Below are positions 1 through 64,000 of a DNA stretch of 64,000 nt, piece by piece (the stretch's first letter is position 1; every line of letters begins with the position of its first letter). The DNA comes from Perkinsus olseni. Its lineage: Eukaryota; Perkinsozoa; Perkinsida; Perkinsidae. The stretch lies in the NCBI GenBank assembly GCA_013115135.1, contig JABANP010000284.1, positions 1 to 64,000 of the forward strand, in the 5' to 3' direction. The notes under the pieces were generated by a model, which was given only the letters and a program-made list of their open reading frames with translations, was not told where the DNA came from and ran no database searches. A program made the position numbers and the translations under genes.

Positions 1-171
1 AACTCAACAAGATAACTTGAGCCAAGATGGCTACAGATACCTCTCCTCTAGTGCGCAGGACCTCTAAAGTACTCAAAGCACAGATACTAGATGATCGGCT
101 ATGAGAACAAAAGCGCACGCCCGAAAGCGCTCGCGTATAGAGCGACTCCTCTAAAGCATCTCATAATAATA
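1..171 (-). repeat. 3' LTR of element A (cut by window edge)
   Basis: Bases 1-171 equal 6110-6280 base for base. In element orientation the LTR begins TATTATTATGAGATG. It is preceded by the polypurine tract at 174-179. Its far end lies outside the window. Confidence 0.9.
16..34 (-). other. Spliced-leader-like sequence in the 3' LTR
   Basis: The minus strand reads GTAGCCATCTTGGCTCAAG, identical to the last 19 bases of the 22-nt trans-spliced leader as I remember it for Perkinsus (dinoflagellates differ at one or two positions). The three bases before it (TCT) match one more leader position. The second copy is at 6125-6143. Confidence 0.8.
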
Positions 172-173
172 TG

Positions 174-179
174 CCCCCC
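174..179 (-). promoter_or_regulatory. Polypurine tract of element A
   Basis: Six G residues on the minus strand, three bases from the 3' LTR start. This is the expected plus-strand primer position of an LTR retrotransposon. Confidence 0.7.
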
Positions 180-191
180 TAGGTGGCTTGC

Positions 192-3100
192 TCACAAGGA
201 AGCCACCTTCTCTATATCTCTCTGAGACAAATGGTTCGAAGAACCATCTAAATGTAAGGTCACAGTATCCTTAGGAGACACCGTAAGAGTGAGCGGCTTG
301 CACTCTGGATCTGAAATCACTCCGATATGATGAGAGCCTTCTGAAGAGATCCATAGTGGAAGCAACATCTGCTCGGCCTCGTCCAACTTATATTCTTGTA
401 CCAAGAAATAACCATCGTTAGTCCAAGATAATCTTTGACCATAACGGACCACACCATCAGCATCCTTCCAAGCGACAAAATAAGTTCTAGTAGGATTACG
501 AAGTACTCTACGCTTGGTTGGCTCGGCGAACTCGACAGGTTCGGGAGTGGAAGGCAACCTCTTCCTTCCATAATGAGTTGGAACCTCCTCTGCGCTCGAC
601 TGCTGCGTCACAGCAGGTCCTCTTTGAGCAATAGGTTCCTCGGCCTCTATAGAACCTTGAGTTCGTGAAGGATGACTGTCATCATCTTTAATGTGGTCCT
701 TGTGGTAGACTTGGACTTGACCATCGGAGAACTTGACCTCGACACATTCCTTCCCTAAGTGACGGGTTATTATCCCTGGAACCCACATTGCGTCAAGCTT
801 ATGGGAAGGAGGTTGGTAGACTAACACTTGGCGACCAACTCCGTAGACCGGACGAACAACTGGACCTACTGTAGCGGACCTACTCTTCTTCCATTCTTCT
901 CTCCAAATCTTAGTCATCTTCTCTCGGTTTCTATCCAATTTTTTCACAGCGTTGAGAATCATACCGCCACGAGTCTCATTCGGGTAGGATAGATACTCTT
1001 GGATAGAGTCTGTCGTAAGAGCCTGTTGAGATAAAGATGACATCATCATATTCTCGAATGGTAGCGCCGCATCAAATCCGAATACGATTTGGTGAGGAGT
1101 CAGTCCAGTAGTCTCGTCGACAGAACCGTTCATAGAAGCCTGAATGAATCTCAGTAGTTCAGGCCATGAACTAGGATTTCGTCCTTGTAGGGAACGGCGT
1201 AAACTTCTGGCCAAGTGCAAATGGGATACTTCGTAGAAGCCTCCCGAAGAAGGGTGACGGACTGGTAGGGTAAGGTGCTTACAAGAGTAGTATGCGCAAA
1301 GCGCATCAAAGGAAAGGGAGATAAGGTTACTCCCCAAATCCGTAATCACTGTGGATGGTGCTCTGTAGACCAGAAATACTTCACGCTCGAGTACTCTACA
1401 GATCGATGAAGTAGAGATATCGCTGAGCGGAAATAGAAGGCAATAACGACTTAGTAAATCCGTCACAGTGAGTATCCAACGAGCACCACTACTAGCACCA
1501 GCTTGAATAGCACCTGGTACCAAGGGCCCTACCAAGTCGCATCCAATAACCTCGAAAGGTGCCGAAGGGCACTTTAAATGGCTCTCATGTCGGAGCTTCT
1601 TTACGGGGGTGGTTACCAGGCAGGCAACACAAGACCGAACAATACTCTTAATAGACTTGCGCAGTGCGGGAGCCCAGAACAACTTCCGAACGTGACGATA
1701 AGTAGCATCAACTCCGACATGACCCCGTATATGATGATAATAGCTACCAAGTTCATTGAGCAGTGATGATACTGCTGGACGTGGTAGAACTATCTTCAGA
1801 GATTCATCCTCATCCCAAAGCTCTACCTTACAAAGGACACCGTTGAATAAAACACAGTGTTGTATGTAGTGGTAGAGAGAAGGGGGTAGATTCGCTTTGA
1901 ACGAACTAGGGTCCAAAGATGATTCTAAGACCTCCTTAGCTTCTCGGGCTTGTGGGTCGCGATCCTGCTGGTTGATCAAGAACCTTCGAATGACTTCTGA
2001 CGAGTCTGTCGGACCACGACCGCGCCAAGCTTGAAATGATTTATCAAGAATCATAAACTTACATAATGAGGGGATGCTATTAATAGTCGGGATCATCAAT
2101 GAATAAGGATAATGAAAATCGATAATATCCGATGCCATAGTGGGAATCTCACGAGTAGTCGACTTATCAACTTCACAGCAAATATTCGTAAGAACATTTG
2201 ACGGTGGAAGGTCCTCTGCGACACGTGAGAGAATATCTACTCTATTAATATAAAAAGAATTATGTGAATGATGAGAGAATGTTACATTCACTCCTAATAA
2301 TCTCAACTCTTCGACGGCTTCGTCAATCGATGATCTTAATCTCGATATTGACAATTGCTCTATGCCGTGGATCTTACGGGGTGACGAGCGCATGCGACGG
2401 ATGGAGACTAGACTATCATTGCAGACTTCGACGGATTTGAGCGAATTCCACCATTCACTCTGCATCTGATCGATTACTGCAATGAAGGCCATCAACATCC
2501 CGTAAAGCTCACGTCGGTTCGCATGCCAAGTACAACCGTAAGGGAAGAGCTTGCTCTCGGCGTAGACGGAAATCCAACCGGTAGATGCGAATCCAACTGA
2601 GCCTGAAAGCTGGCCAGCTGGGACCCATAACTCTATTCCATAACCGGTGTTGGACGCATCAACAACAATCTTCAGATCTCGGGCATTCTTAATGAGCGGC
2701 ACTGCCCCGTTGAGTTGCCGCCATATTACTTCAGCTGCTTGCAAATGCTTTCGGCATTGCTGCTCCTCCTTGGAGTCAATCTCATCATCCCAATTTCCGG
2801 TACAGCGGCCGGCTATCTGCCTCGCTATATCGCAGTGAGCTCGACACTGCGCCTCCCCAGCTGATCGTGTGATATCGAGATAGCGACCTGCAGCAGCAAA
2901 GATCCCTCTTCTAGTCGGCTGAAAATCTCTATTCTCAATCGGCAGTCTACGGACTGATAATACTCCTTTGGGGTCCCAGTTCCAGTCGGCACCCAGCCAA
3001 CGGCAGAACTGATCCTCTGATTGACCCCATAGGCTCCTCTTACTCTCTGGTAACTCGAATCCGACTTTGGAGAAGAGGTTGATCATATCTCGGTTCCACA

Positions 3101-6100
3101 TCGATCGAACTTCATCATTGGGCGATATGATGAGATAATCATCCATCACTCGTACCACTTCCACCATAGGAAATTTCGCTCTGAGAATGGCGAATAGGAT
3201 ATCGCCAATACTCTCTAGAGCATTGGGCCCTATTGAAAGGCCGAAGGCAAGGCGATTAGTCGCCTTGAGAGAGTTGGAGAGATTGTCACGGCCGCAATCA
3301 ATGTAAAGCACTTTATTGACAGCTATTCTATAAAATGCCTTACTCGCGTCCATCTGCTCTACAACAGCTTGGGGGTAGAGTTTTGCTCTCAACTCTTTGA
3401 CTGCCTTCTGAACTGATCGGCGACGACTTGAACATTTTGGGCTTCTGGAATTGTAGCCTCTGAAATCGAGGCATGGGCGGACTGGCGTAGTTTTCGAGTC
3501 GCTCAGAGAGCAAACTGGAAAACACGTCGCCCACTCTACCTTTGGATCTTGTCCTGGATGTAGATCAACTTCGCACCACCATTGCCGATCGAAATACATC
3601 TGTAGTTCGGCCGCCCACTTCTCTCTCTGCACCGGGGTCAACTTACGAATCAGACTATCTGGGCGCCAACTACCTCTGCTCTGCTGCTTCTCCTGCTGGT
3701 CAGTTGGATCGAGAGGCCAATCGACCAAGAAGCGATACTGCTGATTATGAGTATCCTTAACCACACAGCCATTAGGATCAGCGATCTCGCATAACTTCTT
3801 CAAAGATAACTGATAAGACTGCGCATCCGGTATTTCGAATAGTCCATGATGATAGATCCTCTGCAAAGCCGCGTCCAGAAAATTTTCATCTAAAGGTAGT
3901 CCATCCAACACTTTCACAATCTCAGCATCAAAGGGGTCCCGTGAGGTTGCCCTTGACAGATTCCTGGATGACTCCTTAGGCTCATTGTCGGCTTCTGTCT
4001 GTTCCGAAGGATTCACTCGATATTCATCTTCGTGAACAGTAGCCTCAACTTGAGCGAGCTCTATCACAGGTGCTGCAGCAATCTCTACAGCAGCAACGGT
4101 ATTCACAGACGAACTTTCATCACGGCTCAGAAGTTCTTGAAGCTGTTTGCGCAATAAAGCAGCAGCTTCTTCTTCCTCCGTATATATCAATCTTGCTCCT
4201 AAAATTCTTAATGCCGCACGACCCAAGATGATGGGATATGATAACTCACTTATCACCAACAGTGGCAGCATAACTTCGGATCGAGGCTCTCCGACGTAAC
4301 AGCGAATAACACATTCCTTTCGCACTATCCGAGCAGTCCCATTGGCACATGTTACGACCACTGGCTTGATTCTCAAAACCTTGACATCAGTCGATAATCG
4401 ATCCACTACTGACTCTCGAATCATGGCCACTGCCGCCCCTGTATCAATCAATGCTGCAAACTGCTCGCCCGCGATCGAAATCCGAACAGTATCGGGACTT
4501 GATAGTAGTGAAAGGGACAACGCATCCCTCTCAACTACTCCCTCCTCAGAACTTCCCGATAGATTCCGATCAACACAACTCAGGTCTACAGCACAGAACG
4601 GGGCTACAGAGCAAACAGCACCATCGACTCCCGAACGAAGCTCAGCGTTAGCAGCCGGAGTGGTTGCCTGACTTTGGAGACCAACCTCCACGAGATAGGC
4701 TGCAGCTGACTGCTTCGACGATGAGCTGTTCTCGGTTGCTCTCCCCGTCGTCTGTGCAACCTGACCTGAGGGAAGGGGGTTCGGGCAGACATATTGAAGA
4801 TGCCCGCTCTTGCCGCATCGCTTACACATCGCAGACTTAGCACCTAATCGGCAATCCTTCGTAGAATGTCCCAGACCACACACACCACAGCGGCGGTTCA
4901 TGCCGGCTGGACGTGCAGCCTGACAGAACTTCCAAGTATGACCCGGCTGCAGACATCGACTGCAGGTTCCGCTGAATCGTGCCGGGTTGATACCGCTCTT
5001 AGAGCTCTCACCTTTCGGACTCGAGGATTGCCCCTGCTTCAATCCTGCCGAATCTTTTCGCTTCTCCTTTCCCGCCGACTTTCTAAGCTGCCGACTTTCA
5101 AAATAAATAGCATTGCGACGCAGCTCTTCAAAGGACGCGGACTCGATGGATGGTCCCATGCTCTCCAACGAGTCTAATATACGTGTATGCATGCCCGCTC
5201 TGGCACGGATACACTTATCCAAATCACTGTGCGCCCTCCCCGTCATCGCTACTACCAATGCACTTTCCATCTCCACTCGGGCGAAAAAATCTTCAACTCG
5301 CTCCGAATCCAGCTGCTTCAATGCCTCCCATCGCTGCACCATCTCCGAAGACGTGCATGACTCCTTGAACCTCTTATCAAGATATTCCCAGAGACGCTGC
5401 ACAACAATCTCGGGCGTCTGCTGATCTCGCTTCAATCCCGTACGGACCATCATTTCCAATTCTGATTTAAGAGCGCCCGCGAAGTTTCTCATAATATAAT
5501 AAACCTCTGCCTTCCCTCTCAATCCATAAATCTCAATGGCATTCTGAATACGCTCCTTTATCAACCGATACGGGCAGCTATCGGTTGGGAAGCTCCAGGG
5601 GGCCGCTTCAACCAGATCCAATTTCAGCCATGAAATTGCAACATCACTCCCTTCATTCTTCGCTCGAGTTCCCGAACACAACTTCTCTCTACTCTCTGTA
5701 AACCCATCGATTGCTCTCTTCAAATCACTGGGACGCCCGCTATACCACCCCTTGCCCAATCTATACATCGCGGCACATTGCTTGGAAAGATACCGAGCTA
5801 AATGCTCGAACCAGATTTCATCGAGCCCTTCTAAAGCTGCGGCATCAAGCATCGATGCATAAACGATTTTAGCAACTTCTACGTCCCGATCTGGTCCCCC
5901 TTCTTGTAGTTCCCCCCTCCCGGAGACCCACCGTTGATACTTCCTTCTTATCTCTGATATCTCCTTCAAAAACTCTCTCGAAGTAGTGCATTCCAAATTA
6001 ATCTTTTGGACCTCCGCACCAACATCGACGGCAGGCAGACGGGCCGGGACGACGCCCTCGACTATTTCGGCGAATCCTGCATCGGGTACCATTGGTCCGG

Positions 6101-6227
6101 GATTGAGGGAACTCAACAAGATAACTTGAGCCAAGATGGCTACAGATACCTCTCCTCTAGTGCGCAGGACCTCTAAAGTACTCAAAGCACAGATACTAGA
6201 TGATCGGCTATGAGAACAAAAGCGCAC
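192..6227 (-). CDS. Gag-Pro-Pol polyprotein of element A
   Basis: A single 2011-residue ORF. Three Gag zinc knuckles lie near residues 420-480 (CSRCLQPGHTWKFC, a one-residue-short CGVCGLGHSTKDC, and CKRCGKSGHLQYVC). A retropepsin follows with ALIDTGA near 592, then a reverse transcriptase with RPCLDFRGYN, MDASKAFYRI and VMDDYL (catalytic DD near 1027). RNase H has VVDASNTGYG near 1184. Integrase has an HHCC finger (about 1497-1545) and D, D, E catalytic residues near 1564, 1627 and 1664, then a C-terminal tail. The ATG at 6227 lies in the LTR, so the true start may be a later Met, for example after the primer-binding site. No frameshift separates gag from pol, so Gag excess must come from another mechanism. 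Confidence 0.93.
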   Translation of the reverse strand: MRFCSHSRSSSICALSTLEVLRTRGEVSVAILAQVILLSSLNPGPMVPDAGFAEIVEGVVPARLPAVDVGAEVQKINLECTTSREFLKEISEIRRKYQRWVSGRGELQEGGPDRDVEVAKIVYASMLDAAALEGLDEIWFEHLARYLSKQCAAMYRLGKGWYSGRPSDLKRAIDGFTESREKLCSGTRAKNEGSDVAISWLKLDLVEAAPWSFPTDSCPYRLIKERIQNAIEIYGLRGKAEVYYIMRNFAGALKSELEMMVRTGLKRDQQTPEIVVQRLWEYLDKRFKESCTSSEMVQRWEALKQLDSERVEDFFARVEMESALVVAMTGRAHSDLDKCIRARAGMHTRILDSLESMGPSIESASFEELRRNAIYFESRQLRKSAGKEKRKDSAGLKQGQSSSPKGESSKSGINPARFSGTCSRCLQPGHTWKFCQAARPAGMNRRCGVCGLGHSTKDCRLGAKSAMCKRCGKSGHLQYVCPNPLPSGQVAQTTGRATENSSSSKQSAAAYLVEVGLQSQATTPAANAELRSGVDGAVCSVAPFCAVDLSCVDRNLSGSSEEGVVERDALSLSLLSSPDTVRISIAGEQFAALIDTGAAVAMIRESVVDRLSTDVKVLRIKPVVVTCANGTARIVRKECVIRCYVGEPRSEVMLPLLVISELSYPIILGRAALRILGARLIYTEEEEAAALLRKQLQELLSRDESSSVNTVAAVEIAAAPVIELAQVEATVHEDEYRVNPSEQTEADNEPKESSRNLSRATSRDPFDAEIVKVLDGLPLDENFLDAALQRIYHHGLFEIPDAQSYQLSLKKLCEIADPNGCVVKDTHNQQYRFLVDWPLDPTDQQEKQQSRGSWRPDSLIRKLTPVQREKWAAELQMYFDRQWWCEVDLHPGQDPKVEWATCFPVCSLSDSKTTPVRPCLDFRGYNSRSPKCSSRRRSVQKAVKELRAKLYPQAVVEQMDASKAFYRIAVNKVLYIDCGRDNLSNSLKATNRLAFGLSIGPNALESIGDILFAILRAKFPMVEVVRVMDDYLIISPNDEVRSMWNRDMINLFSKVGFELPESKRSLWGQSEDQFCRWLGADWNWDPKGVLSVRRLPIENRDFQPTRRGIFAAAGRYLDITRSAGEAQCRAHCDIARQIAGRCTGNWDDEIDSKEEQQCRKHLQAAEVIWRQLNGAVPLIKNARDLKIVVDASNTGYGIELWVPAGQLSGSVGFASTGWISVYAESKLFPYGCTWHANRRELYGMLMAFIAVIDQMQSEWWNSLKSVEVCNDSLVSIRRMRSSPRKIHGIEQLSISRLRSSIDEAVEELRLLGVNVTFSHHSHNSFYINRVDILSRVAEDLPPSNVLTNICCEVDKSTTREIPTMASDIIDFHYPYSLMIPTINSIPSLCKFMILDKSFQAWRGRGPTDSSEVIRRFLINQQDRDPQAREAKEVLESSLDPSSFKANLPPSLYHYIQHCVLFNGVLCKVELWDEDESLKIVLPRPAVSSLLNELGSYYHHIRGHVGVDATYRHVRKLFWAPALRKSIKSIVRSCVACLVTTPVKKLRHESHLKCPSAPFEVIGCDLVGPLVPGAIQAGASSGARWILTVTDLLSRYCLLFPLSDISTSSICRVLEREVFLVYRAPSTVITDLGSNLISLSFDALCAYYSCKHLTLPVRHPSSGGFYEVSHLHLARSLRRSLQGRNPSSWPELLRFIQASMNGSVDETTGLTPHQIVFGFDAALPFENMMMSSLSQQALTTDSIQEYLSYPNETRGGMILNAVKKLDRNREKMTKIWREEWKKSRSATVGPVVRPVYGVGRQVLVYQPPSHKLDAMWVPGIITRHLGKECVEVKFSDGQVQVYHKDHIKDDDSHPSRTQGSIEAEEPIAQRGPAVTQQSSAEEVPTHYGRKRLPSTPEPVEFAEPTKRRVLRNPTRTYFVAWKDADGVVRYGQRLSWTNDGYFLVQEYKLDEAEQMLLPLWISSEGSHHIGVISDPECKPLTLTVSPKDTVTLHLDGSSNHLSQRDIEKVASL
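6071..6091 (-). promoter_or_regulatory. Primer-binding site of element A
   Basis: The plus strand ends in ATCGGGTACCA preceded by CCTGC and part of a T-loop (CGAAT). This is exactly the 3' end geometry of a tRNA: 5-nt T-stem, 7-nt acceptor, discriminator A, CCA. The minus strand is therefore complementary to a tRNA 3' end starting TGG. Which tRNA is not identified. Confidence 0.7.
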
Positions 6228-6280
6228 GCCCGAAAGCGCTCGCGTATAGAGCGACTCCTCTAAAGCATCTCATAATAATA
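6092..6280 (-). repeat. 5' LTR of element A
   Basis: The visible match with the left copy covers 6110-6280. I extend it to about 6092 because the primer-binding site begins there and the window cuts the left copy, so the LTR is probably near 188 bp. The right flank (AAGGTGATGG from 6281) is host DNA. The polyprotein ORF begins inside this LTR and reads through the primer-binding site. Confidence 0.75.
6125..6143 (-). other. Spliced-leader-like sequence in the 5' LTR
   Basis: Second LTR copy of the 19-nt leader core. It lies near the primer-binding-site end of the LTR and is also in frame inside the long ORF. Confidence 0.8.
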
Positions 6281-6522
6281 AAGGTGATGGTCGAAACACA
6301 GTCTTCGCGGAACCTTGCAAGTGCAGATGCGGAGTAGATCGTCCTCCTGCTGAATCCCCTTCCGGAGTATAGAGGGGGATAGCGCAGAAACTGGTATGTC
6401 ATGTTCAAGGATCTTACGAAACTCGGAGCTTCAATAAAGGCACAGCAATAAGCGGGTCTGTTATTAATCTTACTGGAAAGTAACAACGGAGACGATACAA
6501 CCAACAGAACAACAGAGAGCAT
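6281..6522 (-). CDS. Putative small secreted protein, truncated at element A
   Basis: The ORF begins MLSVVLLVVSSPLLLSSK, a good signal-peptide profile, and runs about 80 residues to the edge of the element A 5' LTR, where the frame enters the LTR. It may be a host gene first exon broken by the insertion, or a fortuitous ORF. No family was recognised. An empty-site allele would decide. Confidence 0.35.
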
Positions 6523-6547
6523 GTCTTCAATCACACCTTAATCGTCA

Positions 6548-7181
6548 TCAGTGTTTCAGTCGGAGAGCCGATTTCGGATACAAACGAAATAGGTTGCCAC
6601 CAATGGTTAGAATGATGTGATCCGTCCCAAAACGATCACCATCAGGTATGAAGTACATATTTTTCAAGTCGTCTTTCTCTGCCTTGAGGAAGTCCCCGTA
6701 ACTTCTCATTGAAAGCTTTCGTCGCCCTCGAGCGCAGTATGTGTCGGGCGAAGCTCCGAAATGAGAGTTGTCGTTCAGGAATTTCCCAAGTCTGGATCCT
6801 TATAGACCTCAAGTGGCGGAGGTCCCCGGGATATTGGAAAACTCGCCTTTCCGGTGTAGGTCTATATTCGAGAGGAAATGAGAAATCCGGCTGGACTTTC
6901 TCATGTGCGCCTCGCCAGAAGTTCAAGTCCATCTTGGGGACAACGAGGTCGAAGACCGCTTCAGCTGTCAGCCTCGTCCCATTCACTTTGTTGTTCGAGA
7001 GCGTTGAGTATACGTCTCCAATCACCCTGTCATAAACGGCACGGCTGATTTCCTTTCTCGCCTCTCTCTGGGCTTGCATATAGAAGACTGCAGCGGTGAT
7101 TTGACGGATTGGCTCATAGCTGCGTGATTCAGAGCCTAAGATGCCACCGTAGACTGCAGCAGCGAGGAATATGAAGCGCAT
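6548..7181 (-). pseudogene. Secreted lineage-specific protein with one frameshift
   Basis: Starts at MRFIFLAAAVYGG, a signal peptide (the 13 residues before this Met in the frame are not needed). The mature part holds NGTRLTAEAVF, MDLNFW and PDFSFPLEY. It is clearly paralogous to the plus-strand gene at 35133-35798, which has NGMRLKAEVIF, LDLKFW and PDVSFAFSL. The open frame stops at 6642, but the other frame then continues the family consensus (FIPDGDRFG, IILTIGGN) to a stop at 6548. One extra G in the run near 6695-6700 accounts for the shift. Either a young pseudogene or a one-base sequence error. Function unknown; probably exported. Confidence 0.75.
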
Positions 7182-7556
7182 AGCTCTGGAGAACAACGAG
7201 GGGAAATTGCAACCGCTCAATCGATGTATTTCGGGGCGAGCTCACCGGATGAATGGATTCGACTTCCTTCCGAGCGGCCGACGCTCCGGCCAATGTTGGA
7301 CTCAGTTGATGTGATACCTCCCGCCACGCTGAAACACTGAGTAGATCTGAGATACCCTCCTCTTTCTCCGCTCTCTAGAGCGGAGCAGTAGAGCCAACAA
7401 AACGCAGATGGTCCAGAGGCGCGATTCCCCTTTCCAGTGTACAGTCGTGCGAGCTTCTGTCATTCCTCCTCCATTGACTCCACCAAAGACAACGCAGTGA
7501 ACGTACTCTTGAAACACATCAGAAGCAGAGCGCCAGGGTCGACGGATTGAGGGCTT
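7182..7556. other. Intergenic spacer
   Basis: Between the secreted-family gene and the 3' end of the lipoate ligase gene. I see only a small inverted repeat (CCGCTCTCTAGAGCGG near 7367-7382) and no convincing exon. Confidence 0.5.
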
Positions 7557-10500
7557 TCAGCCCGCCTTAGAAATCTCAGAAGTCAACCATCGTGAAAATG
7601 ACTTCACTAGTGTCTCGCCGCCTTCGCCCGCCGCAGTCCTCCCCTTAACGACAAACGACTCAAGCGCATCTTGTATAGACTCTGCAGAGTATCTAAAGGC
7701 TTCTCTTGACAAGGAGACACTACGGCTCAAGTGAGCAGCTCAGCAACCCTAAGGATGCGAAGACTTCCAGATCGCCTGGCGAAGGCTTACGTAGCCCCCC
7801 GCAGCGCTTCCTCGAGCATCCCGATGACGTCGGGGTACAGAGCATCAGTAAAGATACGACATTCCATGATACGACCTTTGATAACGTCGAGATGCACCTG
7901 CAATGATCAAACTCAAATTTCCAATAAAATCTTCGTCAGAAAATCACTAGAGTGTCGTACTCAGAAGTCAGAGTCCTCGTAGAGTAGGACTCATACAGTT
8001 ATATCATAGGCGGCAAAGATGGCTGTGAGAAGTGACCTCTCAAGTCTCGCGAGAGCGAAGCTCCTCGCACAGTTGCCCTTAAGGAGCCACGAACCCCTAC
8101 TCAAATAACCCGCAATGTAAGAAGAGAGTCGAATATCCTTCACTCTGAACACGTCTCGGGCGACTTCGAACGTAACGACGAAAGACTCGACTTGAAGGGC
8201 TTCCCAATGAGGTCTACTATCCTTCCGTTGTCCCCCCGTTGCAGCCCCTCACATCAAAATTAGCAACGCCATCAACCCTGCCCGTCATGTTGTAGGAAAA
8301 CTCAGGAGTCGAGCCGAACCTCCACGCCCAGTCCTGAAGTGCACCAGCATGTTAGCGGTAGAGGGACACACAGGAATCTCCAACCTTCAACTTCTCGTAA
8401 TGTTCTGTGAAAACTTCGTCATTTTCCACATCACTTTCGGCAACGGCATCTCCTGTCAATGTTCGAGTGATTACCTGTTAGGAGCAATTCAGGAGTATCG
8501 GATGGTGTGGTACTCACCTCTTGGCAGTGGGGATTCGCTTCGACAAAGGCCTTCTCTAGAGCATCGCAAACGTTTTCTGCACAACAATCACAATTCCCGG
8601 TTGGAAAATCCAATCCCCCCGGGTATCCGTCAAAGCATCCATAAACATTATGAAGATGCTAGAATCATCGAGCCATCTAGCTACAAGTTAGGATGAATAT
8701 CTTACACTGTGAGATACCCATTCCGTTTAGCAGCGCCGTGAAGCTCACAGTATTCAACCGCAAGCTACCCCAGCCGTGATTCGCTGGTACGAACAGGTAA
8801 CACAGCGCGTATCCCGAGCTAGTTGGCCATAAGCATTTGTCGTGGACGAAGAACGAGAAACCATCCCGAACTTTTATCAACAGCAGACTCACCATGGGAG
8901 AGCTCCGGGTTGATGTCGATCAAATTCGCTACCCTCGCATGCACACTGGCGACTCCCTTCGACTCCAGTTTTAGCTTAGAGGGCGAAAGGTATCTGAGGA
9001 TCGAGTCGGTGCCACGGGAAATACGACATATCGTGAGATGATACGCCATTCATTAATGCCTCTATACGCTACAGCAACCTCGAAACGTTGAAGCCGCAGG
9101 TATCAGGCCAACCCGCTGAATATTCGCGGAACTGAATCACTTTTCGAGTCATTCTTAATTTCTACCAGGGAAAATTGGGCACACGCCTCGGCGTGTGTGC
9201 CTTCAACAAAGTGTGGCTCATCAAAGATAGAACAAGATGCAAACCGCACTGCTTCAAAGAACACAACAAAATTGAGTCAAAATCCTCCGCGAAGCTAATG
9301 CTTGCTGGGCCACGAAGCAAAGCATGTTCGGGATTGTATGGGTCCGGTATCAGCTCGCAATTGACATGCAACGAGCCTCCATCGCGTTTGGCGGCTGCTT
9401 CCTCAGTTCGGAAAATCTAATTGATGCCACAAGATAACCAACTTGCGATAGTGACGATGATCACGTCTTCAGAGATTCCAAGTTGATATAGTAGCTTTCA
9501 AGCCCCCTTATCACAGCCTTCAACTCAGTGACGTTGATGTGTCACGTGCTTTCTCGGAGAAGCCAGAAGCCAAGTGCCGTCCTCAAGCACGGTCTCTGCC
9601 TATGCATAACACGGCGCCGAACGCAATGGAGGAAGCGTCTGTGTAGATGTTCAATTCCTCCGTCGGGTAGATGTTCCACATGCCATGGGCGGGGTCACCG
9701 AAGTCGCGAGCCTCTCTCACAAGCAAAGAGCCGTGATCATAGGCAATACTATACCGCGGCGGCGGCAGCTCGCCATGTACGAGCGAGCTGTAGCGTAGTG
9801 GCAAGACTGCCGGCTGTCGGCAACGCCGGCACGCCAAGACCTGCCCCTAGACAGGATGCGACTGGACTGAATAGCTCTGCATCATCATAGGTGACAACGT
9901 TGCTGTGACATCGATCACATAGTGCGGGATTTCTACAGCAAACTAGCCCGGACGATGAGGCACCATGTTGCCTAGTCCAGGCGTCGTCATGTACAAGCTG
10001 CAAGCCGGGCACACTGCATTAAAATGTGATGTAATTGTGGACATGCCTTGAGGGCATACAACATACCTTCCAAGAGCCGACATGTCGCTGTTGACGAGTA
10101 TCGTGCCATGATGCAGAACGAAGCTGCCCGGGAGCTGCTTGAACGCGTTGCCGGATATCTTACGTCCATCCGCGGACAACACGATGTCGTTGCGGCCCTT
10201 CCGCACCGCTGGTATCTAACAACTGCAAATGCCCGGAAGAACGATAGACCAATCTATCTCATGAGCGCTGATTTTGCGCTACTTGTACGTGTGCGATGAA
10301 ACAACCATGGCCAAATATACTGAGTGGATGCAGAGCTATAATGAGAAAACTCAACCGCCACTAGCCCAACCTTAGCTCTTTTGGCAGCCGAATCGTCGCT
10401 CTATTATGGAAGGGCTCACCTCAACCCCCTTCGTAAGGGCCCGAGTTAGAAGCTCGAAGTTCTTGTCGATGATCTCAGAGCTGCTCGACGTGCCGTCCTC

Positions 10501-11083
10501 CTTCTGCAGCAGCGTGAAGGTAGTGCATCCCAAATCTTGAAAGACCGCGCCGCCTCCAGAGTATCTTGCGCACAGCAAAGATTGGGAAAGATCCTCCGCA
10601 GCTCCATGAGCTAACCTCCGCGCCAAATTCACACCCTCCTTTTCCATCGTATTCAATCGACACTCCACCCACGGGTTTTGATGTCTCCCGATCGTCACTG
10701 TTGGTGTATTGCGCCATAAAAACCTGAAGGCGACCAAGACCATTCTAACCTCAGCTGAAAACACCGAAAACGTCTCAGACTGAGCTGGAAGTGTAGTGGT
10801 GAGCATTTTTAGAGACCAGCATCACGGGGACCGCATCCCAATTGTTTATACATGACAAGCCACGCCCATTTCATCACGACAATCTCGGCAGACTAGCTGA
10901 GCTAGTCTAGCTCGCCCCATAATCGACCTAAGCTACTAGTCCCGTCCGAAACTCACAGAGTTGGCGTGTCCAAACAGTGCTTCTGCAGGTACTCCTCGAA
11001 CGCCAGATTGCGGAAAATGCTGAAAGATGATGAGGACGAGACATGCACGCAATTTCACTCCGCCACCATGTTCCAAAAGCACT
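7557..11083 (-). CDS. lplA: Lipoate-protein ligase, 11 exons
   Basis: Attaches lipoate to 2-oxoacid dehydrogenase and glycine-cleavage proteins, probably in a mitochondrion or plastid-derived organelle. Exons in order: about 11115-11083, 11019-10957, 10723-10616, 10564-10420, 10215-10067, 8993-8893, 8576-8518, 8474-8385, 8333-8253, 7897-7791, 7692-7557 (stop TGA). Every junction is GT-AG and all phases agree. Family landmarks appear in order: [31 protein letters not shown] (made only by splicing), [18 protein letters not shown] (catalytic Lys), [44 protein letters not shown] and [12 protein letters not shown]. Length about 355 residues, normal for the family. The N-terminal exon and any targeting peptide are unresolved. 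Introns are 43-1073 nt; a 51-nt intron divisible by three hides one junction. Confidence 0.92.
9480..9840 (-). mobile_element. Retroelement RNase H relic inside lplA intron
   Basis: Inside the 1073-nt intron (10066-8994) the minus strand encodes [17 protein letters not shown] and, in a shifted frame just downstream, [17 protein letters not shown]. These are the first catalytic-Asp strand and the helix Glu region of an LTR-element RNase H. Frames are broken and no LTR was found, so this is an old fragment that enlarged the intron. Confidence 0.7.
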
Positions 11084-11111
11084 CAGTGGAAGTCTCAAAC
11101 ACGGCAGTAAA

Positions 11112-11345
11112 ATGATATTTTTCTTATTTTTCCTATTTTCCTATGTAAATTTCGCCGCCAACGGTTGGTCACCAACCGAGTTTGCTATTAACCTCAGGGT
11201 TCCCCACTACGAAAGGCCAAATGTGTATTCATTGGAATCTGATACTCGAGAGAGCGTACGTATAGAAAGTCCGGCTGCATCGGATTCCGATAAAAAAGTA
11301 GTCACCTATTATCGGAGTGGCTGCGGGCCCGCAGTGCAGGAGTAA
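11112..11345 (+). CDS. Putative small secreted protein
   Basis: Starting at MIFFLFFLFSYVNFAA, a strong signal-peptide-like stretch, then about 60 polar residues ending GCGPAVQE. It is divergent to lplA and overlaps the region where the unresolved lplA first exon should lie, so one of the two models may be wrong. No family recognised. Confidence 0.4.
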   Translation: MIFFLFFLFSYVNFAANGWSPTEFAINLRVPHYERPNVYSLESDTRESVRIESPAASDSDKKVVTYYRSGCGPAVQE

Positions 11346-11378
11346 GGAAGAAGGCTTGTAAGTAAAGAAGGCACAGAT

Positions 11379-11805
11379 CTAGTCTGTGAGCAGAGAATGT
11401 AAAAATACAATATCACTGAAGACCTTCGAGGCCTTCACCATTGCAGAGCACCCATCAGATGCCCATCCCACACAGCTCCTAATATCACCGGAATCTCTAT
11501 CATATAGCTGCAGAACCGCGTTCACGATAGCATGGAGCTTGGTATCGGCTATGTGCAACAGGTCCCAACAAAACCACTTTAACCTCCCGAGAATCTGTCT
11601 CATCGAAGCAACGGGCCAACACTGCCAGCCATTCCACATCCTCACTGGTCGAATCTAGGATGATACAGTGGCATTGTGATGATTTCAGCACCTCAACATC
11701 TTTATGAATAAGCTCGATGTCTGCCGACTCCAGAAAGCTCCAGGCCGAGTGGGCTGAGCTGTGCTGCGTTGCATCCACCGTCGACTTAAATAGGCTGGTG
11801 ATCAT
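11379..11805 (-). pseudogene. hAT/ZBED-like transposase relic
   Basis: Two overlapping minus frames read ILDSTSEDVEWLAVLARCF then, after a frameshift, DTKLHAIVNAVLQLYD and SCVGWASDGCSAMVK. The pattern (catalytic D early, then ASDG.SAMVG) is that of hAT-related transposases of the KIAA1586/ZBED kind. Only the core is present, with at least one frameshift. Confidence 0.55.
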
Positions 11806-12931
11806 TCTCAGCAGGCTCGAAAATTTGGCAATCGCTACTTCCTCTTGGGCCAGCGAAAAGGCGCACTTTAACAGGTCTCTCTTAGCCTTGAGCTTCTCCA
11901 GTCTTGCCTCCTCAGTCTTCTGCAGTTGCTTGCCCCCAGAATGATCATTCGTTGCTCAGGTTACCGAGGACCGGAGAGACTCAGCATGTGTACGCGCTGA
12001 GTTGTGACCGACAACAGTAGATTTCTGAGCTTTCGAACCCTCGCGCTACCGCCCCCACGCTCCAGCAGAGGAATTCAGAGCGCATACTCGACACCTGAAC
12101 TGGATGCCGTCAATGCCGTGAGCTCTCCACTCGAACCAGCTGCACTCCGTTGCCCACTTTTTAGAGAGGCTATCCGGTGTCAACTTCGGACTACCCATCG
12201 TTAATAACGATTCGTCAAAAAACTACGAGGAAATGTCCTGAAGCCTCAGTGGCGTTGAGGAGCGCCAATGCGCGAGGACCAAGATTTGCGCACGCGTACG
12301 GCCTGCGCCGAACAGCGCGGCCCGCGCTCGGGAAAGCGGCTATGCTGGAGCCGAAAATCTCAGCCCGAAATACGGTAAGAACGGGATTGACAGAAAAAGG
12401 CGAATGAGACATTAAAAAATACCGATCATTTTCGAAGCGCTTCTTAGAAAATACACCCCATGGTATGGAAATCCCGAAAATGAACGCATCTCTCCTCACG
12501 CTGGAGGTTCCATCGATTCCGGCTATCTTAGAACAGCCTGAAAGAGCTTTCTTGAACCACAAAAATGTAAATCCCGTCGTCTATAGTGGGACGCACTGTA
12601 GCTGTCGGATGGCGACCTGTCCCTTCAGAAGAGTTACTTCTGTCAATTGCAGCGATAGAACACAGAAGTGGATTAACGCGAAAGTTGGCGCGCTTACTTG
12701 TTATGAGTGCTCCTGAAAACGCGGAGTGTGGTAGCGGGAGGGGTCATTACAGGCAAGCCGCTTAAGGAGAAGTAAGATTTCCTGAGATTGCAAGATACTC
12801 CTCCCCATCATACCACACCATCCCGCGCTCGCAAGAATTCCACCACGATTGACGACACCTTTAACACAAGAGCTGCCTCGAAGAGAAGCGTATCTTTTTG
12901 ACGTGTTGGTAAACGTTTCAAGGAAGGTCGA
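11806..12931. other. Spacer downstream of MAK21-like gene
   Basis: About 1.1 kb with only short, unsupported ORFs on both strands. No exon, RNA gene or repeat I can defend. Confidence 0.5.
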
Positions 12932-15900
12932 TCACCGGCGACCTCTCTTGCTGTCCGCAGCGATAAGGTCGGCGACTTCATCGGCCGACACGAACGTGCC
13001 GCCAGCCATGAGCTCGCGGAGACGCTTACGAGGATTCTTCGACTTCGACACCTCAACCTGATCAGCGGCACCATAAAATTCTGTAAATGCCGAAATTTTC
13101 GGAAAAATGTGCAAATTTTCCCGCTCAAAAGAGAACGGTATGTAGATTTTCATGTGCGTACCTTCTCCTCTTCTTCTTCGTCCTCCTCCTCCTCGTGTTG
13201 GGGACCAAGACCATCCATCGCGGCGAAGGCGGCGGCATCCTCTTCATCTGAGCACAATAAGGTGCAATATAAGTGCTAAATTACACGTCAATAGACTTCG
13301 TTAATTTTCCAGTCAAAAATAATTTTCCAGTGCGGAAATTTCCTGCAGTGAAAGTAGTATTTTCTGCCACTACTTCACGACGTCGACGATTTGGTTTGAT
13401 TCAGCGCCACCGAAGACGCCTGGGGCACTCTTCACCATAGCTGCAAGTATCTGTATGGCGAGACACCCCGCAGAATCATAGACATTCTCCCAACTAAGCT
13501 GTCGATAGACATTCCGGGTTTCATAACACTGACTTCAAGGAAATCACACTCATCATCTCCTGTGGAATTTCGTAGGCGTTCTCGAAGGTGATCGAAACGC
13601 CCAGCCGCCGTGAAAACGGCAACCAAATCCCCGTGTCACCATTGTTACCTTCATCAGCGTCAAAGTCGCCCATGTCCTCCTCATCACCGCTCTCCTCCTC
13701 CTCGGCAAGAGCAGCAGCCAAGGCCTCATCCTCCGACTCATCCTCTTCTAAAAGCACAAAAGTGATACACAAAAATCGCTTCGCTCCGCCAGGATACCCT
13801 CGGGAATATCTTCCCCAAGTTCCTCATTAGCAGCATTCTCGAAGAACTCTTCCTCCTCCTCTTCGCCCTCATCTTCAACTCCGACGTAATCTTCCTTATT
13901 CTTTTCGCTCGCCCTCTTACGCTCCTCCCGCAGAGCCACGACCACTGGATCGTTATAATACCTGCATCGACCACAAATACCCAACCACGACCGCGCGCCA
14001 CGAAATTCCTCCTGATCCGCAACAGGCTCTACAATTATGAGCATGGACAGCCCTAAATGGCCGCGCGCCACGAAATTCAGAACCACAACAAGGCTCAACA
14101 GCTCAGAAGATGCAGAGCTCTGAATGACCGCGCGCCACAAAATTACCCAACTTACCGCAGCACACAGGGTAGGGCGACCTGTCCCTCCTCCTCGTTCTGA
14201 TCTTCCACATTGATACATAACGCGGCCAGGGCCTTCGGGAAGGCGTTCAGCTCGATCGTCTCCCTCGCCGTTTTCTTGATGCCACTCTTGTCCGCTACTG
14301 CCGGGCAATAATGATACTCCATCGGAAGCGACTCCCAAACACACTTAGAGCCATCGAGGGCTGCGCTGTGACTGAGGAAAAGCAAGATTTGGCAAGATAG
14401 CAAGATCACTCCAACCTTACCCAGGATCTCTTTCCAAGGGATCATACTTTTTCTCTCCTTCTTTTGCCTCCCAGCTCACCAACTTGCGCAACTCCTCGGA
14501 ACCCTCGGCAGCCAAATCTAACGCCCGCTCGGCCACGGCAGACATGCCCGGCTCGACCGTCATGGAGGCTGAAAATAAAGATACTTCGTCTTCAATCAGG
14601 TATCATCCTTTTTCTTTGCAACATGCAAGTGCCCAATATGCCAGGCGAGAACGGCGGTCGAACTATTGAAGTCCTGAGCCACTACTCGAGTGCTGCCTCG
14701 GGCCTCCTCAGCTGATGCTGCTACCACCTGGCTTAGTGGCCTCATTTTGGCACATACCATTCCTTTCGTTACACTCTGTACAACAAAGTTCTCCTCGCAC
14801 TCAATTTTCAGCAAGAAAATTAATTCCATATTGGAGATGAACATACCACACACACCGTCACGCGCCACGAAATTACCCAATTGCAGCAGTCTTCTCGAAG
14901 TAGCAGCAGCCATGATCGGCGTAGTGGACTTCGCAGTCATCAGCTCCCACACCATCTGCAGCAGCGGAATGTAGTTCGCCGCTGACTGTGACTCCAGGGA
15001 ATGGACGTGATGATAAATCGCCCTCCAACACCTACAAAAATGCAATAAAAAAATCGCTTCGCTCCGCCGTTCGTCATCACTCACCGAGACTCCAACTCGG
15101 CCTCCTCCTCACTCAGATTGCTGCCTCTCGTCTGAGCTCTGGTTATCTGACCCCACCAAAAAATTTTCCCTCGAAAAACACAAAATTTTCCATTTCTCGA
15201 GTAAAAAAAGATACCGCACATTGGCAAAGAAATCGATATGTACAAACTAAAATCCTCCCATACCAAATTTTCCGCAAATTCTCTCATTTTGTCTCATAAG
15301 AAAAGGAAAATTACGGAAAAAATTTTTCGTAAAATTGATGTGCCCTTTCACTCACCTCGATAAGTAGCATAACCGCAGCGTTCCTAGCAGCCGGGGGAAC
15401 CTCCGCCGATCTGCTGTAGGACAAGCGGAGAATGGCGTTCATGGCATCTTCCGAAAGACGAGCTTCAACCAAAGATTCGTTAGCAACAGTGAAGGCCTAC
15501 GGAAAGATATGCTGTTCACGCGAAGCACCAGCATCAAAACCGAAGCCACAGTTGATACCCAATTTTCACCAATTTCCAAGATGCCCACGAGACGCAGCTC
15601 AAAGATTCCCCGAATTCGATCAACACCTACCTTATGCATGCCACTCAGGCATAACCTAATGATACGTAGTCGCTGTTGGACATCCTCCTGGTTCGGACCA
15701 TCGGCCTTCTTCTTTCGCTTGTGAATGCGGCTTCCACGATGAGCCGGTCGCACCTGAGGCCCCCGGTTCGATTCCCAGCGAGGGCATTTTACTTAATTAC
15801 CGCCTTGCTTGGCCCCTGCATCTCATTCGACAACATCTTCTCCAGCAGCTTGGCGAAGGTCTCAGCAATAAGTACAGCAACATCACCTAACCATCACCGT

Positions 15901-18300
15901 CAAATCCCATGGTCAACCTAAGATTCCCAAAGATACCATCTTCAGTGTGAGTCAGCCTCATCGAGCACAAGAATGCACATCCGCGGTAGAGGTTACTCAT
16001 AGCTCGACGGTCGTCCTGGACAGGGCCTGAAAATGACAAACAAAACTCGCTTCGCTCCGCCGGAAATCCATCCCCATCACGAACAAACACAGGCGCCGTG
16101 CCTCAAGCTTTCACCACCGAAAAGATACTTCATAACTATCAACAGTACATTCGACGACCTCAACGGCCAAGGAGATCAGGAAATTTCTTCCCACGACTTT
16201 CGAGCGCTGACTAAGTATCTTTAAGCTATTCAACCATCCCGTGAAATCCATGAGTCGACCTAAGATACTAATTTACTACCTTTCTCGATAAGCTGCTGGA
16301 TAACCTCTTCGGCAACATCCGTCTTCAACCTTGGCTGCTCTTTGAGTAACTTGTGTAACAACCTGAAGTTGATGAGAAATCAATCAGACGACAACCCGCC
16401 GTCTAGTAAATCTCGGGAGTTCCCGAAGATTTGGTATCTTAGGTTGATCCTAGTATCGGAAGCTATCAGAGATACGCTCTTCCAACGCAGCCGGAAGAAT
16501 CCGGTATCCCAAACACTACCACCCATGCAATCTCAAGAGTTCCGGAAAATTTGGTATCTTAGGTTGATCCTAGTATCGGAAGCAATTAAAGATACGCTCT
16601 TCCAACGCAGCCGGAAGAATCCGGTATCCCAAACACTACCAAAGCGACGAATAATTTTCCGGTATCAGCGATCCCGCGTTTCGAGTATCTTTGCCCCCCG
16701 TCAACCCCTCGGATCGACCTCGGATACTCACCTCTCCGCTTCGGTAGAGTCCTTAGTCGTCAGGCCCGATACCAACATCGCCCGTAACGCCGATTCTTGT
16801 TCACGACGAGCGTGGAGAAGCTGCAAGATGAAGCAAGATAAGCAAGATTCAGTTCGAACCCTATTTTGGCGAGAAGGCCAATCCGAAGAGAGCTAATATG
16901 GACAGGATGATAAGATACGCAAACATGCATATCAACATCGTGCTGAAAATGAAAGAAAAATCCAAGGTTGAAGACGGTCAAACACGAATAAAAAAATACC
17001 GCGAGCGCTAAACCACCGTCAGTTCCCGATGACTATACTACTATCAACTTGCAAGTATCAGGCACATCGCGAAAAAACCGAGACTGATTCGCACAATCTC
17101 AAGAATCTTGCCAACATCATAGCACATCGCAAAATAAAAGATACCAACAGTAACTCACACAATCAAAAAATATTTCCCCTACATACCACATTTTCCCCTC
17201 CTCACACATGTCCTACTCAATATCACAACCTCCACCCAAGTCAATCACAAACACCAAAGATACGCCCCCCTATTACATCATGAGCCACCCCCAGGCACTT
17301 CTTTCTCAGATGCTGCTGCGATCCATCCGCACTTCCCGCCACGACAATCTCGCGATGAAGCACTTGCACGAAGGCCGCGACAACCAGCTGCAGCTCAGAT
17401 TCGAAATACGCCCGGACCAGGACGAGACGACGATCATGCGGTTTGGACGGGAGATTTAGTAGCTCGCTTCTTTGCTGTGACCTGCGTTGAGAAACAGCAA
17501 GATTGCAAGATTGTGGATCAGAGCAAAACGGGAATTTCCGGGCGAGCTTTAATCTTGAAGACTAGAATCATCATAAGAAAATTAATTCCACCTCGATAGA
17601 AATACATCGCTTATCACAGACCAGATTGCAATTCCGGATCGAGGACATGCTTCGCCCGTTCTGCACGACTCAAAAACCCAACCCGTTGCGAGTCTTTTTC
17701 CCGCTTTCTCACAACTCTTCCGAAAAGAAACCCCTCGCAACCAGCAGAAAAATACCATCCTTCAGCCCAGCCCATTATTACCAACTTTTCAGTTTCCGAT
17801 CTTTCGGCAAGAACTCGGTCAACAAGAGCTCCTTGACGGCGTCAACTCCCACCTGAACTTCCCTCGCCGCCTTTTTGCTGCACATCGCCAGCAGCGCTTT
17901 CAATTGCGGAAGAGCCAACACCGGGCAAAACTGGGACATCGTCACCAGGGCCGTCACTCTGTCCGAGAGAGTGCCAACTTTGACCGTCTTCCTCAGCCAA
18001 GCTTGCTCGGAATCTTTTCGCATCAGTGATTCAAATCTCGCGACCGTCGAGTTGTAAAGTTCCTCGGCCTCCTTGTGGAGCTCCTCTAAGTTGCCGTTGG
18101 TCTCTTTACCCTTAGTAGGGCGTTTTTGAACTGCTATATTGAACCATTTGGAACCTGACCGAAGTCGTCACGCGCCACGAAATTCCCGAAAATTATATAC
18201 CGGCAAGTGACTTGATATCCGCTGGTTCGACCGTCTCAGTGTGGACTTCCAACTTGATATCTTCATGCTTCGGCTCTGAGTAAAGATTCTTTCCAGCGCG
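12932..18300 (-). CDS. MAK21: MAK21/NOC1/CEBPZ-like ribosome biogenesis factor, 17 exons
   Basis: Nucleolar CBF/Mak21-family protein for 60S subunit assembly. Exons: about 18300-18201, 18130-17782, 17481-17277, 16820-16732, 16362-16280, 16026-15937, 15886-15801, 15717-15631, 15496-15356, 15146-15085, 15031-14877, 14568-14421, 14371-14156, 13961-13798, 13747-13649, 13247-13162, 13057-12932 (stop TGA). All junctions GT-AG, all phases agree. Landmarks follow family order: GTLSDRVTALV, KELLLTEFLPKDRKL, LVRAYFESELQLVV, the helical-repeat core (RLRIIRLCLSGMHK, NYIPLLQMVWELM), YDPLERDPG, VWESLPMEYHY, RYYNDPVVVALREE, acidic tracts, then GGTFVSADEVADLI. About 760 residues, shorter than human or yeast relatives (about 1000). 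The N-terminal exon is unresolved. Several introns carry the shared modules described in the findings. Confidence 0.92.
13748..13797 (-). repeat. MAK21 intron carrying the 3' module
   Basis: A 50-nt intron made of a GTATCC donor, then GGCGGAGCGAAGCGA, a T-run and TTTTAG. Apart from splice signals it is almost nothing but the module that recurs in other introns of this window. Confidence 0.85.
13962..14155 (-). repeat. MAK21 intron with three copies of the 5' module
   Basis: In gene orientation the intron carries the module TTTCGTGGCGCGCGG, with one base varying in the first copy, three times at 14128-14145, 14061-14078 and 13991-14009. The first copy begins about 10 bases after the donor. 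This looks like serial insertion or internal duplication of the same element. Confidence 0.85.
14569..14876 (-). repeat. MAK21 intron starting with the 5' module
   Basis: Begins GTAATTTCGTGGCGCGTGAC directly at the splice donor; the module and the 5' splice site are fused. Confidence 0.85.
15032..15084 (-). repeat. MAK21 intron carrying the 3' module
   Basis: A 53-nt intron: GTGAGT donor, CGGCGGAGCGAAGCG, T7, then TTTTTGTAG. Same arrangement as 13748-13797. Confidence 0.85.
15718..15800 (-). repeat. MAK21 intron with antisense tRNA-like sequence
   Basis: An 83-nt intron. Its plus-strand complement reads like a tRNA 3' half ending GGTTCGATTCCCAGCGAGGG, including a perfect B-box. The T-stem does not pair well, so it is tRNA-derived, not a functional tRNA. 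Confidence 0.7.
16027..16279 (-). repeat. MAK21 intron with CTTAGGT box and 3' module
   Basis: Near the donor is CTTAGGTCGACTCATGG, and the 3' end carries CCGGCGGAGCGAAGCGAG followed by a T-rich stretch and TTTTCAG. It combines two recurring intron sequences. Confidence 0.75.
16411..16641. repeat. Tandem duplication, period 120 bp, in MAK21 intron
   Basis: Copies 16411-16521 and 16531-16641 differ at only a few positions. Each contains TATCTTAGGTTGATCCTAG and AGATACGCTCTTCC. The duplication lies inside the 369-nt intron 16731-16363. Confidence 0.9.
18131..18200 (-). repeat. MAK21 intron with the 5' module
   Basis: A 70-nt intron in which GGGAATTTCGTGGCGCGTGA begins 14 bases after the GTATAT donor. 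Confidence 0.8.
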
Positions 18301-18834
18301 CACAGCGAAGATTCCAAAGGTCAGCCCTGGTTGGTTGCAAATAACGAACGTCCGTCGATTAACGTTTGAGATGAACGAGAAATCAAACTTTCCTGCGCGA
18401 AATTTTACGCTGTTCCATCGCCCGGTAAACGATATATCAAAATAATAAAAGATACTCCTAGATTCACCATAGCACATGACAGGTCGACCTATGATTCGCC
18501 GAAGATCGAGATAAATATTCGACCCGTTCGCAGTATCTTTTCAACTTGACCTATTCCATGCACCAAGATACTCTCTGGATACTCGTTACAGTGTAACAGA
18601 TTGTCGTAAAGATGAGAAAAAAATCGTACCATAAAAATGGAAAATACAAAAATGAAAAAAAAAACTCAATCTGGTTTTTATCAAACATGAACGACATCTA
18701 CCTGTAAACAAATATCTTAATATTATAATATAATAGCATAATAATATATAACACGAACGAATACCTCAGCACCTCGCCTACCACAAGTAAGCCGTTCGAC
18801 CCTCAACTGCATCGCCCCGGGCTCCCAAAATATA

Positions 18835-18955
18835 CTACTTGGTTGATGACTAGCAGCCTTCTCTTCACGTCCCCTTTCCTTGGCTTCCTCAGGCGGGAGG
18901 TTCGCCAACTGCTGCTTCTGTTGCCGACGCTTGGCTGCTCGCATGGCAGGGTTGT
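18835..18955 (-). CDS. Putative basic exon, gene unknown
   Basis: After an acceptor-like TTATTCAG the minus strand encodes PAMRAAKRRQQKQQL, then EEAKERGREEKA, a Lys/Arg/Gln-rich helix. The candidate intron before it (to about 19033) contains GGGATCGAACCGGGG, an antisense B-box. It may belong to a gene upstream of MAK21. Function unknown. Confidence 0.35.
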
Positions 18956-19416
18956 CTGAATAACACCCCAATAACCCCGGTTCGATCCCTCCACAGATCA
19001 TCTTTTTTCGGCATGCCGTCTCCCGTGTTACTGAAAACCTTCGAAACAAATTTTGTCGAGTCTTTCATTCTCAAAGACAACCAAATACGAATCAGGTTTA
19101 TTTTACCGGACCAAAAACAAAAAAAAATCGTACAATTCTCTCCAGGACGAAGCAACAATCGTCGGCCGTTTTTACCGCAAAAATTCCATTGCATCCGATG
19201 GTACCATCGACAACAGATTCGCCAGCGAAATAATGAATCGACGAAAAAAGGCTGGATGAACCAAAAAGAAGCTGATTTTCTGTAGGTCTATTTTCGCATA
19301 ATAATGTAATTTCGTACGAGTATCTTAGGTTGATCAAAGGCAATGAAGGAAAGAGGTGCCTTTCACCTGAATGATGCTCCAACAGCAGTACGCGCAAAAG
19401 AACAGACTACCAACTA

Positions 19417-19473
19417 CACGGAAACGTGACACTTCCTGACGAGCAGCTCGTCAGAAAGTGTCACGTTTCCGTG
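19417..19473. repeat. Near-perfect 28-bp-arm palindrome
   Basis: Arms 19417-19444 and 19446-19473 are reverse complements with one mismatch and a single-base spacer. The following 50 bases contain further small palindromes (AACACTGTCAGTGTT). It could extrude as a cruciform or form a stable hairpin in RNA. Confidence 0.9.
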
Positions 19474-19944
19474 TGACACGTGCTGTGACGTGTTTAACAC
19501 TGTCAGTGTTAACAGTGTAACAGTGTTACAGTCACGAGCTGTTATTGACAGGGAGTCGCTCTTCCCTTCATTAATAGCGAACAATCTATCTTTACCCGAG
19601 CTGCGTTCGTTCAAGCCGTTGCAAATAAAGACATGCCAATGATATTGAACTCTGAGCGGGCATGTATGTTGCTGTGTTAGCGAGTGTACCGGGAAAGTGG
19701 AAAAGTCCAAATGCGTCGTAAAGGACGGCCGACAGTCTCCTGCGGTCGTATTTCCAAACAGTCTCATGGCGCCTGCCATTCGTCATCAGTTCGGAAATTC
19801 TTGCTTGATTTTTCATCAGGGAAAAGGGCTGCTTTCGATTACGATTCCGGGTCTCGATCGCTCCTCATTACTAATGAACCAACCCTCTCATCGCCCTTAG
19901 GGCTATTACAGACGGTTACAGACACAGAATTGAAATGGGTACAA

Positions 19945-20460
19945 GTATCCTAGGTTGATCATAGTTCGTGACGGAAGATATGCCCTTTAATCTAACCGCA
20001 AACCTCGCCATCATTATATTCACTTCATACTTCTTCACCATCCTTTGCGTTTATCTTGGCGATTGAAAATTAGAGCATGCCAATGCTGGTCGTAGACTGT
20101 CATCAGTTAAACATTTCGCGTGAAATTGTTCAGCAGAGACGAATGCAGCTGTCGAGTATTTCCGTATATAACTTAGCTTTATCATCTTCTATTGTATGGG
20201 TATCCTAGGTTGATCATAGTTCGTGACGGAAGATATGCCTTTCGATACCAATCGCACCTCCCCTCACTATTGTCTCTACGATCGGCAAAACATCAAGTCA
20301 AAATATATCAAAATCATTATCCAATTTTGTATGAGTATCCTAGGTTGATCATAGTACGTGACAGAAGATATTCCCTCGAATCCAACCATGACCCCCTCAT
20401 TGTTATTACTCCATCTTCCTTTACCACCCTTCGCGTTCATCTTGGCGGTTTTGAACTTCG
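19945..20460. repeat. Tandem segmental duplication with a shared 40-bp box
   Basis: The box TATCCTAGGTTGATCATAG followed by TTCGTGACGGAAGATAT occurs at 19945, 20200 and 20335 (variant). The segment after the first (19985-20070) also resembles that after the third (20375-20460), with shared CTTTGCGTTTATCTTGGCG versus CTTCGCGTTCATCTTGGCG. A shorter relative is at 19320-19340. Confidence 0.8.
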
Positions 20461-20584
20461 GTTTGACCGGGCCAGCTCCTTTCGGTTTGCCCTTGGCGAC
20501 GGCCGACAACGAGCTCTTCTTACTGCCGCCAACTACCATTGAAGAGACTATTGACAGTGTACAACTGAGAATCTTGAGCTTCAT
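20428..20584 (-). CDS. Putative secreted basic protein, first exon
   Basis: Starts MKLKILSCTLSIVSSMVVGG, a signal peptide, followed by a Lys/Gly-rich segment (AKGKPKGAGPVKPKFK). A donor-like GTGGTA follows at 20427; without splicing the frame runs on to 20276 through the repeated box. No family recognised. Confidence 0.45.
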
Positions 20585-20599
20585 TATGGTCAAACACAG

Positions 20600-21280
20600 T
20601 GAGAAAAGATACGCTCAAATTTCTAGGCGACATGAACGATCGTGACCTCGATGGATTGGTGGATGAAAATGGACAACGCGCGTCGCTTCGCTCCGCTATA
20701 TAAAATAATTTTCAATTCTTCGCTCCGCTGTCAAGAACTGATCCGCGTCTCCGCCGATTGATTTGAAGTCGCTCCTAGCTCGGCACACGCACAGGAAAGA
20801 TTCGCTAACTCTATTATCGGGGATTCATCAACCGCTCTTAGCTTGTTTTTCAAATGCAAAATTCAAAAGATTCTCCAGAAGTCTGCGATTTGCCAGCTTC
20901 GACCAAAGATACGGCTGACGGAGATGTCATCAATATCATGACGTTCAACACGTGGTTAATACCGGTAGTAAATGGGGGTATTTTTTTCTATATTTTTCCG
21001 GAAAAATGCTGATAGAATCGTAAATTTTCCGGAAAAAGAGGATTTTTTTTCGAAAATACAAAAACAGGCACAAAATAGTACGAAGTCTGATAAGAAAATT
21101 AACAAAAGAAATATTAGCCGCTTCACCTTGTAAATTAACAGTAAATCCCAGATTTTTGAAACAGCTAAAATATTGCTTTCCCGCGTATCAAGAATTTTCG
21201 ATAGTGCCACTTTTCCGTGAATCAAGCCTTTTGAATGGTGTCACCCTTTCGCGTCTATTGCGGCGTCTGGTTCGTCTCAG
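20600..21280. other. AT-rich spacer upstream of the EEP gene
   Basis: Contains two TTCGCTCCGCT motifs (about 20685-20730, minus-sense copies of the intron 3' module) and A/T-rich DNA. The first exon of the EEP gene should lie here or further upstream but I could not place it. Confidence 0.4.
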
Positions 21281-24200
21281 GTTCGAGCGAGATTCCCAGG
21301 CTGTTTGGATCCCCGTATCCCTGAGAGAGCTCAGCGGGTTTGTCGACATATCGAGCAGCAAGCCCAGACATACGATCTGGATGTACTGAGGGCGTTTTGG
21401 CCGAATAATTTTCAGGCGTAAAATGGAGTCATTTCGCGTCGTGTAACGAGTAGTGCGGATAGGGCTAGCGTTTCACACAGCGGGGGTGCATCTGCGATTC
21501 AGCCGGGATTTCCGTGGTGTGGTATGCAGCCTGTAGTAGAGAAATGCCGCGTGTAAGAATGCGGCCGCTATGCCACGTCGACCGAGGACGGCGGAGTGAC
21601 CTCTTCTTTTGCATAATGCCCACATTGTTGTACTGTGGCATAGTGGCCTCATATTTGCTTATCGTATCTTCTCCGTCACCTGGAATAACCATTCTCTATG
21701 GACGCTATTGATACGCAATTCAAAGATACATCATTGACCTCCTCATGCTGTCCTCACAGGTTGTAACGCTGCAAGAGGCATGGACAGGTCGACAGTCTGC
21801 TGTAGCCAGCATGGTCAATACCCTCTTCTGCGGACGCTTCTTCGCTGGAGGGCAGCTCATAAGATACGTTCAGAATCGTAAGAGGGTGGTCCTGTCCTTG
21901 GTTTCGATCTCCTAACGGAATGGTCCTTCTGGATAGTATCGATCTTAGAGCGCATGAACGATGTTTTGAATTTCGTGAACCACCCCTTGAATTTGTTATT
22001 ATTTCATCGTGACCGCGGGCTGGGCGTCTGGTGGTAGCGGTGCTGTCTTGCAGGGACGCAGCTGAAGTACGCCACCAAAGCGTTTGGAACGTACCTATGC
22101 GAGTGCTCAGCGCCGACTAAATTCCTGGACTCAGGATTAGTAATAATGTCAAGATGGCCGATACTCATGGAAAAGTAATATCTATGTGTGTGATTAGTCT
22201 AGTGGTATTAGTGTTAGCCTTCAGAGCGAGAGGTTGTTGGTTCTATTCTTCGTGAAGTCATTTTCTCCAGGTTTTCTCGATTCACTGTTGCGACTGGTGA
22301 GGATGCCCTAGCATCTAAGGGGGCTCTCGGAGTTGTTCTTGACCACGGAAAAGATGTACTACAGCGAAGCGGAGCGAGAAAGCGGTCTCTCGGGTCAAGC
22401 GATCGAATGAATTTGCACATCGTCATACCGTAATTCTCTCAACTCCCCCACATCTTGCTCCTCATCATTTTGCGACATCGATCTTCAAATTGGGAATCTA
22501 AAAATTGTTTTGGTAGTGATTACTGACATGAAGAAAAAGCCGAAAAATGTACACCTGTCTGAGTTCTGTGTTATGCTTGATACTGTTCATGCGCAGGTAA
22601 TCATCGTAGTAACCACGCATCTTGATGCTGGTCATGATCCCGATGTCAAATTGGCTCAGCTGGTAGTGATAGTTGGAGCGACGATTATGGGTGAATTTTC
22701 CCTATTTCGGACGTTTTCCCTCAGAAAGTTGTCGTCGACGTTGTTGCCTACCTCGAGAGAGAGTGTTCCTCGAGAGGCCTTCGTGTGGCAGCGGCGGCTA
22801 TGACTGGCGACTGGAACATCGATGGCACCGGCAGGGACTCCGGGGCGAGCGCTAAAGTAGTAGAATGGAATATAATTAGCTAAGTTATGGCGAACAGCGA
22901 CTAGATATTCCCGTCCGAGCCACTTTGTTGTTATTTTGACCGCTCTTCCGGGAATGGAGTGGTATCAGAGACCTCGGAAGCGTGCCGAACTTGCGCTTCC
23001 GAAACGCCTTGTTAACACCTCAATGCCGAGAAGGTGAACGATCTGACGGGAGGGAAGAATCATTTCTGAACCTTCTCTCGCGCCGAGCTAGTCTCGATCA
23101 GTTGCGAGCACACAGTGATCGGAATGATTCGGAGGTAGAACTGAGAAGGGTTGGCCGATTCGTCAAGAACGCTCGGAAAACTACAGATCTATTCAAAGCT
23201 GGCTAGAGTTAACTTGAAGCCTCCTTTTCCGTATTGTATGCGCGAGCGTACTAGCAGTCGTGAATTAGAGATAGTGTTTTACCATCAGCCTGCGTCAGGT
23301 CCTGCCGAAGTCGCCGTCGTCATCGCCGTCTCGGACGGTGTGTACCACCTCAAGATCTTCCGATGAGGACACGAGCCCGACTGCCCAGTCGAGCGCGACT
23401 GTTTACGCCCGCGTCCGGGACTTTCTGGGCAAGGCGGGGTTCCAGGATGTGTGGCAAATGCATGCGGATAAAGAGAGCCTGCCGAGAGCCCCGAGTTATG
23501 AAGGCGACTGGGGAGATCTCAGTGACGAGAGTCTGGCCAAATATGGCGTTACAAGTGACCAGGTAATAATTTCGTGGCGCGCGACAGATCTGGTAGAGTT
23601 GGCTCAGGATGTTCCCTCCTGTCCTAAGCGTTTGGACTACCTCTGGGTTAAGAGTGGAGTCACGAATCCGGCGGAGGAAGGTGAGTGACGATGTTTTGGG
23701 AAAGTTTTGGTATTCCCGAGTGTGCATTTAGGTGTAGCGGCTGCTGGCAATCGTCCCCCCGCTGAGAGTAGCCTAAGTTCTACCAGCGCTAGCAGCAGCT
23801 CAAGCGCGCAAGAGGTGATACTCAGGGCTGGGTCTCTTGAAGCCCTTCTCGATGGTTATGAGCTTCTCAAAATTCGGTATAGTGGTCGTTGAGAAGACTA
23901 GCTCGGGCGCGCGCTGGAGCATGAAGATATCGGTTTTTGTTCCGGCGTTTCGGGAGGGGCATAGCCACGTTCATAGTCCATGATTATTGACTGTGAAACA
24001 TGGCCAGGGATGCCTCCTATGAATCCTAGAGATCTCCCTCAGCGTGAAACGATTGTTGATGATTCGGGAATGATGAGATTGGACTTTCCCTGGGGGAGTG
24101 TCGAGAGTCTTTTTCAGGTCATGATGGTCACCATAGCGCCCGCCCAGCTGTGGCGAGCAGATGTGCCTTTGAGGAGCGCCTGTGCTAAGGCCATGCTCAG

Positions 24201-24499
24201 TGGAGACAAGAAAGAGGAACGAGGACTAAGGAGGCAGATCAATAGTCACAATACGTAGTGCTCTCGGCTTTCCTTCGCGAGGTCCTGGGTTCTATCCCTG
24301 CTTCCTTCATTTCAGTAACCGTACTTCCGACCATGCCTCCTTAGTGGGTCGTGTTCGCCTGCAGAGCTCGGAAGCTCCCATGTCTCCCGAGAACAATCGG
24401 CGAGGCAAGGAAGAGCTTGAACGCTCGTCCCAGGTGGCCGGAAGCGCCGAGCTTGCCGATGTTGACAGTAGTGAAATACTCGTCGACGTGGGCAAGTAG
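21281..24499 (+). CDS. EEP-family phosphodiesterase, neutral sphingomyelinase-like, 11 exons
   Basis: Predicted Mg-dependent endonuclease/exonuclease/phosphatase-fold enzyme. Exons: 21281-21382, 21760-21877, 22054-22174, 22271-22355, 22597-22662, 22725-22856, 23299-23562, 23608-23680, 23732-23814, 23977-24254, 24316-24499 (stop TAG). Phases agree at all ten junctions. Catalytic landmarks in order: VVTLQEAW (metal-binding Glu), DSGLVIMSRWPI, ASKGAL, VVTTHLDAG, MTGDWNIDG, KRLDYLWV and finally SDHASLVGRV (catalytic His). A Ser-rich segment and an insert of about 95 residues separate the last two motifs, unlike compact relatives. The N-terminal exon is missing. Substrate is inferred only; an inositol phosphatase is possible. 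Introns carry tRNA-like and module sequences. Confidence 0.85.
22175..22270 (+). repeat. EEP intron with sense tRNA-like sequence
   Basis: A 96-nt intron. It holds TTAGTCTAGTGGTATTAG (A-box-like), a CTTCAGAGCGAGAGG anticodon-arm-like part and GGTTCTATTC (B-box-like), then TTTTCTCCAG. The spacing is tRNA-like but stems are imperfect. Confidence 0.7.
22356..22596 (+). repeat. EEP intron with the GCGAAGCGGAGCG motif
   Basis: The motif AGCGAAGCGGAGCGAG lies 7 bases after the donor, a different position from other copies. Confidence 0.6.
23563..23607 (+). repeat. EEP intron starting with the 5' module
   Basis: A 45-nt intron beginning GTAATAATTTCGTGGCGCGC. Same module as the MAK21 introns, but in a gene on the opposite strand, so it follows the direction of splicing. 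Confidence 0.85.
24255..24315 (+). repeat. EEP intron with sense tRNA 3'-half-like sequence
   Basis: A 61-nt intron with AGGTCCTGGGTTCTATCCC, the variable-loop/T-arm pattern of a tRNA, then CTTCATTTCAG. Removing it restores the catalytic SDH motif region, so it is a real intron. Confidence 0.75.
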
Positions 24500-25019
24500 A
24501 CGGTATGTATGCTTCGCTCGTTTTTCGCGCGCCACGAAATTGTTCGTGCTGGCCTGTTTCTGTAGTAATTTTGAGGATTAGCGAAATGATGGAGACATTC
24601 TCGCTACGCCCAGCGAGAAGGCGCTATTAATTTTACCCCAACTTCAATCATTCAGCTGTGTAATTGGTACTCCTCATAGTGTTAATGAAATACTATCGCT
24701 ACCGTGTAACTGTAAGACATTTGGCCGACTTGCTTACTGAGTAGTTAATAGAATGCCGCTGACGGCATTCGTGGTGGCAATCCTATCCAGGAGGATCGCC
24801 ACGGGCGAAATTACCACGGAGAGTCTATGAGTGCACAAGAGGGGCTTGCGTGCGCCAAAGATTGCAAGAGAGTCGCGGTAGTTCAATGAAGCTCAATGCT
24901 TGAGCTAGCAGTATATACAGCCATGAGGTTATGGCTGGAATGATGGGGATGGCATCCCCGGGATGCGAGCTCGACCCAGCCCCCCACTTCCTGGATGTGA
25001 ACTTCACATCCATCTTCAT
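24500..25019. other. Spacer downstream of EEP gene
   Basis: Contains one isolated minus-sense copy of the 5' module (24526-24541) next to GCTTCGCTCG, and otherwise no supported gene. Confidence 0.5.
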
Positions 25020-25215
25020 ATCACATTGTGAAGGTAGGATACGACTCGTATCCTCGTATCATACGAGAGACTGCTGACTCAACCCAGACCGGGTATGGAG
25101 TCGGGCAACTCTCACGTCCCACGGACCCGTGGTGGCTTCCAAAAGAAAAACAGGCTACTGCCTGATTGCTGACACTGATGAAGGTCGAACGGGACAGAGC
25201 AGAGCCGCTCACCGT
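25020..25215 (-). repeat. Dispersed repeat R, copy 1
   Basis: The reverse complement matches 29621-29815 in order: GTGAACGGT, GGCTCTGCTCTG, TCAGTGT, AGGCAGTAGC, AAGCCACCA, GAGTCAGCAGT, CTCGTAT. About two thirds identity by eye. Both copies keep short coding-like frames. Confidence 0.75.
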
Positions 25216-25314
25216 TCACACTCCGAACCTCTGCATCATGGGGATTTCGCGGCGCGTGTTCGTGAATGAGAGGGGGGGAGATATCCTTGCTGGAGGCTCG
25301 GATGGCCGTCGCTA

Positions 25315-25824
25315 ATGTGGCCTCGAACTCCCGTTGGTTCTTCGAAAGAACTTCTTCCATTTCCTGAGTGTTTGCAAGACAGGGTGATCTTGGCAAGATC
25401 ATCTTGCGGAGTGTTTGCTGTAACGCTCCTGGACCCGGGACGCCCACTCCCGGTAAACTTAATGACATCTCTCGAACGAACATTTGATGTATGGCGAACG
25501 TTGTGGTGGAACTCTCAACGTGCTGAGAAATCTAGGCGGATCGGTCCGGAGACCCTCCGGACTCAGGCAGTTCGACGGAAAATCTATCGTGAAAGCCGAG
25601 CCCTAGTTCAGAACGCAACTCTTGAATGTGAATGGGCTCAAACCATTGACCTAGGCAGAGCTGTTAAAGACTTATGCCTTCATCGAACAGAGACACGAGA
25701 CGAGGCCCTGACCCGATTTCCACCATCCTTGGCGGTCGAGAAATATTCACAAGGAAATAAGGTCGAAACCTATTTCTCCCGACTTTTCGGGGGCCTGAAC
25801 CGATTGGCGCCTATTGCGCAGTAA
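25315..25824 (+). CDS. ORF of unknown function, 169 codons
   Basis: An uninterrupted frame with alternative initiators only near its start; the first clear ATG is internal (MTSLERTFDVW, about 25462). Rich in Arg/Glu helix-like sequence (ETLRTQAVRRKIYRESRAL). An overlapping antisense frame of 123 codons (25112-25483) enters repeat R, so this could be part of an unrecognised transposon. Confidence 0.3.
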   Translation: MWPRTPVGSSKELLPFPECLQDRVILARSSCGVFAVTLLDPGRPLPVNLMTSLERTFDVWRTLWWNSQRAEKSRRIGPETLRTQAVRRKIYRESRALVQNATLECEWAQTIDLGRAVKDLCLHRTETRDEALTRFPPSLAVEKYSQGNKVETYFSRLFGGLNRLAPIAQ

Positions 25825-25930
25825 CAAAAGGGAATTTCCTTCGCTGAAGGACTGAAAAATTCGTGAAATTCCAAAACGGAAGTTTTATAAAACTCCAGTT
25901 CCTCAAGAAGCTGCTGGAGCAGTAGACCCT

Positions 25931-27601
25931 TCAGAACTTGATAGGGCCTGCTTGCCACAGCTGCCATTGCTTTTTCCAAGACTTTTTGATCTTCGAGAAT
26001 CTTACAAAGGCATTAAAGTTAACCTTAGACAGGAACTCCCACTTGTTGGCGATGTGCTCAACAGTGTTGCCCTTGATGTCAAGGGACACTCCAGCGCCGG
26101 CCACCTTGAGAGATACACTCGTGCCGATCATACCGTAGGCAGAAATATCATTATGAGGCTGCGCCGTGCATCCGATCTTAGCCTCGATGGTCCAGTTGAT
26201 GACGTTGCCGACTGTGGGTAGGTTGACGTTGAACGACACAGAGACACCAGCTTCACCGTAGGAGGTTCGCTTGTCGGGCTGGAGGAGAGATTTACCACCG
26301 GCCTTGCCGTAGATGCAAACGTTGATCGACAGACTCACGCCTTCGCCGAACTGGAACACAACAGCACACCCACCGGCCTCGAGCTCGAGATCCAGAACAG
26401 CTGCATCGGCCTCCTTCTTAAGACTGACTGACAGACTCAAGTGGGCGGTGATATCTGGATTAACGACGTCCGTATATTTCATCCCAGCTTTGACGGCGAT
26501 GGACTTGTCAAGAGACGCATCGACGGAAGCGAACAAACAGTACTTCTTACAAGGGTCCGTAGACTTCCCGTCACTGCATCCCTTAGGGAATTCGAAACTG
26601 AAAACCTGGACGAGTTGACGATGACTCAGAGCGTGGAAGTAGATGTCGGCCGCGGAGTTTTCCTCAATGGTGAAGTACTCGATTCCTCGGGGCATGACGC
26701 CTTGACGGAGAGATCGGTGTTCGCTCATCCAGTCCGCTGCTTCGTGCTCCTCAAAGAAAGCACGAGACCTCTCGGGGAGGAAGTCACCGGCGATATAATC
26801 TGCCATGACCAACGGGGCCCCTCTTCCAGTAGCTTCGTCGAGGCGGCGATGAGAATCGATCCGGTAGGTCTGATACATAGCCTCGGTAGCCGACTCGATG
26901 CTGAGGTCCACGTCGAGAGACTCAACCTGTTCAAAAGTGGATTCTTGGAAGACCTTGCTCCCAACATACGTGCCGATGGCGAGTAGCTTAATAGGCTGTT
27001 GGGTTGCCTCATCGATGAAGAGAACCCAAGTGTCAGGCATAAGACCAGTCTGGTAGAGGGCCGTGTAGTTGGTGCCATCTTTGGGGTCGACACCCTCAGG
27101 ACCCTTCTTGGACCACCTGCTCGTAGCAGCACCGTGGAAGTCAGCGGTACCCTCATGAATCCACCCCTGAGCTTCGAGGTCCGCGGTATCCATGCCGTCA
27201 CCAAGAAGGCGACCAGCGTAGCTTGGGAGAGGAGCTTCGGCGAGAACAGACGATTGGTGGTCGTAAAGTTGTTCGACACGTGTCGACTCGGATGACTCCA
27301 CCGTCATGATGAACTGGTAGGGGTAATTGGGCAAAGCCTTGACCGACACTTGACCATCGTTAGTGATGATGATATCCTCTCTGGTTGTGAGGACACCGTC
27401 ATCCATGCCGGGGAGGGTCAGGCCGAAGGTCTCCATGGACTTCGAAACGCCGCACGGAGCAGGATTGCCGTGACCGTCCTTCAAGTCTGGATTGCAGTAG
27501 TCCTTGGTGGTAACGTGCATGCGCATGTTGCCTCCTTGTGGTGGGGCGGCATGGGCAGCCAGCAGAGTAATGATGGTGAAAGTCGAAAGTTTAGGGAGCA
27601 T
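25931..27601 (-). CDS. Large secreted protein of unknown function
   Basis: An uninterrupted 556-residue frame. I choose the second Met (MLPKLSTFTIITLLAAHAA) because it gives a clean signal peptide; the first Met would add eight polar residues. The N-terminal half has pairs such as GWIHEGTADFHG and PDTWVLFIDEATQQPIKLL that recall LolA-like lipid-binding folds, a weak impression only. The C-terminal half is rich in alternating beta strands (AGVSVSFNVNLPTVGN, GTSVSLKVAGAGVSLDIKG) with cysteines, and ends in a basic tail. No intron needed, unlike most genes here. Probably an exported or surface protein. Confidence 0.85.
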   Translation of the reverse strand: MLPKLSTFTIITLLAAHAAPPQGGNMRMHVTTKDYCNPDLKDGHGNPAPCGVSKSMETFGLTLPGMDDGVLTTREDIIITNDGQVSVKALPNYPYQFIMTVESSESTRVEQLYDHQSSVLAEAPLPSYAGRLLGDGMDTADLEAQGWIHEGTADFHGAATSRWSKKGPEGVDPKDGTNYTALYQTGLMPDTWVLFIDEATQQPIKLLAIGTYVGSKVFQESTFEQVESLDVDLSIESATEAMYQTYRIDSHRRLDEATGRGAPLVMADYIAGDFLPERSRAFFEEHEAADWMSEHRSLRQGVMPRGIEYFTIEENSAADIYFHALSHRQLVQVFSFEFPKGCSDGKSTDPCKKYCLFASVDASLDKSIAVKAGMKYTDVVNPDITAHLSLSVSLKKEADAAVLDLELEAGGCAVVFQFGEGVSLSINVCIYGKAGGKSLLQPDKRTSYGEAGVSVSFNVNLPTVGNVINWTIEAKIGCTAQPHNDISAYGMIGTSVSLKVAGAGVSLDIKGNTVEHIANKWEFLSKVNFNAFVRFSKIKKSWKKQWQLWQAGPIKF

Positions 27602-27699
27602 CAGCGAAGAAGCCGACTGAAACAAGATACAGGCCCAAATCTCACTGATCGACCTAAGAAGACCATTGCCGAATGTTTAGAGTAGGCCGAGGGTTTCCT

Positions 27700-29620
27700 A
27701 TGCTATGAAAACCGAGTCTGTGGTCACTATCACGAGGATGATCATCGAACAGTTTTAGATGGTCAAACTCAATAGTTTGACCTAAGTACTTGCACGCATG
27801 AGCATCGTTCCTACTGGGGCGATGGGACCTCGTCCCATTAGACAGGGTGTGTCCCCAGGTGAGAGAGTTATGATGGGCAGGATAGAATGTAACCTGTACT
27901 CGGTTCCATGAACCTAATGTGTTGCAATCCGAAACGAAAGACTCAACAAAGGATTACCTGAGGAGGCTAGCTCCCACTAACACCGTACGGAGGTAGATAT
28001 TTGCCACGCTGTTGCTCATTGTGCGCCGATCGCTTCTTGTGCATGCGTGCAGTGCACGCCATGCACCCACCCAAACAAGGAGGTGGAGTCAGGAAAGGAA
28101 TAACAGGGAAATAACACGAATGACACGCTCGTCCAGACAAAAAAACATCGCCAGAGGTTGTCCGACAGTTGAGCCCCTCCGTTGGTGTCACCAGCGTGGT
28201 GAGGAATCCTCACCAGAGGACGGGCTCCTTTTATACTAGAAGCGGGACATTCAGCTCACCTAATCGGTGACACCTATTGAACAGTTGCGGAGGGCGAAGT
28301 TGCGTGCTTTGCACACTGTGAGCAACGATTCATCCGGTCGACCAAGTCTGGACTCTGTCCGAGTAAAATCAACGAGGGAACAGAATCATGAGGGTTGCTT
28401 TAGCAGCAGAACATCGCTGATTACCAGAGAACCATCCCCCCCGCCTTCTCTACTAGTTGTGCATACGTACGAAGATAGATACCGAGCAACCGTCCGCTAG
28501 CGTAGCCAGGTCACTCGGACCACTAGAACTCAAGTCCGGAACTACTGATGATTGTAGGTTAGCCATAGAGGCGTCAGCCTCAACCATTAGAAAGCGTGAC
28601 AATCGTACTGAATAACAACTTATCCCAAACGAAAACAAACATCCCCAGCTCAGTATGATTACGAGTGATGAGCCGTAATAGCGGGATCGAAGATATCGAT
28701 CTAGAAACGCATGCACACACGCATGCGCAGTGTCTCCCGGTGCCCCCTACGGGGGAAAGTAAAAAATGGGGGAGAAAAGTAGAAAACCCCAGAAGTCAGA
28801 GTAGAGACTCTCCACTGGAGAGTAAGAGAGCGTGTCCTCAGACGCATGCACACATGCATGCGCAAAATGTCCCCCCCCGTGACACCTACGGGGGAGAGCA
28901 AAGGTAAGAGTGAGTGGGGAAGCGAATAACTAGGCGCCTAGGTCAACGAACGCGACACTAGAGGGGTGTCGCGAATCGAACGACCGGAAGGAGCGACTCC
29001 TGCCTGGCGACCCCCCTCCTGGAGGGAGGAGCAGGAAGACTCGAAGAATTCAGATGGCGCACTACATCAGTGAGCCGAACACCGAATCGGCAGCGAACGA
29101 CCTACCGGCGATATTGCACACGCAAGCGCATGGCTGTCTCCTGAAACAACCTGCCAGGGATCCTTCCTAGGCGCACGGTGTGTACCGTTCACTTCACTGT
29201 GTAGGGCTCACCCTCCAGACTCTGGAGTCCAGAGTTCGCACTGTGAACTTCACAGCCTAAAGCACCGGTGAGATGCGTTCAAGGCGTAGAGCCGAGTGAT
29301 TAGCAATGACCTTCTCTCAACAGGATAAATACTTTTTTTATGGAACAAATTGCTTGGCGCGAAGCGTTCAGTAGATTGCCGAGTGTTTGGTGGAATGCCG
29401 CCTAGAACATCAGAGCAGAAACGTATTGTTAGGCTGATGGCGCGTTTTGTCGCCTCTCTTTCCCCTTGCAGATGGAGCTTCTCTCAGGAGTGGTCTGCAT
29501 GACTTACGAAGCTATGACACAGCTGAGCACATACCTTTCGAGTTCTGGACACTGTGTAGAACGTGAACCACATAAATGAACTTTGTGGTGTTTAGTAAGT
29601 GAGACTTCATCAATTGGGGT
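27700..29620. other. Gene-poor block with local duplications
   Basis: No supported exon. It contains a diverged tandem repeat (ACGCATGCACAC followed by CCCCCTACGGGGG) near 28706-28760 and 28841-28893. Confidence 0.5.
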
Positions 29621-29815
29621 GTGAACGGTAAGTGGCTCTGCTCTGCCCTGTTTGACCTCCGTCAGTGTGATACCTGGCAACCAGGCAGTAGCTTGTGTTT
29701 GCTGCCGTCTAGTAGTTGCAAGCCACCAGGGTTCAGTAGGAGACGAGAGCTGCTCGGCTCCATATCTGCCGGATATTATCCGGTCCGGGTCGAGTCAGCA
29801 GTATCTCGTATCCTA
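29621..29815 (+). repeat. Dispersed repeat R, copy 2
   Basis: Inverted relative to copy 1 at 25020-25215. The open frame here starts VNGKWLCSALFDLRQC, versus VNGERLCSVPFDLHQC in copy 1, so the family once encoded protein. Confidence 0.75.
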
Positions 29816-29829
29816 CATCCACATCCAGT

Positions 29830-30861
29830 AAGCGGAGAGCTGGAAAATAACTGCCATATCGTTTATGCCTGTCCCCATCGCTACAGCCTGGCTAGCTCTA
29901 GCGTTGAATTTCATTCACGTTGAACTACCGCGATTTTCTTGTAATCTCTGACGCGCACAAGTTTCTCGTAACCTCTACGTGGTGATTGTGCCCTCGCTAG
30001 TTCTCCGACTTTGCTAATCGCTGCCTCTTGCTCGGCTCAATTTCTCTCGTGGCAACCACACAGTTTTGTGATTTCCTACTAAGAAGTTCGGGTCGACATG
30101 ACTTCAACCCAGTTAGGCTGGGACGGAGCGAGACGAGTGGCTGTTACCGTTACTGGGTGATGATCACCAGACGAGTGTTTCAGATCATATGTCTTATATT
30201 CAGTTGGATTTCCCATTCGTATTGTTCCGCCTTATCTCTCCCTTGCTTTCGCCAGGGGTAATGCCAATACACTGAACAAGGGAAAAGGTTCGGATGATTG
30301 TACTGCAGTTGAAGCATGACAGGACCGCAGCCCCTCCTCCCCATCGCCCGGTCGAGATCGCCCTATAGCCACTCGCCAACGTGGGGATCTGCCTCTCCGA
30401 CCTCCTCCTCGCCACTGGCATCCAGGAGGCCTAGAAGCCCCGCGATGAACAGTAGCGTCGACATGAGCAGCTTGGCAGGCCCGACCTCAATGAGAAGGTG
30501 AGCTTTTTCTACCATATAAAAATGGTTTTCTGCAAAACGTAGAAAATCTACGTCTCACGCATGATTCGTGAGTGTGGAAGAGTGGGCCCGAGTCCTCGTT
30601 CAGCGTGGCTGGTACAGTGTAGTGCCACGAAATGAGACTCGAGCTTGCAGCGTTTGCTATGCCGCCCATGCTGCAAAGGTCCTCATAAAGACTTGGTGGT
30701 CGCATGGTGACAATGATTTGGCGAAAAACGCGCAATATTCCGTTATTGTATTATAAGATGATATTGCTGTCCTTGGCCTCACAACGATGAGAGGCGGTGC
30801 GTTCCTTTTCACCGCGTGCTAGAACCTCGCTGTTGTTCCAGCGGAGCGTAGCGTAACAAGT
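29830..30861 (+). other. Spacer with a possible upstream exon
   Basis: A possible coding exon at about 30445-30497 ends MRR/GTGAGC, and its two leftover bases would join in phase to T plus ATG at 30861-30862. The base context before 30861 (CAGCGGAGCGTAGCG) is a variant of the intron 3' module. Otherwise empty. Confidence 0.3.
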
Positions 30862-33800
30862 ATGTCAATTTTTAGATCATTGTCGTCGGCGACCACGTCC
30901 TCTGCCGCCGCTCTCTCCTCGGAGTTGCTCTCACAGACAGCTCGACACGCTAAGGAGGTCCGAGGGGCCGTCGGAGAATCGATGCAACTGCGGCAAATAA
31001 TGGAGAAGCAGGAGAAAAAGATATCCTTCTTGATTGGAGAACTGAAGGCTACTCGAGCCAAGCTCAACAAGAATGAAGCCGAGCTGCAGAGCGCCTTGGT
31101 TAGCTTAGATAGGCTGGTAGGCTGACTGGGTGTATGAGGTCTCCTGGGGGAGTCCTATTTGCCGTTCACTTCATCGCTCACGTCCACAGGACTCGGCGAA
31201 ATCACAGTGTCAAGATCTTCCAAGCCTATCATACAGGGTGTTCCAATTCGGTACGCATGTCATACTCAAGTCTCAGACTCAAACACGTAGTATTTGCTGA
31301 GATATACTGGTTTTAGTGATTTGCAAATCGAATCGGAATACCCCGTAGTGCTCTATTCCTTCTGATGGGGCATCGACGGGAGTACGAATAAACCGGAAGG
31401 CCGCTGGCCTCCATCCCCCTCGCCTCCCTCACTCCCCCTTGACCGAACGCTAGACCCAGTTGGCACGATGTAATCTATCGCTTTGTAATTTCGATCTATC
31501 GTTCGCAGAAATTAGTATCGATGAGAGGCTCTCATGGAGGCTCTCCATGGCTCTCCATTGGAGAGCCATGAGCTGATCGGTACTGTACGAAACAGCTACA
31601 ACTAGCTACGACTAGAGGCATCTGGATTTCGTACCCACCGGCTTGAATAACGTAAAGCACGAGCAAACGAGATGACGGGGTAGGACTGAGCTCCCCATCA
31701 CAGAGGCAGCAGAGGAAAGAATCACAAAGTTAGAAACTCTCAAAATGGACACGCCACACATCACTCTGCTAAGCGTGGAAGAGACTTAAGATTGTCACGG
31801 AGTTCCCACTATCTTATCATCAGTACACGACAGTTGTGATCCAATCACTGTGATCCTGATAAGAGCTATGACTCAAGCCTTTGTGAACTGTTGCTACTAG
31901 CGCCAGGAGGCATGTGAGTTGTGTGCCCACACAATCACAGCTGCCCCCTTGAAGCAGCTCCGTTAGCGATCTTCCTTCGTAGCTTGCTGAGCGGAAGGAC
32001 TTCGAGCAGCAGTTGGCTGAGGGCAAATCCATGCATCGAAGACTCAAGGCCCAAATCGAGTCGTTAGAGGAAGAGCTCTCCCGGTCCAGATCGGCCGCCT
32101 CTAGAGGATATGCAGATCAGTCTTGTGCATCGCCAGTAGGTCTTCCTTGTTCGTCGCTCCACATCGAGCGCTCGTTGCACTCGTGAGAATTGAACTGTTG
32201 ACCGGGACAAGAGAGAAGCTGTCAGTACAGCGGCCCCTTCGGCTAGTCCTTCATGACGGTTTTTGAGTTGATTCAGCCACGCTGATTCAACTCAGAATCC
32301 CTCGGGCCCTGATGAGCCACTAGAGATATCACGTTCCTGCGAGAAACCAGCTCTGTGCTCAGCGAGACGACTCTCCGAGATCAACTCGGTCGAACGGAGA
32401 TCGGGCGCGAGCTAAGGCTGCCTTGATCGAGGCTGAGAACCTACGCCTCAAAGAAGACTTGAACCGCATGGAGATGGAGGCCGCTGTATTGAAGAGGGCC
32501 TTGGTAAATAATTTGCCGCTGCTGGGGTTCGAACCCGGGACCAGGTGCTCAGAAGTCATGAACTACATGTTTCCATTAACGATATGCAGGAAACTGCAAG
32601 ATACCACGTAGAGACACAGCAGATGCGGGATGAGGCTGTCAGGTGATGACGAGCGGAGCGAAGCGGTATCGACCTTTTTTTCTTAGAGCGCGGGATGAGA
32701 TAGATTCTCTCCGGGGGGACTGCGGCACCTACAGAGCGGAAATCGATCGGCTGAAATCTGAAGTTAACCACCTCTCGAGTTCTTTGAGTAAATCAGAAAA
32801 GGCTAGTAGGGAAATCGAGAAGGAGAGAGACCAGGCCAAGCAAGAGGTCAGTTCTTGCAAAATCTTGAAATCTTGGAGTTCCTTAATTCGACTCAGGCAC
32901 ATCTAGCAGCGTTGGAGCGCATGAGCGTTATGAATAGAGCGGGTCATTTGCCTGCTCAACTTGACGAAGCCCGAGAAAAAATACGACAGCTGGAGGAAGA
33001 GCTCTCCAGAAAGACAGGAGAGCTGAGCGGTGAGTTCATTGGGCCCCGCTGAAGTGGAGTCTGTGGCACAGACCCTGTGCGACAATGCCTCGCTATGCGA
33101 GTAGTGCTAGACACCTGCTGATCGAAAACCCGAGTCCCGCTGAGTAGCGGCTCTTTTAAATCAATAGATTCAAGTCATTAAAAATCCACGGAATTTTTCC
33201 GATAAGAAACCAGGCGGAATTTAGCTACCGCCTAGTTCCTTATCCGGGCAGGGCCATCAGTATGGTCGCTGATATCTCTTCTCCGATCTCACCCGAGTCA
33301 CTTCTCTTAGTGAGTAATAGTCTGATCGGGGTGTTCACCGCAGTGGCAAACATGTTGTAGCGATCCGAGTGTTAAGGTCTTACGACGTCCCTGAGCGCTG
33401 CAGCATCCGAATGGTCCCACGAGAGAACGTTGTTGACCTCGAAAATCGATAAATACGAGCAGCTCCTCACGGAAATGGGCGACGAAAGACGACACCTCCG
33501 AGATGATCTCGACAAGGCGAGAATGGAGAAGTACGGGTGCCGCGGTCAAAACGCACTTCGTAAATACGATCTTTATTTCAATCGCTGCTGCATTCAGCGC
33601 TCGCCTGGCAGCCGACTTCAAAGATTCATCCGAGAAGGCGACCGCTAATGAGATAGCTGCAAATGCTAGTCGGGAGCAGCTCTCGTCCTTGGAGTCCCAA
33701 ATAGACGGGCTGAGAAGGGACGTAATCGCTAACAAGACTGAGATGAAGCGAAGAGACGCCGATGCCCGGCGGCTGAAGGCCGAGGTCACACGAGGTCACC

Positions 33801-34035
33801 AACTCGTGCGCGCGGCATCGGGGAGAGACCGAAGCGAAGAATTGGTGGACGAGCTGCGGGAAGGGTTGGCAACGAAAGAGGAAGAGCTGAGGAAACTCCG
33901 GCATGAGCAGTGGGTCATTGGTTCCTCCAGAGTCGTGCTAACCCTTTTCGCTCAGGTACAGCCTCGAGAGTTCGCTGGTTAACCGCGTTAGCGACTTGAG
34001 AGGTCAGTTGGATGCGGCCCTCTCTGGGCGACGAG
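30862..34035 (+). CDS. Coiled-coil protein, at least 10 exons
   Basis: Exons: 30862-31116, 31983-32135, 32363-32503, 32590-32642, 32687-32846, 32897-33029, 33404-33536, 33598-33909, 33956-34035, then an unresolved 3' end (a candidate exon lies near 34582). All junctions GT-AG with agreeing phases. The product is almost wholly Glu/Lys/Arg/Leu heptads (KKISFLIGELKATRAKL, IRQLEEELSRKTGEL, LRRDVIANKTEMKRRDA), so a long coiled coil of cytoskeletal, centrosomal or trafficking type. No globular domain or family recognised. Two introns carry the shared intron sequences (32504-32589 tRNA-like, 32643-32686 module). Confidence 0.8.
31547..31571. repeat. Small inverted repeat
   Basis: CATGGCTCTCCA, one spacer base and its reverse complement, inside the 866-nt intron of the coiled-coil gene; preceded by related GGCTCTC copies. 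Confidence 0.8.
32504..32589 (+). repeat. Coiled-coil gene intron with antisense tRNA-like sequence
   Basis: An 86-nt intron containing GCTGGGGTTCGAACCCGGGA, the complement of a tRNA T-arm, then a degenerate remainder and ATATGCAG. Confidence 0.7.
32643..32686 (+). repeat. Coiled-coil gene intron carrying the 3' module
   Basis: A 44-nt intron: GTGATG donor, GAGCGGAGCGAAGCGG, T7, CTTAG. It is the third unrelated gene with this module in splice-sense orientation. Confidence 0.85.
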
Positions 34036-35132
34036 GTAGGACGCTTCATCTGGTCTATCGTTTATTCTGTGTATGGCGTCGGGCCCGCCCTCCACAAGCT
34101 GTGCTCTTCTGGGGAGGGAACAGCTCGTTCGTAGAAGAGACATGAGATCGACTCGCACCGCCGGCTCTCCTGAATTTGATACACTCATGATATTATCGAA
34201 TATGAGTATTCATTCGGTGAAGCATCTCCCGTATGGCGCAATACAGCTTTTCGGGGTGTTGCCAACACGTCGACATGAAAATGTGGAATGCTGAAATCTT
34301 GTAAACTACCGTTTCCATGTTGCGTGTGAAGCTCTAATGATGAAAATGATGCTTGTTTATATCACGAGGATATTGAGGATATCAATTTGAGATGAATCGC
34401 GGAGCTGCCTTATTCGCTTTCCGTTCTCCTGTTGAAGTGTATTCGCCTAACTCAAGTACCTGTGAGAACTGGTAGTTCTGAACTACCCTCCACCTATTGC
34501 GCGATGACTTTTGGCTGGAATGTAGTGATGGCTATATGTAGCAAGAATCGAGTTTCTGCCTCAGTCTCGGCCACAGCCGAGAGTGACCACAGTCGCGTGA
34601 CTGAATTACAGCGAGAGCATTCAAGGCTGAAGTCAAGTTTCAACTTCACCAGTCATGCCCGCTCCAATCAGCACCCTCATCTAAGCCTCATCACGACGAT
34701 GACCTCATGTCCAATTTCTGCCATGTACAGTCTATTGCGTTCTATCGTTATAGTATTTCCACCGCCCCTGGTGTGTACGGCAACCGACGAGGGTTCTCTT
34801 GTAGTCTCCAGTCCCACCATTCTCTGAGCATGTGGCTGCGCCCGGACTGGTCTTCTAAGAAACCAGTTGTTTCGGGTGCCGCTCTCAGGATTCCGGGATG
34901 GCCCTCAGAAACTCGACTTGTTCATGAGTTCGTCGTGCCGAGCTGAGCCGTTCCATATGATATGAAGCGGCTCGATAAAACGCATGTGAATCATATCAAC
35001 TTCTTATGGGGCGAGCGAGATGCATTGCGCCCGCGGAGCGTCGCCCGTGACCCTGATGGAGACGCCCGATTGAGTATTTCGGACGAGCCCTCCCTCTGCA
35101 AGGTGGCACCTTATACGTTCCTTTGTCTGGCC
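34036..35132. other. Spacer before the secreted-family gene
   Basis: Probably holds the last exons of the coiled-coil gene: around 34582 a frame reads ESDHSRVTELQREHSRLKSS after an acceptor-like CCACAG. Nothing else is supported. Confidence 0.35.
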
Positions 35133-35798
35133 ATGCATCCTGCATTCGTCGCGGCTATCTGCAGTAGCATCTTGCACACTGCATCGTGCAGCCTCAGACC
35201 AATTCATAAACCTCATTACCGCCTCTTCAGCGTGGATCAACGACGCCAGCTGGCAGAGATGGACCAGCGTGAGGCGAAACAAGAGATCGTTGCGGAAACT
35301 AGAAGAAGAATTCGTGGCAATACATATGCAACGCCCCATAACAACACAATCAATGGCATGAGGTTGAAGGCCGAGGTCATCTTTAACCCCTCGTTCGACA
35401 ACCTTGACCTGAAGTTTTGGCACGAAGATGATACGGAAATCAGGGCCAAGCCAGATGTCTCCTTCGCCTTCTCACTAGACATTTTGCCCGATGACCTGTA
35501 TCTCCCCTATCAAGGCTCTCTCCGTGATTACAAATCGATTCCGATTAGAATTCAGCCTACCCGCAGAAATTGTCTCACAGTGAGCAGTCGGCGGTGTTTC
35601 AGCAGCAAGCTGCGCTCAGACATGGTGAGATTCTTCAACAAGAAGCTGAAGACACTTCTCGAAGCCAAGAAACATGACTTCGAATCCATCAAATTCATCC
35701 CTGACGGCGACCGCGAGGGGGTCGATTCCATAATCATGTACATCGGCGGGAAAAAGTTGCGTATGCTTCGTCACACCCTGATAATCGAAAGTGGCTGA
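35133..35798 (+). CDS. Secreted lineage-specific protein, intact paralogue
   Basis: I choose the Met at 35133 (MHPAFVAAICSSILHTASCS) because it starts a signal peptide; the open frame extends 57 codons upstream without a good start. About 221 residues. It shares NGMRLKAEVIF, LDLKFW, PDVSFAFSL, KFIPDGDREGVDSI and IGGKK with the gene at 6548-7181. Conserved strand-rich middle and an Arg/Lys-rich region. No known domain recognised; likely exported, possibly a multigene family of this lineage. Confidence 0.75.
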   Translation: MHPAFVAAICSSILHTASCSLRPIHKPHYRLFSVDQRRQLAEMDQREAKQEIVAETRRRIRGNTYATPHNNTINGMRLKAEVIFNPSFDNLDLKFWHEDDTEIRAKPDVSFAFSLDILPDDLYLPYQGSLRDYKSIPIRIQPTRRNCLTVSSRRCFSSKLRSDMVRFFNKKLKTLLEAKKHDFESIKFIPDGDREGVDSIIMYIGGKKLRMLRHTLIIESG

Positions 35799-36996
35799 GA
35801 GCATGTTCCTGCTGTGCTAGTAATTGTGTAGCCTCACTTGTTGCTTGTAGAAGTTGCCAATATTAATGTAGAGTTGGAGAACACGTGTGCCTGTAGGTAC
35901 AGTTCGAGCCGGAGTCGTCACCTCACGTTGCTCGTCCCCTCTATTGTGATTGGCACACAACTCTGTCGGCCTCAGCTAGCCGCAAGTGTCAGCCCATTGC
36001 AGGACTCTAGTGCGCGGTTTGATCGTTGGTTCCAAGCAACCTGTGACGCTCAGACCAGTTACTATTGCGAGTGTACCCTAACAGACCGATTTTCCCCTCT
36101 TTATTCTCTCTGAGGGGTAGGTTCAGCGTCCGATTCATTGATGTATACCGGCATAGTGCCCTGTCGGCGGTTGTATATGGATATTGCTGTATATCTGCTT
36201 CATTGGGCCGCTGACTCCAGATGATAGCCCAACCCTGTGGCGTCTTGTGTTCGAGGCGAGGTTTGGCGCGCGAAGGCAACGAACTGTATCTAGCGTCACA
36301 TACCACAGAGGATTGGCCCCAAGAGCATACAGTTGCTCGGCTTTCAGGGTATCCAATTGGGCTAGCGCTCATCGCGTTCGCGTGCCAAACTACGACTAGA
36401 ACACAAGACACCAGAGAAATCTTGGGACACATCGGAGAAGTGTTGGCAAGAAATGGCGGACTTCAATCCTCGCCTTCTCTGTCGAAAAGGGATCGGGGCT
36501 TGCAACTTGGCAACGAAGTGTAGCCCAAGGGGTCGTCAGCACTGCCCAAATAAGAGGCGTACCAGCCTGGAGTGCAAATTCCAAGTTACTGGTCATCATG
36601 CAGACTGCATGATGCGGTTTACAGTACTCTGAGTCTGAATGTGAACTTCGAACTCAGACCCGGTGGCTAAAGCAAGACATCATCCATCATCAATGGCGAG
36701 AGATCTTCTTCCCCGCTACAAGTTGGCGTAGTCGGCAAATCTGCATCGTATCTTCGGCCAGCCAGGACGCAGCGGAAGTGATGATTGGACTGCAGCATAC
36801 AAGCAAATCAACAAAGACATTGTCGGTTGTGTCGGAAAACTTGAAACGTATTCGCTAATGAACATGAGTTTAAGCTAGGATTCCTGAAGGATCATTTCTA
36901 GCTGATAGCTCTAATCTCGTTCTGGATTTCCACTTGAGCTCAGTACTTCGCTCTAACTGAGCGGGGCAACACGAAGAAATGACATTGTTGCAGCCA
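35799..36996. other. Gene-poor spacer
   Basis: Overlapping short frames on both strands without codon bias or splice support. Nothing I can defend. Confidence 0.5.
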
Positions 36997-37903
36997 TCAG
37001 TCATGCATGAACCATCTTCCCGCCTCTTGTCTTTCTGTGACTTGAGCTTCTCCACCGGGTCTGATTCGCACTCCGGCTGATGATGCTCTCAGTATGCCTC
37101 CCACCCTCCCTACACTCTGAGGAAATACTGCGCTCTGAGGTCTACCATGCTCGTCCGGCATCGTCGCTGACACTCGACGGCCGCCACTGCCGTCAACGTC
37201 CCTTGTCCTGTCCGCATCGTCCTGCTCTGAAGACTCACAGCCCGAGACCTCAGTGTCTCCCTCGTCTCTGCTGCTCCTTCTAGCAACCTCGCTGCTCGAG
37301 TCCTCGTCCAGGTATCGTCTCCAAGCCGGTGTCTCCTCTCGGGGACCGATTCTCGATTCACCTCCACGACCGCACTGCGAGCACTGCCTTGTTTTATCTC
37401 GCATAGCGCATTGTTCAAGTTCACGGAAAAGTTCATAGCGCAGAGCTTGAAGCTCATCCATCGTCGAATGATCGCTTTGATCGTCCTCCATTTCGCGCTG
37501 AGGGGCCTGACTGCGCGTTACGGTACGGACTTGAGGGGAAGAAGCTTCCAACGGCAGTGGTGCTTTCAAGCGGACCTGACCATACTCTCGGCTGGATAAC
37601 TCTCATGAGAGCTCCCTTCTCACTCTGGTTCGGAATCCCTTTGCTTCCGATTTCCGATCCTCGAGCTTCTTTCTGGCTTTGTCTAGCGTCAGTCGAGCAC
37701 GCGCTAGAGAGCGGCGGCTGGCGCTCGTCACAGGCCCCTGCATCTCAGCCTGAAAAAGCGTCGAGTGATGCCAAACTGACTGCAACATTCACTTCGATTG
37801 TAACTATCCTTTGCTGCGCTATCCTCAGCTCCTCGGTCTCCCTACGAAATGCGTCTGCCCACTCCTTGGCACTGGCGGCATTGCTGTGGTTATGGACGGT
37901 CAT
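36997..37903 (-). CDS. Lineage-specific coiled-coil/low-complexity protein, 3 exons
   Basis: Exons 37903-37793, 37749-37624 and 37575-36997, GT-AG introns of 43 and 48 nt, all phase 0; about 271 residues. Starts MTVHNHSNAASAKEWADAF; exon 2 is basic and helical (LTLDKARKKLEDRKSEAK); exon 3 holds MDELQALRYELFRELEQC, a CSQCGRG pair of cysteines and a long acidic, Ser/Arg-rich disordered segment. No known domain recognised. Confidence 0.65.
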
Positions 37904-38000
37904 GGGCTATCGAAAGACAGCTGGTGCAATAACACTGATCATCAAGTACTCTTAAGGCTCGATGAACTCTAAATCGCGTTCTCACATCTCACGGGCCATC

Positions 38001-38151
38001 GCAGTAGAAGACAGATACGAAGGACCATGCTCTGGACTCTGGCTCAGTCGCACCGTAGAGACCCTATAACTCAGCCTGCTAACGGAGCTGGAAGAATGAT
38101 CAGCAGCACTGATCCTGGCACTAACGTCACGCTCGTAATGTAGCGCTAGTG
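38001..38151 (+). repeat. 151-bp dispersed repeat S, copy 1
   Basis: Same length and about 85% identical by eye to 55601-55751, same orientation. Both start GCAGTAGAAGACAGAT and end TAGCGCTAGTG, with CACCGTAGAGACCCTATAAC in the middle. Could be a MITE or SINE; no terminal inverted repeat seen. Confidence 0.85.
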
Positions 38152-38346
38152 TTCGCCACTGCTGTCGATTATATCTCAGGTCTTGTCTTCGATCCTAGAC
38201 ATGAAAGGATGGTGACCACAACGTTTGATGTGTCCTCTGCCTTCGACAAGATATCCTTCAGACACATCATCGATGAGGTCGTTGCCATCACTGAGAATCC
38301 AGCCTGGGGATGCCTGCTCAACTCCTACCTACTAGGTAGGAGTTGA
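38152..38346 (+). pseudogene. Non-LTR reverse transcriptase fragment
   Basis: About 65 codons with TTFDVSSAFDKISF (reverse transcriptase motif A with catalytic Asp) and LLNSYLLGR, then a stop inside an inverted repeat. No other domain nearby, so a short dead fragment. Confidence 0.6.
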
Positions 38347-38347
38347 G
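38317..38347. repeat. 15-bp-arm palindrome
   Basis: CTCAACTCCTACCTA, one base, then its perfect reverse complement. It terminates the reverse transcriptase fragment, possibly marking a fold-back junction. Confidence 0.9.
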
Positions 38348-38423
38348 CTCTAGCTTCCTGATTCAGGACAATCAGCTCTAGCCAAGTGATCTTTGGTACA
38401 CGTTATCTCACTATACATATCAT

Positions 38424-39145
38424 TTAACTTATCATACAATTTTGCAAGTCGATCCGTCGGTGGATCAGGCTCAGGAGGAACTTCTTTACGCCGCCCTTCC
38501 CCTTCCTCGGGAGGGAAGGTATAGCCCCGTCAATTAGTAGGCTTCTTCTTGGGGCCATCGGGGCCGGCAGCCGGGCAGCGGCTTGCATAGTGACCGACCT
38601 CGCCACAGTAACTGTGGCACAGTTATAGCAGACAACCTGACCACCACCGCCGCCTTTGCCTTTGCCGTCAGGTCTTCTAAATAACCCCGCCGTAGTCAGT
38701 CGAGCCAACTCAGCAACCGTCTTCTGCGTAGCACGAGTGCTGGCTTCCATAGCCTTGCCCATCCTGAGGATAGACCTTTGCATCTGCCGCTCGCCTTCTG
38801 GGAGGTGTGATAGTGACTGGTTCTGCAGGACTTGGGACCAATGGGTCTGGGTGATGGTGATACCCTCCGTCTCCTTGACCATCGTCTTGAGGACCTCGGC
38901 GAAGTTGGCCAGAGAATTGGCTCGCCGGGCTTGGAACTGATCAGCTCGGGTGTAGGGCTCAGTGACTGAGCCTCAGTCTCGGCTAGCATCTCATCAACGT
39001 AACGACGAGTCTTCTCTATAACAGCTTCCCATGTCGTAGCATCACCAGTGTCATCATCAGCATATGATGCTGACCGGGCTGAATCATCTGCCTGATGGCT
39101 TCGAGATCTTCTTTGTAGCGCTACACAAAGTGTAGAGTGGTGCAA
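38424..39145 (-). pseudogene. LTR-retroelement gag relic
   Basis: Two minus frames join to a Gag-like helical segment (EGITITQTHWSQVLQNQ) followed by a Gly/Lys linker and a disrupted CCHC knuckle: CYNC in one frame and CGEVGHYASRC in the next, separated by an about 10-base duplication. No pol or LTR seen. Confidence 0.55.
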
Positions 39146-39552
39146 ATCCAGCGATGAGAGCGCTAGTAACTAGCGTGGTGATGGGTGGTGACCACGTCGA
39201 AGGGAGAAATTTCGTATCGCACTCCCTGTGATGGTACGCTAAGGCTCCATAATATCGATAACGTATCAGGAGTTAAGATAACGCAGGACTGACGTCGTCT
39301 CAGAAGTTGCGATCTATTCCTCGCCGCTTTCCGGAACGAGTTGAGGCGTTTACTCACAAGATTCCCCCTTCACGGTTGCCTGCTCTCTCCCAAAAGATAT
39401 TCCCCTCTCGACACTTCCTGAAATTCCCTGATGCACTAATGAACAGCCAACGCATTGAAAAAGGTTCATCGTGCGTAACGCATGTTTTGTTGCGTTACAG
39501 GGAAATTGGTTCCGGAGGCAGGAAAGTCAGAAAAGAACCCGGTACAAGCTAC

Positions 39553-39912
39553 TCAAGACGTATGAGCGCGGCCGAGTACAACCATTAGAGAGCTCTTCCC
39601 TTGCCCTAAATAGTGCTGGGTTTTATCGTAGGAGCCGCGCCATTGTTGCGGCCGTAAGGGCAATTCAAGCCGTCTCCCCCGTGTAAATCCCACTGAAGTG
39701 CCAAAATCACAGGTTGAACGGTCGACAGATAGTGCGAGCCGCAGCATGCAAATATGGCCGTAAGAATTTGTGTGCGAGTCCTCCGCATAGATGTCTATTA
39801 TCAGTTTTTTTTGGGGCACTTTGAATTTCGTCACCACCGTGCCAAGTTGGCAACTTGAAGTTGCAACTACAGATATGGCAATACATGAAAACACAACGGA
39901 CCGCTTCGACAT
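39553..39912 (-). CDS. Putative secreted protein
   Basis: Start chosen at MSKRSVVFSCIAISVVATSS, a signal peptide followed by Cys. The mature part (KFKVPQKKLIIDIYAEDSH) continues about 100 residues to the stop at 39553; the last third is less convincing and may be intron. No family recognised. Confidence 0.45.
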   Translation of the reverse strand: MSKRSVVFSCIAISVVATSSCQLGTVVTKFKVPQKKLIIDIYAEDSHTNSYGHICMLRLALSVDRSTCDFGTSVGFTRGRRLELPLRPQQWRGSYDKTQHYLGQGKSSLMVVLGRAHTS

Positions 39913-40121
39913 GACAGCAACATCAATACTCATGAGAACAGCCGGGGAACAACTGGGCAACAACAATACGCGTTGAACTTCCTCCAGAACAGGATAGTGT
40001 GAACGCAGTAGAAAAGTTGAGAAAAGGTATGAGATGAAGTTTACGTTGACAAAAGCTTAGTAGTATCATATACATGTATTGAGCATTATTGATGAAATTT
40101 TCATCGTACCACTCATCAACC

Positions 40122-40365
40122 AATGTAAGAGATCAACGAGGACCAGCCCATCCTCTGTCACTGAGTCGCTCGACGAGGCCGGCCAAATATCAAGAGCGGT
40201 CATGTCGTCACGAGCCTCTGAGACGTAGTTGCTATAAGCCATGAGTTGCCTGGCAAGGGTCTCTGAAGTTCCCTCCCGCCACCACCAGCGGCCTGGCCTC
40301 GGCGCGGCCTCCTGGGCGTTGAACAGCAAGTCGTACAGCCTGGTCACGTTGAGCCTAGGCTTCAT
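40122..40365 (-). CDS. Putative exon, gene unknown
   Basis: The minus frame encodes NVTRLYDLLFNAQEAAPRP, YSNYVSEARDDMTALDIWP and VTEDGLVLVDLLHW, then a donor-like GTTGAT. Composition is protein-like and the frame has no stop. Neighbouring exons not found. Confidence 0.35.
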
Positions 40366-41412
40366 ATCACTAAGAACACCAAGATTCCAGAAACTCTCTT
40401 GTACTACGCAGGGCGTACAAGAGATTCCACGAGAACCATTGAAAGGGCAGGTCTACTACAGGGCGCCCTCTGGCTCCACCGTGAGGGCAGATACTGTGGT
40501 TCACAGTTATTAAAAACTGCAAAGGAGCCCCGGCGCGTTTCGCCTTTCATCTCTAATTCAATAAACGGTGGCTGGTGCGAATAGCGCTCGACCTTCAGAG
40601 CCACGATTAACAGTACTTGCGAGCATCTCTAATTATAAGCTAATTGAATCAGAGGGAGAGATTGTGAGAGAACGGTACTAAAGCGATGATTCAATCATCA
40701 TGATTGTTTTGCATTCCGATCTGTTTGCCCTCCGTTGTGTGGGTCTGTCTGAGCTAAGCTTGAGCGTTTCCATATTGTTGAGTAATCATTAAAATGAGTT
40801 TTCCGGTATAACTTACCCCTCAACTTTGGTGTATTGTGTTATCTATCAATGGTCGCGCCTAAGGCATGTTTCTCTGACAGAGATAATCCCGCTTTCCTAT
40901 CGTCACGATAGTATCGTGCTTCGACAGGAAGCTACGCAAAGTCACCGACGAGGTCAAGACATTGCATCAACCACCAGATCTCAGAGGATATAACTCGGGT
41001 GTCGCAGTCTCAATCAGACTGATCGAATCAGCATGTGCAAAAATCGGGGTGGGCGCGCTATGGATTTCACAGGCTGTGAATCACAGCGCGCGAATTTCAC
41101 AGTGTGAAATATGGAAGTGGTTCATGAAATTTCACTGCGAAATTTCGGAGCTCGTGCGCTGCGGGCACATGCTGAATCGAATTAGTTGGCCTCTAACGCT
41201 GTCAGCTGGCTCAGACGCCTTCACTGGTGCTAGCTTGACTCGTAGTTTGCGAGTTGCACCATTCGACCTACCGGATGAGTCTGTTGCTTGTCGTGGACAG
41301 ATTTGCGTAGACTGCTGTCAGCCTGAAAGCCTGGTCAACCTTTGGCCTGCTCAAGTAGAACGCGGACAGGAGGGACTGAAGTGCCAACGAGCACTTAGCC
41401 AGTTGACCCGCT
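40366..41412. other. Gene-poor spacer
   Basis: One 167-codon plus-strand frame (40962-41465) has no recognisable feature and probably reflects antisense or chance. A cluster of TTTCAC/GTGAAA short inverted repeats lies near 41068-41150. Confidence 0.4.
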
Positions 41413-42036
41413 TTACTGTGCTTCTACTGCTTCCTCGCTCCAGCTTGTCGCCCAGGATCCAGTGAAGAACTTGCTGATGGGAGTTAAGTTCGACGTGTAC
41501 TCTGGTCCAGGTAGAAACGCCAAACTACTTTTTAGGTGCCTCTTGAGAGATGCTGCAGACACGCCCTTTGAGGGATCTAACTGCCGGAAGTCTTTCATGT
41601 GCTCAGTATTGAAATCTCTCAAAGCTTCTTCATCAAACAACGCAAAGAACGCGATGCCTTCGTGATCTCTGAGAACGCTGGATGTGCAGCAGCTTCTTCG
41701 ACAATTACCACTTTGTAGGATAATGCACCCATGAGACGTCGACAACCCGAATTTGTCCATCTTCCGGCTGCTGGACGTAACCAATGGCAGTCTGAGAAAG
41801 GGAGTTGCAAGAGGGTAAAACATAGCGGGTCGAGGCTCATCGAGCCGTGGAGATTTTCAACCCTTGACAAGATGCTGACACACCTCTAGCTTTTCTTCGC
41901 CGCCATAGAGGGTTATAAACTTTCTGGTTGGTGCGCCGGCTCCCGCAGGTTCTGGCTGGAGAGCAGCTTCATACGATAACGATACACACAAGGCAGTGTG
42001 GAGCAGGAAACGCGGTATGAAAATTTGTCGGGCCAT
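41413..42036 (-). CDS. Putative secreted protein, 2-3 exons
   Basis: Exon 1 (42036-41869) starts MARQIFIPRFLLHTALCVSL, a signal peptide, and ends at a GTCAAG donor. After an acceptor CTTTCTCAG (near 41799) one frame reads AIGYVQQPEDGQIRVVDVSW, and a later frame reads DHEGIAFFALFDEEALRDF to a stop at 41413. Joining these needs a 31-nt intron, shorter than others here, so the middle of the model is uncertain. A copy of dispersed repeat U lies just upstream (42215-42255). Confidence 0.5.
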
Positions 42037-42214
42037 CTGAAGTTGAACTGAAGACCACTGAACAGTCAACAAGAATTAGCCTTCGCACACCAGAAAACTT
42101 CAGTCAGAGGCTCTCACGAACAATGCAATAGGATTTCGCGCCCAGGAATCTGCACTATCTCCGAGATCGTATCTCGTTCCTCTAGGTATAGTTGTAGACC
42201 ACAACATAAGTAGA

Positions 42215-42255
42215 TTGGCCACATAGTGAACGAGATAGAGCATATAGAAAGTCGA
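42215..42255 (+). repeat. Dispersed repeat U, plus-strand copy
   Basis: CATAGTGAACGAGATAGAG with flanks matches the complement of the 3' end of the gene at 58111-58647 and two further copies near 60380 and 60650. Confidence 0.65.
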
Positions 42256-42976
42256 GGAGTTGAGAGGAGGGAGTGATAATGCTAGTATGAGCAGAGTTCG
42301 ATGGTATTACGTAGACAGTGCAAATCCTGGCTTAGGATTCCTAAGTTAGGAACACTGATTTCACTGATAGGAAAGGCTCTCGTGCGCTCGAGGAATGGCA
42401 AGGTCGCAAGCGTTCACCTCCTTCCAGACTTTCGGGCGTGAATGAGTGCAAAGCTATTGGTCTGCTATTTCGGGCTGGGTCTACGAGTTTTTTTCCAGCG
42501 CACAGAATCTGCTGCAGACCTTCTGAATATCTTTGCCTTCAGAGCTGTAACCCTGGGTACCCGGCCGAGCTATGCCCAGCTCAAATACAAAACATATTCG
42601 ATCTTCGGCTGAGGAGTCAACCAGCTGTCCGCGAGCTTCCCTCATTTGGCCTAATTTCACCCAGTCAGGGATTCTGATCCTCGTTCCTTCGTGGCCGTAC
42701 GAACCCAGGGGGCAGTGGGCGAAGGCCTCTACCCTGAGCAGCTCATCTCAGATGCGTCGTCTGCCAACTCCTCGAGATAAACTTTGATTGAAACCAGACT
42801 GCTAGTCTTGCTGAGTTCAGGTTTCCAAGGCTCATTGGTGATTAAATCAATCAGATTGATCACCGCCAAATTCAGTTTTTTGGCCACCAATCATTGATCT
42901 TCGATAATCACGCGATTTTCACTACATGAAAATTTCACGCAATTATGGATTAAGCTGTCCAGGGGACACTGTCCCC
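42256..42976. other. Gene-poor spacer next to the hAT end
   Basis: No supported exon. Ends with a 17-bp palindrome AGGGGACACTGTCCCCT (42961-42977) touching the hAT terminus. Confidence 0.5.
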
Positions 42977-44048
42977 TAGAGATGGGCAAATTTACGGTTT
43001 TCACTACGGAACGGTACGGACTACGGGAACCAAACCGTAGCACGGTACGGTTACGGAAGAAGGGTACGGATTACGGAAGCAGCCTGTTACTTGTAATCTG
43101 CGGAGTTGATCAACTCGACACTTACTGGTCGCAGAAACTCTAGCAAATCACGCCAGCGACACGGAAGTTAAGAAGACACATTAATTCATGTACGGAAGTC
43201 GAAGATGATTGCGGTAGGGATGTCAACGGTTGCGCAAAAGCATCAGCGCGCGTAAGCTGTCCCCAGCTAAACGGGAGCGTCTCACCCTGCTCAACGACCC
43301 GGCTAGGCTGAAAGCCTCTTCCGAACTTACGGAAGAGGGTTGCATACAAGAAAGAAGCATGGCCAGGATCCTTAGAATGGGAATATCGCTCGTCTCGGAT
43401 GCTCTTCAATACTCTACGAAGTCACAGCATCTGGCCAAGCCACGCATCTGACACCTCAGCTTATCTGCATACACCTGGAGTTCCTTTGACAGGGTGGTCG
43501 GGTTTTCATCAGATGTAGATAGGCTCCGTCGCTGTAGACCGCTCAGCAAATCATCCGAGTCCTCGCTTGTGGCTTGGCTCAGCTCTGCAACTTGCTGGGC
43601 CCTAGAATCATCGATACCGAAATACTCCACCACAGCTTCTATGCTGCGTTTCCCATCGACAGTAGACTCAGTAGTGGTGTAGTAGACCCAGTAGCCTATA
43701 GACCCAGTAGACCATTAGCTCCTCATCTGACGGAGACAAGGCGTTAGCCTTCATGTACAGGCGAAGTTTGTCCGAACCACGACGAGCCAAACATTGCCGC
43801 TGATACTTTGCGAACCCCTCCCTATATGTAGAGAACCACGATAACAACTTGTGGGTGCTATTCCAGCGCACCACCACATCCCTAGGTATGATCCGGAACC
43901 TATGACCATCAGGGAAGGACTCTTCTACAAACTGGTGGAGTAGATCGAACGCGATGTTCGATTGTCTAATGAAGCGGCTATGATTATGGAGCTTCTTCAA
44001 GAGGCTTCCAATGCCTTTGGTCGTTCTATTTGTACTCCGATCCACATC

Positions 44049-46743
44049 TTTTTTTTTTACGGTCCGTAAACCATTCGACGGAATGGAGTAGGGAGAGGAC
44101 TATAATGATGCTATAAAGCTATAACCCTCTCGCTAAAGCAACGAACCGCGCGACATTAATAGTGTTTTCACGAACAAAGTCGTCTTTATCCGCCACAATA
44201 CGAGAATGCCCGAAACACTGAATTCGAATATTCTCATATTTTTGGCAAACGAATAATCTATGACTAATATCGTCAACAACTTCATTATCGTCGTCAGTAC
44301 ACAAGGTACATAAAGGACTATCTACTTTCCCTATTCTGAATAAATAGTCATGACAGACTGACCAATGACCAGATAAGATCTGATTCACATTCGAATGTAC
44401 ATAACGAATTGTAACATTAGGAAGTGACATCATATCTGGTATTGTATCGGGGAGATCAATCATGGGATTACATCTGCGACCCCGATTAATGAAGGACTTA
44501 ATAGCCGAAGGTGGCAGGGGACACTCACACTGAACCAATTCAGTGCCTTCCTTCGCCAATGCATCCACAAGATCATTACGGATCAAACCACAATGGGAAC
44601 TAACCCATACAAACTCACAGGAAGCTACATCACATGATATTTGGTGTAGCATTCTCCAAAGTGGAATGATATCTGTACTCAGATTATAAGGATCACCCTG
44701 TAGAGCCGTGTAGAGAGACAAAGAATCACTAACAAACAGAACTGTACTAGTATCGTCCAAGTTCTGTTGGATTAGATACTTCGCACAATTCTGAACTGCT
44801 AGAATCTCTGCAGTATATGATGAAGCTAGAATCCCTGCAGGAGCGCTATCCTCCCACACAGGTTCCAAGAGAGGGGAACTTATATCATCAATAGTATCAA
44901 AAGAATATCTCCAAACTGCACTGCCAGCTCCTCCATGCCCCGATTCAGCGTCTACTGATCCATCGGACCAAGCCTCCCATCCATCGTTGGCATACCCCCT
45001 CAATCGGTTCCTCACTCTATCAAGTAATGATGAAGCTTCATTCCTTCTCAGAGTGTCATCATCTGTGCGCAAACAAGATGTAGCCGAGAATATCATCTTT
45101 AAAGACAACCATGGGGCAATCCTTGATGGCAATGGAGAAATCAGATGATACATATGCCTAGGAAGGTGTTCTTCAGATAGCTCTCGCCAACCCTTCCTCT
45201 TCAATCGTTTCTTTTTATTCTTAGCCTCATACAATAAAGATTGCTTCGCCGGAGAAGGTTGAGGATGTTGGAGAGCTGAGTATGCTAAGTGAGCTGCTCG
45301 ACGAGATACTCTCTGTGCTAAATCTTCCCAACCCACAATTTTAGGTAACTTATCGACCTTCGTCATCTTCAAGCAACCCGAGATGAGTCGCAGCGTCGCA
45401 TTGTACCCAGTTTGGAGCTTGGAAGAGCTTCTTCTGTTGCCCACAACACCAAAGAACCCCGGCGACGCATACAAAGCGCTGGACATAATGAACTGGTCTG
45501 CGAGCTGCTTAATAGCATTGTATCCAGTACCCCATGATCTAGAACTTATATGGTTCAGTACTTTTTATTCGAGCATAAACCTTCTTCTGCCATAGATCAC
45601 AGTGCTTTGCGTACGTAAGAGCTTCATCAACATAAAGACCGAGCATACGTTGATCGTGGGTACGGGGTACTAGCTCGGGACCAATATATAGGTCTACATC
45701 TTCACTACGGATATGATAATTAGTTGAGAAAACAACTAAAAGCGGATTTGGCCGCATTTAGCTTAATAGAAGAAGTAGTGAAGAAGTCATGAGCACCGTT
45801 GAGCTGTTTTTGCATCAGAGAGAGCTTCTCATCAAAATCCGAAGTCCGCACAGACATCGTGATACACACATCATCCGCTAAGCAGAAAGTACGGAAAAAA
45901 GCACCTTCTACCTCCCCATCCCATAGATAGGATATCAAGGGCGACATATATGCGAGCCACAACACAGGGCTACAAGAGCATCCTTGGGGGACTCCTCGTC
46001 GTATTATTCTTCTACTAGAGCTAGAAGTGCCCCATAATGTGTGTACAATCCTACCCTTGATAAAATTCCTCAACCACCTCCATAGTCGAGGAGGAGTAGC
46101 GATACTCCCCAGCCTAGCCAGAAGTATGTCATGTCGTACGAAATCATATGCAGATGTAGCATCCAGGAAGACGGTTACCACTGCTCTATCCTTCTGAACT
46201 TCATCCTCTAGATATTGAGAGAAAGCACATGCTTGTTGTTCGGCTGACATACCTCTCCTAAAGCCTGATTGCTCAGGTTGGATTGAACCAGAGCAGGATT
46301 CGATATAATGTGTGATCCTCCCTAGTGACCATCTTATCGGCGACGCGGGCCAAAGCGTTTGTCAGTGCTATGGGCCTGAATGCGCCTACTTTGGGCTTCG
46401 GTACTGGACATAACCGAGACGTCCTCCACTGCCGAGGAATTGAATCTTGTACCCATGATTTGTTCAATACAACGAGGAAAATATTCATAGCCTCGTCCGG
46501 CAAAAACTTCAGACACTGCATCGGAATACCATCACTTCCTCCAGCCTTATTGAGCGACATCGAATGTAGAGTGAACTTCAATTCATTTAACGAGAACAAC
46601 TCATCATAGTCTTCTCGCTGGGAATTGTCGGCAAATTCCCAACACTCATCTTCTAGTACCACCCATTCTGGCTCATCCCCATTCACCCAATCTACCCGAC
46701 AATGGTTCTTGCCATCCACATCTTCTCCCCAGGCTTTAGTCAT
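44049..46743 (-). mobile_element. 5'-truncated LINE with RNase H, inserted in the hAT
   Basis: Minus strand. Reverse transcriptase starts at NKAGGSDGIPMQCL, then FRPIALTN, FLDATSAYDFVRHD (motif A), GVPQGCSCSPVLW (motif B), FCLADDVCI (motif C, LADD). The 455-codon 3' frame (45486-44119) holds an RNase H (DGWEAWSDGSVDAE, SYTAEILAVQ, LFVSDSLSL) and a terminal CTLC/H/C finger. Four frames are needed, so it is inactive. A ten-A tail on the minus strand at 44058-44049 marks the 3' end by target-primed insertion. The endonuclease part is absent. Resembles RNase H-bearing I-type LINEs; clade not certain. Confidence 0.9.
44119..45486 (-). pseudogene. LINE RNase H and C-terminal part
   Basis: A 455-codon frame. 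RNase H acidic residues are visible (SDGSVDAE, TAEIL, VSDSL), with VWVSSHCGLIRNDLVDALA completing the fold. A CX2C...H...C finger lies near the end. The reverse transcriptase lies upstream in other frames (45720-46250, 46273-46743). Confidence 0.85.
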
Positions 46744-47454
46744 AGGAGTCGTAAATATAAGCAGATGCCTCGGACCCGTCGTCGTCGCCAGCGAGGAATT
46801 GCTCGTCTCGGAGCAAGTCTAGTAGTTCCTGCTGTTCACATTGGGGTGCTTCCAACCCTGCTGTTGACGTCAGTGCATCATCGCCTTCGTCCTCCTCTCC
46901 GGAATCACTGAACTCGTCGCTGGTGGAAGCCGTCGCCCAGAATCCGAGCGGATTGACGATGCTCAGATGTAATTTATGCGCTAAGCAGGTTAAGTTCACG
47001 AATCCAGTCTCCCCCATACCATACTCAGTTCTAAGTAGGTCCATAAGTTGGAATTGGCGCTATCTGTGGTGATGGACCGTATCTTCCCCAAGCAACCCGC
47101 AGCTTCCAACGAGGTGTATATGCATGATGCAATATTAGCACCGGTATGCCTTCCCTTGAGGTCAACGAAGTCGATTAGGCGTCGTCCGAGGCTGTACTGG
47201 TGTGTGCGTGCGCGTGCAGTGCGACGCGTGACACAACAGTTCTCGTCGCCCCAAATTGATCGAAGTTGTTAATCGCTAGCGATTGTTAGTCATATCATAT
47301 TGCTAACCTCTGTCTTCGGTTGCGTTCAGTCGGGGAAGTATCACATGGTGCCCAGACGCATACCGAACATGATTACAGTTCCTCCCGGGGCATCCGTTTT
47401 AATGTCCGATGAGATCGACTGCGACTATGAGGACTACGACGCGATCGTAGCCGT

Positions 47455-47598
47455 TGTGAGAAGAAGTTGTACACAATTGAATGTCTCACCTCTTGTGACT
47501 GTCTCCCTTGCTAGCCTAGCTTACGTATTATTGTTATTACTGTAGTTATAACTCAAGAACCACTGTAAACGACTCCTGTTGAGTTATCTAATCTAACA
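47455..47598 (+). repeat. 5' LTR of element B
   Basis: 144 bp, begins TG and ends CA, identical to 52862-53005. The ATG of the first Gag frame uses its last base. Confidence 0.95.
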
Positions 47599-48008
47599 TG
47601 GCGCTCCCCGACGACCCCTTTCTCTCTATTGCAGAGCAGATCATGGACAAAGTCATTCTTGGTAACGAGATCTTGAATCTGGCAAGATTTCAAGATTGGG
47701 TGATTGCGATGCTAGTAGACGAAGTGAAGAAGCTCGATCATGTGCCTACCGTTGAAGCTTTGGAAACGTCTTTGAAGGATGGTTTCATGAAAGCGATTGT
47801 GTTTATCGTTGGTCCATCGTCAAGCTCTAACTTTGCTTCGAAGGCCATTGAAAACTTTATGCAATTGGTCCCCTTCATCTTCCCTGCCTTACTGACCAAG
47901 CTGCTCGAGGCGGAGGTCGCTATAGTGGTCTCAGAGGAGGCTAAGCGGACCTACCGGGCCACGAAGCTCGATGCAGCAAGGGAAGTTGACGGTTGCAGGG
48001 GAGTATAG
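47598..48008 (+). CDS. Element B Gag N-terminal part, ended by an in-frame TAG
   Basis: Starts on the last base of the LTR and encodes a helical segment (AEQIMDKVILGNEILNLARF, LETSLKDGFMKAIVFI). It stops at TAG 48006-48008. The following 45 bases stay open in the same frame and join the 711-codon ORF at 48054, so the two are one frame separated by a single stop. Confidence 0.75.
   Translation: MALPDDPFLSIAEQIMDKVILGNEILNLARFQDWVIAMLVDEVKKLDHVPTVEALETSLKDGFMKAIVFIVGPSSSSNFASKAIENFMQLVPFIFPALLTKLLEAEVAIVVSEEAKRTYRATKLDAAREVDGCRGV
47599..47616 (+). promoter_or_regulatory. Primer-binding site of element B
   Basis: TGGCGCTCCCCGACGACC directly after the LTR. The first six bases equal those of the classical tRNA-Lys site, but the rest differs, so the tRNA is unknown. 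The site is also codons 1-7 of the Gag frame. Confidence 0.6.
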
Positions 48009-48053
48009 CATATTGTAAGTGGCTTCGCCGATAGACTTCGAGCAAGTAGCTTT

Positions 48054-50189
48054 ATGTCGTTTCCTTCCCCTTCGGCGCCTGCGGCTCCTGCTGATGGTTC
48101 TTTTCACTCCGCTGAGCAGGTAGAGGTTGATGCTCCCGCAGTAGCTACATATGGTAGTATGGCGACGCTTGCAGAGCCGACCCAAGCTTTTCGGTATAAG
48201 AAGATGATGACGGAGTCCGAGCTGGCTGCCATCTTGAGGGCAGTTGATAAGGTACCATTGAGCAAACCGCCGTTTACTGGATTCGGTGATAATCGATCAC
48301 TGTCGGCTTTTAAGGTGGAGATTACTGACACTGTTCGAAGGAGACACTGGTCTGCTGTTCATGAGTTCCACTATCTTAGTCGCGCGTTGGAAGGATCATT
48401 GTGGTTGCTGGTAACGGTGCAATTATTTAATGACCTCAACCCGCAATCCTATGTTGTGGCGCTTGAGCAGGTTTGGGCTAATCTGGACAAGGTCTGTGGT
48501 GGACAGCTTGAACAAGAACAGTTGCTCAATACTATGATCGACCTGAAGCAGAGTAGTGATGAGAGTCTCTCGAGTTTCCTCGGGAGAGTCACTCGCTTCC
48601 GCTCTCAGTGTCGAGCAAGTGGTGCCATGCAAATGCGGGACGACTCTTATTATATGATGCTGAGCCGCCGTGGCATGTCTTCAGGGGTGGTGGCTTCGCA
48701 GGCTGCTTCGATCACATGTGAGTCCTGGATCGAGTGGGTCCGACAAGTGATTATGATTGATCAACGTCTCTCTTCCAGTAAGCCATCGCCTTCATCATCG
48801 CCATCGAAGATCCCAGGACAGACTTCAACTGCTACTACGCCAGAGGTGCAACAAGTAGCTCCAGTACGCGCTGTAGACTTTGGAGTTCGTCCTGATGTTT
48901 CGCAGTTCTCCAATGTACCATCACCGCAGACTACAGGGCAACAATCTCACAGGCCCAATCGGCGTGGCCCCAAGAAGTGTTTTACTTGTGGTAAGAGTGA
49001 TCATCTAACGAAGCAGTGTCCGCTAAGAAGATGCTGGAACTGTCTCAGTGTTGGTCATTCTGCATCTGAGTGCCCGAAGTCTTCCCCCGCCAATCCCAAG
49101 TCCGGCTCTGGAACGGAAGCGGTGCGGGTGGTGGGATCTACCGAAGGAACCGTTCACAGCGACGAGAGAGGCGAGACTGTGATTCTGCCGTCCCGTAGTG
49201 TTGTGATTCGCGCATGGGGCGATACTCACAAATTAGACGGTGGAATACTGACTGCAACCTACGGTGGTAAACTTGTATTGAAGGGCTTGGTTGACACTGG
49301 AGCAACCGATGCGTTGTTATCGAAGTCTGTATATGATCAGATTCGTGAGCATTGTCCTGAAGTACCATCACTGATACCATGCCAAGCTACTGCTACATTG
49401 GCGAATGGTAGTACCGAGGAGGTTGTGGGAACGGTGAAGCTCGACCTTATCTTTTGTGATCGTGTTGTGACCCACGACTATTATGTCGTAAAGGATTTAC
49501 AACCGGGTATTATCTGGGGCCTACGTCTTCTAGGACGTGTCGGAGTCGGGATTGATATAGGTGACTCGGCGGAGGGGCTACGTGTTACTACCCGTGTGAA
49601 GAGTTCGGCTGAGGGTGATAGCGAGGGCATCACTCAGCCAGGAATTGTCACGAGTCTGAACGCTGACTCAGAGGAGATTGCGGTTCGGAAAGTGAGTGGT
49701 TTGTGTTGTGCTCTGTCCCTGGAAGAGGCAGCCCCCCTTCTAGGTGAGAAGAGTGAAGACTCCCTTTCGAGTCCTGTTGATACTGCTGTTGTACATTCTT
49801 TCGTCCCTCCTAGCTGTAATGAGATGGAGTTCGATTGGAGACCGATACCAGCAGCACCACAGTATGACTATCGGGTAAGGCAGGCTAACGAGAACGACAC
49901 TCTTGACTTGCCAGGTGAGCAAGAATATGTGTGTGAAATCAGATGGCCCCCTTTGAAGCCTCGTACTGATGGTACTCATGTGGACTATAGCAAAGCTATG
50001 ATCGCTCGGTTGAGCGATGAGCAGAAGGAGCTGCTACGCAAGGAGGTAGCTAACTATCTTGCCCACCAATGGTGGGAGAGCCCACCACCCTCGGATGCGA
50101 CTGCTCCCTCTTGCTCTGAGCCAATTATTGAGGGTGTTTCCTCTTCAGCAATCCTTGCTGAAGAGCACCCGGCTACAGCCGGTGTGTGA
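48054..50189 (+). CDS. Element B Gag-protease
   Basis: 711 codons. Gag capsid-like helices, then knuckles CFTCGKSDHLTKQC and CWNCLSVGHSASEC near residues 309-340, a retropepsin with LVDTGATDALL near 413 and IIWGLRLLGRVGVGIDIG, then the linker to reverse transcriptase (LAHQWWESPPP). The frame ends at 50189, just where the reverse transcriptase begins in the next frame. Confidence 0.9.
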   Translation: MSFPSPSAPAAPADGSFHSAEQVEVDAPAVATYGSMATLAEPTQAFRYKKMMTESELAAILRAVDKVPLSKPPFTGFGDNRSLSAFKVEITDTVRRRHWSAVHEFHYLSRALEGSLWLLVTVQLFNDLNPQSYVVALEQVWANLDKVCGGQLEQEQLLNTMIDLKQSSDESLSSFLGRVTRFRSQCRASGAMQMRDDSYYMMLSRRGMSSGVVASQAASITCESWIEWVRQVIMIDQRLSSSKPSPSSSPSKIPGQTSTATTPEVQQVAPVRAVDFGVRPDVSQFSNVPSPQTTGQQSHRPNRRGPKKCFTCGKSDHLTKQCPLRRCWNCLSVGHSASECPKSSPANPKSGSGTEAVRVVGSTEGTVHSDERGETVILPSRSVVIRAWGDTHKLDGGILTATYGGKLVLKGLVDTGATDALLSKSVYDQIREHCPEVPSLIPCQATATLANGSTEEVVGTVKLDLIFCDRVVTHDYYVVKDLQPGIIWGLRLLGRVGVGIDIGDSAEGLRVTTRVKSSAEGDSEGITQPGIVTSLNADSEEIAVRKVSGLCCALSLEEAAPLLGEKSEDSLSSPVDTAVVHSFVPPSCNEMEFDWRPIPAAPQYDYRVRQANENDTLDLPGEQEYVCEIRWPPLKPRTDGTHVDYSKAMIARLSDEQKELLRKEVANYLAHQWWESPPPSDATAPSCSEPIIEGVSSSAILAEEHPATAGV

Positions 50190-51550
50190 TGCGCGATCGT
50201 GGAATTCGATCCTCCCAAGCGCTTCGTATTTGGGAAGCGACACTTCGGTATTGCTCACAGAGATGCAGTTGGCTATCAATAAGTTGTTATTGGACGGCCT
50301 ATCTGTGAGTGAGATTGCCGTCGGCTTTTTGGATATAAGCCGTGCTTTTTTTATAGGATACACCTAGGCCCGGGATTGAGAGTGAACCTTTCCCTTGGCG
50401 GTATCAAAGTATGTTAGTCGGCGCCTTATATTTGGCCTATCGGTAGGGCCAAGTGCCCTTGAATCTTTCGTACGAAGATTGATTGATCTGATGTACGCAC
50501 GAGGGAGTATCTCGCCGAGTTCATGTCTTCATATATCTGGATGATATATGTCTCGTTGGTCCTATCCATGATATATCGTATGCGGTTCAAGTGCTCCGCC
50601 GTTTAGGCACTCTCCACGGATTTCCTTTTCCGGCGGAGAAATGTAATACTTTCACCATCGACTCCTCTGAAGCGATCCGTCACCTTGGCGTCTTCTGGAA
50701 AGTGAGTGACAGCCACTTTGCGATTCAGTGTCCGACTGTGGAAGTCCCCTCAGAGATTGGCCTCCTCCTACACCAAACGTCAACTTTTTTGTTGTGAGCG
50801 GAAGGCTCGGCGATCCGTTGCGCCGGCACCCCTTTGGAGGTACTGTGCCGATGTGATGAGAGCTGTTTCTGGCAGGTGGTCTGGTGGTTGGGATGATTTG
50901 CATGTGCTTTCAGCATCTGAGCGGCGTACTCTCCATTGTCTTGAGTAAGATCCAAGATGCGAAGGAAAGCCATGTCCACTTACTTGAAGACACAGGGAAA
51001 AAGCCGACTTCTTGTGCGAGGAGATGCTTCTTGTCACGGTTACGGCTGGCTTGTGTTTCTGTCCAATGTGGTTGAGGATGTTGACTCTGCCGCTACTGCT
51101 CCGTTGTTCTGTCGTGCTCGCTTGTGGCGTGTGACTCAGCAATACTGGCACATCAACAGGCGAGAACTATTTTTGCTCGGTTGAAGCCTTATTGTGTGTT
51201 GGTGACTTGCGCCTAAAGGCGTTCGGTATCGAGAGCGTTGTCTTGGAAAGTGATAGCAGGGTGACCTGTGGTTGGTTGCGAGGTGCCTCTTTCAGGGCAG
51301 TGACTAAGTCACAGGAACGTACTTCTATAGGCCGCTTACTTGTTATTGCTTCTGATGTCCGCGTTCGCCTACAACTACCTGTTGTTGTGCGGCATATCGC
51401 TGCTGAGATCAACGCTGATGCTGACGATTTGTCTCGACTGGCTCAGCTGTGGGATCTGCCCTTGGATGACCTCTTCAACAGTCAGAGGTCAGGGGAGATA
51501 GGAGTGTGCATAGTGCATGCCTTGTCCGTTGTGCTGCTGTGCTCGTAGAC
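50160..51550 (+). pseudogene. Element B reverse transcriptase and RNase H, frameshifted
   Basis: Domain pieces in order but in changing frames: VCDARSWNSILPSASYLG, GFLDISRAF then a T7 run where the frame slips, FGLSVGPSALESF, YLDDICLVGP (catalytic DD, 50534 onward), HLGVFWKVS, RNase H LLVRGDASCHGYGWL with YWHINRREL, and VVLESDSRVTC. At least four single-base shifts. Since the LTRs are identical, these may be sequence errors, template damage before insertion, or a copy mobilised in trans. Confidence 0.85.
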
Positions 51551-51612
51551 TCAACTGCGACTTTAGCGAAGATGCAGTGTAATTTCGCTGAGACAATGGC
51601 GTTGATATTGCA

Positions 51613-52818
51613 TTGCCGAACGTCAAAAAGCAGCAGGTTACTACGACTGTGCTTTTAGGTCGATTTCGCTTAGAAGAACGAGATGGTTGTGAGATCTTGA
51701 CTCGAGTGGTTATGACCATCGGCACTCCGTATAGTGAAGGCCGCTCTGTCCTTGTACACCCGTGGGATGATCGCGAGAAGACCGACTCTATTATTGCCAA
51801 GTGTCACGATGAGATTGGTCATCTTTCGGCGCCCATGACTCTGTGGCATCTGCGACGCTTCTGGTGGTGGAAGGGTATTCGAGCCGATTCTAAGCGCGTT
51901 TGTATGATGTGTGATCACTGCATTGCTGCTGTCATCAAAGGCTCTATCCGTGTTTGGAAGGGCAACTGCTTGGACCATACGGTGAGATCCCCTTGGGAAA
52001 CGGTGTCAGCAGATTTGGCAGGTCCGTTCGTGGCGGACAGTTTTAACTGCGTCTACTGCTTGCTGCTATGTGATCACTTTTCCCGTTTCTGCTTATTGCG
52101 ACCCCTCCGATCGGCCACGAGTCGGGAAATTATCCGGGTTATGACGGAAGTCTGTGGTACGTTCGGAAGTATGCGTTCTTTACGGTCCGATAGAGGAAGC
52201 TGCTTTGCCTCCCGTGCCACGCAATCGAGCTTGGAAGCTCTGGGGGTAAGGGTTTCCCTTATAACCCCCAGAGCTCCATGGTGCAACGGGCTGGTGGAAC
52301 GACGAGTTCAAGAGTTAAAGGTGTGCTTACGTGGATACGGTCTGTCTAAGTCTCGATCGTGGAGTAGTAAGCTGGGCAGTGCTATGAGGAGAATGAACAG
52401 TGTGGTGCTACCAGATCTCGGCACCACTCCTTTTAATATAATGTTCCACCGGTCTATGTATTTGGGATCTGTGGTTCCTCCCTCTAGCGTGGACGCGGCT
52501 GTAGACGATGATGAGCTCCCTACTGCGGATGAGTTGAAAGAGAATGATGAAGGAGTACTACTACAACGTGATTGGGTCGGTAAGGTCCGAGATGATCGAG
52601 AGCAACCACCTGAAGATCGGAGGCAACTGCGCCCGGTATCTGCCGGACAGAGGGTTTTGGTTAAGATGGCTGATGGTTGGAGAGGCCCCTGGAAGGTTCT
52701 CATTGTTCACGACGATAAAGCTCGCGTGACCATTGCGGACAAGTATGGTGTTGAGAGAGATGAGCATCGTGCTAATCTCAGAGTTTATTACGGGACGTCT
52801 GAAGTCCAAGCGTTTTAA
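51613..52818 (+). CDS. Element B integrase
   Basis: An intact frame of 401 codons with an HHCC finger (KCHDEIGHLSAPMTLWHLRR and CMMCDHC), then the DDE core: SADLAGPF, LRSDRGSCFAS and CNGLVERRVQELK. A basic, chromo-like or SH3-like tail follows (GPWKVLIVHDDKARVTI). The start may be internal to a pol polyprotein. Confidence 0.9.
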   Translation: MPNVKKQQVTTTVLLGRFRLEERDGCEILTRVVMTIGTPYSEGRSVLVHPWDDREKTDSIIAKCHDEIGHLSAPMTLWHLRRFWWWKGIRADSKRVCMMCDHCIAAVIKGSIRVWKGNCLDHTVRSPWETVSADLAGPFVADSFNCVYCLLLCDHFSRFCLLRPLRSATSREIIRVMTEVCGTFGSMRSLRSDRGSCFASRATQSSLEALGVRVSLITPRAPWCNGLVERRVQELKVCLRGYGLSKSRSWSSKLGSAMRRMNSVVLPDLGTTPFNIMFHRSMYLGSVVPPSSVDAAVDDDELPTADELKENDEGVLLQRDWVGKVRDDREQPPEDRRQLRPVSAGQRVLVKMADGWRGPWKVLIVHDDKARVTIADKYGVERDEHRANLRVYYGTSEVQAF

Positions 52819-52861
52819 TTGTTTTTATGGTTTGTGGTTGCGGGTAGCAACCAGGGGGAGA

Positions 52862-53005
52862 TGTGAGAAGAAGTTGTACACAATTGAATGTCTCACCTCT
52901 TGTGACTGTCTCCCTTGCTAGCCTAGCTTACGTATTATTGTTATTACTGTAGTTATAACTCAAGAACCACTGTAAACGACTCCTGTTGAGTTATCTAATC
53001 TAACA
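52862..53005 (+). repeat. 3' LTR of element B
   Basis: Identical to the 5' copy; preceded by the polypurine tract at 52853-52861. Confidence 0.95.
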
Positions 53006-55207
53006 GCCGTGGCAGGTGCTGATGGCGTCACCTCTGGCGAAGTCGAGGAGGATCATCACGAGGTCGAGGATGGGGAAGGAGCCGATGGCCGTAAGAAGTC
53101 TAGCACGTCGTCCGACGAGGTTCAGGACGACCCGGACAACCCCGATAAGACCAAGACTGGCCCTACTCCGGCCCCGAGTCCTAATGTCCTCAAGCCTGCG
53201 GAGCAGTCCGATCAGCCGCGGAAGACAGCCAAGTCCTTCGACTTGGGTGAGAAGTTCCACGGAACCGGTACTCAGAGCGGCAGTCTAGAGGTCTTCGAGT
53301 TCCTCAGCCGCATGGAGGCCCATCTTCGCCTCCTTAATGTTCCGAAGGAGCAATGGTACCAGTATCTTCTCTTGAACACTCGTGGTCAAGCCTACAATGT
53401 TCTCACGAACAACGTCAGGTGTGGTATCTCTGATACGAGGGCATTCCAACTCGGAGCTGACGTACTCCGCGAGCGCTTTGGGCTAGGCATACATGATTTG
53501 TGGGGTCTACTGCGGGAGAGACGACTCTCTCCTGGCGAAACTCCGTCAGATCTGATGGGTGACATCCAAAAGTACGTGACCTACTCTCTGCCCGAGGTGG
53601 CCAGGACATCTAGGAAGTCCTTGGATTGGGTATCGTGTATGTGCTTTTGGGCCGCTATCCCGACAAACGTCGCTGGTATCGACACTATCAGATCGACTTG
53701 GAGAGCCCAGGTCAAGGATGGTTCCCCTCTGGTGGCAACGGCCCTTCATCTTACGAAGTCGGTTAGAGCCGAGACGGCTGGCGAGACGGTTACGCTCGCC
53801 GGCGCTGCCAGCCACTTCCCGTCGGGGAAAGGTTAAGGCCGTGGCAAAGGCAAAGGCAAGGGCCACTCCAAGGGCGGCCCTCCGGTTCAGAGATTTATCG
53901 GCAAAAACACCCGTTGTTTTAATTGTAATGGACGCGGGCATATAAGCAAGAATTGTTCTTCGTCACCTCGCGGGGGCGGAAAGGTAATCCTTGGCTCAGG
54001 CAACTGGCTGCTGGAACCAACAGATGCAATCGTTGATCACATTGTCCTCTGTTGCAGGCGCAGGAGTCACCCCAGTGAGAAGTTCTACTTCCTAGTGGAT
54101 ACAGGATCCACTCTGTCAGTCGTTTCCGAGAAGGCCCTGGAGTCTATCAACTCTGTTCTTCCGGCTCTGAGTGATAAACCAATCCGCATTCGTATCTTGC
54201 AGGGAGTTGTCGAACTGCCTCAGGCTGATGCTGCTGAGCGGTTCCTAGGCTCTAGCATTAAGATGGTTTTATCAGCTAAGGAAGTATTGTTGTGTGTGAG
54301 TGGGACGCCCATCCACGGTATTCTTGGAATGGACTGGTGTGCCGCGTGCAGGATTCAAATCGCCGTCAACCCTAACGGCAACAACTGCCCGGCATGGTTA
54401 ATAGAACCGTGGGCAGGGGAGGTCACTTTCCCTATCCAAGTTACCGCAGCAGCCGACCAGACCGCGAGCGCAGCCTCGCCGGTGAGCGATATCCTCTTTG
54501 AGGAGGATGACTTTGTCATTAGTAGATCGTGGGACTCCAGTCTCGGGAGCGCAGTCTGGACCGTTCGATGGAAATGGCTAGCTGGCGAACCACCATCTGG
54601 TTCCATAATCAGGCCACCTCATTACAATGGCAGCCTCGAAAAGCTTTCGCCAGAACAGCTCGCCATCTTTCATGAACAACTCCAGACGTGGTTAGACAAG
54701 GGGTTCCTTGTCCCGATTGAGAAGAAATCCATGCGCGGAAGACTCACAATAATGGCAGCCGTTAGCATGTTGAAAAACACTAAGGTTCGGCCAGTATTAG
54801 ATTACACATGGTTGAATGATTTATTGATGAGTCGACCTCACTCATCCGGTCCACCAGTCACATGTGGGGATGAAGTTCGCGCGTGGAGGATTCGTGATCC
54901 TTACCGTATGCGCGTCATCGATATCTCAACAGCATACCTTAAGTTACGAATCGATAAAGATCAGCAGTGTTGGCAGTGTGTGACTCTCCCGCACCTCGAG
55001 GAGCCCAACACGTATGCTCTGACACGCGTTGGCTTCGGCCTACATATCGCTGGAAAAGCGCTTGACAAAGCCGTCAGCCGCGCGATAGAGGAGGCCAAAG
55101 CGCAGCATCAAGTTGAAAAATTTGTAGATGATCTTTGCGTCGACAAAGACGATCTCGAACGCGTCTTCGACATCGGAATAGAAGTGAGCTACGATACCAA
55201 CGAATGA
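53006..55207 (+). pseudogene. Gag-Pro-RT of element C (3' part)
   Basis: Plus-strand frame with a charged N-terminal Gag (EEDHHEVEDGEG), a Gag helix region (FLSRMEAHLRLLNVPKEQW), one in-frame TAA at 53834-53836, then a Gly/Lys-rich linker and the knuckle CFNCNGRGHISKNC (53915-53956). Protease has FLVDTGSTLSV near 54095. Reverse transcriptase has VRPVLDYTWLND, RMRVIDISTAYLKLRI and KFVDDLCVD, ending at 55207 before the connection domain. The only defects seen are the stop, the insertion and the 3' truncation. Confidence 0.85.
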
Positions 55208-55600
55208 GCTTCGTGAGCTTCGTGACCAAACGTCACAAGTGATGCCGATAAGACTCACCTTCAGAGTTATCTGAGCTTTCTGTAAGAGAACTGTCGTCAT
55301 CATCGCTGGACACATCACTTCCGGACAACAGGGAACCAACATCTGCTCAGAGAGAGCACGAATTTGTCGCGTAGGGTTGGTAAATAGTTAATCGCTGCAC
55401 TTTCTCTGTCTTCCGAGGAACCTCCTGCTTCGATTTTGATCACGACCTCATCTAAGGTAGTGAAAGTTTTGATCACCCCGGATAGAGCAGGCACACTCAC
55501 CTTGCTGTGGCACTGACAGGGCAGAGTTGTAGTGGCCGAGGACGTCAGGATATCTTTGGGTTGCTGTAATATCACGCTGTAATTTCACACAGGTGCTCTC
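55208..55600. other. Junction downstream of truncated element C
   Basis: Element C sequence stops being recognisable at about 55207. No LTR, gene or clear repeat follows until repeat S at 55601. Confidence 0.5.
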
Positions 55601-55751
55601 GCAGTAGAAGACAGATGCGAAGGCCCATACTCTGGACCCCGGCTCAGCCTCACCGTAGAGACCCTATAACTCAGCCTGTTAACGGAGCTTGGAAAGTGAG
55701 CAGCTGCATTGCTCCTGGCACTAACGTTGCACTCGTAGGGTAGCGCTAGTG
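55601..55751 (+). repeat. 151-bp dispersed repeat S, copy 2
   Basis: Partner of 38001-38151; see there for shared ends. The flanks differ, so the boundaries at GCAGTAG and CTAGTG are probably real element ends. Confidence 0.85.
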
Positions 55752-56341
55752 GCTTGTAACGTTGTACAAGTTGAACAATGACATCGCTCGCCGAAGATAA
55801 CACAAATATGCGCCAAGAGACGCTTAACAATGTTGTATTGAAACACCGCTGGCACTCATGCGCCATCATGCCAATTACTGTTCGGCGTCATCGTCGGGCC
55901 GCCGATCCAGTTGAAGCGCGGGGCGATTTCCTTTCTTCCTCGAGAACCGGAAGATCATACTGCTCCTGCTCCACCTCCCCAGCTTGGATGACACTGAGGA
56001 AAGCACGACTGGAGGCCCCTCAGACGAAAGCGACAGCGGCACCCGAGTGCTTCACATCGGACGACTCCTGAGATGGTCTTGCAGGCTCCGAGGTCGGGCT
56101 GGATTGTATCACGATCATTGGGACCTGCACATCACCATTTAGTTCCTCGGCTTCCTGAGAGTGTACGGCTGGGGATCAGAGCAAGCTCAGACCATGACCG
56201 GCGTACAGTTGGATATCGTCGATAGCATTCTCTTGATATCGCACTACTGCCAGCCCGGCCATCGGGAAGATCCGACCGGACTTCACTATCTCATCGAGGA
56301 GACGAATGGTGAACACCCCTGCGGAGCGGATTCAGTAACGC

Positions 56342-57610
56342 TTACGAAAGCTGTAACTCATTATGCGCCGCTCGTCTTGGGCATGCGCGCAAAACTCGGT
56401 AGGAAGACTTTACACTCCATCCCGCCTTGTGTTGACTATGAGCAACAACGAACGAGGAGCGAAAGCCCCGATCTACATCATCCGATCCATCAACAGTTTT
56501 ATTCTCCTCGTTGGGGCCCTCAATAACAACAACAGCAATATCCTCTTCCACCTCCTCATCATCTTCGTCCGACTCAGCCGGGTCCTCCGATAGCCGCAGG
56601 CGGATAGCAGCCACACTACAGGCCAGTACCACTAAAAAGCCGCTCAAGGCTACAGCGAATTCGGCGCTCGCCAGGGCAGATTTCCTGAAGAAGCAGCGTC
56701 CCGGACCGAGTGTAGATTCCCGACGATTTGGCTGTGTGCGGATATTCTGCTGCGCTCATGAGTGTCGCGCGGGGAGTCTAGGACAAAGATGAATTCTCTA
56801 TCATTTCGACTCGGATCATCCGATGCAGTGAGTGAGAAGCTACAGCAGTACTACGCTCTCACGTAAAGAGAGAATGACGGGCTATCATCTGGGTAGCGTT
56901 AGTACCACTCCACGACCTACTCGTCGCCATCGTCAGCATAGAGCCCTGCTCCTCGTCGATTGTCAGCTGCCGGCATCGACCACCATCGTGTATCTGTCTT
57001 CTCTACCAGCGTCTCCAATACCAATTGATCCGCCTGCCACAGAAGACCAGGAGAGGCGTCGAGACTGCGGCCGAGTACCTCAATGCCGAGGCCTCGGGCC
57101 AATTCACCGGTGAGGAAGCTCATATCGTCGAACGCCGTGAGGGAGAGGTTGGCGTTCACTATGGCCAGCGAGAACAGCAAGGCTCTCGTGGAGCGAAACG
57201 TCCCCTGTGTAAAGATCAACGCCGTTCCATGATCGCTCGTACTCGAAAGGCGCGTACCCAGCCGATGAGGAATGAAGCAACGGAAACCTCAAAACAGCAG
57301 TCTGCACATTCATTCATGCCCGCCGTTGCGGCGAGAAAACCGAATCGCAGGTTGTGAGCTACTCCGGAAGACGCGGTTCCCGACTCACCGCGTATACCAG
57401 CTCGAATGAGCTGGGCTGTATCATCATCGTACGCAACCAAGATGCGCGAAGCAGCTGTTGGAGCCGTCCGTCGAGAGCCTCGGCTACGACTCTGAGTACC
57501 CTGTCCGAGACTGCGATCCATTCCAAGGTCAGAAGCACAGCGCGGACGGGCTTCGCAGTGAGGAGTTCCTGGAAAGTAAGAACGACTAGCAACCCTTTCG
57601 AGTACCCCAA
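56342..57610 (-). CDS. Putative multi-exon membrane protein
   Basis: Several minus-strand segments look coding. They are ELLTAKPVRAVLLTLEWIAV (after CTTTCCAG, about 57577), HNLRFGFLAATAGMNE (about 57355), RALLFSLAIVNANLSLTAFD (about 57180) and VALSGFLVVLACSVAAI followed by a strongly acidic tail (from about 56660). They contain hydrophobic helices. I could not join them with consistent phases, so exon limits are not given. Family unknown; a peroxin-11-like organisation was considered but not supported. Confidence 0.3.
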
Positions 57611-58110
57611 AATACTCAGACACTGCCCTAGATAAGCCTTATCACCATCTAGATAAGCCCACCAGAATCTCTATCAACTACCTTATCTGATAAGGTACTT
57701 GATAGAGACTCTGCAGTCCTTTTCCACCCCGAGTAAATTGAAAATGCACGCAGATACTAGTCATACCGCAGCCGTCAGCGGCTCGCTGATCTAGCTTCCA
57801 CCTTCTCCCGAGTAACGATGTCGTCGGTAAGACACTTTTGAGGGAATTCGGCGAGCTAGAGTCGCGGTGAACTCGAGAATATGATCATCACGTTAGAAGC
57901 ATTCATCAGTTGTGAAACTCGACGTTTTCTCGACGACCCGGAGACCGAGTTCTCATCAAACGAATAGTGAGTTATTCAAAATAGCGTGTGATGAATATAA
58001 GTTGAGTTGGTTCGAAATGTGGATGTAATATTGAGCGACGAGATTCTGCGCTGTCTACATAACACAATCGAGCTGCGCTCATACTAGCTCCGCATTATCA
58101 ACCCATTCCC

Positions 58111-58647
58111 TCAACTACTCCACCTTTCTATCTGTTCTATCTCGTTCACTATGAGCCCAATCAACTTATGTTCTGTTCTACTGTAACGAGATTGTGCGAT
58201 CCTTACTGTTCTTTCAACGCAGCCCGGCATGACCCCGTCCAAAGAAGCTCCGTGGCCGCAAACCAGCTGCCCTCTCGAAAGCTGTTGGTCGGGGCACGAC
58301 TCATAGGCGCAGACTTCCCCAATGCCGATCCGACTGCCGAGCCCAGGGCAGCGGCAGCTGTCCACGTAGGGCAAAAAATTCAAGGTCTCGGTGTTAGAAA
58401 TATTCACGTGGACCTGAGAGCGACCAGGATTGTACGTAGCAATGGCAGAAGGGTGTGCAACCTCGTGATTTGGTTCTAGCAGCTTCGTCCCCGGTTCGAT
58501 CCAGACCCCCTCGTCAGGTCCTGCCCTGACGACGAGCTCCCCAGAATCCATCTCAGTATGATCGAGTGACCACTTCGTTATCGTCACGCTAGCACTGCTG
58601 AAGCAGAGCGATGCAGTAACGAGCGACGCCAGGTTGATTGAATTCGA
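58111..58647 (-). CDS. Putative secreted Cys-containing protein, last exon
   Basis: An open frame of 179 codons after an acceptor-like CATAG. It begins with a hydrophobic segment (LASLVTASLCFSSASV) suiting a signal peptide, then PGTKLLEPNHEVAHPS and a Cys-rich part (DSCRCPGLG, CAYESCPDQQ, VCGHG). The initiating Met would be in an upstream exon. Its 3' end is a member of dispersed repeat U. Confidence 0.5.
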   Translation of the reverse strand, partial: SNSINLASLVTASLCFSSASVTITKWSLDHTEMDSGELVVRAGPDEGVWIEPGTKLLEPNHEVAHPSAIATYNPGRSQVHVNISNTETLNFLPYVDSCRCPGLGSRIGIGEVCAYESCPDQQLSRGQLVCGHGASLDGVMPGCVERTVRIAQSRYSRTEHKLIGLIVNEIEQIERWSS

Positions 58648-59799
58648 CTATGAGATGAAGATCAAATCGCGGAAGGCGAAACAGCAGCACCGTAGAGAGC
58701 GAAGAGCTGAGAAGCGTACCTGCCGCGGCCTGCCTCCGCCGTCCAAGGATCATCAACAGCGAGGCGATCGCACGCAGCTCCTGTGCAGAGGATGGCCACA
58801 TTGGGAATCATAAGTCGACTACAGTAGTCTCTGAGTGAGGTCGAAGATACTCCTATAGCCATCGTATCTTTCCTTACCGTTTATCCCGAGCTCGACCTCG
58901 ACATATCCATCCAGCTTCGACCTCGCAGGTAGAGCTACAGCCATCCTTCGATCGGACGTTGCCGTCGTCGCACTCCTCCGGACCAACCCTCAGACTATCG
59001 CCGCAGACCAGGGGGCTTATGGCGAGCCCTGATGAGTGTGCGGATGAAACTATCCTGTGAAATCGTCGTTCAGTTTATAAACTGAACACGAGGACAGATT
59101 TCGTCAGGCCGAGACAAGAGGCTCGCCGGAAACGATCCCCCTCTCAGTGCTGATGATATTTCGCAAATGGCGCTGCCCCGCCAACTTCATGAAAGGTGTT
59201 GCAATTCAGTTCAAATTATGATCGAGGAATGCATAATAACAGTCTCGAGAAAAGATTTTTTTCCGAAAAAAACACCATGACGTTGGGTAACTCACCGAGC
59301 TCTCCTGAGAAACCAGCTGACTTTGTTCGCCATCTTAGAATATGAGATCCTGGGTTCAAGACTAGATCAGAGTCGTCAGCGGCATCTGAACGGTTGCACA
59401 AACCCTTTCATCGGAGACCCTGGACCAACCTCGGCCGCAAAGCTCGCTGGGAAGCTCGGAAGGGTTCCTCGTCCACTTCAGACTAACTTCGTTTGACGTG
59501 CACAAGGGCCGACCTGGCGATACGGGTCGAAGGATGGCTCTGTTTGTGACGTCCAGCCTGAGGTGAGAAAAGCGGACTAAGGGACTGGACTCGTCAGGAG
59601 AGTATGCATCCACACGGAATGCAAGGTGCATCACTGTTAGGTGGCAGGGAAATTCTTAGAAAACGAAAAAGAAGAAAGTAGAAAGTGAAAGTCGAAAGAA
59701 GTCGAAAGTGCTACAATTTTTTCATCTGTCGAGTCCGATCCCGCTCTAGCATTCAATCGGAATGGTATCGGTACATTCTTGCACACGTTTTAGTGACCT
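58648..59799. other. Gene-poor spacer
   Basis: No supported exon. A tRNA-like B-box fragment (GATCCTGGGTTCAAGAC) lies near 59346-59362. Confidence 0.4.
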
Positions 59800-59955
59800 C
59801 TTTCTTGAAAGTGACAAGAAAACCTCATTCTTGAAAGTGACAAGAAAACCTCATTCTTGAAAGTGACAAGAAAACCTCATTCTTGAAAGTGACATAAAAA
59901 CCTCATTCTTGAAAGTGACATAAAAACCTCATTCTTGAAAGTGACATAAAAACCT
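59800..59955 (+). repeat. 26-bp minisatellite, six copies
   Basis: Unit TTCTTGAAAGTGACAAGAAA plus ACCTCA. The first three copies carry CAAGAA and the last three CATAAA at the same place, so the array grew by block duplication of two variants. Confidence 0.95.
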
Positions 59956-60289
59956 CGTTCAGCACGAGAAATGATGACCTCACATGTGCATGCCGCATTT
60001 CCCATACCGACTGTATGACGATGGTGATCTTACCCTATATCAGCCTCCTCGCTGGTCATCTCCAAGTGTTGGTGATTCATCACCACCCTATGGGGTCCCT
60101 CGCTCAACACCGCGAATCTCCAGCAATGCCAACCACTACAGGTGATAGTCAGGCCCTCAACAGGAAGCGTCTTGTGAGGGTCGGTGAATGCTCTGTGAGG
60201 AGCCAAGTTGCATGCACGATCGCACCTGAGGGGGGAGGCGAGCCATCTTCCGTGACCAACGTTCGAGGGGCAAACGCTTTTTACACGAA

Positions 60290-60410
60290 ATCGTGCTGTC
60301 TACACAACCCAATTGAACTGTGTGTTCGTTAACTCCAAATTGGAGTCTCCAATCCTCTAGACTTTTCTCGCTTCACCTGCTCTATCTCGCTCACTATGAG
60401 TCCCATCTAA
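60290..60410 (-). repeat. Dispersed repeat U, copy 2
   Basis: Matches the 58040-58170 region (CTGTCTACA, then CTCTATCTCGCTCACTATGA). In the minus frame it reads GLIVSEIEQVKRE, against GLIVNEIEQIERW in the gene at 58111, so it derives from that gene's end. A third copy with CTATCTCGCTCACTACGAG is at about 60635-60665. Confidence 0.7.
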
Positions 60411-60811
60411 CTCATGTTGTGGGGTTAAGACGCGCCCAGTCACTCTCATCACAAAACATAGATTTGTCAAAAAAAGTTTACCAAAAAAACCAAAAACGCC
60501 ATAGTGTTTAATGCGAACAATACAATCAATGAAAGAGGAAAGAATAAATATCTTTGGGTATTTTTGATAATAGTTTTTAGAACTTTTATAACTTTTAGAT
60601 ACTATCAATCACCGAGTCACTAACTCCAATCCTCTGCTCTATCTCGCTCACTACGAGTTCCATCTATTCGGGTCCATTAATTCTCCATCACTGTTGGGAC
60701 CAAGACGTGCCCGCTTACTCCCACTATGAGGGTAGAAATGGTGAAAATTAAAATTACAATAGCAAGAACGCCAAAATGTCCAATGCCAGAAAATACTATC
60801 AATAATGAGTC

Positions 60812-61030
60812 ATGAAGAGCTGCGCGAGGAACTGGCCCTTACCCGTCATCATCATCCTCGTTGCCATCGTCACACTGCTCCTGCCAGCCCAAGTGCACTC
60901 CGTCCCCACATCGCAATCCGATGATCATCATAGACCACGATACGTTAGTGGCGAGCCCCGGGTGGTAGGGCCTACGAAGAGAGCTATCTTTTATTACCAA
61001 CGGCAGCCCCGCGGGAACGTATCGGAGTGA
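60812..61030 (+). CDS. Small secreted peptide
   Basis: 72 codons. MKSCARNWPLPVIIILVAIV begins a classical signal peptide (n-region, hydrophobic core, cleavage after VHS). The mature part is about 40 residues, basic, with a KR pair and FYYQRQPRG. A donor-like GTATCG near the end means it could be only a first exon. Function unknown. Confidence 0.55.
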   Translation: MKSCARNWPLPVIIILVAIVTLLLPAQVHSVPTSQSDDHHRPRYVSGEPRVVGPTKRAIFYYQRQPRGNVSE

Positions 61031-61039
61031 GTGGTTAAG

Positions 61040-62540
61040 ATTATCATGTATACATGCTTTGCTCATACGGTATGCATTCGTCACGATTTTTATGGTATGA
61101 GGCACACCGTGTACTGCAAGAACCGTGCAGTATTGACGAGCGAATACTTTGAATCCAATCACCCCGCGACATCCATAGACGCAGTTCACTAACCCCAGTA
61201 CTATATATCTGTTCTCGCGGGGAACGGCTGACCGAATGTCAATATCTAGGCCAAAGTCTCTCAGTAATTTCTGCCAGCACTGATGTTGGTATCGATTTTA
61301 GTAATCAGTGTGTGTGAGTTCAAGTGCAACGCCAAGAAGCGGCTTAGTCAGATTAGCACCGATGTATCTTGTTTCAAGAGGGATGAGTTTAGGCAAGTTT
61401 ATTGAGCACAGGAAGTAGCGCTCAGGTAGAGGGCCGGGCAAACCTAAGATACTTCCTTTTCTCCCGGCAGGATCTGCTTCCACAACTGGGGAGGCTTGTA
61501 ACCACTCAACATGATACCGCTAAGTGCCATCTCACCAGTCAACTGTGGTCCATTTGATGATCAAATCTTGCTTCTTCCCAGAGTCTATCACCCTCCAAGC
61601 GAGAGGATCTCTCTCAATGCCTTCGTCTGTCTCGATTTCACCAAGGTACCGAGAGCTCTCCGGCCGACACCCTGACTAGAGAGAAAGAGAGCACTTGTCA
61701 AACAAAAACAGGTGTGGTGGTTCCGAAACGACGTGGGCCGTCCCGGGGCCCACCAGCGCATCTCCGAAAAGATCCAACCGTCCAACGCCACACTGCCAGC
61801 CTATTCCGGTAGTCGGCTGCAACCACCCAAGAACAGCTCTCGCTCCTCTAGCGAGCTTGACGTGGATGTGAGCCTTCTCGAACGCAGATACCGAGCCAGA
61901 ACGACCAACCACCAGGGAGCCACTCAAGGGCCCCTGCTCGATCGACAATGAACTGCAGGAACGGTGCTCGCAGTAGATGGAACCTGAAAGGGTAGAGAAG
62001 TGAACATGGGAGAAAGAGAGAGCCCGCAGCGGTTGGCGTCTCGAAGAGAAATTCAAGATCCGGGAATGTGGCATTGGGCGCGACAGGCGACAACGTCCTT
62101 CGTGCTGATGAAAGGCGTACAGCACAATGTGCACGGAGGGATGTCCAATCGACGGGGAAGGAGAAGTCGGCCCGAGGGAGGTTAGAATGGAGGTGGCTAC
62201 GTGGTCCCCCTAGGAGACAAAAATTTTGTCACAAAATGCCCCTCACCGTCCATGTTGATGGGCATGCATCTACTCCGACGGGCACCATATGATGACCCGA
62301 TGCATGCATAAGAAGGCAGCACTGTGCAATCCTTCGACGAGCATCCGAGAGGCACCGTCACACTCCTCGCCGAGTACGTGTATCCCATCCCCGCAGATCT
62401 GGGGTGCCTGAGCAACACGAGGATATCGCCAGGAACGAGACGAGGTACTCCGAAACTTCTGAATATCCCTTGAAAATGGAACATGTCCAGGTGAAACAGG
62501 CCAGCTCGAAAATGATCCGAATTATCTGTTGACTCTGTGT
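61040..62540. other. Gene-poor block
   Basis: Several overlapping frames around 61588-62134 without splice or family support. Nothing I can defend. Confidence 0.4.
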
Positions 62541-62550
62541 CCAACTCAGT

Positions 62551-63536
62551 TCAAAATGAAAGTAGTCGGATTGGACGCGGCTTCACCGATAGCTCGATAG
62601 ATGAGCTGTCTCTGACAGCGTCTGACGCTGTAACCGTCGACGAAACGGTTGCAGCACACAGCTTATCAGATTCCTCGAGCATCTCGAGCAATTCTTTCAC
62701 AACTTGGCAGTGAGTAGCCGGCGAGGGCAGGGCCTCTCGCGCCTTGTGCTCATCGATGGTCGCAGTGCCTTCCAAGCTCTCAACAGTCTCGGAGTAAGTA
62801 CGGCCGATGTAGAACAGTGCAAGACTTACATCGTGAAACACTGTAGGGCTAACACACTGTAAGACTCTTACACTTTAAGGACCCAGAAAAAGTCATGCTA
62901 GGTTCGGTGAGAGCATAGCAGACGGTCTCAAGTCTGCAGAAACGGCCATTCTCTCAAGAATGATCTTGGCAAATACAGGGAGCTCAGTTATAGCTGCCTC
63001 TGACCCTGAGGTCTCGACTGTCATCCTCATAGAACCAGGAATTCTTCTTGAGGAGGGGTGCTGCAGTGTCCCGTGAGTACTTCACGAAGCTGACCAAGTC
63101 GGACCCCGACCGTTGGAATAAACCAAGTGACAAGCTGCCATACAAGCTATCTTTCGTTCACAGATCGTTGTATCCCTAGGCCTCATCTGAAGTAGTCTCG
63201 ATCCAGTTCTTCAGTATTCCGAGCATGTAATTGTCCGTGAGTTTCTTCACCTTGGCTCCGAGCAGCGTTGGACCAGGAATCCCCACCGCTCGGTTTGGCC
63301 CGTAGCGTCAACACCGAATCCGAATACTCCTTGTTGCGAAGCTCTTCTCGGAGGGCAATGTGTCCAAGTACGTTGTTGCTGAGCTTACGCCTTGTGCTCA
63401 TCGGTGGTAATATGGTCGCCGTTATGATTATGTCTTTGACGTTGATGGCCTTCGCCACGCTCTCGATCTTGGCTCGCATCTTCGCCAATCTCCAAGTGTG
63501 AAGGGGGTCAAGTAGAACATACCGGTAATATTCCAC
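62551..63536 (-). CDS. Putative multi-exon gene, function unknown
   Basis: Minus-strand candidate exons: 63536-63183 region (KMRAKIESVAKAINVKDIII), about 63020-62895 (RMTVETSGSEAAITELPVF, AKIILERMAVSADLRPSAM) and 62790-62551 (IDEHKAREALPSPATHC, VVKELLEMLEESDKLCAA). They are helix-rich and free of stops but I could not fix splice sites or a family. Confidence 0.3.
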
Positions 63537-64000
63537 TGCACATCAGACCCGCCTTGACCAGCAGCCTCTCATTCCTTAAGATATAATTCTCAGCATCGCT
63601 GTCCTTGCGAAGGCATCTTGATCTTGCCTCATAAGCTCCATGCTACGCGATCAACACAGTGATGCTGGCTGATCCATAAAAGTAGAGAGCAGCAACCAAT
63701 TGATGCTCCAGAAGAGACGAGGAAATCGGTCACCCATGCATCCCTTCGGACAGCTTGATGATGGGTAAAGGTGTGCCTTGAATTCACCTCAGCTCCTGGG
63801 CACCAGCATCGTCTTTGTAACCTTCTATTTCTCGGCCTGGAGGCTTGCTGTTCCCCGAGAAATAGAGACTGTCTGAACCCTATACTGATGGAATCTCCTG
63901 CACCCTATTCATCGTCTGCCTCCGTCTGCCAAGCTGGAACCTCGTATATATCAGCAGCACGAGGTTGCTCGCTTTCGTTGACTCAAAGAAGGAGGTAATC

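Follow-up and report, generated by a model that had tools for sequence, protein, structure and literature searches.

A host spliced-leader core within the LTRs of Ty3-like retrotransposons of Perkinsus olseni, a possible 5' edge of R

The long terminal repeats (LTRs) of a Ty3-like retrotransposon of Perkinsus olseni carry the 19-nt core of the host's own spliced leader (SL), and SL cores recur at a like place in other repeat families of this genome. From these DNA data we give somewhat better than even chances to the reading that the host SL forms the 5' edge of R in these Ty3-like elements, that the element RNA starts with the SL, most likely by trans-splicing, and that the SL serves strand transfer. 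A trans-spliced RNA has lost its own 5' end to a foreign sequence that has no counterpart at the 3' end. LTR elements depend on terminal redundancy, which such an exchange should destroy, and a leader encoded in the LTR would directly answer this loss. If this holds true, the RNA-processing system of the host would be linked to retroelement replication, single trans-splicing choices would be preserved as DNA fossils, and the state of the SL cap could be read from a genome sequence.

The stretch of DNA analysed (hereafter, the window) covers 64,000 nt of contig JABANP010000284.1, in which the minus strand of positions 1-6280 corresponds to the Ty3-like element (family A, Table 1). Two direct LTRs are present and their shared repeat is 100% identical; the 5' LTR (about 188 nt) is wider than this repeat, its inner end having been set from homologous copies with other flanks and from the TTAGC duplication round another copy (C621), with the primer-binding site as its limit, while the 3' LTR is incomplete because the first base of the contig (C206) is window base 1. 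The gag-pol frame of 2025 codons has its first ATG at 6092, directly next to the primer-binding site, and lies on the same strand as the SL, which is therefore in element sense. The protease (residues 594-694), reverse transcriptase (RT; 964-1082) and integrase (1509-1673) follow the expected order; the RT match to RVT_1 scores 25 bits, below the cut-off of 29.6, and the integrase matches PFV and Ty3 chains. Four homologous proteins were matched, the best at 36% identity and one, at 33%, from Perkinsus olseni. The tRNA-Arg(ACG) gene that matches the primer-binding site was located on another contig (L059, C612), while screening the window for tRNA and Rfam families gave zero matches. Target-site duplications of 5 bp surround the family A copy mentioned above and a family B copy (GTTCA, C108); none was made out round a family D copy (C249), and the window copy has no 3' flank. 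The frames of family D gave no Pfam match under E 0.001, only weak integrase and RNase H matches.

Table 1. Features of the family A element in the window
Feature	Position	Strand	Remark
5' LTR, family A, about 188 nt	6093-6280	-	6110-6280 is an exact repeat of 1-171
3' LTR, incomplete	1-171	-	contig begins at window base 1
SL core, 19 nt, 5' LTR (proposed 5' edge of R)	6125-6143	-	identical to host SL RNA genes
SL core, 19 nt, 3' LTR	16-34	-	sequence match
Base -1, just 5' of the core	6144	-	T in window copy
32-nt stretch from SL core to LTR end (proposed rest of R and U5)	6093-6124	-	families A and B similar here
Primer-binding site	6071-6091	-	21 nt complementary to the tRNA-Arg(ACG) 3' end with CCA
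Polypurine tract, before 3' LTR	173-183	-	read by eye
Single gag-pol frame	195-6092	-	zinc knuckle, aspartic protease, RT, integrase, in this order

An earlier note on this DNA had placed the core in both LTRs in element sense, and this is confirmed: GTAGCCATCTTGGCTCAAG occupies both sites, and the window holds no other SL core with up to three mismatches. The host SL RNA genes are identical to the window core over all 19 nt; the two genes read have the form ACC-GTAGCCATCTTGGCTCAAG-GTAAATATC, and 33 SL RNA genes are exact over 32 nt. The match is that of the 19-nt core and not of the full 22-nt leader, since ACC, which precedes the core in the two SL RNA genes read, is replaced by TCT in the window copy. 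Neither an SL RNA gene nor an SL-tagged retrogene describes this copy, which is followed by TTATCTTG, whereas SL RNA genes continue with GTAAATATCAGGT, and which is located within each of the two LTRs of an element encoding gag-pol; insertion of the element into an SL RNA gene was rejected, as there is no SL intron and the SL is in both LTRs. Over both strands of the 61.48-Mb genome, 120 exact cores were found, 34 of them in SL RNA genes and 86 elsewhere, against 0.0006 expected under a dinucleotide model of the window. A chance origin, which the earlier note had already judged unlikely, is thus rejected.

Most of the cores outside SL RNA genes (72/86) fall in 11 repeat families whose flanks are mostly unalignable, and in seven of these (A, B, D, E, F, H, I) a single element carries the SL in sense orientation in each of its two LTRs. 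The alternative offered in the earlier note, one past reverse transcription of a trans-spliced message, is weakened, because the SL recurs in a similar position across the 11 families. The SL is, on the other side, no universal rule for LTR elements of this genome, and we rejected it as such. Of 110 merged RT loci, 21 have an exact sense SL and 3 an antisense one in the range from 6 kb upstream to 7 kb downstream, so that 89 loci have no exact sense copy within reach; the SL is also missing from 7 of 19 sites that share the tRNA-Arg primer motif and, as judged by coordinates, from seven further TGG-type primer sites (two mismatches). Hence the SL is not essential, and the existence of related elements without the leader, which the earlier note had said would refute its proposal, is partly borne out. 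In favour of the SL as an edge of R, one copy (C602) begins one base before the core, without U3, although its own 3' LTR has U3. A search of IMG/VR for the same arrangement gave one contig, classed as viral, that has SLs close to an ORF and, in the part read, no LTR element.

Three traces point to the SL as the 5' edge of R, one of them being the loss of exactly the segment between the SL and a downstream AG. In LTRs of family C, the SL is followed by 46-47 nt ending in GGGAG and then by CGGAACACC; in one copy (C748) the SL joins CGGAACACC directly, with the same U3 as in other family C LTRs. Similarly, family H reads SL-GTCTCAG-TGTACG at one locus (C35) and SL-TGTACG, the heptamer missing, at two others (both LTRs at C438, and C812). 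Trans-splicing of the SL to the downstream AG, with later use of the joined SL in strand transfer, would produce losses of this kind. The junctions seen are not those expected from deletion between the CTCA repeats close by, and cis-splicing is an unlikely cause because the gap is only 7 nt in H and no GT follows the SL in C. The losses are few, however: the two in family H may go back to a single event, and any of them could have arisen by ordinary deletion. Furthermore, splicing at +7 followed by SL-guided transfer would remove the heptamer, which is retained in 4/6 family H loci with an exact core (also at C423, C869 and C247), so other routes must be common. A shortened junction in family A (C381:12067) does not come after an AG.

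The second trace is the spacing of a putative acceptor dinucleotide. An AG at a fixed +7 (bases +6/+7) follows 29 of the 86 SLs (6 expected), mostly after pyrimidine-rich sequence; counted by family the figure is 7/18 (P 1.3e-4). The third is the base just 5' of the core. At this position family B has C5 A2 G1 T1, against three changes over 29 other upstream columns, and in two family B elements the base differs between the element's own two LTRs, which reverse transcription does not predict. In family A it is C in 4/15 copies, and C/T at this site could be CpG decay.

The steps that would account for these traces can be outlined as follows. The SL would be trans-spliced to an acceptor at or just past the LTR copy, either the SL's own ...CTCAAG or the following RYYYYAG, and tRNA-primed reverse transcription would run through a short leader into the SL and end some three bases short of the cap. 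With the SL complement at its end, the strong-stop cDNA would pair with the SL of the RNA's 3' LTR, from where synthesis would proceed into U3; the SL would be rewritten into both LTRs each time this route is used. The 3' end of the RNA would have to fall past the SL, where 20-91 nt of LTR are left in the families measured. The proposal of the earlier note that the leader supplies R is partly supported and becomes broader than first stated: the losses in C and H, the +7 AG and the variable base -1 speak for it, and the SL-less RT loci and same-primer sites against it. More tentatively, and at rather less than even chances, these elements may represent a class of LTR retrotransposons that use the host SL as R, the trans-spliced leader being the 5' end, the LTR storing its match and transfer rewriting it from the SL RNA pool; the limit of the match to 19 nt and the use of all four letters at its 5' edge would then be the imprint of a modified SL cap where reverse transcriptase stops or misreads.

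It is also conceivable, though unlikely, that the leader is encoded: an LTR promoter would initiate exactly at the SL, as in an SL RNA gene, and the RNA would carry the leader without trans-splicing, the SL still beginning R as a mimicry of host mRNA. An AT-rich motif, defined after looking and missing in families A and B, lies just upstream of the SL in 8/15 representatives, against a rate of 0.14 in sequence farther upstream, and CTATAG/CTATATG occurs at almost the same position in the two SL RNA genes read; moreover, ACC precedes the core in only one of the 15 representatives (family L), which argues that these bases belong to the element. Yet the AG-ending losses in C and H and the +7 AG would be left unexplained. 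Far less credible is that the SL, uninvolved in strand transfer, acts as promoter or splice signal only, for instance by providing pyrimidines ahead of the +7 acceptor. Several families do have RYYYYAG after the core, and a promoter role of retroposed SL has been proposed for dinoflagellates (PMC6050394), but identity to the leader across 19 nt is more than a splice signal requires, the +7 AG is missing in families A, B, C, D, I and L, and the variability at -1 would find no explanation.

We regard as similarly improbable to the encoded leader that the SL copies are passive relicts, inherited without function after occasional reverse transcription of trans-spliced element RNAs, as in SL-tagged retrogenes. 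Among copies found by LTR sequence, with queries that themselves hold the exact core, the core is no longer exact in 13/26 (C), 12/24 (E) and 3/10 (H), which speaks for relicts; it is kept exactly in 13, 12 and 7, where identity to the query would lead one to expect 8.8, 9.8 and 2.1, respectively, and this excess speaks for the SL as an edge of R. Stronger conservation of the core was not found within family A, in which changes affect 10/364 core cells and 85/3275 of the rest (two loci entered twice), and one copy (C381:5966) is without 4 nt of it. Against mere inheritance, intact cores persist in 11 families despite flanks that mostly cannot be aligned, families A and B both keep the core at 41% protein identity, and the +7 AG also argues for constraint.

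A literature search, most subscription papers being outside its scope, gave no description of an SL inside LTRs among the titles and beginnings of abstracts listed, and one combining retrotransposon, spliced leader and strand transfer found no paper. Like element A, Cer1 of C. elegans is an LTR element (Ty3/gypsy) in a host with SL trans-splicing; as far as the accessible text goes, its mRNA with the SL1 leader is a 2.4-kb spliced message, the 8-kb GAG and POL RNA is apparently not trans-spliced at that site, and, unlike in element A, a leader encoded in the LTR is not mentioned (PMC3315495). The ta-TRIM solo LTRs of Echinococcus resemble the present case in that an LTR RNA meets a trans-splice acceptor, but there the LTR transcript and the SL are rivals for an acceptor of the host, and an SL in the LTR is not mentioned in the portion of the article available (PMC4558846). 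SL-tagged retrogenes of dinoflagellates and Perkinsus likewise hold a DNA copy of the SL obtained by reverse transcription of a trans-spliced RNA; according to the accessible parts of both reports, however, they are genes of the host that bear relicts at their 5' end, without LTRs, an SL in a 3' repeat or strand transfer (PMC6050394, PMC12014239). In architecture, Ty3/gypsy elements and retroviruses in general share with element A the order LTR-PBS-gag-pol-PPT-LTR and a tRNA primer. In these, R normally begins at the element's own transcription start, whereas in element A it seems to begin with the leader of the host.

The window covers bases 1 to 64,000 of contig C206. Its element belongs to family A and carries the spliced-leader (SL) core, 19 nt identical to the host SL RNA genes, in sense in both LTRs, of which 171 nt are identical between the two repeats; the spacing of 32 nt from core to LTR end was read from its complete 5' LTR. 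Its primer-binding site is complementary to tRNA-Arg(ACG) over 21 nt including the CCA, the gag-pol forms one frame whose first ATG adjoins this site, and the domain order in that frame is of the Ty3 type; Perkinsus is indicated by the SL sequence together with a distant protein relative from Perkinsus olseni (33% identity). Across the 61.5 Mb and 968 contigs of the genome searched, the exact core occurs 120 times, with T as next base in 49 copies and another base in 71. Thirty-four of these are SL RNA genes, recognised by the intron after the SL (a listing at up to 3 mismatches holds 39 sites, 5 of them altered within the core), and the other 86 include two that sit within the SL gene array of contig C268. 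Seventy-two of the 86 were placed in repeat families by their own sequence or by LTR search, and 14 stand without family. Because copies were selected by exact core, this census is biased towards young ones.

SL-containing families: exact cores, distance from SL end to LTR end, and element in the window
Family	Exact cores	SL end to LTR end (nt)	Element in the window
A	15	32	1-6280, minus strand (single element in this stretch)
B	9	31	
C	13	67 (copy on C748: 20)	
D	2	70	
E	12	42	
F (cores with C26)	3	91	
G	4	33	
H	7		
I	2	61	
K	3		
L	2		

The SL is found in both LTRs of a single element in families A, B, D, E, F, H and I; family C looks to be mostly solo LTRs, and its copy L032, in which TGGCGACAG comes next, may be a 5' LTR. 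Most flanks cannot be aligned between one family and another; the pairs tested that exceed z 4 are A/B, F/G and H/L downstream and C/H and F/C26 upstream; the proteins of A and B are 41% identical. Among the copies recovered by LTR sequence that span its position, the core is exact in 13 of 26 for family C, 12 of 24 for E and 7 of 10 for H, where the identity of the copies to the query predicts 8.8, 9.8 and 2.1; as the queries themselves contain the exact core, this excess gives only a hint of constraint on it. SL RNA genes lie near U4 snRNA genes in two genomic stretches (L005 and L008, contigs C16 and C41), with U5 and U1 genes also present in L008 (Rfam).

The SL is confined to a part of the elements. 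Two reverse transcriptase queries, in searches limited to scoring the best candidates, gave 77 and 80 matches, merged to 110 loci; counting exact cores up to 6 kb upstream or 7 kb downstream, a sense SL is in reach of 21 loci, mostly 2.0-2.8 kb away, and an antisense SL of 3 (the binomial was run on 20 versus 3). Among the 21, C381:14890 probably detects the LTR of a neighbour, and the distance on C470 is just 272 nt. The tRNA-Arg primer motif occurs at 19 sites with 0 or 1 mismatch, 12 of them with an SL; at the other seven (L051-L057, sequences of at least three kinds) the SL is absent, the best match having 7-9 mismatches, a number close to that obtained with shuffled sequence. Seven further TGG-initial primer sites at two mismatches have no exact core nearby, judged by coordinates alone.

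The simplest account of the junction losses, the AG spacing and the variable base at -1 (directly 5' of the core) would be an element RNA that begins with the SL, its cDNA ending in the SL complement and annealing to the SL of the 3' LTR. In family C, 46-47 nt ending in GGGAG separate the SL from CGGAACACC or a variant; the copy on C748 has none of this stretch, with U3 unaltered, and that at C648:1225 diverges from the family midway through it. Likewise, GTCTCAG directly follows the SL of family H on C35, C423, C869 and C247 and is missing on C438 (two LTRs) and C812. The missing pieces start in every case at the SL end and stop after an AG, as trans-splicing would explain; since an AG shared at the boundary leaves its position uncertain by two bases, plain deletion is possible, and another shortened junction, in family A (C381:12067), does not match an AG. 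An AG at +6/+7 follows 29 of the 86 SLs (heptamers GTCTCAG, GTTTTAG, ACCTTAG, ATCTTAG, ATCTCAG, GCTCAAG and GTGCGAG); these sites are not independent, and the count by family is 7 of 18 (P 1.3e-4) or, more strictly, 5 of 16 (P 0.004).

As for -1, it is the sole variable column of 30 in the 15 exact-core copies of family A (T in 11, C in 4), and in nine copies of family B it reads C five times, A twice, G and T once each, with three changes in the other 29 columns (P 0.001 after correction for 30 columns, this column having been picked out before testing). C occupies this position in the SL RNA genes that were listed as free of mismatches. Two family B elements (L037 and L046, on C108 and C289) have LTRs that disagree at -1, which is unexpected from normal reverse transcription; a short indel downstream of the SL also distinguishes the LTRs of each element, and the LTR that has a given variant in one element is the opposite one in the other. 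As identity within the LTR pairs is 94.7% and 97.3%, the disagreement at -1 probably arose by later change or recombination. An AT-rich motif close upstream of the SL, seen in 8 of the 15 representative SL copies compared and somewhat like that of the two SL RNA genes read alongside, would favour transcription initiation at the SL of the LTR. In family G, both SLs on C602 have the SL and the following 33 nt in common, with U3 at the 3' one only; the element copy at C602:690-1131 (L085 and L064) starts one base before the core, without U3, and possibly derives, as cDNA, from an RNA that began with the SL. Trans-splicing and initiation may both occur. The main gap in the SL-transfer account is the persistence of the +7 heptamer: because splicing at the +7 AG followed by SL-guided transfer would remove it, the account requires that the AG of the SL itself is often the splice site, or that transfer is often early.

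The literature searched yielded no description of LTRs that contain an SL. Perkinsozoa SLs have ACCGTAGCCA at the start, with one difference in Parvilucifera, and AAG at the end (PMC9399869), and SL-tagged retrogenes are already known (PMC6050394, PMC12014239). At L075 (C445:388584-388844), CCATCT follows the SL, as though the inner GTAG of an older SL had been the splice point for a second; the gene may have been retroposed twice. IMG/VR lists as viral an AT-rich contig (L088, IMGVR_UViG_3300045993_001077) that resembles a giant virus only by impression. On its minus strand are two exact copies of the dinoflagellate SL (2746-2766 and 2893-2913), one ending 45 nt ahead of a 254-aa ORF (1936-2700) of different composition, as if a host cDNA with its leader had been captured by a virus. 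Among known elements, the comparison is with Cer1 of C. elegans, whose short RNA has SL1 and whose 8-kb RNA is apparently not trans-spliced at that site (PMC3315495).
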